Assembly (NCBI RefSeq): GCF_016629565.1
Contig: NZ_AP023057.1
Location: 310,001-374,000 of the forward strand
DNA: 64,000 nucleotides
Source of the DNA: Nitratiruptor sp. YY08-10
Lineage (GTDB): Bacteria > Campylobacterota > Campylobacteria > Campylobacterales > Nitratiruptoraceae
Reading direction: 5' to 3'
The position numbers and the translations under genes are program-made. A model generated the notes under the pieces. That model was not told where the DNA came from, searched no databases, and worked only from the letters and a program-made list of their open reading frames with translations. Of this stretch, positions 1-64,000 are shown piece after piece. Position 1 is the stretch's first letter, and each line of letters starts with the position of its first letter.

Positions 1-95
1 ACTGGAGCAAGAAGAAGAGCGAAATGAGTGATGATGAAATCGAAGAGTTCGTCCAAAAACATGGACAGGAAGCATTCTTACAACTACCAGATTAA
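1..95 (+). CDS. C-terminal end of a phage protein, possibly scaffold or head protein (partial)
   Basis: The frame is open from the window edge (first full codon at 3) to TAA at 93-95 and encodes about 30 residues rich in Lys, Glu and Asp. An ATG at 24 is in frame but probably internal. It ends 11 bases before the capsid ATG and overlaps the capsid ribosome site AAGGAG. A charged, helical C-terminus directly before the major capsid gene would suit a scaffold or head-maturation protein, but that is inference from position alone. Confidence 0.6.
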   Translation, partial: WSKKKSEMSDDEIEEFVQKHGQEAFLQLPD

Positions 96-106
96 GGAGA
101 TAGGAA

Positions 107-1066
107 ATGGCAATTCAAATCAAAGATACGGTAATTCAAACTACCGCGATTGACAGCATTAGAGACAATCTGCTCAATGCCAAGACTGCTACAGGCGGTG
201 CGATTAGTGTGGGTAGAAATATCCACAAAGGCGACTACATCGAGGAAACATTCTTCGACGATTTTGGAAACATCGTGCGAAGAGACCCGACGGTCGACAC
301 GGCTGTAACGCCAGAAAGACTATCTACAAGCGAAGATGTTGCGGTCAAACTCTACTTTAGAGGGGATTTGTTTGTTACGAATACCGAGCTTGAGCGATAT
401 GGTACGACCGTTAAGAATATGAACTCTAAGATCGGAAACAAGATCGGAGAAAAGATCTCGCGATGGACAATAGAAAAAGGGCTTATAGCATTGGTTGCGG
501 CTCTAACTTCAAGAACGGAGCTTGTCGCAGGTGACGGAACTACTGCAGCGGATGTGCAAACTCTTGCCGATGCTGTTTTCAAACTTGGAGACATGAACGA
601 GGATGTGAAGGTGTTTGTGGCTCCATCCATGGTTGCATATCAGCTGCTTCAAAATGCGCTTAATTCTACTGCAGATCAGATTAGCTACGGTGCTGTCTAT
701 GGCGCACAGATTGGAACACTTGGTAGAAAACTTTGGATGGTCGATAACGCAGCGCTTCAATGGAGCGAGGATCTGAATGGAGATGGAGTAAACGAAAACG
801 GATACTACACTCTTGGATTGACTCCCGGTGCAATTACTATCGATGAGAGCGAAGTTGTGAAAATCTTGAGCGATCTTGACATTACACAAGAAAACGCAGG
901 GTATCGATTCAAGGCCGAAGGCGCTTATACGATCAAGGTAAAAGGCTTTAGCTACAACAAAGCCCAAGGTATCAACCCGAGCGACTCTGTACTTGGCAGT
1001 ACTGCAAGCTGGACGCTTGTAAGCGATATTAAAGCTGCTGCAGGCGTTGTAGCCAAAACCGCATAG
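107..1066 (+). CDS. Phage major capsid protein
   Basis: A 319-residue protein that probably builds the phage head shell. It has the length and style of HK97-fold major capsid proteins: an N-terminal arm with mixed charged and beta-prone sequence, a central helical spine region (about residues 100-135) and a Gly/Ala-rich A-domain-like C-terminal half. Its position, just before a tail tube gene and at the left of the tail module, supports this. The ATG at 107 has AAGGAG eight bases upstream. No protease domain is fused. No connector or neck genes follow it apart from one 67-residue ORF, which is unusual. The capsid role is inferred from composition and gene order rather than a diagnostic motif. 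Confidence 0.78.
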   Translation: MAIQIKDTVIQTTAIDSIRDNLLNAKTATGGAISVGRNIHKGDYIEETFFDDFGNIVRRDPTVDTAVTPERLSTSEDVAVKLYFRGDLFVTNTELERYGTTVKNMNSKIGNKIGEKISRWTIEKGLIALVAALTSRTELVAGDGTTAADVQTLADAVFKLGDMNEDVKVFVAPSMVAYQLLQNALNSTADQISYGAVYGAQIGTLGRKLWMVDNAALQWSEDLNGDGVNENGYYTLGLTPGAITIDESEVVKILSDLDITQENAGYRFKAEGAYTIKVKGFSYNKAQGINPSDSVLGSTASWTLVSDIKAAAGVVAKTA

Positions 1067-1075
1067 GAATAACCT

Positions 1076-1279
1076 ATGAAAAGAGTAATTGATTTCAGTG
1101 GACAATATCAGGCGTCCGCTGATGAAGTTGTCGTAAGAGCAAACATCAAATTTTTCAAAAAAGAGGATTTGAGAGGCTTTGACAAGATTGTGGCATCTGA
1201 AAAAGATAAAGAAATATTTACAGGAGTTGAGAACCTTGAACTGATTGGCTCTAAAAAGAGCAGAAGAGGAGCTAAGTGA
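1076..1279 (+). CDS. Small phage protein of unknown function
   Basis: A 67-residue basic protein between capsid and tail tube genes. The ATG lies 9 bases after the capsid stop and the stop codon overlaps the next ATG (tgATG at 1277-1281), so it is co-translated with its neighbours. I do not recognise a domain. The place in the gene order is where siphophages keep head-tail adaptor or head-completion proteins, but it is much shorter than those usually are. A decoration or joining role is only a guess. Confidence 0.7.
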   Translation: MKRVIDFSGQYQASADEVVVRANIKFFKKEDLRGFDKIVASEKDKEIFTGVENLELIGSKKSRRGAK

Positions 1280-2181
1280 TGGCAAAAAGACTCGTAAAGA
1301 ACAGCGTTGTATTAGCTGCGGTCGGCGCAACGCCTACAGCATCAAATGTTGTGGATATCAGCGATCCATTTAGCCCAAGTTTTACTACAAAAACGGGTGA
1401 GTATAAGCAGTATGACGGGCAGATGGGGACCACTAAGACTTGGGTGGATGGCAACTACTTGGTGGCAAGTGGGACAATTAGTGCGTTTCTCAAGAGCAAT
1501 GGTGGTGGGGCAAATGTGCCAAAACTCGATGAATTGTTCAAAATGGCAGGACTCACCGGTCAAGCAGTTGATACGGATGGTGACGGTGCAAACGATGCAT
1601 ATGTATATAGTCCTAATTCTGATGAATTGGCCACAGGTGAGGTAGTTTGGTATCTCGATGGCATCAAACGGCACTTTACAGGTGTGAGTGCTAATTTGAA
1701 ACTCGATCTTGAAGTTGGAGCACCTGCAAAAGCACAATTTGATATCCAAGGGTACAGCGATACTCCGGTTGAAGAGCCAAATCCATCTGTAACGTTAGAC
1801 AATAATGACATTTTCGTTGTTACTTCTGCTCAGGCCGTGACTCTAGGTGGTAATACATTGCCAGTTACAAGCGTTAGTTTTGATATGGGCAACCAAATCA
1901 ACGAGATATATGCAATTGGTGATAAGAGCTTTTATCGATCCGATTTTGCAGCAAAAGTATCCATCACAGAAAAAGTCGGAAACGATATCGGATATTGGGG
2001 CGAGTTTTTAAGTGGCGCAATCAAGTCTCTTGAAGTGACCTTGAGCGATAGAAGTGGCAATAAGTTTGTGTTGCATCTACCAACGCTTAGCTATACAAAT
2101 ATCAGTGAAAGTGGAACGGATGAACTTGAAGCCACAAGAGAGTTTTTGGCAAGCAACGATTTTACGATTACATATCTATAA
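1279..2181 (+). CDS. Phage major tail tube protein
   Basis: A 300-residue, largely beta-strand protein with alternating hydrophobic and polar residues and many Thr/Ser/Gly, typical of tail tube subunits, which stack as rings around the tape measure. An N-terminal region (1-150) is followed by a second beta-rich region beginning near a Pro/Glu linker (about residue 160) and a C-terminal strand set. The start is taken as the ATG at 1279, which overlaps the previous stop and has GAGGAG upstream; an in-frame GTG lies one codon before. The next genes are the tail chaperones and tape measure, the order usual for lambda-like tails. It could be a fused tube plus Ig-like domain. Confidence 0.75.
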   Translation: MAKRLVKNSVVLAAVGATPTASNVVDISDPFSPSFTTKTGEYKQYDGQMGTTKTWVDGNYLVASGTISAFLKSNGGGANVPKLDELFKMAGLTGQAVDTDGDGANDAYVYSPNSDELATGEVVWYLDGIKRHFTGVSANLKLDLEVGAPAKAQFDIQGYSDTPVEEPNPSVTLDNNDIFVVTSAQAVTLGGNTLPVTSVSFDMGNQINEIYAIGDKSFYRSDFAAKVSITEKVGNDIGYWGEFLSGAIKSLEVTLSDRSGNKFVLHLPTLSYTNISESGTDELEATREFLASNDFTITYL

Positions 2182-2190
2182 GGAGGGTGA

Positions 2191-2490
2191 GTGAAAAAAT
2201 TTAGTGCAAAATTAACCGAGTTTCCATTCGAGTTTGAATTTCTCGATGGGAGCAAAGCTGAGTTCAAGTTCAAAGACCTCAATACGAAACAGATTCAGAA
2301 ATTCTCAAAAGTAGGCGATATGGACGATGATGAACGTTATCAACTCCATATTGAACTGCTTGAAGAGAATATTGTAGGTGATGAAGAACTCAAGCAAAAA
2401 ATGATCGAGGAACTTGAAGAGTATGGGAACATCTTTGAATTTGTAGCGGGTCTCCAGGAAGAGCTGGGAAAGCGACGCAAGAGGAGATAG
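2191..2490 (+). CDS. Tail assembly chaperone, short form (gpG-like)
   Basis: A 99-residue acidic protein starting at GTG 2191, five bases after a strong AGGAGG (2181-2186). It lies between tail tube and tape measure, the standard place of the lambda gpG chaperone that coats the tape measure during tail assembly. The C-terminus in the zero frame is a short basic tail ending at TAG 2488-2490. Shortly before that stop is GGGAAAG at 2466-2472, read as G GGA AAG, so part of the ribosomes are expected to shift by -1 into the next frame. Identity is inferred from position and the frameshift site. Confidence 0.82.
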   Translation: MKKFSAKLTEFPFEFEFLDGSKAEFKFKDLNTKQIQKFSKVGDMDDDERYQLHIELLEENIVGDEELKQKMIEELEEYGNIFEFVAGLQEELGKRRKRR

Positions 2491-2807
2491 AGCGTTTTTA
2501 TCTATGGTGCGAGCAAAACGCAAAAGGGATCGGGGAATTGAGTTTTGATGAGGATGAACTTGAGCAGATCAAAAGCAATCCAGCATCAAAGATTGTGGTT
2601 ATTGACAATCCGATCTACTTTGCAGCATCTCGCATCTTTTTGCAAGTGCCATGGGAATATGGCGGTATGGGCGGAGTAGTAGGTAAAAAATACGAGGCCG
2701 TAAAAGATTTTCTTGAATGGAATAACTTTGAGGTTAAAGAGTGGACGCCGATTTTTTTACAAGGCGGACTAATTTGGGCGCAAGAAGCACAAAAAGCGAA
2801 AGGATAG
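2191..2807 (+). CDS. Tail assembly chaperone, frameshifted long form (gpGT-like)
   Basis: If ribosomes slip back one base on GGGAAAG (2466-2472) the first 94 residues of the short form join a second frame that is open from before 2460 to TAG at 2805-2807, adding 111 residues for a product of about 205. The joined frame reads smoothly as protein (ATQEEIERFYLWCEQ right after the junction), and this stretch would be untranslated if the second frame began at its first usable start (TTG 2538), which has no good ribosome site. This matches lambda gpG/gpGT, where the T domain recruits the tail tube protein. The last 74 bases overlap an opposite-strand ORF. Confidence 0.8.
2466..2472 (+). promoter_or_regulatory. 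Programmed -1 ribosomal frameshift site
   Basis: The heptamer GGGAAAG is in the X XXY YYZ arrangement relative to the upstream frame (G GGA AAG) and sits 15 bases before the zero-frame stop. The same heptamer is the known slip site of lambda G/GT. The downstream frame continues without a stop to 2807. I did not identify a downstream stimulating structure. Confidence 0.85.
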
Positions 2808-2949
2808 AAGCTGTGACGACAGAGAACGTATCAACCTTGACGCTTAGCAGTACATACCATATAGCGCCAATGATCACGTATCTTGCGTCCATGCGAAGTA
2901 TGAAAAGCAAGATGATCGCAAAACCTAAAAATGTAAGTACAAATTCCAT
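2734..2949 (-). CDS. Possible 71-residue membrane protein on the opposite strand (moron-like)
   Basis: This minus-strand frame encodes 71 residues with two to three hydrophobic stretches (about 2-19, 24-38 and 44-58), an acidic-poor composition and a basic C-terminus (KLVRLVKK), so a small inner-membrane protein with a cytoplasmic tail is predicted. It fills the otherwise empty 156 bases between chaperone and tape measure and overlaps the chaperone 3' end by 74 bases. A good promoter lies just upstream, placing the likely transcript start at or next to the ATG (leaderless). Single genes with their own promoter inside phage late operons are often lysogenic conversion or superinfection-exclusion genes. 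It could still be a chance frame. Confidence 0.5.
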   Translation of the reverse strand: MEFVLTFLGFAIILLFILRMDARYVIIGAIWYVLLSVKVDTFSVVTASILSLFVLLAPKLVRLVKKSASTL

Positions 2950-2955
2950 AGGATC

Positions 2956-2983
2956 ATTATACCATGGCTAAAAAAGAACTCAA
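2956..2983 (-). promoter_or_regulatory. Sigma-70-like promoter for the opposite-strand ORF
   Basis: On the minus strand TTGAGT (2983-2978) and a perfect TATAAT (2961-2956) are separated by 16 bases. The A of the ATG at 2949 lies seven bases after the -10 box, which would make the mRNA leaderless. The promoter overlaps the first codons of the tape measure gene on the other strand. Confidence 0.5.
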
Positions 2984-5900
2984 GCTTATCATCAAAACTG
3001 ACGCAAAAACTGGCGATCTTAAGGTGTTTGCTGGCGAAGTCAGTAAACTAGATAAAGCCACAGAAAAGTTATCGCATACTACCGCTAAATCTATCAAAAA
3101 TATTGAGAGTTTTACAAAACGAATAAAAGATATGGCTCACATTGGCGTGGCCGTATATGCGCTCAAACAACTTGCAGATGCAGCTATTGCCCTCGGTGGT
3201 TCGTTTACTGGTACTGCAATGGAATTCGAAAAATTCAATGCGGTACTAAAAACCATCGAGGGGAGCAGCCAAAAAGCAGAAAAATCAATGCAATGGATAG
3301 TCCATTTCACTAAGACTACTCCATACCAACTTGCAGAAACAACTGAAGCGTTTGTAAAGCTTCGAGCATATGGACTCGAACCTACAAAGGGACTTCTAAA
3401 GTCCCTTGGTGATACTGCAGCAGCTATGGGCAAGCCGCTCGACCAAGCAGTTGAAGCGATAGCAGATGCGGTAAACGGAGAGTTTGAGCGCCTCAAAGAA
3501 TTTGGGATCAAAGCATACAATCAGGGGAGCAAGGTAGCTTTTCAATGGGCGGATGCAAGCGGAAAAGTAAAGCATATCGTAATAGACAATAACCAAGAGA
3601 TTATCCAAAGTACGCTTGAGGCGATATGGAACAGCAAGTATGAAGGCGCTGCAAACGAGCGTGCCAATACACTTGAGGGCATTCTTTCAAATATAGCGGA
3701 CAATTGGACGATTTTAAAAAAGAATGTGATGGATGCGGGGCTTTTTAATTACATCAAATCCATCACAAAAGCAATCGGTGATGAGTTTGCAAGTGCAGTA
3801 GATAAAAGCAAAACAAAAGCAAAGGAGTGGAGCGAATGGCTCATAAACGGCATCCGTTTTGTAGCTAAAGCTGTTGTTCAGATGGCATACAAATGGGATG
3901 TTGTAATAAAAGCTATTAAAATACTTAAAATTGAATGGACAGCATTCAAACTTGCCATTGTCACGGCTGCTGCTGGATTTGAAAAGATTTTCAATGGCAT
4001 AAGAATCGGCATAGCAAAAGCATACAACTGGATAGTGGATAAAGCGAAATCGATCAACAATGCACTCCCTGGATTCTTGAAGATAGGATGGATAGACAAT
4101 CTCCAAAAAATGAAAGTCCCCCAAGCTTTCACAGCATTTGAGGAAGAATCAGAAAAGCTCTATAAAAAGCTTAAAAATCAAGTTCAAGATTATGTAGATT
4201 TTGCGAACGAGAAACACAACCAGCTTGGCGACAAGTTCAAAGAAATCTTTGAGAAAGCGGAAGAATACTACAAAAAGTTTCAAGGCAATGTGAAAAACAC
4301 CACCAAAAAGACAACAAAAGAAGTTAAAGGCGCTGTAGATGGTGCTTTTCAAAATACAACTTCGAAAATTAAAAAAACAACTAAAACCACCGCCAAATAC
4401 ATCGAAACCACCTTTGATAAAGTCTCAACCAATATCTATGACAGCTTCAACAATAACTTCTTTGATGCTGTCACTGGTAAATTTCACGATTTCAAAGATT
4501 TCCTAAAAAACCTTTTCAATGATATTTTAAGCTCAATCATCAATCCCTTTGCACGAGGTATAAGCTCAGCGTTTGCCGGATTTATCACAAACTCTCTTGC
4601 AGGTATGATCGGCCTACCGCAAGTCTCCATGAACGGTGTGACCATAGCAAAAGAACTCACTCAGGCCGGATGGAAGGCTTTGGGAGATGGAGTCTATCAA
4701 AACGAAGTTGGCCAAAAGATCGTAACAACCGGCGGGCATATTCAGGCGTATGCAGCAGATGGAAGTCCAATAAGCGATATAGCAACAATTGCATCATTGC
4801 CTGCGGCAATAAAAACAGGTGTAAGTTTTGCAGCAAATCCAACAGGAATATTGACAACCGCACTCTATGCACCATCAGCATATATGGGGCAACTTGCAGG
4901 CATGGTGTACAATCTCTCACCTACAGTTGGACTTGGCCTGGCCGGATCAGCAAACTGGCTTGCTGGTGGAACATATATGAGTGGGGCTGGGCTCAATGCG
5001 TTCAATATCGGCATGGGCGCAACCGGTGCAATTGCAGGTGGTCTTGGCGGGTATGCTATCGGTTCTCTTGGTGACATGCTTTTCGGTGCAAACTCATACG
5101 CAGGAGTCGGTGGTGCTGCAGGTGGCGCGCTTGGCGGGATTATCGGTGCTGCAACATCCGTAGGCGGTCCGATAGGTGCTATCGTAGGCGGTGTGATTGG
5201 CTCAATAATCGGTGGCATCTTTGGCAAGAAAAAATACACATCCCAAGGGATAGAGGCCTTCGACTACGTTGGTGCGTCAAACATCACCGACGAAACCATA
5301 AAAGCGTACAAACACTGGGAAAAAGACGGATGGTTCAGTTCAAGCAGCGGTGACGAGTACAGCCTCGTTTCACAGGTTGTCAAAAACAGACTCAAAAAGA
5401 CGTTCCAGGCGCTTGACGAGATACTTTTGAAGGTATTCCAAAAAGAGGCTGAGTGGACGTATCTCGCACCAGGAAAGATATGGGACAAAGAGGATGCGCT
5501 TGAAAAAACAATTCTCTCCTCTTTCGTTCAACATATTACTGGAAAAGATATCCAAAGCGACGAGTTCACCCAGCAGCTCAAGCAGATATGGATCGACTAC
5601 GCAAAATCGATAGACAAGACAATCACGGAAACATTGACGGAAGAGTTTGGCAAATATCTCAAAACACGTAGAGACTTCTCCATCTGGAAAGCCAAGACGT
5701 TTGGCAATGACATAGAAGCCCTCAAGCTCAAGATGGAGTATGCGAAAGAGGATTTGCAAAGCCTTCAAAAAGCGATGGATGCCTCAAACGTGACCGTGGA
5801 CAACTATCTCGATCTCATGCAAAAAGCAATCGAAGCAAGTCCGACTCCAGATACGATAGAGTCCTGGAATCAGCTTGGACAGGCGTTAATGCGGGCAACA

Positions 5901-7229
5901 GACGCTGAAAGAGCATACAAACAGGCGATCGAACAGACTATCACGCAAGGCATCGCACGATTCGAAAGCGCTCTTGCAATTTTGAACGCAAAGCCGATCG
6001 AAAACATATCGCAACTGCTTGAGGCGATAGCCAATGCGACGCCAGAGACGGTACAAAACGTTCTTGCTGCCATCAACAATCTCAAACAAAAAGAGATACA
6101 GGATGCACAAAAGAGCTATAACGACAGGATTAATCAGCTAAACAAAGAGAAAAGCGTTATACAAAATATTACGCGCTATCTCGATCAGCTCAGGCGCGGT
6201 GCCGACAGACTTCGAGCAATTGCCCTCAGAGGCACGACGTACGCAAAAGATCGGTTCTACGAATATCTTGGCAGAGTCAGAAACGATCTTGCAAACGGAA
6301 TAAATCCGGATAAAGACGTAGAAAATCTATTGAACTATGCTTCAGCGTATCAGGAGTATCTCAAACAGAACTCATCGACACAAAAGGAGTATCTGTTTGA
6401 AACTAACAAGATGGCAAATCTGCTTGACGATATGGCGGATAGATACGATGTAAAATCCAATACAGACAGGATCGAGTCTGCAATCGTAGAGGCGAATATT
6501 GACTTGCAAAACAAAATAAGTGAGATCAACGAGACTTATCAGCGATACATGGAAATGCTCAAACTCACCATCGAGCGCGAGTATCAATCTTTCGTGGATC
6601 AGATGATCGATCAGTATGCCGAATATCTTGGCTACGATTCGCCTATCGTTCAACAGCTGATACAGCTGCAAAACGCAATTATGGCTGCAATCCAGGACAG
6701 CCAAAACAAGGTTGCGAGCTACCAGGTCCTTACCGCTCCAAGCGATAGCAGCGGAGGAGGAAGTGAAGCATACAATCTTGTCTATCAAACATACATGGAA
6801 GTGCTTGGTCGTCCGCCTGATACAGATGCCGCAGGATGGGTCGAAGCTGTCAAAAGCGGTGATATAGCGCCTCAGGATTTGGCAAAGTCCATCTCCTATG
6901 CTGCAACGCAACTGTTCGATGAGAGTTCGTACAATGGAGACGTGCCGCATGAGGTGATCGAGGAATCCATCAAAAACGCTGCAAACTATGCGATCTTACA
7001 TCCGTTTGCAGAGGGAGGTATCGTTACGGCACCTACAGCAGCATTGATTGGGGAAGCTGGTTATCATGAGGCGGTCATTCCACTCAAAGACCCAAACGAT
7101 CCTTTGAATCAAAAAGAACTCATTACAGAGATACGAGCACTCAGAAGAGAAGTAGCAGCACTCAAGGAATACAACAAAGAAACGGCGAACAATACAAAAG
7201 TATTGCAGACTGACAGGAGATTTGCATGA
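2964..7229 (+). CDS. Tail length tape measure protein
   Basis: A 1421-residue protein, the longest in the window, that fixes tail length and is ejected with the DNA. The N-terminal third (about 75-210) has the tape-measure domain pattern (KFNAVLKTIEG, then AMGKPLDQAVEAIADAVNGE). Helical segments follow, then a Gly/Ala-rich region of about residues 535-760 with repeated GxxxG stretches suited to membrane insertion, then long coiled coils (about 850-1240). Around 1268-1315 is a segment resembling DUF4214 (VLGRPPDTDAAGWV), and near 1350 is the common tape-measure ending FAEGGIVTAPTAALIGEAG with AVIPL. The ATG at 2964 has only a weak ribosome site. It ends in an ATGA overlap with the next gene. 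Confidence 0.95.
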   Translation: MAKKELKLIIKTDAKTGDLKVFAGEVSKLDKATEKLSHTTAKSIKNIESFTKRIKDMAHIGVAVYALKQLADAAIALGGSFTGTAMEFEKFNAVLKTIEGSSQKAEKSMQWIVHFTKTTPYQLAETTEAFVKLRAYGLEPTKGLLKSLGDTAAAMGKPLDQAVEAIADAVNGEFERLKEFGIKAYNQGSKVAFQWADASGKVKHIVIDNNQEIIQSTLEAIWNSKYEGAANERANTLEGILSNIADNWTILKKNVMDAGLFNYIKSITKAIGDEFASAVDKSKTKAKEWSEWLINGIRFVAKAVVQMAYKWDVVIKAIKILKIEWTAFKLAIVTAAAGFEKIFNGIRIGIAKAYNWIVDKAKSINNALPGFLKIGWIDNLQKMKVPQAFTAFEEESEKLYKKLKNQVQDYVDFANEKHNQLGDKFKEIFEKAEEYYKKFQGNVKNTTKKTTKEVKGAVDGAFQNTTSKIKKTTKTTAKYIETTFDKVSTNIYDSFNNNFFDAVTGKFHDFKDFLKNLFNDILSSIINPFARGISSAFAGFITNSLAGMIGLPQVSMNGVTIAKELTQAGWKALGDGVYQNEVGQKIVTTGGHIQAYAADGSPISDIATIASLPAAIKTGVSFAANPTGILTTALYAPSAYMGQLAGMVYNLSPTVGLGLAGSANWLAGGTYMSGAGLNAFNIGMGATGAIAGGLGGYAIGSLGDMLFGANSYAGVGGAAGGALGGIIGAATSVGGPIGAIVGGVIGSIIGGIFGKKKYTSQGIEAFDYVGASNITDETIKAYKHWEKDGWFSSSSGDEYSLVSQVVKNRLKKTFQALDEILLKVFQKEAEWTYLAPGKIWDKEDALEKTILSSFVQHITGKDIQSDEFTQQLKQIWIDYAKSIDKTITETLTEEFGKYLKTRRDFSIWKAKTFGNDIEALKLKMEYAKEDLQSLQKAMDASNVTVDNYLDLMQKAIEASPTPDTIESWNQLGQALMRATDAERAYKQAIEQTITQGIARFESALAILNAKPIENISQLLEAIANATPETVQNVLAAINNLKQKEIQDAQKSYNDRINQLNKEKSVIQNITRYLDQLRRGADRLRAIALRGTTYAKDRFYEYLGRVRNDLANGINPDKDVENLLNYASAYQEYLKQNSSTQKEYLFETNKMANLLDDMADRYDVKSNTDRIESAIVEANIDLQNKISEINETYQRYMEMLKLTIEREYQSFVDQMIDQYAEYLGYDSPIVQQLIQLQNAIMAAIQDSQNKVASYQVLTAPSDSSGGGSEAYNLVYQTYMEVLGRPPDTDAAGWVEAVKSGDIAPQDLAKSISYAATQLFDESSYNGDVPHEVIEESIKNAANYAILHPFAEGGIVTAPTAALIGEAGYHEAVIPLKDPNDPLNQKELITEIRALRREVAALKEYNKETANNTKVLQTDRRFA

Positions 7230-8386
7230 GATACGTCCAGCCAAGAACAACGATACTGTCAGTGACCGACAACGGATATACCTACACCAAGACGGTATAT
7301 GAAGCACCAGCTAACATCAGCGGTGTAACGGACGAAACATATCCAAACTATGATCCAGCTGCTACATATAATACGGGTGACTATGTCATCGTCCCAGAAC
7401 TCAAAACGATATACAGATGTGCAGCAGACAACGTCAGCGGTGTGTTTCCCCCATCCGACCAGTCCAAATGGATCGACTGGGGATTTGTGAACTCCTACAA
7501 AATGCTCTCAACGGACGAGCAAATAGGCGCACAATCAGTTGGGGAGAATATCACGCTGGAAATGCCATTTAGCAGATGCGATACCGTAGGACTTGTGAAT
7601 ATCCATTTCGCACAACTGCTTCTTGAGCTGATAGACAATGATAAAAATCCGATTACGGGCGAAATTGTAGGGACTGGTGATGGCACTACAACAACGTTTC
7701 AACTTGCGAATACAAATATCGTCAAAGATTCGGAGACCATATACGTTAACAGTGTAGTGCAGACGAGAGATACCGACTACACGATAGACAATGCTCTGGG
7801 GCAGATTACGTTCACGACCGCTCCAGCTGACGGAGCTGCTATTACAGCTGATTATCAGTTTGCGGATGAAGTCAGGGTGGTAAGTGGTAGAGACATAGGA
7901 TGTATAAGCTTTTCTGAGTATTTCTACGACGAAATAAAAGAAAAAACCCGCGTCATTGCAACGGACATCAAATGGCTTCCAAACGCTACGCTCAGACTCA
8001 CATTTGATGGCGGAACGGAAGGAGTAGTAAAGATCGGATCGATTGTCATTGGAAGCGCAAGAGATTTGGGATTGACGCTCTATGGCACGGAACTTTCTTT
8101 TGAAGATAAAAGCAAGATTCAAAACGATGAATTTACAAACACGCGAAAAGTGATCCGATATGGACACGTGCGAGTGCTCAAAGCCAAAGTGGTGTTCGAC
8201 GTACCGGATTTCAACGTAGTGGCTCAAAAAGTTGGAGAGATCGTAGGGAAAAACGTGCTTTTTATCCCAGATGAGACGGATAGATTCAGCGAGATGACGA
8301 ACATTGCGTATATTGAGGATTTCTCGATGCCGATAGACAATCCCGTCAAATTTGAAACCACAACAACGATAGTAGGAGTAGCGTGA
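7226..8386 (+). CDS. Phage tail tip or distal tail protein
   Basis: A 386-residue beta-rich protein directly after the tape measure (4-base ATGA overlap), the place of distal tail or tail-hub proteins. Residues about 45-90 (YDPAATYNTGDYVIV, then a Trp-containing end KWIDWG) resemble the small carbohydrate-binding modules found in phage tails and chitinases. Residues about 145-210 (GTGDGTTTTFQL, then YTIDNALGQITFTTAPADG) match a beta-sandwich repeat common in phage tail proteins. Together these suggest a baseplate component contacting cell-surface glycans. No canonical lysozyme or peptidase motif is visible. The exact counterpart in better-known phages is not clear. Confidence 0.65.
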   Translation: MRYVQPRTTILSVTDNGYTYTKTVYEAPANISGVTDETYPNYDPAATYNTGDYVIVPELKTIYRCAADNVSGVFPPSDQSKWIDWGFVNSYKMLSTDEQIGAQSVGENITLEMPFSRCDTVGLVNIHFAQLLLELIDNDKNPITGEIVGTGDGTTTTFQLANTNIVKDSETIYVNSVVQTRDTDYTIDNALGQITFTTAPADGAAITADYQFADEVRVVSGRDIGCISFSEYFYDEIKEKTRVIATDIKWLPNATLRLTFDGGTEGVVKIGSIVIGSARDLGLTLYGTELSFEDKSKIQNDEFTNTRKVIRYGHVRVLKAKVVFDVPDFNVVAQKVGEIVGKNVLFIPDETDRFSEMTNIAYIEDFSMPIDNPVKFETTTTIVGVA

Positions 8387-10677
8387 TGACACAATTGCCG
8401 ACACTGACCGTGTTTAACGGGCAGGTACCAGACAAAACAACGATGGATAAGGACACGTTCGCAAATAGTGTTCATATCTATCTCAACTATTTCAACGACA
8501 GCTTCGTGCCTGAGACAAACACACTTGTAAACAACATGAATACATTAAGTGGAGAAGTTCAAACAGCCGCAAACAATGCGGAAGCAAGCGCGCAAAATGC
8601 CGCAACGAGCGAGGCGAATGCTGCTAACAGTGAGCTAAAAGCGTACAAATGGGCTGAAGAAGCTGAAGATGTAGAAGTTGAAACGGGAAAATATAGCGCA
8701 AAGCACTGGGCAATAAAAGCCCAAGCAGCGGTTGCAACACTACCTGAAGGGACGATCGACGATCTACTTGTAGCTACTGATAAAACATGGAGCTCACAAA
8801 AGATTAGCGACGAGTTTTTTGCAAGAGGTGAAGTAGCGAAACCATCAATAATAGTTCCAGCGGATGGTGCAATAGACTTCAGCGGAACAATAGAATCGTC
8901 GGCTTTTGCCACAAAAGAAAACTTCATTGGAACTCAAGACTTTGTTGAATGGCAACTTGCAACAGATAGTGGATTTACAACTTTGGTTGACAGTTACGCC
9001 GGATCGTCAAATCTCACATCATGGACTCCGAACTATGGAAGCAACCCATCGACCACAATGTATGTAAGAGTTAGGCATGGCAGTGACAATCATATTTCAG
9101 AATGGAGCGATGTAGTTAGCTTCATGACACCAGCAAATACTGCGCCAACGATAAATTCAGTCACATGGTCAAACAGTACCATATACGACAACAATACATA
9201 CGATGTGACTATTGATGCAACAGACCCAGATGGTGATGTGCTGACATACAGCGTTACAGCGGATGACGCTAATGTGACGATTACTCAAGATGCAACTATC
9301 CCGAATGTTTTTCATGTAACTTTTCCAGATTACACAGCAGACACAATAGTAAATTTTACATACACGGTGGATGATGGAAATGGTGGTTCTGACAGTCTCA
9401 CAGAAGGAGTAACTGTTACAAATAATTACAATATTATGGCAACGATTGATAGTGGAGATAATGATTATTTGTATGATATATCTACAGATGCAAATGGAAA
9501 CGTGTTTGTATGTGGATGGGTTACATCTGGAAATCAGTATGATTGTTATATAGCAAAATTGGACAACAAACTAAATCTATTATCTCAATATACAATAGAT
9601 AGTGGCACAGGCAGTGATATGGTCACAGGTATTTCAGTGGATGCAAACGGAAATGTATTTGTGTGCGGATATAGTAATGATGGAACTACGTACAACTACT
9701 ATATAGCAAAGTTTGACAATGACTTAAACTTGATATCTCAATATACGATTGATAGTGGAGATAGTGATTATTTGTATAGTATATCTACAGATGCAAATGG
9801 AAATGTGTTTGTGTGTGGATATAGCAGTACTGCAACCACTTCTGTTTGCTATATAGCAAAGTTTGACAATGATTTGAACCTGATATCGCAATATACGATT
9901 GATAGTGGAAACGCTGATTATGGCAGGTGGATTTCAGTAGATGCAAATGGAAACGTGTTTGTATGTGGATATAGCAATGATGGGACTACATACAACCACT
10001 ACATAGCAAAGCTCGATAATGATTTAAATTTGATATCGCAATATACAATAGATGGTGGAAATGATGATTATTCATTCCGAATGTCTATTGACGGCAATGG
10101 AAATGTATTTGTATGCGGACATAGCTACGATGGAACTACATATAATGCTTACATAGCAAAGTTTGACAATGATTTGAACCTGATATCGCAATATACGATT
10201 GATAGTGGTACTGGTACTGATACTTTTATTTCAATTGATATAAATTCAAACGGAAACGTGTTTGTTGCTGGGTACAGTGACGATGGGACTACATATAATG
10301 CTTACATAGTAAAGTTCGATAATGATCTAAACCTGATATCGCAATATACAATAGATAGTGGAGATGCCGATTATTTATATGGTATATCTACAGATGCAAA
10401 TGGAAATGTGTTTGTATGTGGTAAATCAAATGATGGAACTACATATAATCATTATGTTTCAAAGTTTATTAATGATCTAAATATCCCTTCTGGAACATAC
10501 TCGATAACTGTTGGATCGATAACTTTTACATTAACTGATGTTGCCTTCACACCTACTGCACAAACTTGGACACCTACTGCTCAAACATGGTCGCCTACTG
10601 CTCAAACATGGTCGCCTACTGCTCAAACATGGTCGCCTACTGCTCAAACATGGACAGTATCAACGGGAACATTCTAA
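8386..10677 (+). CDS. Phage tail fibre with seven-repeat beta-propeller
   Basis: A 763-residue fibre protein. Domains in order: a short tail-attachment N-terminus; an Ala/Asn-rich coiled segment (about 50-110: AANNAEASAQNAATSEANAA); a fibronectin- or Ig-like domain (about 140-245); a cadherin-like beta-sandwich (about 247-350, with DPDGDVLTY and DDGNGGSD); seven repeats of about 50 residues (354-703), each with D-NGNVFVCGYS and YIAKFDNDLNLISQYTI; and a C-terminal tail of five heptads (TPTAQTW). Repeats of this type (SBBP-like) fold as propeller blades, and seven is a normal number to close the ring. The propeller is the likely receptor-binding part. The ATG at 8386 overlaps the previous stop; an in-frame GTG lies one codon before. 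Confidence 0.85.
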   Translation: MTQLPTLTVFNGQVPDKTTMDKDTFANSVHIYLNYFNDSFVPETNTLVNNMNTLSGEVQTAANNAEASAQNAATSEANAANSELKAYKWAEEAEDVEVETGKYSAKHWAIKAQAAVATLPEGTIDDLLVATDKTWSSQKISDEFFARGEVAKPSIIVPADGAIDFSGTIESSAFATKENFIGTQDFVEWQLATDSGFTTLVDSYAGSSNLTSWTPNYGSNPSTTMYVRVRHGSDNHISEWSDVVSFMTPANTAPTINSVTWSNSTIYDNNTYDVTIDATDPDGDVLTYSVTADDANVTITQDATIPNVFHVTFPDYTADTIVNFTYTVDDGNGGSDSLTEGVTVTNNYNIMATIDSGDNDYLYDISTDANGNVFVCGWVTSGNQYDCYIAKLDNKLNLLSQYTIDSGTGSDMVTGISVDANGNVFVCGYSNDGTTYNYYIAKFDNDLNLISQYTIDSGDSDYLYSISTDANGNVFVCGYSSTATTSVCYIAKFDNDLNLISQYTIDSGNADYGRWISVDANGNVFVCGYSNDGTTYNHYIAKLDNDLNLISQYTIDGGNDDYSFRMSIDGNGNVFVCGHSYDGTTYNAYIAKFDNDLNLISQYTIDSGTGTDTFISIDINSNGNVFVAGYSDDGTTYNAYIVKFDNDLNLISQYTIDSGDADYLYGISTDANGNVFVCGKSNDGTTYNHYVSKFINDLNIPSGTYSITVGSITFTLTDVAFTPTAQTWTPTAQTWSPTAQTWSPTAQTWSPTAQTWTVSTGTF
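9445..10494 (+). repeat. Seven tandem coding repeats of about 150 bp (propeller blades)
   Basis: Units start at about 9445, 9595, 9745, 9895, 10045, 10195 and 10351; five intervals are exactly 150 bp and one is 156 bp. Each encodes ATIDSG-type openings and the block NGNVFVCGYS. The DNA itself is similar between units (gatttgaacctgatatcgca recurs), so recombination between units could change the number of blades. Confidence 0.9.
10549..10653 (+). repeat. Five 21-bp tandem repeats at the fibre 3' end
   Basis: The 21-bp unit encodes TPTAQTW or SPTAQTW five times in frame. The last three units are nearly identical at the DNA level. Because the unit is a multiple of three, gain or loss of copies would keep the frame and only change the length of the fibre end. 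Confidence 0.93.
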
Positions 10678-10686
10678 GGAGATAAT

Positions 10687-11343
10687 ATGTATATAAAAAT
10701 AGACGATAAAACGCTAAAAATACTTGCGATAACAGAAAGCGTCCCGAACAAGTCACTCGGGACAACCATCATTGAAGATATGAATATTACAACAAAAAAT
10801 CCAGACTATGTAGTCGTATGGAGAGAAAGTGGTGGCATAAAAGTTCGTGAAAGAACGACAGAGGAGAAAGCTAAAATAGATGAACAAAAATTCAGACAAT
10901 TGAAAACAAAGAAACTTCGCATTTTTGAGAAAGAAACGAAATCGCACATAGAAACTTCATATCCAGAAATTAAACAAAGAAGCGATGTGAACGACAAGGA
11001 ATATTGGGGAGCTTGGTTAATCAGCCATTTTCCATCCACATACACAACAGACAATCTGTATCAAAAGTTTTTTACATCTGCTGCAAGAGTGATTGAAGGA
11101 ACATCGGATTTTCAAACAGAAGTTGAAAATTTAAAAGAAGTAGCTACATTTGCAGATACGGATGAAGAGGCTAAATATGCAGTTGCAATCGATCAGTTAT
11201 TAAAAGTTTCGGTCAGACAAGGTTGGGTTCAAGCGTGCAAAGCTGAATATGCAATAAAATCAGCTGTGGCTCAACAGGCAACGACGTTCGATGAATTGAA
11301 CGCTGTCAGTCTCAATCTAATTCCATACCCATTGCAAGGATGA
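10687..11343 (+). CDS. Phage tail-fibre-associated protein of unknown function
   Basis: A 218-residue protein with a helical, charged middle (about 60-85: TEEKAKIDEQKFRQLKTKKL) and a helical C-terminal half. It starts 9 bases after the fibre stop behind AAGGAG (10676-10681). Fibre genes are commonly followed by fibre-assembly chaperones, and the mix of an N-terminal beta part and helical C-terminal part would suit that, but I do not recognise a named domain. It ends three bases before the DUF1353 gene. Confidence 0.7.
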   Translation: MYIKIDDKTLKILAITESVPNKSLGTTIIEDMNITTKNPDYVVVWRESGGIKVRERTTEEKAKIDEQKFRQLKTKKLRIFEKETKSHIETSYPEIKQRSDVNDKEYWGAWLISHFPSTYTTDNLYQKFFTSAARVIEGTSDFQTEVENLKEVATFADTDEEAKYAVAIDQLLKVSVRQGWVQACKAEYAIKSAVAQQATTFDELNAVSLNLIPYPLQG

Positions 11344-11346
11344 TAA

Positions 11347-11766
11347 ATGTTTATAGGCAACATAGTCATAGATCATGTTGAAGGAACCACCAACTCTTTC
11401 GAGGTGGTTCTACCATTCAGATACAAGGGCAAAAAGTGGGATGTAGCTGTAAAAGGTGGTTGGGTAAGTGATGGTGCTTCAGTGCCAAAAATCTTTTGGA
11501 ACATCTTTCCACCTGTTGCTGGAAGATACCTTGAAGCTGCCATACTCCATGACGCTCTTTACAAGGCAGAAATCTTGCCAAGAAAGGAATGTGACTTATT
11601 GTTTCTTGAAGCTATGGAAGAGCTTGGGGTAAAGAAGTGGAAAAGACTCACTATGTACTATGCTGTTCGGATGTTTGGTTGGAGAGTATGGAGAAGTCAC
11701 AAAGGCGAAGAAGTCTTGAAAGCGAGAGAATATATCAAAGTAAAACCTATGAAGGGCAGAAAATGA
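11347..11766 (+). CDS. DUF1353 family phage protein
   Basis: A 139-residue protein with the DUF1353 signature: a strand-rich N-terminus, then GGWVSDGASVPKIFW and HDALYKAEILPRKECDLLF. The conserved Asp, Ser and His-Asp residues are present. The family is frequent in phages near lysis genes; its biochemical role is unknown. It overlaps the following lipoprotein gene by four bases (ATGA), which places it in the lysis cassette. Confidence 0.85.
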   Translation: MFIGNIVIDHVEGTTNSFEVVLPFRYKGKKWDVAVKGGWVSDGASVPKIFWNIFPPVAGRYLEAAILHDALYKAEILPRKECDLLFLEAMEELGVKKWKRLTMYYAVRMFGWRVWRSHKGEEVLKAREYIKVKPMKGRK

Positions 11767-12050
11767 AACGAACTCTACTTGCAATACTCGGTAGTTCTAT
11801 CCTATTGACCGGATGTGCAACCGATCCGTACTACAATGCGGCAAAAACGATATATGTTGCAGGCAAAAAAGTAGTGATAGCCAACTGGGACAAGCTTCCA
11901 AAAGATACGCAAGAAAAACTCAAAGAGATCGATGCTATGGCAGCAACCTATGATGCTTCGAGAAAAATCATAAAACCCGCAATCGAGGAAGCAAAAAAGG
12001 AAGTTGCAGAATCAAATTCGACAAAAGAGACAAATACATCATCACGATAG
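11763..12050 (+). CDS. Small phage lipoprotein, possible outer-membrane spanin
   Basis: A 95-residue protein with a lipoprotein signal: basic start (MKRTLL), hydrophobic core and lipobox LTGC with the lipidated Cys at residue 18. The mature part of 78 residues is helical and charged. The start ATG overlaps the previous stop (ATGA); the frame is open further upstream but without a good start. Lying just before holin and endolysin, it could be the outer-membrane spanin (Rz1-like) that joins the membranes at lysis. No inner-membrane spanin partner is obvious nearby, so this role is inferred. Confidence 0.75.
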   Translation: MKRTLLAILGSSILLTGCATDPYYNAAKTIYVAGKKVVIANWDKLPKDTQEKLKEIDAMAATYDASRKIIKPAIEEAKKEVAESNSTKETNTSSR

Positions 12051-12075
12051 TGTGTTGGTGGTGAAAAGGATTGAT

Positions 12076-12396
12076 ATGCCTCACAAAGATCCGACAAATT
12101 ATAGTTTTTTTACCTATCTTTGGGTTTTGGCATTATCACTATGGGGCGGAACTGCACATACAATTAGAAAAATAAGAAATGGCACTATCAAACATTTTTC
12201 ACTTTCTGAGTGGATTGGAGATATGGTTATAAGTGGTTTTTTGGGTGTGATTACATTCTACTTGTGTGAATATGCTGGCATAGAACAACCTTTAACCGCT
12301 GCACTTGTAGGTATATCTGCACATCAAGGAACGAGAGGCATTAGTGCTCTTGAAAAATATATTGCAAAAAAGATAGGAGTGAAACTGGATGGCTGA
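12076..12396 (+). CDS. Phage holin (LydA/holin superfamily III type)
   Basis: A 106-residue protein with three hydrophobic segments (about 8-25, 46-62 and 67-85). It carries the LydA-like pattern WGGTAHTIRKIRNG, FSLSEWIGDMVISGFLGV and ALVGISAHQGTRGI. Such holins open the inner membrane so that the endolysin reaches the cell wall. I chose ATG 12076 because AAGGA (12065-12069) lies at good spacing; an in-frame start further upstream would add about 24 hydrophilic residues. The end overlaps the endolysin start by eight bases. Confidence 0.85.
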   Translation: MPHKDPTNYSFFTYLWVLALSLWGGTAHTIRKIRNGTIKHFSLSEWIGDMVISGFLGVITFYLCEYAGIEQPLTAALVGISAHQGTRGISALEKYIAKKIGVKLDG

Positions 12397-12946
12397 TTTC
12401 AATCACGCATTTGAAGCATTGAAGCATCTTGAGTTCAAAGATTGTGACGATGCTTTGCATTGGAACGATGGTGAAGAGGGCTGGACGTTCATGGGGATAT
12501 ATCAAAAGGAACATCCAGATGCAGATATTTGGAAAGAATTGGCAAAGTATCAAGAGATCGAAAGCGATCCAAAAAAACTATCACAACTTTTGTGTAATAA
12601 TACTCATGCTGTGCAAGAAGTCAAAAACATCTACCGCCAAAAATACTGGAACAGGGCGAAGCTGTATGACGTGAAGAGCCAAAAGATAGCCGAGGAGATT
12701 TTTGTATTTGGAGTGAATACTGGGATAGAGAACGCTATCAAAAAAGCTCAAGAACTAGTTGGAGTAAAAGTAGATGGGGTTGTAGGTCCAAAAACTTTGA
12801 AGGCGTTGAATGAATATGATGTTGATCTTTTTGATGTTGGGTATGACTTCGAGGAACTCAAGTACTACAAGGAGCTTGTGAGGTCAAACCCAAAAAGATT
12901 TGCGAAGTATGAAGATGGGTGGGTGAACAGGGCAAAGGCGGTGTGA
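12389..12946 (+). CDS. Phage endolysin, GH108 family with C-terminal peptidoglycan-binding domain
   Basis: A 185-residue muralytic enzyme. The N-terminal half resembles the GH108 domain in a divergent form found in campylobacterial phages: FEALKHLEFKD, then ALHWNDGEEGWTFMGIYQ, where the Glu near residue 15 is the probable catalytic acid (the usual EGG motif is changed to EFK). The C-terminal half (about 105-185) resembles PG_binding_3: AQELVGVKVDGVVGPKTLKAL, ending with WVNRAK. There is no signal peptide, so release depends on the holin encoded just upstream (8-base overlap). It is the last gene of the prophage. Confidence 0.82.
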   Translation: MADFNHAFEALKHLEFKDCDDALHWNDGEEGWTFMGIYQKEHPDADIWKELAKYQEIESDPKKLSQLLCNNTHAVQEVKNIYRQKYWNRAKLYDVKSQKIAEEIFVFGVNTGIENAIKKAQELVGVKVDGVVGPKTLKALNEYDVDLFDVGYDFEELKYYKELVRSNPKRFAKYEDGWVNRAKAV

Positions 12947-12960
12947 TTTTTTTCAATAAC

Positions 12961-12992
12961 TGTCAGCAAAAAGTTGAAAATGTCTGCTGACA
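12961..12992 (+). other. Inverted repeat between endolysin and attR
   Basis: TGTCAGCA (12961-12968) is repeated inverted as TGCTGACA (12985-12992) around a 16-base loop. It could end the late transcript, but no T-run follows, or it could be an arm-type site for integrase or excisionase near attP. I cannot decide between these. Confidence 0.5.
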
Positions 12993-13035
12993 CCTTCGTT
13001 TAAGTTTCGGTATTTTGGGGCTTTATTTCAAGTTG

Positions 13036-13077
13036 CGGTTCTGTAGGTCGGGAGTTCGAATCTCTCCGGGCGCGCCA
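13036..13077 (+). other. attR: 3' fragment of a tRNA-Arg gene
   Basis: The 42 bases match the 3' part of a tRNA: end of the anticodon arm (TCTGT), variable loop AGGTC, T-arm GGGAG/TTCGAAT/CTCTC, acceptor strand CGGGCGC, then G and CCA. The acceptor and discriminator equal those of bacterial tRNA-Arg(CCG). No 5' half precedes it; phage intergenic sequence does. Such fragments mark attR, with the complete tRNA restored at attL, expected left of the window on the plus strand. The left limit of the shared core is uncertain. Confidence 0.85.
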
Positions 13078-13078
13078 T

Positions 13079-14968
13079 TTACTGTTTCATATAAACTTCC
13101 AGCGGTTCTGGTTTTCCAAGGAAAAATCCCTGTCCGTATCGAATGCCAAGGTTTTTTACAATTTCCAATGTTTTTTCATTATGAATGAATTCTGCAACGG
13201 TCATGATTTGTAGGTCATTTGCAAAAAGAGCAATCGATTTTGTAATTGCAAATGAGATATGAGAAGATTCAATATTTTTGATAAGTTCACCGTCTATTTT
13301 TAAAATATCTATGGGAAGATGCTGGAAAATACTGAAATTGGAGTATCCGCTTCCAAAATCATCTATGGCGATTTGTATGCCATAACTTTTGATTTCTTTG
13401 AGTCGTTCCTTCAATCGTTCGATATGTCCCGATTCATACTCCAAAAGTTCAATCGTAAGCCATTTTGCCAAATTTTTGTTCTGTTTGATCTCTTCTATTA
13501 TTGTGCTGTAAATGACATTATCTAAAATATCCGACATATTTAAATTGATACTGATATGCACGTTATAGGTATGTATGGCCTGAAATACAATCTCTATGAT
13601 CTTTTTCGTCAAGTCATTATAGACATTGGTAAAAGCAATTGGAGTGAGAAATTGATTTGGGGTGATGATATGGCCTTTTTGATCAATCATACGTGCCAAT
13701 GCTTCAAATTTGACAATGGAATTGTTCTTTAAGTCAAAGATTGGCTGATAATAGCAGATAATTCGATTATCATCTAATGCCTCTTTAACACTGTTGATAT
13801 TGATATCTTCTATTGCTTTATTGTGTTGGTTATGCTCTTTTTCATCAATGACTTGGTTTCTGCCTTGTCTTTTGGCAACGTAGAGTAACTCGTCTGTATA
13901 TTTTATGGCTTCGGTTGGACTTTTGAAATATTCCGGATGGAGATTGATACCGATAGAGACAGTTACTTTGATATGGTGTGTTTCATAGATAAAATCTTCT
14001 TGTTCGATAACCTTTCGGATACGTTCGGCAATCTCTTTTGCAATATTGGAGTCTCTATTTTCCCGGTATATAAAGAGCACGAACTCTTCTCCACCAAATC
14101 TGATCAAAAGATCTTCTTCTCGGATACTCTTTTTTATGAGTCTGGCAACCTCGCGTAAAACGTAATCTCCCGCTTTATGTCCATAAATGTCGTTTATTCT
14201 CTTGAAATGATCGATATCAAGCATCAAGATTTGATATCTTTGGGCTTGATACCGGGAATTGATAAATTCTCTTAGAAATTTTCTATTGTACACTTGGGTT
14301 AAAGGATCGATAAAGACCTCTTTTCTAGTTTTTATGTTAAGAAGCATTTGCCACAAAAGGATCAGCAGCAGAAGAAAAAAAGACAGAAAAATGTAGTAAA
14401 AGATATTTTTGATCGGTTCCATAACAGAAGATATGGTAAAGGGCAGATTTGTAGAAAAATCTATTGCAATGATAGCTTCTGTTTTTCCCTTGTATCGAAG
14501 CGGTTTGAGATAGGTGCCCCACAGTGTTTCAAGATCTTTTTCAAGGACTATCTGATCCTTCCCGCTATCATAGACGCGGTTCCAATTTTCGATATCCACG
14601 TTCAATGGAGCATCAAATTCGCCTCTGTCTTCTTTGCTTCCGTCAAGGAGATATCTGTATTTGCCATGCTTGTCTCTATACAAAATATAGACATATTTAA
14701 ATGTTGGTGTGATGAGCAACGATAATGCATCTTGAAGATTTTCACGTAACTTGGGATGGCTTCGAAGCGTAGAATAGAGATTTTTTGGAACCCGTTTTTT
14801 AACAACTTCCTCGATATTGTTTGCGAAATATTGTGCTTGTCGTGTAAATGTTTTTTCTATATTGATAGATATGTGCTTGTTGGCATGTGACACAGCGTAA
14901 AAGAGGTATATAATGGAAAGTATAATTGTGACAATGAGAAAACTGTAAATATATTTGTAACTTTTCAA
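13079..14968 (-). CDS. GGDEF-EAL membrane protein (c-di-GMP synthesis and/or breakdown)
   Basis: A 629-residue inner-membrane signalling enzyme. TM1 is about 8-27, a periplasmic sensor domain spans about 28-183, TM2 is about 186-208, a GGDEF domain covers about 215-380 (GGEEF intact, with DIDHFKRIND), and an EAL domain about 395-629. In the EAL domain the catalytic set looks complete: EALAR, the Asn in SINLN, ELLE, IDDFG, LKID, VAEFI and QGFFLGKP, so both domains could be active. Its start overlaps the preceding periplasmic gene (ATGA), and a TonB receptor gene lies before that. Its stop is two bases from the end of the attR tRNA fragment, so the prophage sits directly downstream. Confidence 0.92.
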   Translation of the reverse strand: MKSYKYIYSFLIVTIILSIIYLFYAVSHANKHISINIEKTFTRQAQYFANNIEEVVKKRVPKNLYSTLRSHPKLRENLQDALSLLITPTFKYVYILYRDKHGKYRYLLDGSKEDRGEFDAPLNVDIENWNRVYDSGKDQIVLEKDLETLWGTYLKPLRYKGKTEAIIAIDFSTNLPFTISSVMEPIKNIFYYIFLSFFLLLLILLWQMLLNIKTRKEVFIDPLTQVYNRKFLREFINSRYQAQRYQILMLDIDHFKRINDIYGHKAGDYVLREVARLIKKSIREEDLLIRFGGEEFVLFIYRENRDSNIAKEIAERIRKVIEQEDFIYETHHIKVTVSIGINLHPEYFKSPTEAIKYTDELLYVAKRQGRNQVIDEKEHNQHNKAIEDININSVKEALDDNRIICYYQPIFDLKNNSIVKFEALARMIDQKGHIITPNQFLTPIAFTNVYNDLTKKIIEIVFQAIHTYNVHISINLNMSDILDNVIYSTIIEEIKQNKNLAKWLTIELLEYESGHIERLKERLKEIKSYGIQIAIDDFGSGYSNFSIFQHLPIDILKIDGELIKNIESSHISFAITKSIALFANDLQIMTVAEFIHNEKTLEIVKNLGIRYGQGFFLGKPEPLEVYMKQ

Positions 14969-15387
14969 ATCGAATCCTCCAAATATTTTTGGAGTTCTTT
15001 AGGGAGTTCAATCTTGTACTTATGAATATTGTTTTTGAGAAAAATCAGATTAGGCCGGCCCTTCTGCCAATAAAAACCGCCGATGGCCTGTTTTCTATAA
15101 ATTTTTAATAGATGGTATGAACCAGCAAATATCATTTTTTCTGTTTTGATATCTGGTTTATGATAGACAAACAGGATATCTGCTTCGTTTGGTTCTTCTA
15201 CCAACCGTACATTGAGCGGCAGTGTGTGAAAAAGCGATTTTTTCTTCTCATCGTCCGTCCATATTTTGATAATGTATTTATGTGGAAAAAGAGCATGGAG
15301 GACCGTTGAATATATTTTTTGTTCTATTTGAAATATTGATGCCGATACACTACATATGAGCAGAAAAATAAGCGTTATTTTTTTCAA
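14965..15387 (-). CDS. Small periplasmic protein, YfiR-like (DUF4154-like) by pattern
   Basis: A 140-residue protein with an N-terminal signal peptide (hydrophobic 4-17, Ala-Ser cut region). The mature part has alternating strands and helices: a hydrophobic strand before ADILFVYH, then AGSYHLLKIY, then GGFYWQKGRPNLIFLKNNI and a final helix IELPKELQKYL. This last block recalls YfiR/DUF4154 proteins, periplasmic regulators that bind and inhibit YfiN-type diguanylate cyclases. Four-base overlaps tie it to the TonB receptor gene upstream and the GGDEF-EAL gene downstream. The family assignment is from pattern and context and could be wrong. Confidence 0.6.
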   Translation of the reverse strand: MKKITLIFLLICSVSASIFQIEQKIYSTVLHALFPHKYIIKIWTDDEKKKSLFHTLPLNVRLVEEPNEADILFVYHKPDIKTEKMIFAGSYHLLKIYRKQAIGGFYWQKGRPNLIFLKNNIHKYKIELPKELQKYLEDSI

Positions 15388-17261
15388 AACAGATACTCCA
15401 CATTAAACCAAATTTTTCTATCGAGGACAGGAATGGCATACGGAAGATTACGGTATGCTTGTTTAAAACCTGTCCCGAAAATGTTTTCTCCCCGTACTCC
15501 AATGGAAAAATCTTTTGTAAAATGGTATTTGATAGCAGCAGTATAATCCAGTGATGCATCAACATTTATTCCGGCATACTCGTAGCTGCTTTTATAGGTC
15601 AGTTCGTTGTAAATGTCATATTTTCCAAAACTATTGAATGACTGGAACAGTGCTCCATATTTTGGGGAGTATTCGATATCTTGATTGTTGTATCCTTTAA
15701 AAAAGGCAAGTTTATATCTGTTGAAAAGGTCTTGTGTATAGTCATATTCAATGGAAAATATATATCTTTTTATTTTTTTGTTTGTATAGTTGATGTATCC
15801 GGATGAAGGAGAGTAGATAACAGCGTTTTTAGCTCTATTGTATCCCACTTGAAATCGCAAAGAGTGCTGTTGATTAAGATTGTATCGAAGGCTGGACGCT
15901 ACTACGAAAATTCTGGGCATTTTCAGTTGGCTATTTGCTTTAAATGGAATTTTGTTTGGTGAATAGAGTTTGTAAAAGGCTATGGGGCGATATGTATCGG
16001 TAAGAAAAAGTTTGAATTTTCCTTTATTTTGATTGAAATGTTGTAAATAGCCTATTCTTATTACAGATTGATTGGTATTGGGGACCTTTTTGTCATACCG
16101 GTAAAAATCTTGTTTAAATGAGGCTATCAGCATCTTATTTTTTGCCAGGTTATATTTGTCTTCAATGTAAAGTGAGTAAAGATCCAGCCCATTTTCGTAT
16201 GATGTTTGTGTTGTATCGAATGTCCCATCCATTGTAAATTTTTTATATTTGTAAAATCCTCCTAGTAAGAATGAGTTGTTGCCATATCGAAAAAACTTTT
16301 CGGCAATGATGGAGTAGATTTTGTCTTTGAAATGCGTGTTGTAATATGTCACATATCCCAAATTCCCGGCATTGATCCCTGATGGATCGACGTAGGTTCT
16401 ATCATAATACAAATTGTCATAGGCCAATTGGAGTTTGTAGTTCTCCTTGCTCTCTTTTGTGATATGGAGATATTGATGCCTTGCATCCAATCCGCCGCCT
16501 TCAGGCGTAAAATCTTTACTGTGTCCCAAAAAAGAGTCGCTCTTTTTTTTGTAATTGCCTATTTCTAATCTATAATCGTTATAGAATAAATTTGTATAGA
16601 TATTGTAGCCGTCTTTGTCGCTACTGATTGAATGATTGAGATGGGAATACTTTTTCTGGTTGATATTGTCACTATTGATATATGCAAACCAGGAAAATTT
16701 ACCTTCCGTCGTATGGGCATAGTATATATCTGATTCGTAGCTCTTTTTGTTGTCAGCAAGAAGCCGTATTTTTCCACCTTCCTCTCTTTCCGGTTTTTTT
16801 GTATAGAGTTTAATTATAAAAAGACCCGTTTCATTGCCAAACTCGATAGAGGAAGAGCCGCGATAAAACTCTATATGGTCGATATATTCGATAGGCATAT
16901 CTCCCCATATCAGTAATGCACTGCCAAAAGAGGTGGATGTCATATCGTGATCGTTGATATACAGTCTGATGGAACTAAGAGGAATATAGCTTGTTGATGG
17001 AAAAGAGAAAAGGTAGAGATTGTTTGGTGTTCGCGTTAGATGAAACATTTGTATAGTTTTTAGTACATCAAGGAGCGTTTTTGCCTGCATTTTCTCCAAA
17101 TCATCTCTTGTATAAATATCAATTAGACCAGCACTCTCTTTTTTTGTGATTTTAGAGAGTTCCGCTTCTTTTCTGTACTCTTGGAGCAGCGTATCCAAAT
17201 CTGTAGCATAGGAAATACATGAGAAAATTAATATCAATATATATAAAGCAATTTTTTTCAT
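15384..17261 (-). CDS. TonB-dependent outer-membrane receptor
   Basis: A 625-residue outer-membrane protein with signal peptide (MKKIALYILILIF, cut near residue 19). It has a plug domain (about 40-140: IYTRDDLEKMQAKTLLDVL, IEFYRGSSSIEFG) and a beta-barrel ending in an aromatic residue (VEYLF), the usual signal for barrel insertion. The start is set at ATG 17261 because AGGAGC precedes it; an upstream in-frame ATG lacks this. It is the first gene of a three-gene operon with a periplasmic YfiR-like protein and a GGDEF-EAL enzyme, so it may work as a sensor of an external ligand as well as, or rather than, an importer. The ligand is unknown. Confidence 0.85.
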   Translation of the reverse strand: MKKIALYILILIFSCISYATDLDTLLQEYRKEAELSKITKKESAGLIDIYTRDDLEKMQAKTLLDVLKTIQMFHLTRTPNNLYLFSFPSTSYIPLSSIRLYINDHDMTSTSFGSALLIWGDMPIEYIDHIEFYRGSSSIEFGNETGLFIIKLYTKKPEREEGGKIRLLADNKKSYESDIYYAHTTEGKFSWFAYINSDNINQKKYSHLNHSISSDKDGYNIYTNLFYNDYRLEIGNYKKKSDSFLGHSKDFTPEGGGLDARHQYLHITKESKENYKLQLAYDNLYYDRTYVDPSGINAGNLGYVTYYNTHFKDKIYSIIAEKFFRYGNNSFLLGGFYKYKKFTMDGTFDTTQTSYENGLDLYSLYIEDKYNLAKNKMLIASFKQDFYRYDKKVPNTNQSVIRIGYLQHFNQNKGKFKLFLTDTYRPIAFYKLYSPNKIPFKANSQLKMPRIFVVASSLRYNLNQQHSLRFQVGYNRAKNAVIYSPSSGYINYTNKKIKRYIFSIEYDYTQDLFNRYKLAFFKGYNNQDIEYSPKYGALFQSFNSFGKYDIYNELTYKSSYEYAGINVDASLDYTAAIKYHFTKDFSIGVRGENIFGTGFKQAYRNLPYAIPVLDRKIWFNVEYLF

Positions 17262-17369
17262 ATATTGCTCCTTAATCTTTCTTAAAAACAAGAATATGGG
17301 ATTTTATCAAAATGAGAATTAGCATTTATTAAAATAGATGCAATTGAAGATTGAAGTTATAAGTAGGAG

Positions 17370-17445
17370 TGGTGGCCAGAGGCGGATTCGAACCGCCGAC
17401 ACAGGGATTTTCAGTCCCTTGCTCTACCTACTGAGCTATCTGGCC
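17370..17445 (-). tRNA. tRNA-Phe (GAA)
   Basis: The minus strand folds as a 76-base tRNA with encoded CCA: acceptor GGCCAGA/TCTGGCC, D-arm GCTC/GAGC, anticodon arm AGGGA/TCCCT with loop CTGAAAA (anticodon GAA), variable GTGTC and T-arm GGCGG/CCGCC. It stands alone between the TonB receptor and murD genes. Confidence 0.97.
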
Positions 17446-17485
17446 AAGCGAAGTTGAATGAAATTATACTTACAAATGTTAAAAA

Positions 17486-18673
17486 TCAGCTTAAAACAAG
17501 CTGTTTGAATGTTTCTCCACGATCTTTATAGTTTTTGAACTGATCCAGACTGGCACAAGCTGGAGAAAGAAGTGCCACTTCTCCTTTTTTCATCCTCTTT
17601 TTTATCATATCGACTGCTCTTTCCAAAGTTTTTGTGCTGTGAACCGGCAGGTTGTACTTTTTTGCAACTTCTATGATGTGTGGTTCGGCTTTACCAATGG
17701 CGTAGATATCCACATTGTGCAGATTTTTGATCAAAGGTTCCAAATTGACGCCTTTGTTGTCTCCACCGAGGATGAGATGGATCCTTGTATCTTTATATCT
17801 CGAAATAGCGGCTAAAGTTGCATCGATGTTTGTCGCTTTGCTGTCATCAACCCAGACTCTCCCTTCTATATCTCTAAATTCTTCTTGTTTATGTGGATCA
17901 AGAGAAAAAGTGTTGATCGTTTTATAATCGATCCTATGAAACAGTATCTTTTTCACAGCAAGTGCCAAGAGGGCATCGAGCAAAAAAGCGCCATGAAAGT
18001 TGATTCTATATGGATCTATGTTGAAACGATCACACAGATCATCGATACCTTCATACCCTATGAGGTAGCCATTGGTAGAGATATGTTCATACTGTTTTGG
18101 CACAAGAGCGACTTCTCCCTCTTTGAGTTTCGAAAGGGGTCTGAGTTTTGCCTCTTCATATGCTTCAAAACTTTCATGCCAACTGATATGATCCGGAGTA
18201 ATAGGAAGTAAAACATACAGATTTGGTTTTGCAATTTTCGTGTAGTGCAATGTAAAAGAGCTCGTCTCTAAAACCCAGATTCTTGCCTTTGGATCTAGTT
18301 TGGCCAAGGGTGTACCGATATTGCCTCCTGCCACTGTCTTTTTTTCTGATAAAAGGTGGGTAATCATCTGAGTGGTGGTTGTCTTTCCATTGGTTCCGCT
18401 GACCCAGATGCTATAGGGCATCTGTAGGGCAAAAAGATCATATTCGCTTACTATTTTGTTTTTGGCTTTTTGGATGGTGGGATGGGATGGTGGGATGCCT
18501 GGACTTGGTACAACGATATCGAACATGGCTGGATCGAATGCTTTGAAAGGCTGGTGCAAAAAACCTTCATTATCTTGATACGTCTCTTCGATCTCTTCGA
18601 AAAATATAGCATTTCCAAACTTTTTTGCCAATGCTTTCGTTGTCTTGCCAAATCCCAAAAGTGCTATCATCAT
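17486..18673 (-). CDS. murD: UDP-N-acetylmuramoylalanine--D-glutamate ligase
   Basis: A 395-residue cytoplasmic ligase that adds D-Glu to UDP-MurNAc-L-Ala. The ATP-binding loop [11 protein letters not shown] is at about residues 92-102, the carbamylated-Lys/Mg region is around ETSSF, and [16 protein letters not shown] is the MurD signature in the central/C-terminal part. It is somewhat shorter than the E. coli enzyme (438), as is usual in Campylobacterota. The first ATG (18673) overlaps the mraY stop (ATGA), so the two are co-translated; mraY-murD is a widespread pair. Confidence 0.96.
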
Positions 18674-19734
18674 CGAATCTTTAATGTAATGAGTGCTATG
18701 AGATTTGAAATGAGAGCGATAATCCAGAACCGAACAATGATTTTGCTCTCATTCCAGTTTTTCTGTTCGAAATGGTGGTGAATAGGAGCCATAAGAAAGA
18801 CCCGTTTCTTTCTTAGTTTAAAGCTGCTAACTTGAATGATGACCGAAAGTGCTTCCATGACAAAGACAAAACCTATGAGAATGAGTAAAATTTCACTTTT
18901 TGATATGATAGCCATATATCCTATGAAAGCTCCTAATGTTAGGCTGCCGCTATCTCCCATGAAAACCTCCGCAGGGTGACAGTTGTACCATAAAAATCCG
19001 ATCAGACTCCCCGCAAATGCGGCGGCAACGATGCTCACTTCTCCAACTCCGATAATTTTTGGAAGCAATAGATAATGACTCAAAACGGCGTTTCCTGTAA
19101 TATAGGTAATAATGGCGAGCGTTGTAAGAGCCATAATGGAAGGGACAGTAGCTAAGCCATCCAGCCCGTCAGTAAGATTGACGGCATTGGATGTGGCGAC
19201 GATAACCAGTGTCCAAAACAGAACCGCTGATATATTCATATCGAAAAGAGGGTATTTGTAAAACGGGACATAAAGATCTGTACTCAAGTGGGCATATCCA
19301 TACAGATAGAGTGATACTAAAAAGGCAACCAAGATTTGCAAAAAAAATTTTTTCTTGGCACTGAGTCCGCTTTGGTTGGATCGTTTGGTTATTTTTCCAT
19401 AATCGTCAATGACGCCTATGGCCAAAAATCCAAGAATGGTTAAAAATGCTCCCAAAACATACGGGTTGTGTATTTTGACAGTGAGCAAAGAAGCAAGAAG
19501 TGCAGAAAATATGAATACTACTCCCCCCATCGTAGGGGTGTTGGCTTTTTTCTTGTGATGTTCCGGAGCCAAAGAGTAGATTGGCTGATAGGAGCTTTTT
19601 TTCATCGCCCAGCGTATAAATTTTGGCATAAGATAAAGTGTAAAGAAAAATGCGAAAAAGAAGGCGATACCGGCTCGTACTGTAATGTATTGGAATATAT
19701 TGATATGAAAAACGGAATAGAAATAGTAGAGCAT
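18670..19734 (-). CDS. mraY: Phospho-N-acetylmuramoyl-pentapeptide transferase
   Basis: A 354-residue polytopic membrane enzyme that moves phospho-MurNAc-pentapeptide to undecaprenyl phosphate (lipid I synthesis). About ten hydrophobic segments and the family motifs are seen: [20 protein letters not shown] (catalytic Asp pair), [13 protein letters not shown] and the C-terminal APIHHHFE. The start is ATG 19734, where the family's N-terminus begins; the frame runs further upstream but that part is not MraY-like. The gene is divergent from fabG with 79 bases between them, which must hold both promoters. Confidence 0.96.
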
Positions 19735-19813
19735 CTTTTGCCTTGATACAGTTAAAGTGATTTGAAGAGAAATGTTACTACAATTTAGGTAAATATTTGG
19801 TAAAAGGAGAGCA

Positions 19814-20557
19814 ATGCTATTTAGTGGAAAAAATGTCCTTGTGACAGGTGCAAGCAGAGGAATCGGTGCGCAGATTGCAAAAGTTCTTGCTGGATACGGG
19901 TTGAAAGTATGGATCAACTACCGAAGTGGAGCCGAGGCAGCTGATACGATAAAAGCTGAAATTGAAGCAGCCGGCGGAGAAGCGGCGGTCATTGGCTTTG
20001 ATGTGAGTGATGAAAAAGCTTTCGTTGAGGCTGTTAAAACGATTATCGATAGCGATGGGGAATTGAGTTATCTTGTTAATAACGCCGGTATCACCAAAGA
20101 CAAACTTGCTATGCGTATGAGCGTAGAAGATTTTGAAAGTGTCATCAGAGCCAATTTGACAAGTGCTTTTGTAGGGTGCCGAGAAGCGCTCAAGGTGATG
20201 AGCAAAAAAAGATTTGGGAGTGTGGTGAATATTTCCAGTATTGTCGGAGAAGCCGGAAACGCAGGGCAGGTCAACTACAGTGCAAGTAAGGGCGGAATGA
20301 TTGCGATGACAAAATCTTTTGCCCTTGAAGGGGCCGCACGAGGGATTCGTTTTAACTGTGTTACTCCAGGTTTTATCGCAACCGATATGACGAAAGAACT
20401 CAAAGAGGAGATTAAAGAAGCCTATATATCCAAAATTCCACTGAAGCGATTTGGTGACCCAAAAGAGGTGGCTGAAGCCGTTGCTTTTTTACTGAGTGAT
20501 GGCGCGGGATATATTACAGGTGAGACGATTAAAGTAAATGGTGGAATGTATTTATAA
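19814..20557 (+). CDS. fabG: 3-oxoacyl-[acyl-carrier-protein] reductase
   Basis: A 247-residue short-chain dehydrogenase that reduces 3-oxoacyl-ACP with NADPH in fatty acid elongation. The cofactor loop TGASRGIG is at residues 11-18, followed by NNAG, the catalytic Ser in NISSIVG and YSASK with the catalytic Tyr and Lys. The C-terminus [14 protein letters not shown] is typical. The ATG has AAAGGAGAG just upstream. It heads fabG-acpP-fabF-accA, so the cell keeps four fatty acid synthesis genes together. Confidence 0.96.
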
Positions 20558-20569
20558 GGATTTTTTTGT

Positions 20570-20575
20570 TACAAT
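20570..20575 (+). promoter_or_regulatory. Putative -10 box for acpP
   Basis: TACAAT lies 31 bases before the acpP ATG, preceded by an AT-rich T-run. It would let acpP be expressed above fabG levels, as is usual for this abundant protein. Confidence 0.55.
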
Positions 20576-20606
20576 CAGGCGAACACAATACAGATAAGGA
20601 GTCATA

Positions 20607-20843
20607 ATGGCAGATATTTTCGAACAGGTAAAAGAGGTAGTTGTAGAACAGCTCAATGCAAATCCTGATGAGGTAAAACCTGAGTCTCGATTTGTAGAAG
20701 ACTTGAATGCAGATAGCTTGGATGTTGTGGAATTAGTAATGGCGTTGGAAGAGAAGTTTGGTATTGAAATTCCTGATGAAGATGCGGAAAAGATTCAAAC
20801 AGTCGGTGATGCGGTAAAATACATCGAAGAACACAAATCCTAA
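20607..20843 (+). CDS. acpP: Acyl carrier protein
   Basis: A 78-residue, very acidic four-helix protein that carries growing acyl chains. The phosphopantetheine site is Ser in [11 protein letters not shown] (about residue 37), and the C-terminal helix ends [15 protein letters not shown] lies nine bases before the ATG. It has its own likely promoter on the left and a strong hairpin terminator right after its stop, so it can be transcribed as a short abundant mRNA within the fab cluster. Confidence 0.98.
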
Positions 20844-20873
20844 ATCAAGCGGGGTAAGCCCCCTTGATTTTTA
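20842..20873 (+). terminator. Intrinsic terminator after acpP
   Basis: AATCAAG plus GGGG pairs with CCCC plus CTTGATT around loop TAAG, with one bulged C, followed by TTTT. It begins at the acpP stop codon and lies 45 bases before fabF, so it should separate acpP from fabF, at least partly. Confidence 0.85.
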
Positions 20874-20917
20874 GTGAGTTTGTACAATTGACTAAAGATC
20901 AAGGATAGGGAGTAGTT

Positions 20918-22141
20918 TTGAGAAGAGTTGTTGTAACCGGTCTTGGAATGATCAATTCTTTGGGACACGATAAAAGAAGCGCATTTGATGCTATTGTGAA
21001 TGGAGAGACGGGGATTGATCATATTACACTTTTTGATCCTTCTAACCAATCGGTAAAAATTGCTGCAGAAGTGAAAAAATTCGATCCTACAACGGTACTC
21101 GATCCGAAAGATGTAAAAAAAGCGGATCGTTTTATTCAGCTCGGTATCAAGGCGGCGCGTGAAGCGATGGCGGATGCAGGATTTGATGGTGAAGTAGATA
21201 ATGATAGATTCGGAATCAGTTCAGCTTCCGGTATCGGAGGGCTCGCAACGATCGAGAAAAATGCAGTTGTTTGCAATACCAGAGGTCCAAGAAGAATCAG
21301 TCCGTTTTTTATCCCGTCGGCTCTTGTCAATATGCTTGGGGGCTTCATCTCTATCGAACATAAACTCAAAGGCCCGAATCTTTCCAGCGTGACAGCCTGT
21401 GCAGCAGGAACCCATGCGATCACAGAAGCTGCAAAAACGATCATGCTCGGCGGAGCTGACAGAATGCTCGTTGTAGGCTCTGAAGCTGCTATTTGTCCTA
21501 TTGGTATCGGCGGGTTTGCTGCGATGAAAGCACTTTCGACATACAATGACGATCCAAAGCATGCATCGCGCCCTTTTGATGCAAAAAGAAACGGTTTTGT
21601 GATGGGAGAGGGAAGCGGTGCACTAGTACTAGAAGAGTATGAGGCAGCCAAAGCAAGAGGGGCAAAAATCTATGCTGAACTTATAGGCTTTGGAGAAAGT
21701 GGTGATGCAAACCACATCACGACTCCTGCTCCTGAAGGAGAAGGGGCATATAGAGCCATGAGAGCTGCTTTAAATATGGCAGGTGTTAATAAAGTCGATT
21801 ATATCAATGCGCACGGAACCAGCACGAAATATAATGACTGGTATGAAACAATGGCGATCAAAAAGCTGTTTGGTGGCAAAGAGAACTGTCCTCCTGTCAG
21901 CTCGACAAAAGGTCAAACCGCACACTGTCTCGGTGCAGCGGGAGCGATTGAGGCGGTCATTACTCTCATGGCGCTGACAGAAGGCGTTATTCCGCCAACG
22001 ATCAATTATGAAGAGCCTGATCCAGACTGTGATCTTGACTATGTGCCTAATGAGGCAAGAAAAGCAGATTTGGAAATTGTTATGAGCAACTCTTTTGGAT
22101 TTGGCGGTACAAACGGTGTCGTCGTATTCAAAAAGGTTTAA
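20918..22141 (+). CDS. fabF: 3-oxoacyl-[acyl-carrier-protein] synthase II
   Basis: A 407-residue condensing enzyme extending acyl-ACP with malonyl-ACP. The catalytic Cys is in [10 protein letters not shown] (about residue 160), one His is in [11 protein letters not shown] and the second in [15 protein letters not shown], with the C-terminal GFGGTN loop. The start is a TTG at 20918 ([10 protein letters not shown] follows directly) with AGGGAG upstream; no ATG is available at this place. A TACAAT box at 20882-20887 could be its own promoter after the acpP terminator. It is followed two bases later by accA. Confidence 0.96.
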
Positions 22142-22143
22142 AG

Positions 22144-23079
22144 TTGGCAACATACCTCGATTTTGAGCAAAAAATCAAAGAGATCGAAAATGAGCTCGAA
22201 GCGGCGAAAGCGAGAGGCGATACTGCTGCTATCGAGATATTTGAAAAGGATCTGCAAAAAGAGGCTTCCAAGACCTATAAAAATCTGAGCGATTATCAAA
22301 AACTCCAACTTGCAAGGCACCCAGATAGACCCTATGCCCTTGATTATATCCGTCTCATTTTGGATGATGCGTATGAAATTCATGGAGACAGATGTTTTCG
22401 GGATGATCCTGCAATCCTTTGCTACCTTGGATACATCGATGGCCAAAAGACTCTTGTTATAGGGGAGCAAAAAGGGAGAGGGACGAAAAACAAGCTCAAA
22501 AGAAATTTTGGTATGCCGCATCCAGAAGGATATAGAAAAGCACTTCGGGCTGCAAAAATGGCCGAAAAATTTGGTCTGCCTATTTTGATGCTAATCGATA
22601 CACCAGGGGCATATCCGGGTATCGGAGCAGAAGAGCGAGGGCAGAGTGAGGCGATAGCAAGAAATCTTTTTGAATTTAGCATGCTTGACACCGCGACTGT
22701 TTCGATTGTGATAGGTGAAGGGGGGAGCGGTGGTGCGCTTGCCATTGGAGTTGCCGATAAATTGGCAATGCTAAAATATTCCGTTTTTAGTGTGATCTCT
22801 CCTGAGGGGTGTGCGGCAATTTTGTGGAATGACCCTTCGAAAGTAGAGCAGGCCACAAAAGCTTTGAAAATTACGGCAGAGGATTTGAAAGAACTTGGAC
22901 TTATCGATGATATTATCGAGGAACCTTTTATGGGGGCCCACAGAGATAAAGAGGGTGCTGCAAAAGCGTTGAAAGAATATTATGTAAAAAGTATTCAAGA
23001 GCTTATGGCGATGGATCCAAAAGAACGCCTAGAAAAGCGATACGAAAAATTGATGCATATGGGGAGATTTAAAGAGTAG
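22144..23079 (+). CDS. accA: Acetyl-CoA carboxylase carboxyltransferase subunit alpha
   Basis: A 311-residue subunit that, with AccD, transfers the carboxyl group from biotin to acetyl-CoA. Family patterns include [19 protein letters not shown]-like [40 protein letters not shown] and [12 protein letters not shown]. The start is TTG 22144, two bases after the fabF stop, with AAAGG in the fabF end as the ribosome site. The 3' end overlaps a convergent gene by 11 bases. Confidence 0.96.
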
Positions 23080-23338
23080 TCTCCCCATTGATTCCATGCT
23101 CTTCCAAAAAGTGCTTGAGTTTAACAATCTCCTCTTTGTTATTTATTTCATTATTGTGAATGATGAGAACCACCTCTTTTCCTTCGCTATCGATAACTTT
23201 GATATGGTTTTTCTTTGTGTGTTCGATAGTAAAGCCGAGGTGTTCGAGAAGATTTTCTACCCCTTTCCAATCCAGATTGGAAGGAATGGGATGGGAAAAT
23301 ATTTTTTGTAGTTTTTTTTGGAGCTTGTGAAGTCCCAT
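23069..23338 (-). CDS. HicA-like toxin-fold protein without a HicB partner
   Basis: An 89-residue basic protein. The region 18-83 ([16 protein letters not shown], then KKNHIKV, then [12 protein letters not shown], then a final helix) follows the double-stranded RNA-binding-like HicA fold, with the conserved His (about residue 44) after the first strand. HicA toxins cut mRNA and are normally encoded next to a HicB antitoxin; none is here. Instead it follows a DUF465 gene by two bases. It may be a chromosomal, non-toxic RNA-binding relative. An N-terminal helix of 17 residues precedes the HicA-like part. Confidence 0.65.
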
Positions 23339-23340
23339 GG

Positions 23341-23571
23341 TTACATCCCATGCTCTTTTTTGTATTGCATGACTATGGCGTATGCTTCATCCTTGAGTTT
23401 AAGTTTTTCAAGTTTGAGTTTTTCAAGTTCGATATCTTCCATGTGTTCACGACCTTCTTCAACATCCTTGACGATTTTTTTCAGCTCATCGTGTCTTTCG
23501 ATAAGTTTGTCAAAATGAGGGTTTTCTTGACGAATCTTGTTGATCAATTCTTGTGGAAATTCTTCTAACAT
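23341..23571 (-). CDS. DUF465/YdcH family small coiled-coil protein
   Basis: A 76-residue charged helical protein beginning with FPQELINKIRQENPHFDKLIERHDELKKIV, the DUF465 (YdcH) pattern, followed by two short LEKLKL helices that likely pair back as a hairpin. The ATG has AAGGAGCAAAT upstream. The family's function is unknown. It forms a two-gene unit with the HicA-like gene. Confidence 0.85.
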   Translation of the reverse strand: MLEEFPQELINKIRQENPHFDKLIERHDELKKIVKDVEEGREHMEDIELEKLKLEKLKLKDEAYAIVMQYKKEHGM

Positions 23572-23602
23572 ATTTGCTCCTTTTTTCTTTCAATTGTAGC
23601 AT

Positions 23603-24787
23603 TTAGGTTCTGTATTCTGCATTAATCTTGACATACTCATAGCCAAGATCGCATCCATACGCTGTAAATGAACCGTCGTTTATGCCAAGATCACAGTGAA
23701 TCACAAATTCATCCTGTTTCATGACCTGATGTGCTTTTTCTTCTTGTTCGGCATCAAATAGGTTTTGGCCTTTATCATACACAACCACATCTCCTATGGA
23801 GATTGTGAGTCTTTTTTCATCGCATTCTACGCCGCTGGCACCGATAGTGGATGCGATTCTTCCCCAGTTTGGATCTTCTCCAAAAAGTGCTGTTTTTACT
23901 AAAAGAGAATTGGTAAGGGCTTTGGCGGCAATTTGGGCTTCCTTATCATTGGCTGCACCTGTAATTTTAAACGCTACCAGTTTTTTTGCTCCCTCTCCAT
24001 CTTTGACGATCTGTAGAGCAAGATGGTGCATGATAGTATAAAGGGCATATTCAAAAGCTTCTTGGTCATATGTGCCACTTTTTCCGTTGGCCATCAAAAA
24101 AACTGAATCATTTGTCGAAGTGTCCCCATCAACACTGATGGCATTGAACGTGGTTTGCGCATATTTTTGTAAAAGAGGTTTCATGGCTTCTTGAGGGATA
24201 TTGGCATCGGTTACAATGAAGCAGAGCATTGTCGCCATTGTTGGGTTGATCATCCCAGCACCCTTGGCAAATCCGGCGATATGAAAAGATGAGCCATTAT
24301 CAAGTTCCACTTTGAATCCTATATATTTAGGAAAAGTATCGGTAGTCATGATGGCCTTGGCGAAACGCTCACTGTTTTTTGCATGTAAATCAAACGATAA
24401 AGCTGCATTGATGATCTTCTCTTTTGGAAGGCGAACACCGATGACCCCGGTTGAACTCATGATAGGATTGTGAAGAGAAAATTTTGTTTGTAGGGCTGAT
24501 ACAATCTCTTCGATATCTTCGATACCCTCATCGCTCGTTATGGCGTTGGCATTTTTGGAATTGACTAAAATAAAGTTGCTTGTTTTGATAGCATGTTTTT
24601 GGAAATGCTTAATGGGTGCTGCTTGGAATCTGTTTTGCGTAAAAATGGCCGCAACATTTGCAGGAGTATCCGAGTAGAGAAATCCAAGATCAAGACCCTC
24701 TTTTTTGAGTCCTGCCATCACTCCGTCACAATAAAAACCTTCAACATGTTCAATAGGGTTTTGTATTGGAAAGAGCTGGAAATGCAT
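23603..24787 (-). CDS. argJ: Bifunctional glutamate N-acetyltransferase/amino-acid acetyltransferase
   Basis: A 394-residue enzyme of the cyclic arginine pathway that moves the acetyl group from N-acetylornithine to glutamate. The self-cleavage site with nucleophile Thr is in [16 protein letters not shown] (cut before the second Thr, about residue 183). Other family blocks are [36 protein letters not shown] and the C-terminal [23 protein letters not shown]. The full alpha and beta chains are present. Ornithine made by this pathway is used by argF elsewhere in the window. Confidence 0.96.
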
Positions 24788-24830
24788 GATAAGCCTTTGA
24801 GAAAAAGTGAGGGGGAGAAAGGAGACCCGG

Positions 24831-25034
24831 TTACAGGTCCACTTGAAAATTTTTCTTTTTAAGAATTCTCAAACCCTTTGCAGATACTTTGATCTTTTTC
24901 TTGGTACCGTCTGGAAGCGTAACACGTACAGTTCTGATATTTGGTAAAAATCTTCTTTTGGTTTTATTGTTTGCGTGGCTGACATTGTGACCAGTGATCG
25001 GTTTCTTGCCAGTGACTTGACATTTTTTGGACAT
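24831..25034 (-). CDS. rpmB: 50S ribosomal protein L28
   Basis: A 67-residue basic ribosomal protein: [22 protein letters not shown], then [12 protein letters not shown] and the C-terminal [11 protein letters not shown]. Only one Cys remains of the zinc set found in some L28 proteins. The start is ATG 25034, the family N-terminus, preceded by GGTGAAGGC; a GTG three codons earlier is less likely. It is divergent from rpe. Confidence 0.95.
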
Positions 25035-25131
25035 TGCCTTCACCTTTATTTGGTTTTTTTGAGTTTTGAATGATATGAAAAAAATGATTAAGAATAGCTT
25101 AATTTAAACTAATTTTTAGCTTTTGCTTTTG

Positions 25132-25145
25132 GTATAATTATACCA
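25132..25145. promoter_or_regulatory. Palindromic overlapping -10 boxes between rpmB and rpe
   Basis: GGTATAATTATACC is a perfect 14-base palindrome that gives TATAAT on both strands (25134-25139 plus, 25143-25138 minus). It can serve as the -10 box for rpe, whose ATG is 27 bases away, and for rpmB 97 bases the other way; only one polymerase could bind at a time. Confidence 0.7.
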
Positions 25146-25165
25146 ATTTTACCCAAAGGATATGA

Positions 25166-25804
25166 ATGCTTGTAGCCCCAAGTATCTTGAGTGCCGATTT
25201 TGGAATTTTGGCTAAAGAGGTGATCGATATTTGCGAAGCTGGTGCGGATCTTGTCCATGTGGATGTTATGGACGGCCATTTTGTGCCAAATATGACGATC
25301 GGACCGGTTGTTGCCAAAGCAGTTGCCGCAGTGGCTACGAAGCCTTTGGATGTGCATCTGATGGTGGAAGACAACAGCTTTTTTATCGATCTTTTTGCCT
25401 CGCTGAAGCCAAAATTTATTTCGTTTCATTACGAAAGTGAACAGCATCATCATAGAGCTGCGCAAAAAATAAGAGATTATGGTATCTCTCCTGCAATTGT
25501 CATCAATCCAGCAACTCCGGTTAATGTGCTTGAAGAGATCATCAAATATGTAGATATGGTACTTTTGATGAGTGTCAATCCGGGTTTTGGAGGGCAGAAG
25601 TTTATCCCAATTTTTGACAAAATCAAACAGACGAAAGAACTGATTGAAAAGCATAATCCTTCGTGTCTTATCGAAGTGGATGGAGGAGTGAGCGATAAAA
25701 ACATCCATGAGCTGAAAGCCGCCGGTGTTGATGTAGCGGTTGCTGGAAGTTATGTCTTTGGACACAAGGACTATGCACAGGCAATAGCGAGTCTCAAGGT
25801 ATGA
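25166..25804 (+). CDS. rpe: Ribulose-phosphate 3-epimerase
   Basis: A 212-residue TIM-barrel enzyme interconverting ribulose 5-phosphate and xylulose 5-phosphate. Motifs: LVAPSILSADFGILA, VDVMDGHFVPNMTIG with metal-binding His and Asp, LDVHLMVED, MSVNPGFGGQKFIP and EVDGGVSDKNI. AAAGGATATGA is close to the ATG. TrpF follows at once, so a sugar phosphate and a tryptophan gene share this transcript. Confidence 0.96.
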   Translation: MLVAPSILSADFGILAKEVIDICEAGADLVHVDVMDGHFVPNMTIGPVVAKAVAAVATKPLDVHLMVEDNSFFIDLFASLKPKFISFHYESEQHHHRAAQKIRDYGISPAIVINPATPVNVLEEIIKYVDMVLLMSVNPGFGGQKFIPIFDKIKQTKELIEKHNPSCLIEVDGGVSDKNIHELKAAGVDVAVAGSYVFGHKDYAQAIASLKV

Positions 25805-25805
25805 T

Positions 25806-26396
25806 GTGCGAGTAAAGATCTGCGGTATTACAAATTTTGAAGATGCACTTGTTGCGATAGAAGCCGGTGCAGATGCTTTAGGATTTGTCTTTTATGAGAA
25901 GTCTCCCCGCTACATTCATCCCCAAGAGGCAAAAACAATCAGCAAAAAGCTTCCTCCTTTTGTAGAACGGGTCGGACTGTTTGTTTACGAAGAACCTGCA
26001 AAAATCGATGAAATCTGCTCATATTGCAATATGAGTCTTGCCCAGATCCATTTTGACGTGGAAGAGTCTTTTTTTGAACAGCTTCAAACAAAAACGTTGC
26101 CAGTAGTCCGGGCAAAAAGTGCTGAAGATATCTTAAAATTTTCCGATCGCTACAGGCTGGTAGATGCGTATGTACCGGAGTTTGGAGGAGCCGGCCGAAG
26201 AGTGGCACTGGAGTGGTTCGAAAATATAGACTGCTCAAAAATCGTTTTGGCAGGAGGTCTTAGTCCAAAGAACGTTTTGGAAGTGAAACGGTACGGTTTT
26301 TACGGTGTAGACGTAAGTAGTGGAGTAGAGACTCGAAAGGGAAAAAAAGATCCCCAAAAAGTTCGAGAGTTTATCCAAAAGGCAAAGTTTGAATAA
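25806..26396 (+). CDS. trpF: Phosphoribosylanthranilate isomerase
   Basis: A 196-residue TIM-barrel enzyme for the third step of tryptophan synthesis. It begins VKICGITNFEDA with the catalytic Cys, followed by GADALGFVFYEKSPRYI, the catalytic Asp in the LVDAYVPEFGGAGR region and LAGGLSPKNV. The start is GTG 25806, one base after the rpe stop. No other trp genes are near. The end overlaps the next gene by eight bases. Confidence 0.95.
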   Translation: MRVKICGITNFEDALVAIEAGADALGFVFYEKSPRYIHPQEAKTISKKLPPFVERVGLFVYEEPAKIDEICSYCNMSLAQIHFDVEESFFEQLQTKTLPVVRAKSAEDILKFSDRYRLVDAYVPEFGGAGRRVALEWFENIDCSKIVLAGGLSPKNVLEVKRYGFYGVDVSSGVETRKGKKDPQKVREFIQKAKFE

Positions 26397-27219
26397 ACTG
26401 GAAAAACTGGCTTTCAAATTGACCAAAAAACCGATGCAAAAAGAGCAGTTTTTTGGGCTTTTGCAAAATCTTTTTGGCTTGTTTGAAGATCCTCAAATTA
26501 TTTATGAAACACTCAAAGCCAGAGGATTCCCTTTGGATGAAAAAGAGAATACAATTTTTTTGAAAACAGCGGTAACGCCATACCAAGAGCAGGAGTTTGT
26601 CGTTGTCGATATCGAGACAAATGGAAGCAAACCGGAATTTGCCCAAGTGATTGAGATAGGAGCCATCAAATTCAAAGGCGATACAATTATTGATCGCTTT
26701 GAAAGTTTTATCTATGCCGAGGATGTCCCTGAGTACATCAGTAAATTAACCGGTATTATACAAACAGATTTAGAGAATGCGCCTTCTCAAAAAGAGGTTT
26801 TGCTGGCTTTTAAAGAGTTTTTACACGATGCGGTTTTTGTTGCTCATAATGTACGCTTTGATTACAACTTTATTTCCAGCAAACTGGAACAGCTTGGTTT
26901 TGAAAAGTTGGCCAATAGAAAGCTTTGCTCCATTGATCTGGCGAGAAAAACGATTCAAAGTGAACGCTATGGTCTGGAGTTTTTAAATGAGAGTTTGGGG
27001 ATCAATACTGCTGTAAGCCATCGCGCATATGCCGATGCATTAACAGCATATAAGATTTTGCAGATGTCTTTTGAAAAATTGCCAAATGATGTGAAAACCA
27101 CAGAGGATTTGATCAAATTTAGCAAAAGTGCGAAACGGAAAAAAACAAAAAAGACTACAAAAGCTTCTGAATCAGCTTTGCCCCCAAAAGATCTCCCCAG
27201 TTGTTCACAGCAGTCCTGA
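26389..27219 (+). CDS. DnaQ-like 3'-5' exonuclease (DEDDh)
   Basis: A 276-residue protein with an N-terminal extension of about 65 residues, then an exonuclease domain: DIETNGS (Asp and Glu of ExoI, about residue 74), AHNVRFDYNF (ExoII) and SHRAYADA (ExoIIIepsilon His-x4-Asp). It is like DNA polymerase III epsilon or a stand-alone proofreading enzyme; Campylobacterota often carry this form. The start is TTG 26389 inside the trpF end. The last 20 or so residues are a Lys/Thr-rich tail, and the final 65 bases overlap the opposite-strand symporter gene. Confidence 0.85.
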   Translation: MNKLEKLAFKLTKKPMQKEQFFGLLQNLFGLFEDPQIIYETLKARGFPLDEKENTIFLKTAVTPYQEQEFVVVDIETNGSKPEFAQVIEIGAIKFKGDTIIDRFESFIYAEDVPEYISKLTGIIQTDLENAPSQKEVLLAFKEFLHDAVFVAHNVRFDYNFISSKLEQLGFEKLANRKLCSIDLARKTIQSERYGLEFLNESLGINTAVSHRAYADALTAYKILQMSFEKLPNDVKTTEDLIKFSKSAKRKKTKKTTKASESALPPKDLPSCSQQS

Positions 27220-28351
27220 ACATATCCAAAAACCGATCAACGGTAATGATAAGTGCTATAGCTTCAACAGGGAGTCCTACGCTGTCAAGGACCATCGTCA
27301 TCATAATGAGTCCTGCTCCCGGTATTCCAGCCGCACCTATAGAAGCAAATGTGACTGTTACAAATATAGTTATTTGCTGAACAAGACTTAATTCCACTCC
27401 GCTGATATTTGCAATAAACAGTACTGCAATCGATTCGTACAAAGCGGTACCGTCCATATTGATGGTTGCTCCAAGAGGCAGAACGAACCCGGCTACTTTT
27501 TTACTGACTCCTCCTTTTTCCTCGGCAACTTCAAGACTTACAGGCAGTGTTGCAGAACTTGATGCGGTGGAAAAGGCGATCAATGGGGCTTCTTTTATCT
27601 GAAGAAAATAGTGATATGAGTTAAATCTTCCAACGAAATATCCAATGGATGGAAGGGTGATAAGAGCATGCAGCATAAGAGCAAGAAGGACCGTCAATAC
27701 ATAGCTGTATAACTCAAAAATCGGCTCCAATCCATTTTTGGCTACTGTTGCAGCAATGAGGAAAAAAACGCCAATCGGTGTTAAAGCGATAACCCATTTT
27801 GCAAGAACCATCATCGCATCATTAACACTATCAAAGAAGTTGTAGAGCACTGTTCGTTTGTGTGATTCGATGAAGAGAGTAGCGATAGCAAAAAGGATCG
27901 TAAAAAAGATAATGGGTAAAATTGCCCCTTTGCTTAAAGCTTCAAAGATATTGGCCGGAATAAAGGAGAGCAAAAAGTCCGATAGTGAAAGCTCTTTTTT
28001 TTCAATCGTTACATTTTGCGGGATTTGCAAGAGATGTTCGCCGGCACCCGGATTGATGAGATGAAAGATCATGATTCCAAGTAGCACTGCGAGGGCCGTT
28101 GTGCTCAGATAATACAAAAAGGCTTTTAAGCCAATGGATTTGAGTTCCTCTTTGCCACTTAATGATGCGATAGCGATAAATATAGAAGCAAATACCAAAG
28201 GAATGATAAGCATTTTTAAAAGTTTAAGATAGATTTGGCCAACTACTTTGAGTTCAGTAGAGAGTGCGGGAAAAAAGTAGCCAAAGGCAATTCCCGCTCC
28301 AATAGCTATAAGCGTGAGGTTTTCTACGCTCAAAAGCTTTTTATGAGCCAT
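27155..28351 (-). CDS. Dicarboxylate/amino acid:cation symporter (DctA/GltP family)
   Basis: A 398-residue polytopic inner-membrane carrier. The family marks are the Ser-rich reentrant loop STASSSATLPVS (about 260-271), LPLGATINMDGTALYE (about 291-306) with the substrate and sodium site, and a late helix with IPGAG and DRFLDMFRTAVNNWGD, including the Asp and Arg/Asn that bind acidic substrates. It probably takes up C4-dicarboxylates or glutamate/aspartate with sodium or protons. The start lies inside the end of the deformylase-like gene (22-base overlap), so translation may be coupled to it. The 3' end overlaps the convergent exonuclease gene. Confidence 0.92.
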   Translation of the reverse strand: MAHKKLLSVENLTLIAIGAGIAFGYFFPALSTELKVVGQIYLKLLKMLIIPLVFASIFIAIASLSGKEELKSIGLKAFLYYLSTTALAVLLGIMIFHLINPGAGEHLLQIPQNVTIEKKELSLSDFLLSFIPANIFEALSKGAILPIIFFTILFAIATLFIESHKRTVLYNFFDSVNDAMMVLAKWVIALTPIGVFFLIAATVAKNGLEPIFELYSYVLTVLLALMLHALITLPSIGYFVGRFNSYHYFLQIKEAPLIAFSTASSSATLPVSLEVAEEKGGVSKKVAGFVLPLGATINMDGTALYESIAVLFIANISGVELSLVQQITIFVTVTFASIGAAGIPGAGLIMMTMVLDSVGLPVEAIALIITVDRFLDMFRTAVNNWGDLLGAKLIQKLL

Positions 28352-29124
28352 GAGCCTCCATAAAGAGCTGCTATTATTGCCATATAAAGAGCACTTGTTC
28401 CTATAATATTTGCATTTTGACAGGAAGTACAGTTTTTATATTTTTTGGTTTCATATCGAGCATAGATTGCATAAAAAATAAGCCAAGCAAATTCCAATAG
28501 AAAAAGAGGCGTATTGTATGTTAGAACAAATCGAGCAAAATTTACGAATATGGCAAGGAGAAGCAAGAAGAAATGACCCACCAAGAAGAGACGAAGGGCT
28601 GTTAAAATTCTGTCTTTGATGAAATAGGTAGGACAAGTGTCACCGTAGCTTCCGTACTCTTTGAAAAACTTTTTCTGCTCTTTTTTTGAGAGCTTATCAA
28701 ACAGATATCCACCAAATACCATATCGATCTTTCGCTGAAGCAGAACTGCTTCATCATCTTTGGCAATATAAAATTTTTGGTTGCCTTGAAGATCTTCATA
28801 CATGATCTTTATAACAGGATAGCGATTGACGGTCACTTCTATGTTTGGTAAACTCTCATCACTTTCCGTTGAAGCAAAATATTGTCCCTCTTTCCCATAG
28901 ATCGTGGGATTGATCATCACTTCATAGTTGCCATCCTTCTTTTTCAAAACGATGATGCGTAGAGGTACACCGATTTGGATAGCGGCAAGTGCCTGGAGGT
29001 TGTTCTCTTCAATTGTCTTTTTAATCTCTTCGACGATTTCATTGATTTTTGGATCTTTAAAGTCTCGGACAAAACCTGAAATTTGTAATAATGTATGATC
29101 AGGATAGGTCAGAATCTTTGCCAT
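28330..29124 (-). CDS. Peptide deformylase-like protein lacking metal ligands, fused to a membrane domain
   Basis: A 264-residue protein. Residues 1-155 follow the peptide deformylase fold: MAKILTYPDHTLLQ start, NNLQALAAIQIG at the GxGLAAxQ site, an ESDESLP stretch at the EGCLS site, and QRKIDMVFGGYLFDKLS at the HExDH site. The Cys and both His ligands and the catalytic Glu are replaced (Arg131, Lys132 and Met135 at the last motif), so it cannot bind iron or deformylate as known enzymes do. Residues about 171-200, 205-223 and 240-260 are hydrophobic helices, and a Cys pair (NCTSC, 232-236) lies between the last two. I know no standard family with this fusion. A binding or regulatory role is possible. 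Confidence 0.75.
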   Translation of the reverse strand: MAKILTYPDHTLLQISGFVRDFKDPKINEIVEEIKKTIEENNLQALAAIQIGVPLRIIVLKKKDGNYEVMINPTIYGKEGQYFASTESDESLPNIEVTVNRYPVIKIMYEDLQGNQKFYIAKDDEAVLLQRKIDMVFGGYLFDKLSKKEQKKFFKEYGSYGDTCPTYFIKDRILTALRLFLVGHFFLLLLAIFVNFARFVLTYNTPLFLLEFAWLIFYAIYARYETKKYKNCTSCQNANIIGTSALYMAIIAALYGGSWLIKSF

Positions 29125-29142
29125 TGAGTTCCTTTGAGGTAT

Positions 29143-29160
29143 AAGGGGGCAAAGCCCCTT
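29143..29160 (-). terminator. GC-rich hairpin between the SQR unit and the deformylase-like gene
   Basis: AAGGGG pairs with CCCCTT (29143-29148 and 29155-29160) around a short loop. It follows the stop of the 58-residue gene by three bases on the minus strand. The T-run is poor in that direction, so it may only partly stop transcription. Confidence 0.5.
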
Positions 29161-29163
29161 GTT

Positions 29164-29340
29164 TTAGTGGTGAGATTTAGAAACGACTGCCAACATTTTG
29201 AGGTTGATGATGATAAATCGGATAAACTGCCAGATTTTGCATGTTCTTAGGAATCGCTGAAAAGGTCCTGGAATCATAGTTCCGTACGTTTTATCATCAT
29301 ATGGTGTAATGTTCTTTTGTATATCTTTGTAATCTGCCAT
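29164..29340 (-). CDS. 58-residue protein downstream of SQR, possible membrane anchor
   Basis: Reading the minus strand from ATG 29340 gives 58 residues: a polar N-terminus (MADYKDIQKNITPYDDKTYG), PGPFQRFLRTCK, and a hydrophobic helix (about WQFIRFIIINLKMLAVV) with basic residues at its edge. The ribosome site AAAAAGGAGCAAC is strong and the gene starts 15 bases after the SQR stop, followed by a hairpin, so it belongs to the SQR transcript. I do not recognise the family. An amphipathic or membrane-bound companion of the flavoprotein is a reasonable guess. Confidence 0.75.
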   Translation of the reverse strand: MADYKDIQKNITPYDDKTYGTMIPGPFQRFLRTCKIWQFIRFIIINLKMLAVVSKSHH

Positions 29341-29355
29341 TGTTGCTCCTTTTTC

Positions 29356-30831
29356 TTATTCAGGGATGAGTGTCCATCCTGGTTTGAGTTGCGCTTTCCA
29401 CATAAACATGTAGTGCAAGATATGCTTGATCCAGTGACCTGCAAGACCAATCTCACCAAAAGTGTATTCTGGATCTCGTCCGGTTCCTGGGAATCTGTCA
29501 TAATCTGGTACAACTGGATAAACTGTCAATGCTACGGCTGAACCATTCCAGATACTTTTACCAGTTGAAGCCACACATGCTGCACCCATTTCTGCCATAG
29601 AAGCGTGATGACCTTTCTCTTTTACTTCTTCTAGGCTGTATTTTCCTTCGATCACATCACACACTGTTCGTGCGACAGTTTTACCGATGATTCCTGAAGG
29701 CATACCGGTTCTTGGAGGTGCCGGAGTGATTGGTGTACCGTTGACAGATTTTGCCGGTTTAGAAATTGGGTGAGGAGGTGCAAATGCGATACCTACTGCA
29801 AATATATTTGCATAATCTGGGTTTTGATAATATTTTGGCCAGTCGCTAGCTTTCCACTCTTCAAAAGGTTTCGGAGTGTAGTCTGCATCTACTTTCATAA
29901 AACCGTTTGGAGCGAAAACTTTATCTGTAATGTCATTACCAGCTTTATCATATGCTTTAAGACCTACACCGCTAAATGGAGGAATGAGCATTGCAAAATC
30001 AAATGTCTCTTCGCCTTCTGTTCCATCAAGAAGTTCGTACTGGAGTTTTCCTTTTTGTACTTCTTTGACGTGAGCTCCTGTGATCCAGTCAACACCACGT
30101 TCCGCAAAGAGTGATTCAGCCAATACTTTAGAGCTTACAATATGGCCACCCCATTTGATATGAAGACCTGCAACTCCGAAGTCACCAAGGAACTGCTCAT
30201 TTGAGATCCATTTGATTTCCGCTTTATCTCGAACACCTGCTTCTCTGAGTTCATGCTCGATGTTGAAGATATACTCAAACGCCGCCCCTTGACAGGTACA
30301 CATACCATGACCTGTACCGATGAGGAATTTTACTTTTTCCCCTTTTTTCATGCGTTCAATTGCATTTTGAAAATGGTTGTTTGCTTCAGCAGCATGTTGA
30401 TAAGTACATACTGAAAGTGAGTTTCCTTCGTCTGGTCCAAGTCCAGGAGTCGCAGCAAAGTTGAGTTTTGGACCTGTAGCATTGATGAGATAGTCATACT
30501 CTACCTCTTCAGTCTGGCCTTTTTTGTTTGGATCAGTATATTCGATTGTAACAAATGGTCTATCGCTTCCCTCTTTTCCTTCTGGATGGATGGAAACAGC
30601 TTTTGCCTGTCGAAAGTCGATGCCAGCCTTCTTATATACAGGAGCCAATTCGAAAATAACATCCTCTGGCTTCATCTCACCGACACCGACCCAGATATTG
30701 GATGGAATCCAGTTCCATTTACTGTTCGGAGATACTACTACTACTTCATGTTTGTCGCCAAGCCAATGCTTTGCAAAAGTAGCAGCAGTATGTCCGGAGA
30801 CACCAGCACCTAATACAACGATTCTTGCCAT
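29356..30831 (-). CDS. sqr: Sulfide:quinone oxidoreductase-type flavoprotein
   Basis: A 491-residue FAD enzyme that likely oxidises sulfide and reduces quinone at the inner membrane. The dinucleotide loop GAGVSGHTAA is at residues 8-17, and the second conserved stretch is YDYLINATGPKLNF. Redox Cys candidates are in GMCTCQGAAFEY (about 173 and 175) and GAACVAST (about 436). The C-terminus has aromatic, amphipathic segments (HWIKHILHYMFMWKAQL) that would sit on the membrane. It is longer than the classic type I enzyme (about 430), and I cannot assign the SQR type with certainty. A flavocytochrome c-type sulfide dehydrogenase is less likely because no haem partner is adjacent. Confidence 0.83.
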   Translation of the reverse strand: MARIVVLGAGVSGHTAATFAKHWLGDKHEVVVVSPNSKWNWIPSNIWVGVGEMKPEDVIFELAPVYKKAGIDFRQAKAVSIHPEGKEGSDRPFVTIEYTDPNKKGQTEEVEYDYLINATGPKLNFAATPGLGPDEGNSLSVCTYQHAAEANNHFQNAIERMKKGEKVKFLIGTGHGMCTCQGAAFEYIFNIEHELREAGVRDKAEIKWISNEQFLGDFGVAGLHIKWGGHIVSSKVLAESLFAERGVDWITGAHVKEVQKGKLQYELLDGTEGEETFDFAMLIPPFSGVGLKAYDKAGNDITDKVFAPNGFMKVDADYTPKPFEEWKASDWPKYYQNPDYANIFAVGIAFAPPHPISKPAKSVNGTPITPAPPRTGMPSGIIGKTVARTVCDVIEGKYSLEEVKEKGHHASMAEMGAACVASTGKSIWNGSAVALTVYPVVPDYDRFPGTGRDPEYTFGEIGLAGHWIKHILHYMFMWKAQLKPGWTLIPE

Positions 30832-30863
30832 ATTTGCCCCTTTTTTGAATTTCGATACACATT

Positions 30864-30869
30864 ATTATA
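30864..30869 (-). promoter_or_regulatory. Putative -10 box for sqr
   Basis: The minus strand has TATAAT here, 33 bases before the sqr ATG, with TTTAAA and other AT-rich sequence upstream. It fits a housekeeping promoter for the two-gene sqr unit. Confidence 0.6.
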
Positions 30870-30965
30870 GGGCGATAGAGTTTAAAATAAAATTATAAGG
30901 AATATAAACTAATTTAATCGACTAAGTATGTGATGAGCAAAACTTATTTTTATAATAATATATGC

Positions 30966-31502
30966 TTATGATATTGAATTGATGTATTCATTTTTAAAAT
31001 GAACATACCGTTTTGCACTAGCGTAGAGTTCGCGAACCTCTTCTTCACTCAACTCTCGTACCACCTTTGCGGGACTTCCAAGTATGAGGCTTCTTGGTGG
31101 AAACTTTTTTCCTCCAGTCACCAAAGCTCCCGCTCCGACGATTGACTCTTTGCCGATGACAGCTCCATCCAAAATGGTAGCATTCATGCCAATCAAACAG
31201 GCATCTTCGATGGTACAGCCATGAAGCATCACACGATGGCCGATTGTAACATCGTTTCCTATAATAGTAGGGAATCCATCGCTCATGTCCGGTTTTTTAT
31301 AATGGGTAACATGGATCATGGTAAGGTCTTGAATATTGGTACGATCTCCTATTTTGATGTAGTGTACATCTCCTCGTATCACACATCCAAACCAGATAGA
31401 TACATCTTTGCCCATGGTAACGTTTCCAATAACCGTCGCATCAGGAGCGATCCATACACCTTCTTCTTTTTTTGGAAACCACTCTTTGTATCGTAAAAGC
31501 AT
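30966..31502 (-). CDS. Gamma-class carbonic anhydrase-like protein
   Basis: A 178-residue left-handed beta-helix protein of the gamma carbonic anhydrase/YrdA family. Hexapeptide turns run from about residue 15 to 130 (APDATVIGNVTMGKDVSIWFGCVIRGD, IGDRTNIQDLTMIHV), with metal His candidates in MIHVTH, IGHRVMLHG and neighbours, and a C-terminal helix that closes the trimer. The start is ATG 31502, which overlaps the ppk stop (tgATG) behind AAGGAGAG. Some members are active anhydrases and others bind other substrates, so activity is likely but not sure. Confidence 0.88.
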   Translation of the reverse strand: MLLRYKEWFPKKEEGVWIAPDATVIGNVTMGKDVSIWFGCVIRGDVHYIKIGDRTNIQDLTMIHVTHYKKPDMSDGFPTIIGNDVTIGHRVMLHGCTIEDACLIGMNATILDGAVIGKESIVGAGALVTGGKKFPPRSLILGSPAKVVRELSEEEVRELYASAKRYVHFKNEYINSIS

Positions 31503-33598
31503 CAACTCTCCTTCAATAATCTTCTAGCCAGTCTTTTGGCTTTGGAGGTGCTGTTCTTTTGATGTGTAGAGTGAAGTAGCTTTGCATACTCTTCCATAAG
31601 CCGTTGCGAATCGATAGGCGGTTTGTTTGGTTCAGGCGTTTTTTTGATATAGTTGCCATCAGATTGTAAGATTCTGGCTTTGACATTGTCTTTGAGTTGA
31701 ATATTGAGTATCTCGATGAGCCTTTCGGCGATATCTTGATCAAAAATAGGACTCATCAGCTCAATCCTTCTTTCCAAATTTCTTGGCATCCAGTCTGCGC
31801 TTGAGATAAAAACTTGCGGTTTTGCATGCCTAAAATAGAATATTCTGGCGTGTTCGAGATATTTGCCGACGATGGAGATGACCTGGATATTTTCGCTGAT
31901 TCCTTCTATTCCTGGCCGAAGGCAGCAGATACCTCGCACGATAAGATCGATTTTTGTCCCGGCCATACTCGCTTTGTATAAAGCGACGATGATATCGGGA
32001 TCGACCAAAGAGTTCATTTTGGCAACGATATGACCTTCTTGTCCTCTCTTCGCTTCCTCTTCTATCATCTGCAGTAGTTTTGGTTTGATCTGATACGGAG
32101 ACATATACAATGTACTCAGTTTTGTCTTTTTGCTAAATCCTGTGAGAAAATGGAAAAATTTTGTTGCATCATCTACGACCGCCTTTTGAGCAGTAAAAAG
32201 ACTCACATCGGTGTAAATTTTAGCTGTTTGGGGGTTGTAGTTTCCTGTTGCAAGATGCACATACTGTCTGAGTCTGTCTCCATCTTTCTTGATAACTTGT
32301 GCTATCTTTGCATGAACTTTAAATCCTGGAATCCCAAAGATTACATGTGCTCCGGCTTTTTCCAGTTCTCTGGCCCAGATGAGGTTGTTCTCTTCATCAA
32401 AACGCGCTTTGAGTTCCACCATAGCCGTTACCTGTTTGCCACTTTCGGCTGCATCGATGAGGGCTTTGACGATGGGAGAGTTTTTTCCAACGCGGTAGAG
32501 AGTCATTCGAATAGCCAAGACATTTGGATCTTTGCTTGCTTCGGATATGAACTTCACCACAGGATCAAAACTTTCATATGGATGATAAAGCATTACATCT
32601 TCATGATCAATAATGGAAAAGATGGGCTCTCCCGAATCCAATGGTGGCAAAATCTTAGGGGTATAGGGTTCAAAAAGCAGATGAGGGAAATTTTTGTTGC
32701 TGACAATTTCCCAAAGACCTGCAAGGTTGAGTGGAATGGAATATCGATAGATATCTTCTCCGTGGATATGAAGATGCTCGTTCAAAAATGCTACAAGATC
32801 TTCATCGGCATTTGCTCCAATTTCTAAGCGGACAATCTCTCCTTTTCTTCGAAGTTTCAGTCCTTCTTCCAATAGTTCCATAAAATCGTCCGCTTCCTCT
32901 TCTTCTATTTCGATATCTGCATTTCTGGTAACCCGAAAAGGTGTACTCGCTAGTGCGTTGTATCCCGGAAACAAAGAGTTGATATGGGCTTGTACGATTG
33001 ATTCGATGGGAATGTACGTTGCCTCACCGAGTTGTACAAAGCGGGGCAGAACCCGAGGGATACGGACAAGTCCGTATTTGATATCGTTTGGATTGTTTGC
33101 ATCAGCCAGTTTGAGTGCCAAAGCGAAACTGAGATTGTTCAGGTGGGGGAAAGGGTGGGTTGCATCTACAGCGATTGGTATGATAACCGGATAGAGATTG
33201 CTATAGAAAAATTTATCGATCTCTTTTTGCTCTTCACTGCTCAACGCACTGTAGTTTTTTAGATGCAGACCCTCTTTTTTCAGCGCATTGATAATTTCGT
33301 AAAAGGTATTTTCAAGAGACTTTTTTTCTGTATGCAAGTAGTTTCTAATAGCTTGAAGCTGTTCCAAAGGGGTCATTTTGTCCGGACCGGTCTCTAGTAT
33401 ACGGTATTTATAGAGTTTTTTAAGTCCAGCGACGCGAATCATGTAAAATTCATCCAGGTTTGTGCCGTAAATGGCAATAAATTTTAAACGCTCAAGAAGA
33501 GGATTGTTTGTATCTTGTGCTTCTTCGAGAACTCTGGTATTGAACTTGAGCCAGGAGAGCTCTCTGTTGATATAGAGCTTCGGATCTTTCAAATTCAT
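31502..33598 (-). CDS. ppk: Polyphosphate kinase
   Basis: A 698-residue enzyme that makes polyphosphate from ATP. All four PPK1 regions are visible: the N-terminal [19 protein letters not shown], the head domain, and two phospholipase-D-like catalytic domains with FKVHAKIA (autophosphorylated His, about residue 435) and [15 protein letters not shown], then [13 protein letters not shown]. It is divergent from the beta carbonic anhydrase gene and is followed by the gamma anhydrase gene without a gap. Confidence 0.97.
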
Positions 33599-33676
33599 GC
33601 AACCCCTTTTACATTTTTATAATATTTTAGTCCGATTTTATCAAAAAAAACGTAGAATTTTTGGAAAGGAGAGGAT

Positions 33677-34312
33677 ATGAAGATAGAAAAGTTGATAGAA
33701 AACTACAAAGAGTTTAAAAGAATTCATTTTAAAAAGTATGAAAATCTTTTCGAAGAGCTTGTGAAAAAAGGGCAGCAGCCAAAAACCTTTTTTATAGGTT
33801 GCAGCGATTCGCGAGTAGTTCCGGACCTTTTTACGGGTGCGAAACCGGGTGATCTTTTTATCTTTCGCAATGTGGGCAATTTCATCCCCCCGTTCAAACC
33901 GGATGCGGACTTTCATGGAACGGCTGCGGCTATCGAGTATGCGGTGAGTGTCCTGAATGTTCAAGATATTGTCGTGGTGGGACACAGTCACTGTGGAGCA
34001 TGCGCGAGCTTGTACCAAGAACTCCCGCAAAGCGAAGAGCTTATTCATACAAAAACATGGCTGCAACTTGGAAAACCGGCAAAAGAGACGGCCATTGCAG
34101 AAGTGGGAGAGGAAGATAAAGAGACTTTGTTACGAGCAACCGAACGGTTTAATGTGGTAGTACAACTGGCAAATTTGTTAACCTATCCTGCTATTTTAAG
34201 ACGTTTGGAGGAAGGGAGCCTATTTGTGCATGGCTGGTACTACAAAATAGAGAGCGGAGAGATAGAATATTTTGATGAAGAGGATGAAAGATTCAAGCCT
34301 ATAGCGCTTTGA
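33677..34312 (+). CDS. can: Beta-class carbonic anhydrase
   Basis: A 211-residue zinc enzyme interconverting CO2 and bicarbonate. The zinc ligands are Cys42 in GCSDSRV with its Asp/Arg pair, and His98 and Cys101 in [11 protein letters not shown]. The fold continues to the usual C-terminal strand [25 protein letters not shown] precedes the ATG. A TATAAT at 33618-33623 can serve as -10 box. It lies divergent from ppk and its end overlaps uvrB by 14 bases. Confidence 0.95.
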
Positions 34313-36329
34313 TCTTTTCTGTTTCGTCTCTGAGTCTTGCAGCCTCTTCGAATTCTAATCTTTTTGCTGCTTCATGCATCGCTTTGCGTAATTCTTTGAT
34401 GATCTTCTCTTTTTCTTTGGCCGGGAGTTTATCCATCTTTTTTCTTTTTTCGTAGAGTTTGTCCAGGTCTTCGGATTTGAGATTTTCATCGAGTCTTCTG
34501 TGCACAGTCTTTGGTATGATCCCGTGGGCTTTGTTGAAAGCATCCTGTTTGAGTCGTCTTTCGATTGTCGTTTTGATGGCTCTTTGCATCGAGCCTGTGA
34601 TTTTGTCTTCTACTGCGTTTAAATCTTCTAAATTGTGTAAGACTGTTCTTTGCTCAATTTTGTCTGCAAACATCACTACTCGGCCCTCGGCATTTCTGGC
34701 AGCTCGTCCCATAGTCTGGATGAGACTCGTTTCACTACGCAAAAACCCTTCTTTGTCTGCATCCAAAATAGCTACAAGGCTTACTTCCGGCAAATCCAAC
34801 CCTTCTCGAAGCAAGTTGATGCCTATGAGTACGTCAAACTCTCCTCTTCGTAGACCTCTGATAAGCTGATTTCTCTCAATTGCATCAATCTCTGAGTGCA
34901 TATATCGCACTTTTATACCAAGATCGGCGTAGTATTTACTCAAGTCTTCTGCCATCTTTTTGGTGAGTGTCGTAACCAAAACTTTGTTGCCTTTGGCTGT
35001 CTCTTTTTTGATCTCATCGTGAAGGATCTCTACCTGATGGCGACTAGGAGCAAGTTCAACCAAAGGATCAAGAAGGCCCGTTGGACGAATGATCTGTTCA
35101 GCTACTACACTTGAGAGTTCCAGCTCAAGCTCTCCCGGTGTTGCCGAGACGAAAAGATAGTGTGGCGCTTTGTTGATAAACTCATCAAATTTTAAGGGTC
35201 TGTTATCCAGAGCGCTAGGAAGTCTGAAACCATACTCTACCAGCACCTCTTTTCGACTTCTGTCTCCGGCATACATACCGCGAAACTGTGGCAGACTCAC
35301 GTGAGACTCATCGACGATAATGAGGTAGGGTTTACCTTTGGCTTCGAAATAGTCGATAAGAGAGTAGGGTGTTTTACCCGGCTTTTTGCCTGTGAGATGT
35401 CTTGAGTAGTTTTCGATTCCTTTACACGTCCCTGTGGTCTCAAGCATCTCCAGGTCAAACTCCGTTCTTTGTTTAAGACGCTGATACTCTACCAGTTTGT
35501 TTTCTTGTAAAAAGTAGTTCAGTCGCTCCTCGAGCTCTTTTTCTATCGATTTTATAGCTTCGGCGAGTCTATTTTGTCCTACGATAAACTGATTTGCCGC
35601 ATACAAAGTGATCGTTTGCAGCTCTTGCAGCTTTTTGTTGGTAAGTGGATCAAAATAGTAAATAGACTCTATTTCATCCCCAAAAAACTCTACTCGTATC
35701 GCTTCATCTTCAAAATAAGCCGGATAAATGTCTACGACATCGCCACTGACACGAAAATCACCGCGATCGAAAAATTTGTCGTTTCGTTTGTACCCCATCT
35801 CAAGGAGACGAAAGAGTAGCTCTCTTTGGCCGATCTCGTTGCCTACCTCAAATTTGAAAACCATTTTTCGATATTCATTTGGGTTGCCAAGTCCGTAATT
35901 GGCGCTGACTGAAGCAACGACGATCACATCATCATACTCCAGCAGACTTGCAGTGGCTGAGAGTCTGAGACGCTCCAGCTCTTCATTGATGGAGCTGTCT
36001 TTTTCTATGAAAAGATCTTGTCTTGGCAAGTACGCCTCTGGCTGATAGTAGTCATAGTAGCTGATGAAGTACTCTACATGATTTTTTGGGAAAAAGTGTT
36101 TAAATTCGCTGAAAAGCTGGGCTGCCAACGTTTTATTGTGCGTCATGATGAGCGTTGGCATCTGCAATTTTTCTATGATTTTTGCCATCGTATAAGTTTT
36201 GCCGCTTCCGGTAACGCCAAGAAGGGTTTGATAGCGGTTTCCCTCTTTAATGGAGAGTGAGAGTTTTTCGATAGCCTGAGGCTGATCCCCTGCTGGTGGA
36301 TAGGGAGTTGTCATTTCAAATTTTGCCAA
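34299..36329 (-). CDS. uvrB: Excinuclease ABC subunit B
   Basis: A 676-residue helicase-like subunit of nucleotide excision repair. It has the Walker A loop [12 protein letters not shown], the beta-hairpin [19 protein letters not shown], the helicase motif VI region QTMGRAARN and a C-terminal UvrC-binding domain ([22 protein letters not shown]). I set the start at TTG 36329 ([16 protein letters not shown]) because GGAG lies at the right distance; ATG 36314 has no ribosome site, and a longer in-frame start upstream would overrun the promoter. Confidence 0.95.
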
Positions 36330-36347
36330 GAGACTCCTTTTTTTGGT

Positions 36348-36357
36348 TATAATTATA
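36348..36357. promoter_or_regulatory. Palindromic overlapping -10 boxes between uvrB and the pilin-priA operon
   Basis: TATAATTATA gives TATAAT on both strands (36348-36353 plus, 36357-36352 minus). It lies 32 bases before the plus-strand ATG at 36389 and 19 bases before the uvrB start. The same ten bases occur between rpmB and rpe. Confidence 0.65.
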
Positions 36358-36388
36358 CAAAAATTAAACAAAACTTAAAAGGGCTTTG

Positions 36389-36616
36389 ATGGAGCAGATG
36401 GATTTAGTAGAGAAACTCTCTCATAAAATCGAAGAGATGATGCAGCGATATACAAGAATGAAAGAGGAACTTGAGACTCTGAGAAGGGAACTTGTAACAT
36501 GTAAGGCGGCAAACGAAGAGAAAGAGAAAGAGATCGAACGTCTTCGAGATGAGTTGGCTTTAAAGAATATGGAAATCGATGAGATTATCAAAAAAATCGA
36601 GCAGTTTATGGGATAA
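36389..36616 (+). CDS. Small coiled-coil protein
   Basis: A 75-residue protein that is almost entirely a charged coiled coil (KIEEMMQRYTRMKEELETL, then EEKEKEIERLRDELALKN). The ATG has AAAAGGG upstream. I do not recognise a named family; it is similar in style to short cell-division or structural helpers such as ZapB, but this is only likeness in composition. It starts a long plus-strand run; Campylobacter has, as I recall, small unknown genes at the same place between uvrB and priA. Confidence 0.75.
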   Translation: MEQMDLVEKLSHKIEEMMQRYTRMKEELETLRRELVTCKAANEEKEKEIERLRDELALKNMEIDEIIKKIEQFMG

Positions 36617-36618
36617 CC

Positions 36619-36828
36619 GTGAAGAAAATCACATTGAAAATAGAGGGCAAAGAGTATGAAATCTCTTTAGAAGAGGAGTTTGCCAACTATTTGCAAGAAG
36701 AGCTTGACAAGGGCAGTTTTAATGTAAAGACCATTAAAAATCTTCTCCATGCATACTTAAGAAAATCTTATGAATGTTTCAAACTTCAAAGAAAGCTCAA
36801 CGAACTCATCAAAAAAATAGAACCTTAA
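36619..36828 (+). CDS. Small conserved-context protein of unknown function
   Basis: A 69-residue protein with an N-terminal strand pair (KKITLKIEGKEYEISL) and a helical remainder. It begins at GTG 36619, two bases after the previous stop, so the two small proteins are made together and could interact. After it, 75 bases hold a GATAAT box and a hairpin TGCAGG/CCTGCA (36864-36879), followed by the pilin genes. No function can be read from the sequence. Confidence 0.7.
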   Translation: MKKITLKIEGKEYEISLEEEFANYLQEELDKGSFNVKTIKNLLHAYLRKSYECFKLQRKLNELIKKIEP

Positions 36829-36903
36829 GCTCTTTTTAATCTTAACTATCAGATAATTTTCTTATGCAGGAAGACCTGCAAAAATCAAATAGAAGGAGTC
36901 GTC

Positions 36904-37362
36904 ATGAGACGTGGTGGTTTTACAATGATCGAATTGATCTTCGTAATCGTGATCCTGGGTATCTTGGCTGCAGTAGCGTTGCCGAAGTTCGTAGGTGTGA
37001 GTGAACAGGCAAGAGAAGGGAAACTTAAGGCGTTTGTAGGTACGTTGAACCGAACAGTTGGACCAGCCGTTTGGAGTAAAGCTATAGCGAACGATGGATC
37101 TGGAAAAATAGCTAAATTAACTTTGTCAGATGGAGAAAAAAATCTCTCTGCTTATGTAGATATCCCCCAAGAGATTGATGCATCTACTGTTGATTTAAGT
37201 AAGTGTAATGACAATACTCAATTCAAAACAATTGCAGAGACAGACGATAATGTAATGCCAGGGGATTATACAATTACATGTCGGGATGGAAATTCTACTA
37301 ATGCTCCTGCCTTTCAACTTGTTGACTCAAGTGGTAAAGTATTAGCAGGACCTTCATCTTAA
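36904..37362 (+). CDS. Type IV pilin-like protein (pseudopilin)
   Basis: A 152-residue protein with a short leader ending at Gly and a class III signal G|FTMIELIFVIVILGI: the Phe becomes the methylated N-terminus and the Glu at +5 is kept. A long N-terminal helix is followed by a globular part with a disulfide-ready Cys pair (LSKCND and ITCRDGNS). Such proteins assemble into type II secretion pseudopili or DNA-uptake pili. It is the first of three pilin-like genes ahead of priA. A ribosome site AGAAGGAG lies before the ATG. Confidence 0.9.
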   Translation: MRRGGFTMIELIFVIVILGILAAVALPKFVGVSEQAREGKLKAFVGTLNRTVGPAVWSKAIANDGSGKIAKLTLSDGEKNLSAYVDIPQEIDASTVDLSKCNDNTQFKTIAETDDNVMPGDYTITCRDGNSTNAPAFQLVDSSGKVLAGPSS

Positions 37363-37365
37363 TTC

Positions 37366-37812
37366 ATGAAAAATGCCTTTACTATGATCGAGCTCATTTT
37401 TGTGCTCATCATAATCGGGATTCTTGGAGCTGTTGCAATTCCAAGATATTTTGGAATAGAGCAGCAAGCAAAAGAGAATATCTCAAAATCCTTTGCAGCG
37501 ACGATGACGCGGACCGTGGGACACTCCCTCTGGTCCAAGTCGCTTAGCGAAGGAAAAGATGGAAGCATAAAAGGTGATGGAGATGGAAACAGCTCTACGT
37601 TTTATGGAAGGAGTTTGGAAGTGTATGTAACCATTCCAGACTACTTCGATAAAACGACTGTGAATTTTGAAAACTGTGTACAAAGCGGTGCAGTAGCCAA
37701 TCCATTTATGAGAAAAAGCGAAAAAGGAAAATACAATCTTTTTTGTCGTGACGGTAACAGTACGAATGCACCGCTTTTTGTGATAGACGAAGGAGATACT
37801 CATCAGTTTTAA
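37366..37812 (+). CDS. Type IV pilin-like protein with Ala at the cleavage site
   Basis: A 148-residue paralogue of the previous gene: the C-terminal RDGNSTNAP block occurs in both, so they arose by duplication. The leader is only four residues and ends in Ala (MKNA|FTMIEL) instead of Gly, a change prepilin peptidase sometimes tolerates. The helix region VLIIIGILGAVAIPRYFG is intact. It starts three bases after the preceding stop; its end overlaps the start region of the third pilin-like gene. Confidence 0.88.
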   Translation: MKNAFTMIELIFVLIIIGILGAVAIPRYFGIEQQAKENISKSFAATMTRTVGHSLWSKSLSEGKDGSIKGDGDGNSSTFYGRSLEVYVTIPDYFDKTTVNFENCVQSGAVANPFMRKSEKGKYNLFCRDGNSTNAPLFVIDEGDTHQF

Positions 37813-38227
37813 ACGAGGATTTACGTTAATTGAACTTATTTTTGTCATTATCGTCATTGGAATTTTAGCCAGTATCGCTCTTCCGAAGATGAGAGAAGGT
37901 ATACGACAGGCAGACCTAGCCAATGTCAAATCAAAAGTGACTGCGATACGAAGTGCACTTCAAGTCCAAAAAACAAAAAATATATTGAAAGGCAAATCAC
38001 CGTATCCAAATAGTTTGGATGATGGTACCTGCCTGTTTGGAAAAATTTTTAACGGGGAGTGTACCACGGATCAAAATAATGGCGGGTATTGGCGTGAAAT
38101 CAATGCGACAGCCTATGAAGCGAAATTAAAAAGTGGAGATATTATACGATTTATTTACAATCCATCCAATGGCACATTTACTTGTGATACAATACACACT
38201 TCAGACTCTTTATGCAATAATTTTTGA
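37802..38227 (+). CDS. Type IV pilin-like protein with probable ATC start
   Basis: The frame encodes KRG|FTLIELIFVIIVIGILASIALPKM, a full prepilin signal and helix, then about 110 residues with Cys pairs (GTCLFGKIFNGEC and FTCDTIH). Between the in-frame stop TAG at 37784-37786 and the signal there is no ATG, GTG or TTG. AGGAG at 37791-37795 stands six bases before ATC 37802, which would give leader MSFKRG, so an isoleucine-codon start is the simplest reading (141 residues). A +1 shift from the previous gene at TTTTAAA is an alternative. The first ATG, at 37889, would remove the signal. It overlaps priA by one base. Confidence 0.72.
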   Translation: MSFKRGFTLIELIFVIIVIGILASIALPKMREGIRQADLANVKSKVTAIRSALQVQKTKNILKGKSPYPNSLDDGTCLFGKIFNGECTTDQNNGGYWREINATAYEAKLKSGDIIRFIYNPSNGTFTCDTIHTSDSLCNNF

Positions 38228-40056
38228 TGCAGTTCTTTGAGGTAGCACTCCTTGGACGACCCCTTACATTAACGTATCGGTCTGAAAAAAAGCTCCATAT
38301 CGGCGATATTGTTGAGGTACCTGTAAAATCGAAAATATACAAGGGTGCTATATTACAACAAGTGGATAAACCCTCTTTTGAGTGTGCAGAGATTGAGCAT
38401 AGTACTTCCTACTATTTTTCTCATGAACAGCTCAAACTTGCTCAGTTTATCGCTACCTACTATGTGTGTCATATAAGTGAAGCACTGCAGCTTTTTCACC
38501 CTTTTGACAAAGAGACGGTGTATGAAAAGAGTGATATCGATGTAAAAGATATAGTGTTATCCAAAAAACAGCAAGAGGCTTTGCAGTTTGCAAAAGACAA
38601 AGGTATCTCTCTTCTTTTTGGCGATACTGGAAGCGGAAAAACGCAGGTGTATCTGGCATGGATGAAAGAGGTTGTACAAAGTGGAAAAGAAGCTATCTTT
38701 TTGATGCCAGAGATTGCTCTCACCCCCCAGATGCTCAAACGCATCGAAGCTGTTTTTGGTGATAGTGTCGCCCTTTGGCACAGCAGGCTTAGCAAGAAAA
38801 AGAGAGAAGAGACGCTGCAAAGAATACGTAAAGGTGAAATAAAAGTTATTGCCGGACCAAGAAGCGCTCTGTTTTTACCTCTGAAAAATCTTGGGCTCAT
38901 TGTCGTGGATGAAGAGCATGACGATAGCTACAAATCCCAAAGCAAACCGAGGATTCATGCAAGAGACATAGCTGTTTACATGGGAAAGACATTTGATATT
39001 CCAGTACTTCTTGGAAGTGCTACGCCGAGTGTGAGTAGTTCCAAGCGCTACCCATCTTTTCGCCTCAAAGGAAGCTATTTTGGCGGGCAGAAGCATTTTA
39101 TATTTGATAGTTCTCAAGGTGTCTCGACGCAGCTTTTAAGTGAGCTTCAAAAAGTACTTGAACAAAAAAAGCAGGCTCTCATCTTTTTACCTACACGAGC
39201 CCATTTTAAATATCTTATCTGTCAAGAGTGCGGTGAAGCGGTGAAGTGTCCCTACTGCGATGTGGGAATGAGTGTGCATTTTGATGAGCATGCATTAGAG
39301 TGTCACTACTGCAATTTCAAAGAGTACATTCCAAAACAGTGCCCATCCTGTGGATCATCAGAACTTTCTACGAAACGATTGGGTACTGCCCAGATACAAA
39401 GTGAATTGCAGTTGCATTTTCCAAGTGCGAGAATAGAGCGGTTTGACAAAGATGCGGTCTCTACGCAAAGAAAACTCGAAAAGCTTATCAAAGAGTTTTC
39501 TCAAAAAAAGATAGACATTTTGGTTGGTACGCAGATGCTTTCCAAAGGGCACGATTATCCAGATGTAGCGTTGAGTGTGGTTATGGATATTGATTATGTG
39601 CTGGCGATGGCGGATTACCGTGCGAGAGAAAGAGCGGTATCGCTTTTTGTTCAGATTGCGGGACGAGCAGGAAGAAAAGAGTCTGCCAATGTTGTAGTGC
39701 AGACAAAAAACGAAGCATTTTTTGACAAATACAAAGAGTATGATCTTTTTTTGCAAGATGAGCTTGCATTTCGAAAAGATCTCTATCCTCCTTTTACTCG
39801 TTTGGCGCAGCTCAATTTTGCTCACAAAAATGAATCAAAGGCTAAAGAGGCGATGGAGCAGGTTTTAACGTGTTTGAGAGGTTGTGAGAAGATAGAGATC
39901 GTTGGATATGGACCAAATGCCATAGAAAAGATTGCCGGCAAATATCGCTATCATATTCTTTTAAGATCCCCATCTTCGAAAGCTTTGTTGCAGGCTATTT
40001 ATGCGTGCAAAAACGATCTGTGCGATGTGGATATGGATCCGGTGCAGATAGGATAA
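38227..40056 (+). CDS. priA: Primosomal protein N' (replication restart helicase)
   Basis: A 609-residue helicase that reloads DnaB at stalled forks. The Walker A loop GDTGSGKTQVY is at about residue 135, DEEH follows, and the zinc-binding Cys cluster (CQECGEAVKCPYCD, CHYC, CPSCGS) is at about 335-380, with the helicase end QIAGRAGRK. It is shorter than the E. coli protein (732) because the N-terminal part is compact. The ATG overlaps the pilin stop (tgATG). DnaB is encoded two genes downstream, which fits their joint role. Confidence 0.95.
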   Translation: MQFFEVALLGRPLTLTYRSEKKLHIGDIVEVPVKSKIYKGAILQQVDKPSFECAEIEHSTSYYFSHEQLKLAQFIATYYVCHISEALQLFHPFDKETVYEKSDIDVKDIVLSKKQQEALQFAKDKGISLLFGDTGSGKTQVYLAWMKEVVQSGKEAIFLMPEIALTPQMLKRIEAVFGDSVALWHSRLSKKKREETLQRIRKGEIKVIAGPRSALFLPLKNLGLIVVDEEHDDSYKSQSKPRIHARDIAVYMGKTFDIPVLLGSATPSVSSSKRYPSFRLKGSYFGGQKHFIFDSSQGVSTQLLSELQKVLEQKKQALIFLPTRAHFKYLICQECGEAVKCPYCDVGMSVHFDEHALECHYCNFKEYIPKQCPSCGSSELSTKRLGTAQIQSELQLHFPSARIERFDKDAVSTQRKLEKLIKEFSQKKIDILVGTQMLSKGHDYPDVALSVVMDIDYVLAMADYRARERAVSLFVQIAGRAGRKESANVVVQTKNEAFFDKYKEYDLFLQDELAFRKDLYPPFTRLAQLNFAHKNESKAKEAMEQVLTCLRGCEKIEIVGYGPNAIEKIAGKYRYHILLRSPSSKALLQAIYACKNDLCDVDMDPVQIG

Positions 40057-40088
40057 GTGTGCTATAATCAGAGCAAAAAAAGGCTACA

Positions 40089-41147
40089 ATGAAACGCTAT
40101 CCTACAAAAAAGATATTTGTCGGTGATGTGGCTGTGGGTGGGGACGCTCCGATATCGGTGCAGTCGATGACATTTAGCAAAACTGCAGATGTGGAAGCCA
40201 CGGTCGAGCAAATAAACAGACTCCATTTTGCCGGGGCAGATATCGTTCGAGTAGCAGTACCGGAAGAAGAGGATGCAAGAGCGCTCAAAGAGATCAAAGA
40301 GCGGACCTCTTTACCTCTTGTGGCAGATATTCATTTTAACTATCGTTTAGCGCTCATTGCAGCCGAAGTGGTTGACTGCATACGGATCAATCCTGGAAAT
40401 ATCGGCAGCAAAGAGCGGATAAAAGAGGTAGTAAAAGCTTGTAAAGAGCGAAATATCCCCATTCGAATCGGAGTGAATGCGGGAAGCCTTGAAAAAGAGA
40501 TCGAAGCAAAATACGGGGCTACCAGTGAAGCGATGGTACAAAGTGCTTTGTATCATATTAAGCTGTTGGAAGATCTTGACTTTACAGATATCAAAGTGAG
40601 TATGAAAGCAAGTGATGTAGAACGGACTGTGGAGGCGTATAGAAAACTTCGTCCACTTGTTCCCTATCCCTTTCATCTTGGAGTGACAGAAGCCGGAACT
40701 GTCTTTCATGCGACGATTAAATCTGCTATCGGAATAGGTGCGTTACTCTTAGATGGAATCGGTGATACGATTCGCGTCTCTATTACGGGAGAACTGGAAA
40801 AGGAGATCGAAGTAGGCAGGGCCATCATCAAAGATGCAGGGCGAGCCAGTGAAGGGCTCAATATCATCAGCTGTCCTACATGTGGACGAATCGAAGCAGA
40901 CCTTGTCAAGGCGGTCGCCGAAGTTGAAGAAAAAACAAAACATATCAAAACGCCTCTCAATGTTTCTGTGATGGGATGCGTGGTCAACGCTATCGGAGAA
41001 GCAAAACACGCCGACGTAGCGATTGCCTATGGCAAAGGGAGCGGTCTTATCATGGTCAAAGGTGAAGTTGTCGCCAAACTGCCTGAAAACAAACTGGTGG
41101 ATCGATTTTTGCAAGAGGTGCAAAAGTTGGCAAAGGAGAAAGAGTAG
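40089..41147 (+). CDS. ispG: 4-hydroxy-3-methylbut-2-en-1-yl diphosphate synthase
   Basis: A 352-residue iron-sulfur enzyme of the MEP isoprenoid pathway. It has the N-terminal [18 protein letters not shown], the TIM barrel with [11 protein letters not shown] and RINPGNIG, and the cluster ligands in ISCPTCGR and MGCVVN, followed by [14 protein letters not shown]. The length fits the bacterial two-domain form. It starts 32 bases after priA; the TATAAT-like gctataatc at 40068-40076 could be an internal promoter. Confidence 0.96.
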
Positions 41148-41150
41148 TTT

Positions 41151-42566
41151 ATGGAAGCACATCTATACAATCTCAATATCGAACGTTCAGTCCTTAGCTC
41201 CATTTTGTTTGATCCGGCCATATTTGAAGATGTGGCTGCAAGACTCACCCCTAACGATTTTTACCATCCCTTTCATAAAAATCTTTTTGCAGCGATGGAG
41301 GAGCTTGCCAAAGAAGACCAGCCGATCGATGAAGAGTTTTTGAAAGAGAAACTGGAACTCAAAAAGCAGTTTGATGAAGCCGCATTTTTAGAAGTTTTGG
41401 CCGCCAATCCGCTGAGTGCCAATGTAAGTGCATATGTGGAGGAGATCAAAGATAAAGCGGTCAAACGAGATCTTGTCCATTTGACGACAGAGATCAAAAA
41501 GATTACAGTCGAGCAGGACTTGCCTGTTGAAGATGTGATTGATGTAATTCAGTCAAAACTCTATAAGATCACAACCCAGACCAGTTCACAAGATTTCAAA
41601 GACTCGACGCAGGTTATGAAAGATACTTTGAAGCATCTTTTGAAGATGAAAGAGAAAGGCAACTCCATTCTCATAGGCCTTGATACCGGGTTTCATGAAC
41701 TCAACCTCAAAACGGCGGGTTTTTCTCCAGGAGATCTGATCATTATCGCTGCACGACCATCCATGGGGAAAACCGCTTTTAGTCTCAATATCGCTCAATC
41801 TGTACTTGACCAAAATAAGGGAGTAGTTTTCTTCTCACTTGAGATGCCGGCTGAACAGCTGATGCTTCGGATGCTCAGCGCCAAAGCGGCCATTCCCCTG
41901 CAGCGGCTTCGTGTGGGAAATCTCAACGATATCGAGTGGAGCGAGATCAGCAGGCTCAGTGATTACTATGATAAACGAAAACTTTTCATCGATGATGAAG
42001 GGAACCTCAATGTTCATCAGCTTCGGGCAAAACTTCGTAAACTCAAATCCCAGCATCCAGAAATCGAACTTGCCGTTATCGACTATTTGCAACTTATGAG
42101 TGGAAGCTCGAACAAAGATAGACATCTTGAGATCAGTGAAATCAGCAGAAGTCTCAAGATGCTGGCCAGAGAACTCGAAATCCCTATCATCGCGCTTTCT
42201 CAGCTCAACAGATCTTTGGAGAGCAGGACGGATAAACGACCAATGCTAAGTGATTTGCGAGAATCTGGTGCGATCGAACAGGATGCTGATGTGATTTTGT
42301 TTGTATATAGAGATGATGTGTATAAGCTTAAAGAGGCTAAGGAAAAAGCGAAAGAGGCTGCCAAAGAGGGAAGACAGGTGAATGTAAACTTTGAAGAGAA
42401 GCGTGTAGAGGAAGCTGAGATTATCATAGGTAAACAAAGAAACGGCCCGACGGGTGTTGTGAAGCTCTATTTTCACAAAGAGTATGTCAAGTTTGCTGAA
42501 GAGGCAGCCGAGACGGTGCGAGAGTATGAGATGAAAGAGTCCAATATCGAAATCCCTCCTATTTGA
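41151..42566 (+). CDS. dnaB: Replicative DNA helicase
   Basis: A 471-residue ring helicase. The N-terminal primase-contact domain (NIERSVLSSILFDP onward) occupies about 1-110, a linker follows, and the RecA-like domain has ARPSMGKTAFSLNIA (Walker A, about residue 201), FFSLEMPAEQLMLRM, VIDYLQLM (Walker B) and LSQLNRSLE, ending with DVILFVYRDD and the arginine-finger area KQRNGPTG. No intein is present. It begins three bases after ispG. Confidence 0.97.
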   Translation: MEAHLYNLNIERSVLSSILFDPAIFEDVAARLTPNDFYHPFHKNLFAAMEELAKEDQPIDEEFLKEKLELKKQFDEAAFLEVLAANPLSANVSAYVEEIKDKAVKRDLVHLTTEIKKITVEQDLPVEDVIDVIQSKLYKITTQTSSQDFKDSTQVMKDTLKHLLKMKEKGNSILIGLDTGFHELNLKTAGFSPGDLIIIAARPSMGKTAFSLNIAQSVLDQNKGVVFFSLEMPAEQLMLRMLSAKAAIPLQRLRVGNLNDIEWSEISRLSDYYDKRKLFIDDEGNLNVHQLRAKLRKLKSQHPEIELAVIDYLQLMSGSSNKDRHLEISEISRSLKMLARELEIPIIALSQLNRSLESRTDKRPMLSDLRESGAIEQDADVILFVYRDDVYKLKEAKEKAKEAAKEGRQVNVNFEEKRVEEAEIIIGKQRNGPTGVVKLYFHKEYVKFAEEAAETVREYEMKESNIEIPPI

Positions 42567-43807
42567 TGATTGCTCCCGTTCCTCTCTTTGTCAACAAGAA
42601 AGAGCGTGTGACACTCTTTATAGCTTTATTGCTACTATTTTCTTTTCAACTTTTTTCGCTTTATAAAGAATATCAAGCTTTTTTCGATTCTTCAAAGCAT
42701 TTTACGAAAGCTACAGTGCTCAACCAGTATCAAAAACGAAGACACTGGGTTTTGAAGATGCAAGATAGCAATGGAAACAGATTTTATACTACAAGTGCAG
42801 AAGATCTGAAAGATTTGCGTGGTCGAAGGGTTGCTCTGCTTGTTTTTCGTTCAAAACATAAGCCATCTTTTTGGGACTTTTTACAAGGATTTTACGCTCC
42901 GAGCTATATTCTGCGTGTTTTGCCAGCAGATTCGCTGAAAGAGAAGTTACAAAGATGTATCGCTTCTCAGCACACTAATCCATTCTTTCAAGAACTTTTC
43001 AGTGCCCTTTTTCTGGCAACTCCTATGAAAAAGGAGTTTCGTGATAAAATCGCAAACTTTTCCATCAGCCATCTTGTTGCAATCAGTGGATTTCACCTTG
43101 GATTGATTGTTGCAGTTATTACATTTGTTTTTTCTATACTCCTTAAATCATTGTGGCAGCGCTTTTATCCCTATAAAAACCTGTATACGTATGCTTTTTC
43201 TTTTGCAATCTTTGTAGCAATTTCCTATACTCTCTTTTTAGGTGCGATTCCATCACTCATTCGGTCCTTGTGTATGCTCCTCTTTGGATTTTTTCTCTAT
43301 TCGAGGCATATGAAGATTCTCAGTTTTGAGACGCTTTTATGGGTAGTGTTGATTCTTATAGCGATTTTTCCCAAATTTTTGTTTTCGGTAGGCTTTTGGC
43401 TTTCAGTTAGTGGCGTATTTTATATCTATCTTTTTTTGCACCATTTTCGTTTTTCTAAAATAGCGATCTTTGTTTTGATCCATTTTTGGATGTATATAGT
43501 TATGATGCCTTTGTCACTCTTCATCTTTCACCATTTTAGTTTGATGCAGCTTTTTGCACCATTTTTGAGTATGTGTTTTGTTCTTTTTTATCCGGTAGAA
43601 CTTTTACTTCATGTTGTGGGATTCGGTGGAATGTTGGATGAAATACTTGGATTTTTACACAGTACGCATACTGTTATGAAGATAGATTTTCCATTGTGGC
43701 TGCTACTTTTGCATATCCTCAATTCTTTCTTGGCTATCTGGTACAGATGGGCAGTTGTCCTGGTTGTGGCCATTCCTGTTATATTTTTGATTTATCATAT
43801 AGCATAG
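42566..43807 (+). CDS. comEC: ComEC/Rec2-type competence channel, short form
   Basis: A 413-residue inner-membrane protein with about eight to ten hydrophobic helices. The competence-domain mark is HLVAISGFHLGL (about residue 176), followed by GAIPSLIRSLCM. Only the OB-like N-terminal part and the membrane channel are present; the C-terminal metallo-beta-lactamase domain of Bacillus ComEC is absent, as in Helicobacter. It would carry single-stranded DNA across the inner membrane. The ATG overlaps the dnaB stop. The last 105 bases overlap yihY on the other strand. Confidence 0.87.
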   Translation: MIAPVPLFVNKKERVTLFIALLLLFSFQLFSLYKEYQAFFDSSKHFTKATVLNQYQKRRHWVLKMQDSNGNRFYTTSAEDLKDLRGRRVALLVFRSKHKPSFWDFLQGFYAPSYILRVLPADSLKEKLQRCIASQHTNPFFQELFSALFLATPMKKEFRDKIANFSISHLVAISGFHLGLIVAVITFVFSILLKSLWQRFYPYKNLYTYAFSFAIFVAISYTLFLGAIPSLIRSLCMLLFGFFLYSRHMKILSFETLLWVVLILIAIFPKFLFSVGFWLSVSGVFYIYLFLHHFRFSKIAIFVLIHFWMYIVMMPLSLFIFHHFSLMQLFAPFLSMCFVLFYPVELLLHVVGFGGMLDEILGFLHSTHTVMKIDFPLWLLLLHILNSFLAIWYRWAVVLVVAIPVIFLIYHIA

Positions 43808-44554
43808 TTTCAAACCGTACAAAAAGATCTGCCATGAGATATAAATCCACAAAAAGAAAAACAAAATTGTGCTGAAAGAACCATACAGGGTTGCATAGGT
43901 TTTGCTGTAAATTACATAATAGACAAAAAGATTTTTACCGATATCCCATACAAGAGATGCTATAAAAGAGGAATAAAAAGCCGCTTTTGGATGGATCCAT
44001 GTAGTGGAAGAGATTTTATAGGTGATAAAAAAGATCGCCCAGATGATAAGATAGGGAAAGATTGAGAGAAAATCGATCCAGTTAGTGTATTCGTAGCTGT
44101 TGAGTGTATGCTGGATTTTTGTAGAGAGATAAAATGAAAGCGCTAATCCGATAGGAGCGAGTGTCATTAGCGTCCAATAGGTGGTTATAGAGTCCCAAAA
44201 GCTTCTGGGGCTTGTTTTAAAGATCTTGTTGACAATGTATTCGTAATTTTGAAAAAACATAATGGAAGCAAAGAGAACAAAAACAAATCCAATGATGCCA
44301 AGTTTTGAGCTGTTTTGTAAAAAGGTGTCCAGGTAAGTTGAAAGGGTTTCTTGTTGAGTCGGAATGAGACTGGTAAAGATAAAGTGTTTCAATTTTTCAT
44401 AATACTCAGAAAAGCTGGGGAGTTTCGTAAATATCGTAAAAAAAACCAAAAGCAAAGGAACGATAGAAAAGATGGTATAAAAACTAAGCGATGCGGCATA
44501 CAGACCGATATCTGGATCATAAAAGGTTTTAATCAACTCTTTTAATCTGTTCAA
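43703..44554 (-). CDS. YihY/BrkB family inner-membrane protein
   Basis: A 283-residue protein with six hydrophobic helices and the YihY marks: GLYAASLSFYTIFSIVPLLL near the N-terminus, FWDSITTYWTLMTLAPIGLALS, and FYSSFIASLVWDIGKNLFVYYV with TLYGSFSTILFFFLWIYIS. The old name RNase BN does not describe its function, which is unknown. About 40 hydrophilic residues follow the last helix, and these lie in the part that overlaps comEC. Confidence 0.88.
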   Translation of the reverse strand: MNRLKELIKTFYDPDIGLYAASLSFYTIFSIVPLLLVFFTIFTKLPSFSEYYEKLKHFIFTSLIPTQQETLSTYLDTFLQNSSKLGIIGFVFVLFASIMFFQNYEYIVNKIFKTSPRSFWDSITTYWTLMTLAPIGLALSFYLSTKIQHTLNSYEYTNWIDFLSIFPYLIIWAIFFITYKISSTTWIHPKAAFYSSFIASLVWDIGKNLFVYYVIYSKTYATLYGSFSTILFFFLWIYISWQIFLYGLKLCYMINQKYNRNGHNQDNCPSVPDSQERIEDMQK

Positions 44555-44616
44555 CTGTTATCCTTGGGATAGGTGATTAGGAACACATTCCCGATTCCTA
44601 ATTTCCGATGTTATTT

Positions 44617-44820
44617 GTCGATGCATTCCTTTGCTTTCGTCAGTGTCAAACCCGCTTTAAGTGTCAGGCGACAAGCAGTTGTCGTTTGCTTGGGCCCGCT
44701 CGCTTCGCTCACTCTTTCAGTACCCTGAGTTTGTCGGTGCATTCACTTCGTTCTGCACATCGTCAAACCCGCTTTGACTGTCAGACGACAAGCAGTTGTC
44801 GTTTGCTTGACGGTCAAAGC
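44617..44820. repeat. Two copies of a stem-loop repeat between glcD and yihY
   Basis: Units 44617-44692 and 44733-44809 share a start (TGCATTC) and a 48-base core (44645-44692 and 44762-44809) differing at few positions. Each contains CGACAA/TTGTCG around GCAG. In the second unit GCTTTGAC (44771-44778) also pairs with GTCAAAGC (44813-44820), which reaches over the glcD stop codon, so that copy can form a long stem that may end glcD mRNA. The 259 bases between glcD and yihY hold nothing else I recognise except the yihY upstream region. Confidence 0.85.
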
Positions 44821-46199
44821 CCCATTTTTCCGGGGTTGAGGATATTGTTTGGATCAAAAGCCTTTTTGATGGCTCGAAAGAGATTCATCTCCTCTTGGGT
44901 AAACGCCATCTTCATAAATGGGGCTTTTGATAGGCCAATTCCGTGTTCACCGCTCAGTGTTCCACCGATTTCGATCGTCTTTTCAAAAATCTCTTCGATG
45001 GCTTTATAACCGATCTCTACCTGTTTTGGATCGCTGCCATCCACCATAACGTTGGTGTGTACGTTGCCGTCTCCCGTATGACCAAAACAGGGGATTTTTA
45101 CCCCGTACTTTTTGGATATGCGATCTACCTCTTCAAGATATCTTGGAAGCTCACTTCTTGGGACGGTTACATCTTCGTTGATCTTTTTGCTTCCGTAGAT
45201 AGTGATGCTTTGACTGGCATTACGTCTAGCAAACCAGATATCAGCTGCCTCTTTCTCATCTTTTGCGATACGAAACTCTGTTGCACCGTTTTCTTTGAAA
45301 AACTTTTCAAGGAGTCCTATTTGATAGTCAATCTCTTCTTCTACGTTTCCGTCAATATCGCTGATCAAAATTGCTCCGGCATCGACCGGCAATCCTTTAT
45401 GGAATTTCTCTTCTACCGCACGAATTGTGAGATTATCCAAAAACTCCATCGCAACTGGATTGGCTCCGCCGGCGAGTGATTTGTAAACGGCATTCATCGC
45501 TTCTGTAACCGTTGGGAATACACCCATGACCGTTTTTGTCAAGCGAGGTTTGCTTAAAAGTCTGAGTGTGATTTCTGTGATAACGGCTAATGTTCCTTCA
45601 CTTGCCACTAAGATACCGGCGATATTGTACCCTGCTACATCTTTGATCGTTTTCTTTCCAGCTCGAATGATGTCTCCGTTTGGCAAGACTGCCCGCAGTG
45701 CCATAACGTAATCTTTTGTGATGCCGTACTTTGCCGCTCGCATACCCCCGGCATTTTCGGCAACATTGCCTCCGATTGTGGAGTAGTCCTGGCTTGCCGG
45801 ATCTGGCGGATAGAAAAGTCCAAGCTTTTCCACCTCTTTTTGCAGCACTTTGTTGATTACGCCTGGCTGTACGACGGCTACCATGTTTTTGGTATCAATC
45901 TCCAAAATTTTGTTCATATGTTTTTCCACAGCCAGTACCACGCCTCCACCAACAGGGAGTGCACCACCGGTAAACCCACTTCCAGCACCTCTTGGAACTA
46001 CCGGGATTTTGTGTTCATTGCAGTATTTCAGTACTTTACTGACATCCGCTTCATCTTTTGGGAAAACGACAACATCAGGTTTGAAATGCTCTCTTGTTGC
46101 ATCATAGGAGTATGCCAGACGATGAGGCTTATCGCTTTTGACATTCTCTTTGCCTACAAGGTTTTCAAGGGCCTGGATATGCTCTTTGACAACCATCAT
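44814..46199 (-). CDS. glcD: FAD-linked oxidase, glycolate/lactate oxidase subunit GlcD-like
   Basis: A 461-residue flavoprotein. The FAD-binding domain has VVPRGAGSGFTGGALPVGGG (about 70-90) and STIGGNVAENAGG; the C-terminal domain has CFGHTGDGNVHTNV (substrate and FAD-facing His) and SGEHGIGLSKAPFM, ending NNILNPGKMGL. It oxidises a 2-hydroxyacid such as glycolate or D-lactate; the exact substrate is not readable. The first ATG overlaps the stop of the PgbA-like gene (ATGA). In Helicobacter pylori glcD also neighbours pgbA, as I recall. Confidence 0.93.
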   Translation of the reverse strand: MMVVKEHIQALENLVGKENVKSDKPHRLAYSYDATREHFKPDVVVFPKDEADVSKVLKYCNEHKIPVVPRGAGSGFTGGALPVGGGVVLAVEKHMNKILEIDTKNMVAVVQPGVINKVLQKEVEKLGLFYPPDPASQDYSTIGGNVAENAGGMRAAKYGITKDYVMALRAVLPNGDIIRAGKKTIKDVAGYNIAGILVASEGTLAVITEITLRLLSKPRLTKTVMGVFPTVTEAMNAVYKSLAGGANPVAMEFLDNLTIRAVEEKFHKGLPVDAGAILISDIDGNVEEEIDYQIGLLEKFFKENGATEFRIAKDEKEAADIWFARRNASQSITIYGSKKINEDVTVPRSELPRYLEEVDRISKKYGVKIPCFGHTGDGNVHTNVMVDGSDPKQVEIGYKAIEEIFEKTIEIGGTLSGEHGIGLSKAPFMKMAFTQEEMNLFRAIKKAFDPNNILNPGKMGL

Positions 46200-46885
46200 T
46201 GCACCACCAAAGATCGATAGTATGCATTGTAGTCATTTATTTCGCTGCTTCCAAAAAAGTTAAAAATGGAAGTCTCCACTTTTCCTATTCGGGAATAAAA
46301 TGGTGTGTTGATTTTTTGTGGTGATGTTGATAGCTTGACAGATTGTAATGACTGCATTGTGTAGCAGTCCGTTTTGTGGATTGTGTTATCAAAGACGATA
46401 TAGACCACTCCCACGGCATATTTGTTACAAAACTGTTTAAAATCCTCTTTTGTCGGTGCAGGTTCTTTATTTTTTGAAAGTTCGGCTAAGAAAAGGTCTG
46501 GATGGAGCAATTGAGTATTTGTATCGATTTTTGATTGCGCAGCCTGAAATGTAAGAAGATCAGGTGCAACGATCGTCGCTCTATCATAAAGATAACCCAA
46601 AATCACCTCGTCACCAGGTTTCGGTGTCAGTTTTGGTTTTGGTAAAGAGTCCTGTTTTAAAGCATCGTATATCATAAAGCGTACTTTGCCATTTCCCTCG
46701 TATACCGCTCTTGCAACGATTGTAGAATGGGTCGCATCATAGTGGTGTACCACAATTCCGCTCATTCCTTTTTGTGCTTCAACAGGTTTGATAACCGCTT
46801 CATTTTCCGATACGGAAAGAATCTGCGATTTTGTCTGGGCAAAGAGCACGAAAGGCAGCATCAAAAATATCAAAAAACGTATCAC
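46196..46885 (-). CDS. PgbA N-terminal domain family exported protein
   Basis: A 229-residue protein with a signal peptide (MIRFLIFLMLPFVLFAQ). The stretch KSQILSVSENEAVIKPVEAQKGMSG and the following IVVHHYDATHSTIVA are typical of the N-terminal domain of Helicobacter plasminogen-binding protein PgbA. The Helicobacter protein has a long Lys-rich C-terminal tail; it is absent here, so plasminogen binding is not implied. The role in free-living relatives is unknown. The next gene upstream, divergent, is Csd3-like, which suggests a cell-envelope role. Confidence 0.8.
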   Translation of the reverse strand: MIRFLIFLMLPFVLFAQTKSQILSVSENEAVIKPVEAQKGMSGIVVHHYDATHSTIVARAVYEGNGKVRFMIYDALKQDSLPKPKLTPKPGDEVILGYLYDRATIVAPDLLTFQAAQSKIDTNTQLLHPDLFLAELSKNKEPAPTKEDFKQFCNKYAVGVVYIVFDNTIHKTDCYTMQSLQSVKLSTSPQKINTPFYSRIGKVETSIFNFFGSSEINDYNAYYRSLVVQ

Positions 46886-47025
46886 GCATCATCTCCTTTT
46901 TCATTTCAATGTCTCATATAATAGCGATAGTTACCTTATAAAGTTGTAAGAAGAGTGAGAAAAGTAGCATATTTTTAAGTCTGTTTTAGATAAAATGAGA
47001 CCCTTATTTATGAGTCGGAGGCTTC

Positions 47026-48282
47026 ATGCGATATTTCATTCTCATACTATTTTTTCTTGGCATTTCTTTTGGTGCAGTTGTTGAAAAAAAGGTGTGGCAG
47101 AGTGGGGATACACTGCTTGGGTATTTGATTAAACATAATATTCCGACAAAGCTCTATTACGATCTTGATGATGAAGAGAAAGAGCTGACCGGAGAAATAA
47201 GAGCAGGTGTCACCTATTATCGGGTGATGGATTACGGAAACAAGAAAGAGACCAATGCAACTGCTCGAAATGGGCAGATTTTACACTTGCTAATTCCTGT
47301 AAATGAAGAGTTGCAGATCCATGTTTTCAAAGATGGTGACAAATATCGTTTTGAACTGATACCTATCCATTACCAAAAAATTGAAGACGGATTTTCTTTG
47401 GAACTGGATTGCTCACCATATATTGCGATCAAAAAAGCAACAGAAGGAAATGACCGGCTTGCCGGAGAGTTTGTTCGGGCATTTCGAAATGCTCCTATCG
47501 ATTTTTGTAGAAACATTCACTCTGGGGACAAGCTGGCGATTTTATATGAGCAAAAGTTTAGACTCGGTGATTTTTTCGGTATGCCAAGGATCAAAGCGGG
47601 AGTGGTGGAAGCTTTGGGCAAAAAGTACTATGTGTTCAATTATCAAGAGCGTTACTACGATGAAAAAGGAAGAGAACTTGAGACCTTTTTCCTTATCCGT
47701 CCAGTACGCCATGCAAGGATAACCTCTCGATTTACCCGAAAACGGTGGCATCCGATTTTACACAAATACAGGGCACATCTGGGTGTCGATTTTGGTGCAC
47801 CAAGAGGAACGCATGTTTATGCAGCCGGGAATGGCCGAGTCATTTTTTCCGGAAGAAAAGGTGGATATGGCAATGTGATCATTATCGCCCATGCGGATGG
47901 ATATAGAACATTGTATGCGCACTTGCAAAAACGACTTGTTCGAAGAGGCAGGCGCGTCAAACAGGGTTCTTTAATAGGTCTCGTGGGGTCCACTGGACTC
48001 AGTACAGGTCCGCATCTGCATTTTGGACTCTATAAAAACGGTCGGGCCATCAATCCTTTAAGTGTGGTCAAAATTACAAAAAGCAAATTGAAGGGCAAAC
48101 GACTGAAAATGTTTAGAGCAATGACGAAGCGATATAAAAATGAGCTTGAAAAACTCATACAGAGTCAAAAACAGCCACTGACTATACGTGTGACGCATGA
48201 GATGATGGAGTATTTTAAAGGAGGGGAAGATGGAAAAGGTGGAATTGATCAAAATAGGACAAATTCTTCAAACGGAGCTTAA
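47026..48282 (+). CDS. csd3: M23 family peptidoglycan peptidase, Csd3-like
   Basis: A 418-residue exported zinc peptidase. The signal peptide is residues 1-17; a LysM-like or OapA-like N-terminal domain (GDTLLGYLIKHNI) and an inhibitory middle domain precede the LytM domain (about 245-345) with HLGVDFGAP and GPHLHFGLY, holding the zinc His and Asp ligands. Csd3 of Helicobacter cuts and trims peptidoglycan crosslinks to set helical shape and is encoded near pgbA and glcD there. CGGAGG precedes the ATG; TAAAAT at 46991-46996 is a possible -10 box. The last 53 bases overlap mgtE. Confidence 0.9.
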   Translation: MRYFILILFFLGISFGAVVEKKVWQSGDTLLGYLIKHNIPTKLYYDLDDEEKELTGEIRAGVTYYRVMDYGNKKETNATARNGQILHLLIPVNEELQIHVFKDGDKYRFELIPIHYQKIEDGFSLELDCSPYIAIKKATEGNDRLAGEFVRAFRNAPIDFCRNIHSGDKLAILYEQKFRLGDFFGMPRIKAGVVEALGKKYYVFNYQERYYDEKGRELETFFLIRPVRHARITSRFTRKRWHPILHKYRAHLGVDFGAPRGTHVYAAGNGRVIFSGRKGGYGNVIIIAHADGYRTLYAHLQKRLVRRGRRVKQGSLIGLVGSTGLSTGPHLHFGLYKNGRAINPLSVVKITKSKLKGKRLKMFRAMTKRYKNELEKLIQSQKQPLTIRVTHEMMEYFKGGEDGKGGIDQNRTNSSNGA

Positions 48283-49588
48283 AACAAAGAAGATTTCTCT
48301 TCATCCCAGTGAAATAGCAGCATATCTCAAATACCTCGCTACAGAGGATCCGGATGAATTTAATGCAATCCTCCGCCAGCTTCCCGAAGAAGTACTTGGC
48401 GAGGTTTTGTTGGAACTTCCTGAATCAATCAAAGATGAGGCGATTGAAAGCCTTTCTGTTAAAAAATTGGCGAAGGCGATAGAGGAACTTGATAGTGACG
48501 ATGCGGTTGATTTAGTTAAAGATATTGAAGATATTGATGAAACTTTAGAAAAGCAGGTCCTTGATAATATTGATAAAGAGTATAAAGAGGAGATTGAGGA
48601 GCTCAGTGCATACGATGAGGAGACTGCCGGTGCCTATATGCAAACGGAAGTTTTTAAAGCGTATGAAGAAGAAAGAGTAGCAGATGCGATTGAGCGTCTT
48701 CGTAAACTAAAAGATGAAGGAGAACTCTCCAATATCCACCAGGTATATGTGGTGGACAAAGAGGGGGTTCTCAAAGCTGTCATTCCTCTTGAAGATTTGA
48801 TTCTTTATGATTTTAATGAACGCTTTAGCGATATTATTCATGAAAAACGGTATGAGCCAATTGCAGTTCATGCAGACGAATCAGTTGCAGATCTAATTAA
48901 AAAATTTGAGGATTACAATCTTTCAGTTGTGGCGGTTGTGGATGAGAAAGGAAGACTGCTTGGACGTATCACTTCAGACGATGTAATCGATTTGATCGAA
49001 GAACAAGCTACCGAACAGATCTATAACCTAGCGGGTGTTGAAGATGAGGTTGAAGAAGAGGGGGATATCAAAGAAGTAACCAAAAAAAGAGCCTGGTGGC
49101 TTTTTATCAATCTTGGTACGGCGATTCTTGCTTCGTTTGTGATCGGTCTATTTGATGAGACGATACAAAAGTACGTGGCACTGGCGGTTTTGATGCCGAT
49201 TGTTGCTTCTATGGGGGGCAATGCAGGGACGCAGACACTGACGGTTGTGGTTCGAAAACTTGCTCTTGGAGAGATTGACTGGCAAAACGCGAAAAAAGCA
49301 CTGATTCATGAAACGGTGATATCTTTGATAAATGGTGCAATCTTTGCAGTAGTCATGGGTGTGATAGCTTGGGTTTGGTTTCATGATCATCTGTTAGGGG
49401 TAGTGATAGCACTTGCTATGGTGATCAATCTTTTGGCTGCTGGATTCTTTGGTGCAGTGATACCGCTTTTTTTGAAAAAAATTGGGCAAGATCCAGCCGT
49501 TGGAAGCAGTGTTCTTTTGACCACTGTAACCGACGTTGTAGGTTTCTTTGCCTTTTTGGGATTAGCAAAAGCGATGTTGGTGCACTGA
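48230..49588 (+). CDS. mgtE: Magnesium transporter MgtE
   Basis: A 452-residue protein with the MgtE plan: an N-terminal superhelical domain (about 15-130, acidic, LDSDDAVDLVKDI), two CBS domains (about 140-265, including VYVVDKEGVL and VVDEKGRLLGRITSDDVID), a plug helix, and five membrane helices from about residue 285 with the magnesium-site region VASMGGNAGTQTLT and a late Asp in VTDVVGF. The start, ATG 48230, lies inside the Csd3-like gene behind AAAGGAGGGG. Confidence 0.95.
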   Translation: MEKVELIKIGQILQTELKTKKISLHPSEIAAYLKYLATEDPDEFNAILRQLPEEVLGEVLLELPESIKDEAIESLSVKKLAKAIEELDSDDAVDLVKDIEDIDETLEKQVLDNIDKEYKEEIEELSAYDEETAGAYMQTEVFKAYEEERVADAIERLRKLKDEGELSNIHQVYVVDKEGVLKAVIPLEDLILYDFNERFSDIIHEKRYEPIAVHADESVADLIKKFEDYNLSVVAVVDEKGRLLGRITSDDVIDLIEEQATEQIYNLAGVEDEVEEEGDIKEVTKKRAWWLFINLGTAILASFVIGLFDETIQKYVALAVLMPIVASMGGNAGTQTLTVVVRKLALGEIDWQNAKKALIHETVISLINGAIFAVVMGVIAWVWFHDHLLGVVIALAMVINLLAAGFFGAVIPLFLKKIGQDPAVGSSVLLTTVTDVVGFFAFLGLAKAMLVH

Positions 49589-49589
49589 T

Positions 49590-50135
49590 ATGATTAAACG
49601 AATAGAACCCTTGAAAGATCCAAAATTTATCCATCCGGTAAAAATCATCTATGATAGGGATGGGGAAGAGCTGTCTTGGGAGGCAGTGAAAGCGCATGAC
49701 AGTGTGGCTGTTTTACTGTATCATTCCAAAAAAGAGGCTTTTGTGCTGGTAAAACAGTTTCGACCGGCTCTTTATATGCAGCATGGCTACCCTTATAGCT
49801 TTGAGTTGTGTGCCGGCATCGTGGATAAAAAGAAGAGTTTGGAAGAGATAGCCAAAGAGGAGATAATTGAAGAGACAGGCTATCAAGCACAATCGTTAGA
49901 AAAGATCACCTCTTTTTACACTTCTGTAGGATTTGCTGGATCCAAACAGACTCTTTTTTATGCTGAAGTAGAACAAAAAGTGAGTGAAGGTGGAGGGATA
50001 GAGGACGAGAAGATAGAAGTAGTTTATCTACCCCTCAATGAAGCAAAAGCATTTATGTATGATGAGTCCAAACCAAAAACGCCTGGACTTCTTTTTGCCT
50101 TTTGCTGGTGGTTTGAACAACATAAAGAGTATTAA
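49590..50135 (+). CDS. Nudix hydrolase (ADP-ribose/UDP-sugar pyrophosphatase type)
   Basis: A 181-residue protein of the NudF/UDP-sugar pyrophosphatase group. The Nudix box region is CAGIVDKKKSLEEIAK followed by EEIIEETGY (about 72-95). Compared with the consensus G-x5-E-x7-R-E-U-x-E-E-x-G, the first Glu is Lys and the Arg is Glu, while the later metal-binding Glu pair is kept. This variant may change activity. It begins one base after the mgtE stop. Confidence 0.85.
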   Translation: MIKRIEPLKDPKFIHPVKIIYDRDGEELSWEAVKAHDSVAVLLYHSKKEAFVLVKQFRPALYMQHGYPYSFELCAGIVDKKKSLEEIAKEEIIEETGYQAQSLEKITSFYTSVGFAGSKQTLFYAEVEQKVSEGGGIEDEKIEVVYLPLNEAKAFMYDESKPKTPGLLFAFCWWFEQHKEY

Positions 50136-50145
50136 ATTGATAGTT

Positions 50146-50586
50146 TTAGTCAAATCTATTGACAGTGAGTTTAGAAAAACGCTCTACATACTCCCAAAAT
50201 GCTTTTTTTAACGCTTCGTCTATCTCAAGCTCTTCCAGGGCTTCACGCATGGTGCCAAGCCACTCGATCCTTGCTTTTTCATCGATACTGAAGTTTTTAT
50301 GAAACTCCACCATATATTCATTCAGATCCTCTTCATCGGCTTCGTATAGTTTCGGTCCGCCACATATGGCAATAAAAAAGAGCGTATTTTTCTCTTTGAC
50401 CTTCGCAAACTCCTCTTCATCTTGAGGAAAAAAGTGTGCGATGTTGCTTTCATAAATTTTATCATAGAAGTTATACATAAAATCTCTCATACCATCTACT
50501 CCTCCAACAGCTTCGAAAAAAGCTTTGGGAGGATTGCTAAACGTTACGCATTCGCCTTTTTTTGTCGCAGTTATCTCAAATTTCAT
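50146..50586 (-). CDS. Truncated haemoglobin-like protein
   Basis: A 146-residue globin. The pattern FYDKIYESNIAHFFP is the B-E helix region of truncated haemoglobins, and VEFHKNFSIDEKARIEWLGTM holds the proximal haem His (about residue 97) followed by the usual Trp in helix G. It likely binds oxygen or nitric oxide, useful in a microaerobic nitrate reducer. An N-terminal extension of about 25 residues precedes the fold. The gene start overlaps the end of aguB by 11 bases. Confidence 0.82.
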   Translation of the reverse strand: MKFEITATKKGECVTFSNPPKAFFEAVGGVDGMRDFMYNFYDKIYESNIAHFFPQDEEEFAKVKEKNTLFFIAICGGPKLYEADEEDLNEYMVEFHKNFSIDEKARIEWLGTMREALEELEIDEALKKAFWEYVERFSKLTVNRFD

Positions 50587-51442
50587 CGCAATACCTTTTT
50601 AATAAACATTGATACGCATCAATCCTTCGATCTCGCAAAAATGGCCAGATATCTCTGACTGCTTTTATTCGATCCATATCAAGAGTTACCTCCAAAATCT
50701 CTTCTTGGTTACTGCCGGCTCGAGCTAACAACTCCCCTTGGGGACCACAGATAAAACTGTTTCCCCAAAATCGAATGCCTTGCAAACATCCTGTTTCATC
50801 CTTTTCAAATCCCACACGATTGACCGCTACAAGCGGTAATCCATTGGCAATCGCATGAGCCCGTTGTACCGTTATCCATGCATCGAGTTGGCGGTTTTTT
50901 TCTTCTTCGCTATCTTCATCAAACCATCCAATAGCCGTTGGATAGATAAGAATCTGCGCTCCCTTTAAGGCCATGATTCTTGCAGCTTCTGGATACCATT
51001 GATCCCAGCATACCAGCACGCCAAGTCTGCCCACAGATGTATCAATCGGTTCAAATCCAAGATCACCCGGTGTAAAGTAGAACTTCTCATAAAATCCAGG
51101 ATCGTCTGGAATGTGCATTTTACGATATTTTCCTGCCAATTTTCCTTTATCGAAAACGACTGCTGTGTTGTGATAGAGTCCTGGAGCTCGCATCTCAAAA
51201 AGAGATGTGACAAGGACAATCTTCTTTTCTTTACTGACGTTTTGCCAAAAAACTATGTCTTTTTCAAAATCTTTTGCCAAATCGAAAAATTGTGTTGCTT
51301 CACTTTGACAAAAGTAAGGGCCTTGGTGGAGCTCTTGTAAGACCACAAGTTCAGCATCAGCTTGGTCTATCATTTCACATGTTCTTTGGATGGTGGTCTC
51401 TTTGGTACCGTGAAATTTTTGCTGGATACAAGCTATTTTCAT
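50576..51442 (-). CDS. aguB: N-carbamoylputrescine amidohydrolase
   Basis: A 288-residue nitrilase-superfamily enzyme. The Glu-Lys-Cys triad is in VLQELHQGPYFC, GKYRKMHIPDDPGFYEK and LVCWDQWYPEAAR, and the spacing and DDPGFYEKFYF loop are those of AguB rather than of other amidases. It turns N-carbamoylputrescine into putrescine. The start is ATG 51442, overlapping the stop of the permease gene (ATGA). AguA lies at the other end of the same run, separated by the zinc transporter genes. Confidence 0.93.
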   Translation of the reverse strand: MKIACIQQKFHGTKETTIQRTCEMIDQADAELVVLQELHQGPYFCQSEATQFFDLAKDFEKDIVFWQNVSKEKKIVLVTSLFEMRAPGLYHNTAVVFDKGKLAGKYRKMHIPDDPGFYEKFYFTPGDLGFEPIDTSVGRLGVLVCWDQWYPEAARIMALKGAQILIYPTAIGWFDEDSEEEKNRQLDAWITVQRAHAIANGLPLVAVNRVGFEKDETGCLQGIRFWGNSFICGPQGELLARAGSNQEEILEVTLDMDRIKAVRDIWPFLRDRRIDAYQCLLKRYCDEI

Positions 51443-52230
51443 CGTCTGACCTTTATGAAAGTTCCAAGATAAAAAGCGGATGCAATCAAAATGATGGAAG
51501 CGGTTGCAGAGATATTGAGATAGTAGGCTGCTATCAGTCCAAGAAGCATCATGATAAATGCTAAACATCCTGACATGATCATCATGGAAGTGATATTTTT
51601 GGTATATTTTTCAGCAATATAGGGAGGAATGCTAAAAAGTGCGATGACAAGGATAAGTCCAATGGATCGGATACTCATGACGATCGTTAAAGCGATGAGT
51701 ATGAGTGTAGCAGTATGTAAAGTTTTTACTCTTATGCCGCGTAATATAGCAAACTCTTTATCATATGCCACCAATAAAAGTTGGTGTAAAAAGAGCAGCA
51801 CAAAGAGTGTCGAGACAATATCGACTCCAAGCATAAACCACAAATCGCTTCTTGGAACCATCAAAATATCTCCAAAAAGATATCCCAAAAGATCCACATG
51901 GTATCCTGGAGTCAGATCACTAAAGATGATACCGATGCTCATGCCAGTAGCCCAGATGACTCCAATGGAGATATCTTGGCGCTGGGGATGGGTATAGGAG
52001 ATATAGGCAAGAAGCAGCGCCAAAGCAAGAGCAAAAAGAGTGGCTCCAAAAAGAATGGATATTCCAAAATAAAGCGCTATTCCAATCCCTCCGTAACTAC
52101 CGTGTGCAATGCTTGCAGCAAGATAGTTGTAGCGGTTGATGAGCATCAAAGACCCAATGGTGGCAATAGCGATGCTTATGAGCAATGAAGCGACAATCGA
52201 GTTGGAAAAAAACTCTAAAAATTCACCCAT
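51439..52230 (-). CDS. znuB: Zinc/manganese ABC transporter permease
   Basis: A 263-residue membrane protein with about eight helices and the ABC-3 family pattern NRYNYLAASIAHGSYGGIGIA, then GDILMVPRSDL and SIRSIGLILVIALFSIPP. The start is ATG 52230 behind GAGGAGCTGC, eight bases inside the ATPase gene; an upstream in-frame ATG would add 17 residues overlapping the ATPase more deeply. It forms the membrane channel with the ZnuC-like ATPase and ZnuA-like receptor. Confidence 0.9.
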   Translation of the reverse strand: MGEFLEFFSNSIVASLLISIAIATIGSLMLINRYNYLAASIAHGSYGGIGIALYFGISILFGATLFALALALLLAYISYTHPQRQDISIGVIWATGMSIGIIFSDLTPGYHVDLLGYLFGDILMVPRSDLWFMLGVDIVSTLFVLLFLHQLLLVAYDKEFAILRGIRVKTLHTATLILIALTIVMSIRSIGLILVIALFSIPPYIAEKYTKNITSMMIMSGCLAFIMMLLGLIAAYYLNISATASIILIASAFYLGTFIKVRR

Positions 52231-52948
52231 TGCAGCTCCTATAGAGCTCTTCAAGGAGTTCCATTTCGCAAAAATGGCCATCTTTTTTATCGATATTCAG
52301 CGGGATATTGGTATGTTCATACAGTTTTCTGTTGACATACAGGACTCTTTGAACACCTTCCAAAAGGATGTTGATATCGTGACTGACGACGATTCGGGTA
52401 AGATTCAGATTTTTTAAAAGATGATAAATCTCTTTTTGCGATTGCAGATCCACTGAAGCGGTCGGCTCATCCAAGATCAAAATTTTCGGATCACTGATGA
52501 TGGCTCTAGCAAGCAGTACTCTTTGGCGCTGACCACCCGAGAGTTGGGAAATCTTTTTTTCAATGATATGTTCAATACCGAGTTTCCTTGTGACATTTCC
52601 GAGTGCTTCATAATCTTTTTGATCAAAACGGAGTCTGTTTGCTTGCAGTCTTCCTTGCAAAATGACCTCTTTGGCAAGCAATGGAATATCGAGATTGAAG
52701 TTGATATGTTGGGGAAGGTATCCGATGAGGCTGCTTACTTTTTGTGGTGGCTGACCAAAAATATGTACGCTGCCTTTTGTAGGTTGGAGCAGACCCAAAA
52801 TGAGTTTCACGAGGGTTGTTTTGCCGCCTCCGTTTGGCCCTATGATAGCGATATATTCATTTTCTTCGATTGAAACAGTTATATCTTCCAAAACATACTC
52901 GTTTTGGTAGCGAAACCAAAGATGTTCAATCTCAATGGCTTTGCGCAA
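52223..52948 (-). CDS. znuC: Zinc/manganese ABC transporter ATPase
   Basis: A 241-residue ATPase with Walker A GPNGGGKTTLV, Q-loop LPQHINFN, signature LSGGQRQRVLLARA, Walker B ILILDEPTASVD and the switch VSHD. It powers metal uptake with its neighbours; it overlaps the receptor gene by 17 bases and the permease gene by eight. Confidence 0.92.
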   Translation of the reverse strand: MRKAIEIEHLWFRYQNEYVLEDITVSIEENEYIAIIGPNGGGKTTLVKLILGLLQPTKGSVHIFGQPPQKVSSLIGYLPQHINFNLDIPLLAKEVILQGRLQANRLRFDQKDYEALGNVTRKLGIEHIIEKKISQLSGGQRQRVLLARAIISDPKILILDEPTASVDLQSQKEIYHLLKNLNLTRIVVSHDINILLEGVQRVLYVNRKLYEHTNIPLNIDKKDGHFCEMELLEELYRSCNG

Positions 52949-53765
52949 TCGCTTTTCCTATTGCTATGATATTTGTATCCCACTCATATGCCAAAGGATC
53001 GATCACAACTATCTTTGCATTGAGCTTCTTTGCCAAGAATTTGGCACTTCTTTTGGGAAACTGCGGCTCTATGAAAATCATTTTGATATGCAGCTCTTTA
53101 GCTCTTTTTGCAATCTCCATTAAGTGTGCGATCTTTGGTTCTTTTCCCTCTTCTTCGATCGCCATTTGATGTAAACCGTATACTTTTGCAAAATAGCCTA
53201 AAGAAGGGTGGAAGATTAAAAATGTTTTATGCGAGCTCTTTTGTAGCATTTTAAATAGCCGCATATCGATCTTTGCTATTTTGTCTATAAATCTTACGAA
53301 ATTTTTTTGATACAGATTGCATTGTTTTGTATCGAGTGCACAAAGTTCTTGCAATGTTCTTCTGGCAATCAACTGCATATATGGAGGTGCAAGCCAAATA
53401 TGAGGATCGTGACCATCTGTGTGGTGATGCTCATGGTGGTGCGCTTTCATAGGAAATCTGTGGAGATACTCTCCCATATCGACAATTTTTAGATTTGGAT
53501 TGATTGCTTTAAATTTTTTTAGCCATCTCTTTTCAAAAGGCACACCGATGGTAAAATAGCATGTTGCTTTTTTGATGAGCATTGCCTGGGAAGGCTTGAG
53601 GGAAAATGTAGCCGGAGATGCTCCTTTTGGAATAAGGACAGAAACATTGAACGAATCTGGCGCCAATGTATCAACGATATATTTTTGAGGCAGTATAGAA
53701 ACAAGGATTGTCTCTTTTGCACTTAAAACTAAAGTGAGAAAAAATATAGCTATTATTGCTCTCAT
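52932..53765 (-). CDS. znuA: Zinc-binding periplasmic receptor, ZnuA-like
   Basis: A 277-residue cluster A-I solute receptor with signal peptide (residues 1-15). A His-rich loop HHHEHHHTDGHDPHIW (about 113-128) is typical of zinc receptors, and the metal-site His and Glu/Asp candidates are in DPHIWLAPP, LIFHPSLGYF and FIEPQF. His content favours zinc over manganese. It is first of three transporter genes. Confidence 0.92.
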   Translation of the reverse strand: MRAIIAIFFLTLVLSAKETILVSILPQKYIVDTLAPDSFNVSVLIPKGASPATFSLKPSQAMLIKKATCYFTIGVPFEKRWLKKFKAINPNLKIVDMGEYLHRFPMKAHHHEHHHTDGHDPHIWLAPPYMQLIARRTLQELCALDTKQCNLYQKNFVRFIDKIAKIDMRLFKMLQKSSHKTFLIFHPSLGYFAKVYGLHQMAIEEEGKEPKIAHLMEIAKRAKELHIKMIFIEPQFPKRSAKFLAKKLNAKIVVIDPLAYEWDTNIIAIGKAIAQSH

Positions 53766-53789
53766 GCTGTTCCTTTGTCCAAAATTATA

Positions 53790-54728
53790 TCAAAAGAGAT
53801 TCATGCAGCTGCAATGGATCGATCCATGCTGGCGAATAAGCACACTTGCATCGAGACCTATGACGTCTCTATCTGGAAATAATGAGCGAAAGAGACTCAG
53901 AGCTGCTTCGTCGTTGCTGTCTTGATAGGTTGGAACAATAATGGCATTGTTGATGAAAACAAAGTTTGCATAACTTGCCGGAAGACGCTCACCATCGTAA
54001 TATTTTGGTTCTATCCAGGGAAGCGGAATGGTTTTGAGTCCAAAATTTTGTAGCTGCTGTTTCATCTTTTGCAGTGCTTCATAGTGAATATCCTTTGGAT
54101 CGTCACATTCCACATAGACCACTGTATCAGGAGAAATAAAGCGAGCAAGCATATCGATATGGCCGTCCGTATCATCTCCTTCTAAAAAGCCGTGATTTAG
54201 CCAAAAAATTGTTTCAACTCCAAGTGTCGTTTTCAGATACGTTTCAATCTCATCTTGCGTCATGTACGGGTTTCTGTTTGCTTCCAAAAGGCACGATGTT
54301 GTTGTAAGTAATAGCCCTTTGCCATTGGAATCGATACTGCCTCCCTCCAGTACAAAGCCTATCTTTTTGGTGTTGAAAATTTTTCGATTGAGAAGATTGT
54401 CATAATTTGCTGGGTATTTGAGCCCCCAGCCGTTGAATGTAAAATCAAGAAGTTTGGGTCTATCATTTTCAAATATTGTGATAGGTCCAAAATCACGCAC
54501 CCATGTATCGTTTGTCTGGGCTTTAAAGATTTTTATATCATGCTTTGTTGGAGGAAAGCTAAGATCTTCTTGGCTAATTAGATAGACATCTTGATAGTGA
54601 GTAACAATAGAGATAAATTCATTAAAAAAATCTCTTGCTTCTTCAAGATATGGAGACCAGTCACTCTCTTCATGAGGATATGCTACCAAAAGAGCCTTCT
54701 GTCTTTCCCATTCCGCAGGCAGTTTCAT
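53790..54728 (-). CDS. aguA: Agmatine deiminase
   Basis: A 312-residue enzyme of the guanidine-modifying superfamily that turns agmatine into N-carbamoylputrescine. Motifs: NDTWVRDFGPI, LEGGSIDSNGKG, GDDTDGHIDM and the C-terminal catalytic Cys in GSIHCSCMNLF, where the first Cys follows the GxxHC pattern. It is somewhat shorter than the classic form (about 365). It starts the minus-strand run that ends with aguB and the globin. Confidence 0.92.
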   Translation of the reverse strand: MKLPAEWERQKALLVAYPHEESDWSPYLEEARDFFNEFISIVTHYQDVYLISQEDLSFPPTKHDIKIFKAQTNDTWVRDFGPITIFENDRPKLLDFTFNGWGLKYPANYDNLLNRKIFNTKKIGFVLEGGSIDSNGKGLLLTTTSCLLEANRNPYMTQDEIETYLKTTLGVETIFWLNHGFLEGDDTDGHIDMLARFISPDTVVYVECDDPKDIHYEALQKMKQQLQNFGLKTIPLPWIEPKYYDGERLPASYANFVFINNAIIVPTYQDSNDEAALSLFRSLFPDRDVIGLDASVLIRQHGSIHCSCMNLF

Positions 54729-54823
54729 ATGAAGCCTTTTTGATTGTTATGGTATCGAAAAATGGTAAGATATTAGAAATTCCTTATATGTGTTAAATGT
54801 GTTGTTCTAAAAAAAGGAATGAA

Positions 54824-55315
54824 ATGACGTTTGAAGAGCTTTGGAAAATTTTATCATCAGAAATTGTAAAAAGGATAAACAATCATAACGGATTAGGGTA
54901 TTTTGCAAAAAATAGAGCAAAATTTGAAGGATGGTTGAAGGTGGAAATTTGCGATATTTTATCGAAATATACGACTGACATTGTGCCTGAAAAAGATAGA
55001 ATTGATATTGTTTTTGATAATTGGGCTTTGGAACTCAAAACAGCAAATACAAATTACCACTATAATGATGTTGTAAATAAAACAAGGCCAATTACCAAAA
55101 ACATTCAAAGTATAATTAAAGATATAAAAGATTTAAGAAAAAATAGTACCTATATACACAAAGCAGTACTTTTTATTGTTTTTCCTTTATCAAAAGAGGT
55201 AGAATATTGGGATAGGCACATTTTGAAAATAGAAAATGAACTGCAAGAGTTAAGAGAAAAAGAGTTTCGATTTAAAAATGCAATCCCAGCGATTTTGTAT
55301 TGCGGTCTGGTTTAG
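54824..55315 (+). CDS. Orphan putative PD-(D/E)XK nuclease-like protein
   Basis: A 163-residue protein. The stretch KFEGWLKVEICDIL, then DRIDIVFDNWALELKTAN (about 65-82), has the Asp followed by Glu-x-Lys spacing of PD-(D/E)XK nucleases, with an upstream helix Glu. The remainder is helix-strand alternation (HKAVLFIVFPL). The DNA is clearly richer in A/T than the neighbours and the gene stands alone without a methyltransferase or partner, which suggests transfer. The start at ATG 54824 has AAGGA upstream; the frame also has an ATG nine codons earlier. Confidence 0.65.
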   Translation: MTFEELWKILSSEIVKRINNHNGLGYFAKNRAKFEGWLKVEICDILSKYTTDIVPEKDRIDIVFDNWALELKTANTNYHYNDVVNKTRPITKNIQSIIKDIKDLRKNSTYIHKAVLFIVFPLSKEVEYWDRHILKIENELQELREKEFRFKNAIPAILYCGLV

Positions 55316-55364
55316 TTTGAAGATGGGATTTGCAATTTCTAATAGATAACATTACTCATTTTGC

Positions 55365-55370
55365 TACAAT
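55365..55370 (+). promoter_or_regulatory. -10 box immediately before alr
   Basis: TACAAT ends six bases before the alr ATG (55376), so the transcript would begin at or next to the start codon. No ribosome site is present between them. Confidence 0.5.
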
Positions 55371-55375
55371 TCCTT

Positions 55376-56374
55376 ATGGCATATGTAAAACTAAGTGAAA
55401 AAGCGCTCAAACACAATCTAGAGACTATATCCAAAAAAGCCGGTGGTACCGAAAAAATAGCTGCTGTTTTGAAAGACAATGCCTATGGGCACGGTATAGA
55501 GGAATTTGGAAAAAAGATCAGCAGGCTTGGTATCAAAAAAGCGGTGGTGCGTACGCACGTAGAGGCACTCAAAATAGCTGACTTTTTCCCCTACATTCTT
55601 ATTCTCTCTGATGTTCCCCGTCATGATGCTTTTCATTATGCCATCAATGATTTGGATACATTGCAGGTATTGGAACCAGGGACGAAGGTCCATCTGAAAG
55701 TCGATACCGGAATGCATAGAAACGGTATCGCTTTAGAGGAGATTGAAAAGGCATTTGAGCTATTACAAAAAAACAGAGCTCATTTGACAGGAGTGTTCAC
55801 CCATTTTAGAAGTGCAGATGAGTTAAGTAGTGAACTCTTTTGGCAAAATGAGCTTTGGCAGTATGCGAAAAAGAAAGTTATACAGCTCATCAAAAAAAAC
55901 AGGGTGTCAAAACCGCTCTTTCATGCTGTAAACAGTGCAGCTCTGTTTCGATTGGGATGTGAGGATGATTTTGCACGAGTCGGGATAGCATTGTACGGAT
56001 ATACAGAATTGGATCCACTGTATGACCCTCCTGTGTTAGAGCCGGTTGCATCACTTTGGGCTAAAAAAATTGTTTCAAGAAGACTGAAAAAGGGTGAGCG
56101 AGTCGGATATGGTGGCATATACGAAGCTAAGGAGGATATGGTTATCAGTACCTATGACGCAGGCTATGCAGACGGAATTTTTCGCTTCCAAAAAGAGATT
56201 GAAGATGGGAAAATTTTAGGAAGAGTGAGCATGGACTCCATCCTCTTGGAAGGAGAGGAAAAAGAGATTTGTATCTTTAGTGACGCTAAAAAGATGGCCC
56301 ATGCATTAGGGACGATTAGCTACGAACTTCTTGTGAAAATGCCGGCTCATCTTAGTCGCAATTGGGTTGATTAG
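55376..56374 (+). CDS. alr: Alanine racemase
   Basis: A 332-residue PLP enzyme making D-alanine for the cell wall. The PLP Lys is in AAVLKDNAYGHG (about residue 34), followed by VHLKVDTGMHRNGI and ALYGYTELDP; the catalytic Tyr of the C-terminal domain is in VGYGGIYEA (Tyr in GYGG). It is shorter than typical (about 360), as in other Campylobacterota. The start ATG 55376 lacks a ribosome site but lies next to a TACAAT box. The last 23 bases overlap a convergent gene. Confidence 0.93.
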   Translation: MAYVKLSEKALKHNLETISKKAGGTEKIAAVLKDNAYGHGIEEFGKKISRLGIKKAVVRTHVEALKIADFFPYILILSDVPRHDAFHYAINDLDTLQVLEPGTKVHLKVDTGMHRNGIALEEIEKAFELLQKNRAHLTGVFTHFRSADELSSELFWQNELWQYAKKKVIQLIKKNRVSKPLFHAVNSAALFRLGCEDDFARVGIALYGYTELDPLYDPPVLEPVASLWAKKIVSRRLKKGERVGYGGIYEAKEDMVISTYDAGYADGIFRFQKEIEDGKILGRVSMDSILLEGEEKEICIFSDAKKMAHALGTISYELLVKMPAHLSRNWVD

Positions 56375-56729
56375 TTAAAAATACCCCATCGATTCCGGCC
56401 TCAATCGCTTTTTCGATCAATCTTTCATCCATCAAAGCGATCACCTTGGCATCGAAAAGATAATTTTCCGCTATCTTTTGCACTTTTTTCGCTAGATCAA
56501 ATGGACATAGTAGAAAAGAGGCGTGCAGTGCATTTGCATAGACCGCCTCTTTTATATTTGCTATCTCCACAGCAACTTGTATTCCATTTTTTTGACAATA
56601 GCGTAACATCTCAAAATCAAATGCAAAGCGTACAATGCTGTTTGGCGGTGTTGAGGCTATTTGCTCTTTGTTTTCAACTAGATGAAATGAAGGAGCCGGA
56701 ATCTTGGGATGACCAAATATCAGCATCAT
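56352..56729 (-). CDS. Conserved-looking protein of unknown function
   Basis: A 125-residue cytoplasmic protein of alternating helices and short hydrophobic strands (NSIVRFAFDFEML, IQVAVEIANIKEAVYANAL, AKVIALMDERLIEKAIEAGIDGVFL), the look of half a TIM barrel. I do not recognise the family. GGAG precedes ATG 56729, and the ATG overlaps the stop of the PP0621-like gene, so it belongs to the ribA-rsmG unit. Its end overlaps alr by 23 bases. Confidence 0.7.
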   Translation of the reverse strand: MMLIFGHPKIPAPSFHLVENKEQIASTPPNSIVRFAFDFEMLRYCQKNGIQVAVEIANIKEAVYANALHASFLLCPFDLAKKVQKIAENYLFDAKVIALMDERLIEKAIEAGIDGVFLTNQPNCD

Positions 56730-56926
56730 TTTGCTCCTGCACACTCTTTTGAGCAGTAATATTTGCCATTTTTAATGATCGCTTCTTTGTTGCTTACATA
56801 TGTTCCACATGTGTCGCACTCAACCATCGTATCTGTCTCTTTATCATGGGTAATTGGCTTTTTCTTGATAAAGAAGTAATAGATTCCGCCGATAACTGCT
56901 GCAAGAAGTAAAATTTTAAATAACAT
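56726..56926 (-). CDS. PP0621 family small membrane protein with zinc-ribbon-like Cys
   Basis: A 66-residue protein: one N-terminal membrane helix (about 2-19), a basic linker (IKKKP) and a C-terminal Cys module [10 protein letters not shown] and YYCSKECAG, four Cys in two pairs that can bind zinc. This is the PP0621 pattern. Function unknown. It overlaps the rsmG end by 11 bases. Confidence 0.85.
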
Positions 56927-57461
56927 CGTCTCCCTTTAGTAGTAGATATTTTCTTTTTCCTCGCTCAAATATAGAGTAGTGGTCCATTCCTTCCAGTTCA
57001 CTTTTAAGATTTTCGCCCTTGTAAAAGAGAAGCGTTGTCGAGGGTGTGATGAATGGTCTACTTAGTTCAATTAGATCTTTCGTTTTCATCACAGCCCGTG
57101 AAGTGATAAGATCCATAGGGATTGCTTCGATCTCTTCCGCTCTTTTTTTATAGACTTCCACGTTATCTAAAGAAAGGATCGATTTCATATAGTGTAGGAA
57201 ACTAGCCCGTTTTTGTCTTGGTTCAGTAAGAATCCACTGTGTCTTTGGCATCGCAATGGCCAAAACGAGTCCGGGGAAACCGGCTCCTGTACCGATATCA
57301 AGGGCATTTTGTATGGTATCTGGTAGAAATTGCAGTGCAAAGAGGGTATCTTCGATATTTTCTTGCACCTCCTCTTCGCTCTTTGCCCCTGTGAGGTTGT
57401 GAATCTTGTTCCATTCCAGAAGTTTTTGGGTAAAAACATTGAGTTTTTCTTCGGTACTCAT
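56916..57461 (-). CDS. rsmG: 16S rRNA (guanine527-N7)-methyltransferase
   Basis: A 181-residue SAM-dependent enzyme. KIHNLTG near residue 19, [17 protein letters not shown] (SAM loop, about 55-71), [11 protein letters not shown] and [10 protein letters not shown] are family marks. The ATG at 57461 overlaps the ribA stop (tgATG). It is a little shorter than the E. coli protein (207). Confidence 0.94.
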
Positions 57462-58024
57462 CAAAGCATATGTCCCATTTTCTCTTTTTTTGTCTTCAAG
57501 TAGGCTTCATTGTGAGGATTTGGTGAAACCTTGATAGGTATGCGTTCAACGATCTCTACATTTTTCAAACTTTCAATTTTTTTAGGATTGTTTGTCAAAA
57601 GCCGTATTTGATCAATTCCATAAAAATCGAGGATAAACTCGACCATCTCATAAGTCCTCTCATCTGCAGAAAATCCAAGTTGATGGTTTGCTTCGATTGT
57701 ATCATACCCTTTATCCTGCAATGCATAGGCATTGACTTTATTCAAAAGGCCGATATTGCGTCCTTCTTGTCTGAGATAGATAAGCATTCCGCCATGTTGT
57801 GCGATGTAGTTGAGGGCAAAATGCAGCTGTTCTCCGCAGTCGCACTTTTTGCTTCCAAGAGTGTCACCTGTAAGACATTCGGAATGGACACGAACCACTG
57901 GGGCTTTTCCAAGAGGCTCTTTGATCATGACAAGATGTTCTTTACACCCTTGGGCAAAACATTGGATTTTAAAATCCCCATAGCTTGTAGGGAGGTTGGC
58001 GACTTCACTGACTTTTATATCCAT
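57461..58024 (-). CDS. ribA: GTP cyclohydrolase II
   Basis: A 187-residue enzyme for the first step of riboflavin synthesis. [21 protein letters not shown] holds the three zinc Cys, and [14 protein letters not shown] and [11 protein letters not shown] are signature stretches. I chose ATG 58024 because GAGG stands just before it and the family begins there; the frame runs 13 codons further upstream. It is a stand-alone RibA without the RibB domain. Divergent from hemB. Confidence 0.95.
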
Positions 58025-58083
58025 TTTCCTCTTCTTTTGGTAAAATAGCCTAACTTTGCTCAAATTATATCAAAAGGCTTTCC

Positions 58084-59049
58084 ATGTTTAAACGTTTTCG
58101 AAGACTCAGGCTCAATCCTGTATTGAGAAACCTTGTGCAAGAGACGAGATTGAGTGCAAATGATTTTATCTATCCGTTATTTGTTCGAAGTGGAGAAGGG
58201 ATCAAAAAAGAGGTGGACTCGATGCCCGGAGTCTACCAAATGAGTATTGATGAAGTGGTAAAAGAGTGTGAAGAGCTGAAAAAACTTAGGCTCTATGCAA
58301 TTATTTTGTTTGGTATTCCTGATGTCAAAGACAGTGTAGGAAGTGAAGCACTTTGTGAGTCAGGAATCATTGCGCGTGCTATCAAAGCGATTAAAGAAGC
58401 ACATCCTGACATGTTTGTTGTGACAGATCTTTGTTTTTGCGAATATACCGATCATGGTCATTGTGGAGTACTCGATCCAAAACTGCAAACAGTGGACAAT
58501 GATGCAACTCTTGAGTTGTTAGCGAAACAAGCGGTAGTTCATGCAAAAGCAGGCAGCGATATGATCGCGCCAAGCGGAATGATGGATGGAATGATTGCCG
58601 CTATTAGAGCCGGACTTGATGCAGCGGGATTCAGTCATATTCCTATTATGAGCTATTCGACAAAGTTTGCCAGTGCCTACTACGGACCGTTTCGTGATGT
58701 GGCAGAGTCTGCTCCAAGTTTTGGGGATAGAAGAAGCTATCAGATGAATCCTGCAAACAGGCGCGAAGCGATTTTGGAAAGCATAGAGGATGAGACAGAA
58801 GGTGCAGATATTTTGATGGTAAAACCTGCGTTAGCATATCTGGATATTGTTCGGGATATCAGGGAGGCTTCGATGCTTCCGCTGGCTGTTTATAATGTTA
58901 GCGGGGAGTATTCGATGCTGAAGATGGCTGCTCGAGCAGGAGTAATTGATTATGAAAAGGTGATGATGGAGACGCTTCTTGGTTTTAAACGCGCAGGTGC
59001 AGATATTATCATCACCTACCATGCGAAAGAGGCAGCAAAACTGCTATAA
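58084..59049 (+). CDS. hemB: Delta-aminolevulinic acid dehydratase
   Basis: A 321-residue enzyme joining two aminolevulinate molecules to porphobilinogen in haem synthesis. The zinc Cys set is in [14 protein letters not shown] (about residues 117-130), the two substrate Lys are in [19 protein letters not shown] and [13 protein letters not shown]. It is the zinc type. Within the window hemN is also present, four genes on, on the same strand. Confidence 0.96.
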
Positions 59050-59081
59050 TTATTTTTTTAATTTCCCGGCAAGGACAGGTC

Positions 59082-60023
59082 TTGAGACACTTTTTAACAC
59101 TGAAAGATTTTACAAAAGAAGAGATTTTGGAGATGATCGAACTGGCCCGTTCGATCAAAGCCGAGACTAAGCGAAGAGAGTTTGTGCCCTATTTGGAAAA
59201 CAAAACATTAGCGATGATTTTTGAAAAAAGTTCAACTCGAACGAGAGTCAGTTTTGAAGTTGGAATATATCAACTTGGCGGAATCGGGCTTTTTTTGAGT
59301 AAAAACGATATCCAGCTTGGTCGTGGTGAGCCTATGAAAGATACGGCTCGTGTGGTAAGTCGCATGTGCGATATGGTGATGATACGAACCTATGAACAAA
59401 GCAAACTGGAAGAGTTTGCCGCTTTTAGTCAAGTTCCTGTCATTAACGGTCTGACAAACGAGTACCATCCAGTTCAGTTGATGGCCGATTATTTGACGAT
59501 GATAGAATATGGAAAAGCGGATAATCCTGTTGTTGCTTATGTGGGCGATGGAAACAATATGGCCCACTCCTGGCTCATGTTGGCCGGTAAACTTGGATTT
59601 ACCCTCCGCATAGCCACGCCCAAAGGGTATGAGCCGGATCCAAATATTGTAGAAGAAGCACAGCGTTTTGCTAAAGAGAGCGGTGCGACGATCGAGCTTA
59701 TGCACGATCCGAAAGCGGCGGTCAAAGATTCCGATGTAGTAACGACAGATACATGGATAAGCATGGGCCAGGAAGAGGAAAAAGAGAAAAGAGTTAAAGA
59801 TTTTAAAGGATTTCAAGTCGATACAGCGCTTATGTCCTTGGCAAAAGAGGATGCCATATTTTTACACTGTTTGCCAGCATACAGGGGATATGAAGTCTCT
59901 GAGGAGGTATTTGAAGCACACGCCGATGAGATTTTCGATGAGGCTGAAAACAGACTCCACGCCCAAAAGGGAATCATGGTTTGGCTTGATAGAAAAAGGG
60001 GTGAATCGTGCGATATTTTTTGA
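59082..60023 (+). CDS. argF: Ornithine carbamoyltransferase
   Basis: A 313-residue enzyme making citrulline. The carbamoyl-phosphate loop [13 protein letters not shown] is at about 46-58, HPVQ at about 127, and the ornithine loop with catalytic Cys is [12 protein letters not shown]. The start is TTG 59082 behind AAGGA; no ATG fits. The 3' end overlaps the cytochrome gene by 16 bases. Confidence 0.95.
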
Positions 60024-61171
60024 TTGTTTTACTTGCCTTTCCTCTTTTTGCCGCCAATATCAGTAAGAGATATATGGTTGCCAATAACTGTATAGGCTGC
60101 CATAAATGGGTAGTGGACAAATGGAAAACCTCTTGGCACTCACGATCACACTACTCAAAAGACCCGCTTTACAAAGCAACGTTGCAGTATATGTCCAAAA
60201 AACTGCATCGTCCATTGGAAGCGATAGAGATCAAATGTGCACAGTGCCACAATCCTCGAATGGATGTGAAAAGAATGAGTGAGGATGAAATCATCTCCAG
60301 AGCGGTTGGAATCGGTGATAAAAAAACAGACGAAGCGATCAATGCAGCCTATGTGAAAGATGGAATCAACTGTATCGTCTGTCACAATATCAAAGAGATC
60401 AAAGAGAGCCACGATCCTGACAAACGAGGATATAAAAGTATCGTGTGGGGACCGAATGATACGATGGTGGGACCGTTTGCTGATGCAAAATCACCATATC
60501 ATAAAACAATGCAAGCAGATCATTTCCTTCACCCCAACAAGCTCTGTTTTGTGTGCCACTACAATGGCCGCAACAAATACCATAAACTGGTCTATGAAAC
60601 GGGAATGGAGTATGAACACTCAGGTTCGACAAAACAGTGTGTCGAGTGTCATATGAGCGAAAAAAGAGAGCGTCGCTTGGCAAATATCGTAGTCAACGGA
60701 TCATTGCCGAAGATCAGAGCTGTACGTGACCATCTTTTTATGGGTGCGAGAAACGGCGATATTTTACAAAAAGCTCTTGATGTCAAAGCTTCTGTAAGCA
60801 ATGGACAGCTAACAATCCATTTGATCAATAGAACACCCCACCGTGTTCCGACAGGTTTTGCGGGAAGAATGATCGTCATTGAGGCCCACTTTGGCAATAC
60901 TCTGAAAAAAAAGATGATTAAAACAGAGTATCACGACAGAAAAGGGAGGATAACGGTTCCGTATCTGGGTAAGAAAAAAGTATTTGACAATAGAATCTTG
61001 CCAAACGAAGACAGAGTTGTTACGTTTGATATCCCTTCGAACCATTCGCAGGAGATTTTGATCAAAATCTATTACCGATTGATCAATGACGATCTTGAAA
61101 AAAAATTGAAAGTGAAAGATCCTATTTTTCATAAAAACTATCCTATCGCCAATTTGAAACTCAAGATATAA
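60008..61171 (+). CDS. Periplasmic five-haem c-type cytochrome
   Basis: A 387-residue exported protein: signal peptide 1-16, then five CxxCH haem sites at residues 28-32, 77-81, 122-126, 180-184 and 211-215. Further His residues, such as HSRSHYS, are available as second ligands. Residues from about 265 to the end form a beta-strand domain without haems. The arrangement recalls the cytochrome c554-type family. It could pass electrons in sulfur or nitrogen respiration; the exact partner is unknown. The start is GTG 60008 behind AGGGG, inside argF. In Campylobacter argF is, as I recall, followed directly by the DUF2603 gene, so this gene may be an insertion. Confidence 0.88.
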
Positions 61172-61181
61172 TGGAGGAGAT

Positions 61182-61679
61182 GTGAATATAGAAAAAAGCA
61201 GTGGCAAAGCGTTGATGACAAAGATCAACAACCTTGCAAAAGAGCTTGGGATTGAAAATCCCCAAGGCGTGACGATTGTTCGTTTGGAAGATACGGATGA
61301 TCCAAACAAAAAGACTCTCGAACTTGTTCAGGGGAGCTGGGAGAACAAAGCGCCCTGGTTTGTCATCGATAATGAAGAGAAGGTGCATGTTCTTTCTACA
61401 CTTGAATCGATTCTACATCTGATTCGCTCTTTAAATGAAGCAAAATATGAAAATTTCAATCTCAAACTGGAAAAAGCGATTCTGGAAAATCTTCCCATCG
61501 ATTTTAACGATGTCTGGGTTGTTGCCATGAGTGAGATCCAAAAAAGGCTCGCCGAGAGTAAAAATAAAAATTTGCTTGATATCGATATTAAAAAGCTTGT
61601 GAAAGATATCAAAAAACATCATCCAAATCTTTTTATGCAGCTCAAAGATTTGCAATTTCCTCCACAAGGCCACCAATGA
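61182..61679 (+). CDS. DUF2603 family protein
   Basis: A 165-residue cytoplasmic protein of the Campylobacterota-specific DUF2603 family, with ELVQGSWENKAPWFVID and LESILHLIRSLNEAKYE as recognisable stretches and a helical, Lys-rich C-terminal half. The function is unknown; the conserved neighbour is hemN, which it overlaps by four bases (ATGA). The start is GTG 61182 with GGAGGAG directly upstream. Confidence 0.85.
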   Translation: MNIEKSSGKALMTKINNLAKELGIENPQGVTIVRLEDTDDPNKKTLELVQGSWENKAPWFVIDNEEKVHVLSTLESILHLIRSLNEAKYENFNLKLEKAILENLPIDFNDVWVVAMSEIQKRLAESKNKNLLDIDIKKLVKDIKKHHPNLFMQLKDLQFPPQGHQ

Positions 61680-63043
61680 TCGATTTTGAAAAGTTTGTCA
61701 AATACTCAAAACCGGGTCCGAGATATACAAGTTATCCTACCGCAATCGAATTTAGCGAAGATTTTTCGTATGAAAGATATATCGAAAAGCTTCATGCTCA
61801 AAAAGATGAGACGCCTCTATCTCTTTATTTTCACCTTCCCTTTTGCAGGAGTGCTTGCTACTTTTGCGGATGTAATGTTGTTTTTACTTCCAAAGAGGAT
61901 AAAAAAGAGCGATACATTTCCTATTTGCAAAAAGAGCTGGATATTATACAAACGCATATCAATCCAGACAGAGAAGTGATTCAGCTCCATTTTGGAGGTG
62001 GTACGCCTACATTTTTTTCACCCGAACAGCTGCAAAGAATCATTACTTCTATTAAAGATGTATTTGGCAATTGGAGCAGTGAAGCAGAAGTGAGCTGTGA
62101 AATCGACCCCAGATTTCTGAGTGAAGAGCATATGCAGGTTTTGAGTGAGGGCGGTTTCAATCGGGTCAGTTTTGGCGTACAGGATTTCAATGAACAGGTT
62201 CAGCAAGCAGTACACAGAATCCAAAGTTTTGAAGTGACTCAAAAGGCGGTGGAACTTGCCAGGAAATATGGTATGCAAAGCGTCAATATCGATCTTATCT
62301 ACGGACTTCCTTTCCAAACGCTTGAGAGTTTCAAAAAGACGCTGGATATGACGCTGCAACTTGATCCCGATAGACTGGCCGTTTTCAACTATGCCCATGT
62401 ACCTTGGCTCAAAAAAACAATGCGAAAGATCGACGAGACCACACTTCCTACACCAGATGTAAAGCTGCAGATTCTCAAATACACCATCGATTTTTTTACT
62501 TCCAACGGGTACAAAATGATCGGGATGGATCATTTTGCGAAACCGGATGATGAGCTTTTTAAAGCGATCGAAAAAGGGGAACTGCATAGAAACTTTCAAG
62601 GCTATACCACAAAAGGAGGTGCTGATCTTATAGGCATCGGACTGACAAGTATTGGTGAAGGCGAGGACTACTACGCCCAAAATTTCAAAGAGATGCAACA
62701 GTACGAAGCTGCGATCGATGAAGGAAAACTTCCTTTTCATCGAGGAGTGGAGCTCAGTTTTGATGACAAGGTGCGAAAAGCGGTCATTATGGAACTGATG
62801 GCCAATTTCAAACTCGATATTCCAAGAATCGAAAAAGAGTTCGGCATCGATTTCAAAGACTATTTTCAAGACGCTTTACAAGAGCTCAAAGAGTTCGAAT
62901 CAGAAGGCCTTGTGACAGTACGTGAGGATGCGATAGAAGTGAGTCCGACGGGGACTTTGCTTATCCGAAACATCGCTATGCCTTTTGATGCCTATATGAA
63001 AAAGCATAAAGAGGGTAAAAAGGTCTTTAGTAAAACGGTATGA
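61676..63043 (+). CDS. hemN: Oxygen-independent coproporphyrinogen III dehydrogenase
   Basis: A 455-residue radical SAM enzyme of haem synthesis. The cluster Cys set CRSACYFCGC is at about residues 57-66, preceded by the HemN mark GPRYTSYPTA and LYFHLPFC; GGGTPTFFSPEQL, RVSFGVQDF and DHFAKPDDEL follow. The N-terminal 'YTSYPTA' trip-wire and full C-terminal domain separate it from HemW. It overlaps both neighbours. Confidence 0.96.
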   Translation: MIDFEKFVKYSKPGPRYTSYPTAIEFSEDFSYERYIEKLHAQKDETPLSLYFHLPFCRSACYFCGCNVVFTSKEDKKERYISYLQKELDIIQTHINPDREVIQLHFGGGTPTFFSPEQLQRIITSIKDVFGNWSSEAEVSCEIDPRFLSEEHMQVLSEGGFNRVSFGVQDFNEQVQQAVHRIQSFEVTQKAVELARKYGMQSVNIDLIYGLPFQTLESFKKTLDMTLQLDPDRLAVFNYAHVPWLKKTMRKIDETTLPTPDVKLQILKYTIDFFTSNGYKMIGMDHFAKPDDELFKAIEKGELHRNFQGYTTKGGADLIGIGLTSIGEGEDYYAQNFKEMQQYEAAIDEGKLPFHRGVELSFDDKVRKAVIMELMANFKLDIPRIEKEFGIDFKDYFQDALQELKEFESEGLVTVREDAIEVSPTGTLLIRNIAMPFDAYMKKHKEGKKVFSKTV

Positions 63044-64000
63044 GACTTCTTGTTTTTACTACAAAAAAGCAGTTGCGAAATTACGCTGCTGCTCATTGTG
63101 ACACTCTTTTGCCGAAACTTCTAACCATTCAAGAGTTTCTCGATAGAGCGATTTTGACCGATAAGGTATTTATCCCAAAAGAGCTGAGGCTGCATTACTT
63201 TTACAAAGCATGCAAAAATGTTCCATTGGAGAAATTGGGCATTGAGAAAAATTTTGAACGGTTTGTGCATGAGGCTGATCTGATCTACTCTTTTTTGAAA
63301 GAGGTTTATCTTGAAAACGTAGATTTAAAAAAAATCGCTCAGTACGATATCTACGCATCCTATCCGGAGCATATTGCCATTATTCAAGCAATTTACGACA
63401 ATTATAAAAAGTTACTGAATGCACAGGGACTTGTCGATCTAATCACTTTAGAAGATTTTACAATTAACAATGCATACTTTGATCAGTTTGAAGCGATTAC
63501 GATCTATCTTTCCGGCTATTTAAGTCGGTTTGACAAAGAGATCATTCGCTCTATCCGAACTCCCGTTACTATAGAACTGGAAGTGACTCCTTTCAACAAA
63601 ACTCTTGCCGATAAGATGTTTGGTATTCAAAAGCAAGGTCTCTATACAATCGATCAAAAAGGCAATATTCAAACCATACAAGAAGATAGAGGTGAGCCGA
63701 CACTTGAGGTGTGCGGCTTTTCTAAAAGAGTAGAACAGGCAAATTTTGTCTTTGCCAAGATAGAGGAGTTTGTTCGATCTGGAATCGATCCGCAAAATAT
63801 TGCTGTGATTTTGCCCCAAAAAGATTTCAAAGAATATTTAGAAGCCTTTGATCGTTTGGACAATCTCAACTTCAGCATGGGAGACTCCTTTATCTATTCA
63901 GCGCTTTATAGAAAACTGGAAGCTTTGTATCGGTACTGTTATTTGGAAGAAGAGAAGTATGGAACGAAATTAAATGAAGAGGAGATTGAAACTTTTCAAA
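63040..64000 (+). CDS. addB: AddB-like helicase/nuclease subunit (N-terminal part, runs off the window)
   Basis: The frame opens at ATG 63040 (overlapping the hemN stop) and stays open to the end, giving 320 residues. MRLLVFTTKKQLRNY, LLTIQEFLDRAIL and a region EVCGFSKRVEQANFVFAKIEEFV-like (helicase motif IV style) followed by QNIAVILPQKDF are typical of AddB/RecB-like exonuclease subunits, which process broken DNA ends with AddA. The nuclease domain and its iron-sulfur Cys would lie beyond the window. A Walker A loop is not seen at the start, as is common for AddB of this group. Confidence 0.75.
   Translation, partial: MRLLVFTTKKQLRNYAAAHCDTLLPKLLTIQEFLDRAILTDKVFIPKELRLHYFYKACKNVPLEKLGIEKNFERFVHEADLIYSFLKEVYLENVDLKKIAQYDIYASYPEHIAIIQAIYDNYKKLLNAQGLVDLITLEDFTINNAYFDQFEAITIYLSGYLSRFDKEIIRSIRTPVTIELEVTPFNKTLADKMFGIQKQGLYTIDQKGNIQTIQEDRGEPTLEVCGFSKRVEQANFVFAKIEEFVRSGIDPQNIAVILPQKDFKEYLEAFDRLDNLNFSMGDSFIYSALYRKLEALYRYCYLEEEKYGTKLNEEEIETFQ

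Follow-up and report, generated by a model that had tools for sequence, protein, structure and literature searches.

Peptide deformylase is a textbook metalloenzyme and a drug target. The locus described here, in a window of 64,000 nucleotides of Nitratiruptor sp. YY08-10 DNA (contig NZ_AP023057.1), raises the question of what the deformylase fold may do once its metal site is lost and it is joined to membrane helices. In a first-pass annotation, made from the sequence alone, a 264-residue protein in this window was described as a deformylase fold without metal ligands, followed by a three-helix membrane domain with a Cys pair, and was read as a former enzyme reused, perhaps for the sensing of nascent chains or formylated peptides at the membrane. 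The features of the locus are given in Table 1. The protein is encoded by the third gene of a cassette in the order sulfide:quinone oxidoreductase (SQR), a small membrane-peptide ORF, a stem-loop, and the pseudo-deformylase. With moderate confidence, the dead, membrane-tethered fold is taken here as a dedicated but optional accessory of SQR, for which a role in assembly or scaffolding appears the most likely.

Table 1. Features of the SQR cassette and its downstream neighbour, in window positions.
Feature	Position	Strand	Basis or remark
SDF-family dicarboxylate/amino-acid symporter	27155..28351	(-)	22-nt overlap with the 3' end of the pseudo-deformylase gene
Pseudo-deformylase membrane protein, 264 aa, ATG start	28330..29124	(-)	sequence, profile, AF2, Foldseek
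Parts of the protein: deformylase fold, residues 1 to ~157; C164 (CP motif); TM1 169-190; TM2 204-228; C232-x-x-C235; TM3 230-263			
CTSC (CxxC), residues 232-235, predicted cytosolic end of TM3	28420..28431	(-)	sequence, alignment, AF2
QRKIDM, residues 130-135, at the QHExDH position	28720..28737	(-)	sequence and alignments
ESDESLP, residues 87-93, at the EGCLSxP position; metal Cys replaced by Asp	28846..28866	(-)	sequence and alignments
Stem-loop just 3' of the small-ORF stop	29144..29160	(-)	no U-tract in gene direction
Conserved 58-aa peptide, predicted as a membrane-associated helix; single Cys (RTCKIWQFIRFIIINLKMLAVVSKSHH end)	29164..29340	(-)	
SQR, 491 aa, conserved Cys 142, 178, 180, 419	29356..30831	(-)	

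The N-terminal part of the protein (residues 1-150) matches the deformylase profile PF01327 with an E-value of 1.5e-36 and 125.8 bits against a cut-off of 22.8. All NCBIfam deformylase cut-offs are missed widely, including those of TIGR00079 (63.5 bits, cut-off 103.95) and NF009484 (67.8 bits, cut-off 190). The AF2 model, built from 76 homologues, has a mean pLDDT of 93.4 and adopts the deformylase fold; the top Foldseek matches are all deformylases, the best being Helicobacter pylori PDF 2ew7 (E 5.9e-15, TM 0.82 normalised to the target). A fold unlike deformylase is thereby ruled out, and the retention of the fold proposed earlier is confirmed. In comparison with the H. pylori (PDB codes: 2ew5, 2ew7) and Escherichia coli enzymes, the fold is shared over residues 3-157, and the motif II Glu, the Arg that follows it, and the Gln and Asp of motif III are kept. 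Unlike these enzymes, however, the pseudo-deformylase has lost all three metal ligands and the catalytic Glu, is fused to a CxxC membrane domain, and sits in an SQR cassette. The changes at the metal site, seen in alignment to the PDB deformylases, are those described in the first-pass annotation, namely the loss of both His and the Glu at HExDH and of the Cys at EGCLS. Since the defining catalytic features fail, the 264-residue protein is to be regarded, on its sequence, as a deformylase homologue and not as a deformylase enzyme, and its activity is predicted to be absent. An intact def gene with EGCLS and QHEMDH is found elsewhere in the same genome (G000:C1:151301-151765), as the reuse reading had anticipated, which excludes the loss of the genome's sole def.

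A pattern scan of genome contigs recovered nine relatives of the pseudo-deformylase, all in Campylobacterota; the genome of the window grouped with Nitratiruptor relatives. Among 397 genomes of Campylobacteria, 87 copies were counted in 79 genomes from several families; the families labelled f2 and f3, a large share of this sample, have none. Residue conservation was followed in 76 aligned homologues, in which the metal Cys, the catalytic Glu and the second His are kept in none and the first His in two, so that no member with intact ligands was found and a recent mutation of an active def is ruled out. The Cys is replaced by T, D, S or N, the first His by R or Q, the Glu by K, Q, M, Y or T, and the second His by Y, M, F, L or I; judged from the residues at these positions (R/Q, K/Q, Y/M/F, T/D/S), the family has no plausible metal-ligand set. 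Invariant or nearly so are E87 and R101 (the motif II Glu and the following Arg), Q130, D134, C232, and C235; Q50 is kept in most members, and most of motif I is retained. In a phylogenetic tree, 82 pseudo-deformylases and 21 catalytic def sequences of the same class are split by one branch with a support of 100/100. The ratio dN/dS in close pairs of pseudo-deformylases is about 0.03-0.13, with some dS values near saturation. The pseudo-deformylase is therefore an old pseudoenzyme, maintained by purifying selection across sulfide-oxidising Campylobacterota, and not a gene in decay. Deformylase homologues described as inactive also occur in Gram-positive bacteria and archaea ('type III') and in kinetoplastids (PDF1); unlike the present family, these are soluble proteins in which the metal motif is largely retained.

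The membrane domain with its Cys pair is equally borne out. The AF2 model places three long helices after the deformylase fold (Table 1), with a short one at residues 195-202, and both Cys of the CxxC motif are invariant in the 76 homologues. Ahead of TM1, a CP motif contains a further conserved Cys, C164, which was overlooked earlier and is present in 74 of them. The domain matches no known family, isolated Pfam matches occurring in single members only, and outside the fusion it gave a single marginal, stop-containing match. The protein has no signal peptide and the loop between TM2 and TM3 carries positive residues; therefore, the deformylase domain is predicted to be cytosolic, and C164, C232, and C235 would be situated below it, where the membrane meets the cytosol. 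A role for this Cys trio is suggested by its conservation.

The first gene of the cassette is homologous to the SQRs of types I and IV (Aquifex, PDB code: 3hyv; Acidithiobacillus ferrooxidans, PDB code: 3sx6) and has a conserved Cys set. It begins with MARIVVLGAG, the start of a nucleotide-binding fold, and has no recognisable export signal. By PDB match it is closest to type I structures (best match 3hyv, E 5.7e-39). According to PMC4584964, types I and IV belong to a single clade, and every Sulfurimonas sequenced has conserved type IV; on this basis of clade and distribution, the SQR of the window is probably of type IV.

All 79 genomes with a pseudo-deformylase also have SQR, while 32 have SQR only and 286 have neither, a co-occurrence measured within one class and in part due to shared ancestry. 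The Fisher p-value calculated for it takes no account of relatedness and overstates the association. In 71 copies the pseudo-deformylase lies 216-578 bp downstream of SQR, and in three further genomes of one genus it is about 7.4 kb away. The three-gene order is kept while the surroundings vary from family to family. In the family of the window the cassette is flanked by polyphosphate kinase and a symporter, in a second it is preceded by an M1 aminopeptidase and followed by a histidine kinase, and in a third the neighbours are ferredoxin-oxidoreductase genes and ribosomal L13/S9. This kept order amid changing flanks is more telling for the link with SQR than the co-occurrence statistic. In three loci (L126, L130, L141), SQR, the small ORF, and the kinase are present and the pseudo-deformylase is missing from its slot; the pseudo-deformylase is therefore separable, and the kinase, which stays without it, is weakened as a dedicated partner. 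The symporter is ruled out as a partner, as it occupies this place only in the family of the window and is outside the core cassette. Its overlap with the pseudo-deformylase gene suggests translational coupling in that family.

The small ORF was traced by a profile search and is present in every locus in which the pseudo-deformylase follows SQR, and also beside SQR in all checked genomes that lack the pseudo-deformylase, always on the downstream side of SQR. Therefore, SQR and the small peptide form the core of the cassette, with the pseudo-deformylase as a third, optional gene. The peptide is 53-60 residues long across homologous loci, with a near-invariant core of R32, C34, Q38, R41, N46, K48, and a KSH end. 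Its Cys is kept in 75 of 75 loci with the pseudo-deformylase and in 19 of 20 loci without an adjacent one, so that a co-dependence of the Cys of the two proteins is not seen. Neither a known family nor a solved structure was found for it, and its structure model is of low confidence; the peptide is a candidate small subunit or anchor of SQR. Three automatic ORF families over this ORF (6, 30, and 48) proved in the HMM search to be wrong-frame or antisense readings.

Between the small ORF and the pseudo-deformylase gene, a stem-loop is conserved in position and divergent in sequence in most homologous loci (L004-L141), at a median of 9 nt after the small-ORF stop. In loci with the pseudo-deformylase its mean score is 13.0, compared with 4.9 for shuffled sequences, and 47% are strong versus 0%; in loci without it, the mean is 10.5 versus 5.1. 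The stretch further downstream scores near background. The lack of a U-tract in most loci means that the stem-loop is not a classic terminator, and we infer that it acts in mRNA processing or as a 3' end, so that mRNA of sqr and the small ORF would be favoured over that of the downstream gene.

Of the 87 pseudo-deformylase copies, sixteen lack an adjacent SQR gene; one clade of paralogues stands alone. Such paralogues (L065, L069, L050, L056, and L096) lie near MerR and CMD/AhpD-like genes, and in two genomes near a DsrE-like gene; with such neighbours, a connection to the chemistry of thiols or sulfur is more likely than one to translation. At another non-SQR copy (L094) the small ORF is still present beside it.

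A possible mode of action can be described as follows. The deformylase domain, facing the cytosol, would act as a binding and scaffolding module that helps newly made SQR and its 58-residue membrane partner to assemble on the membrane, and the Cys trio may give a redox or persulfide contact. The retained E87, R101, and most of motif I would allow peptide binding by the groove. The stem-loop suggests that the pseudo-deformylase is made in a lower amount than SQR, as would be expected of a factor for assembly or quality control rather than of a stoichiometric subunit. Since 32 genomes have SQR and the small peptide without the pseudo-deformylase, the latter is not essential for SQR.

Other readings have to be weighed against this one. 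That the gene is a functionless, degenerate def duplicate, or that it encodes a cryptic deformylase whose metal site has changed, agrees with Pfam and public annotation, which still call it a deformylase; it is hardly credible, however, in view of the low dN/dS, the spread of the copies over 79 genomes, and the residues that have taken the place of the ligands. A relay of redox equivalents or sulfur, in which the CxxC and C164 take persulfide or electrons from SQR or its polysulfide products and pass them on, with the deformylase domain as a docking platform, would account for the conservation of all three Cys (76/76, 76/76, and 74/76) and of the peptide Cys in the 75 loci, as well as for the paralogues near DsrE and AhpD-like CxxC proteins. 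Nevertheless, the trio is predicted to be cytosolic, whereas SQR is usually taken to oxidise sulfide on the periplasmic side; moreover, the peptide Cys persists in 19 of the 20 loci in which no pseudo-deformylase is adjacent, and no similar relay protein is known. This reading, the next in likelihood after the preferred one, is considered rather doubtful.

Of the original proposal, the reuse of a former enzyme is well supported by the fold, the universal ligand loss, the single ancient clade, purifying selection, and the intact def elsewhere, whereas the proposed sensing of nascent chains or formylated peptides found no positive support of its own, the context pointing to SQR (79/79 genomes, 71 copies adjacent). 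A wider version, in which the protein senses or regulates in response to sulfide, formylated peptides, or nascent chains and signals to a partner such as the downstream histidine kinase, is unlikely: a hybrid kinase is indeed the next gene in one family, accompanied by a convergent response regulator gene, E87, R101, and mostly Q50 are retained, and MerR regulators stand beside some paralogues, but the kinase stays in the cassette without the pseudo-deformylase, is absent from the window's family, where the symporter follows instead, and no signalling domain was found in the pseudo-deformylase. It is improbable that the protein serves in targeting, by binding nascent SQR at its formylated N-terminus and handing it to the membrane. 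In favour of this, N-formyl-Met peptides are the normal ligands of the deformylase fold, the domain is membrane-tethered, and SQR has no signal peptide; against this, Arg and Lys now fill the metal site, peptide binding by the groove is putative, and paralogues occur without SQR nearby. In its most specific form, the metal-stripped fold would be docked at the membrane and would read the formylated N-terminus of a single client, nascent SQR. This is highly improbable; if true, it would explain how an SQR without a signal reaches the membrane.

For the assembly of SQR on the membrane, the cassette, with an assembly or scaffold role of the pseudo-deformylase as the preferred reading, offers a directly testable candidate; it also reveals a conserved 58-residue partner of SQR. 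In the open-access literature searched, no paper was found on an SQR cassette with a pseudo-deformylase or the 58-residue peptide, on a link between deformylase and SQR in Sulfurimonas, or on a pseudoenzyme deformylase. In this large and old family, the fold has outlived its chemistry and turned membrane-bound, and it appears to have been enlisted for the oxidation of sulfide by chemoautotrophs that are major in the deep sea.

At the end of the SQR cassette in one family, the hybrid histidine kinase (L052:2943-5270 and others) has HisKA, HATPase, receiver, and Hpt domains, and together with the convergent response regulator gene beside it is a candidate sulfide-response system. Viral relatives of the pseudo-deformylase were ordinary phage deformylases only, matching the deformylase domain, and plasmid matches were one Sulfurovum locus and soluble deformylase homologues. 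That locus, on a 395-kb plasmid of Sulfurovum mangrovi (NZ_CP087125.1; L162:5713-6528), has an SQR-like gene, the small ORF, and a pseudo-deformylase whose annotation is split into two 'peptide deformylase' CDS pieces; the copy may be broken. The public label 'peptide deformylase', carried by at least one homologue in a S. mangrovi record, is misleading.
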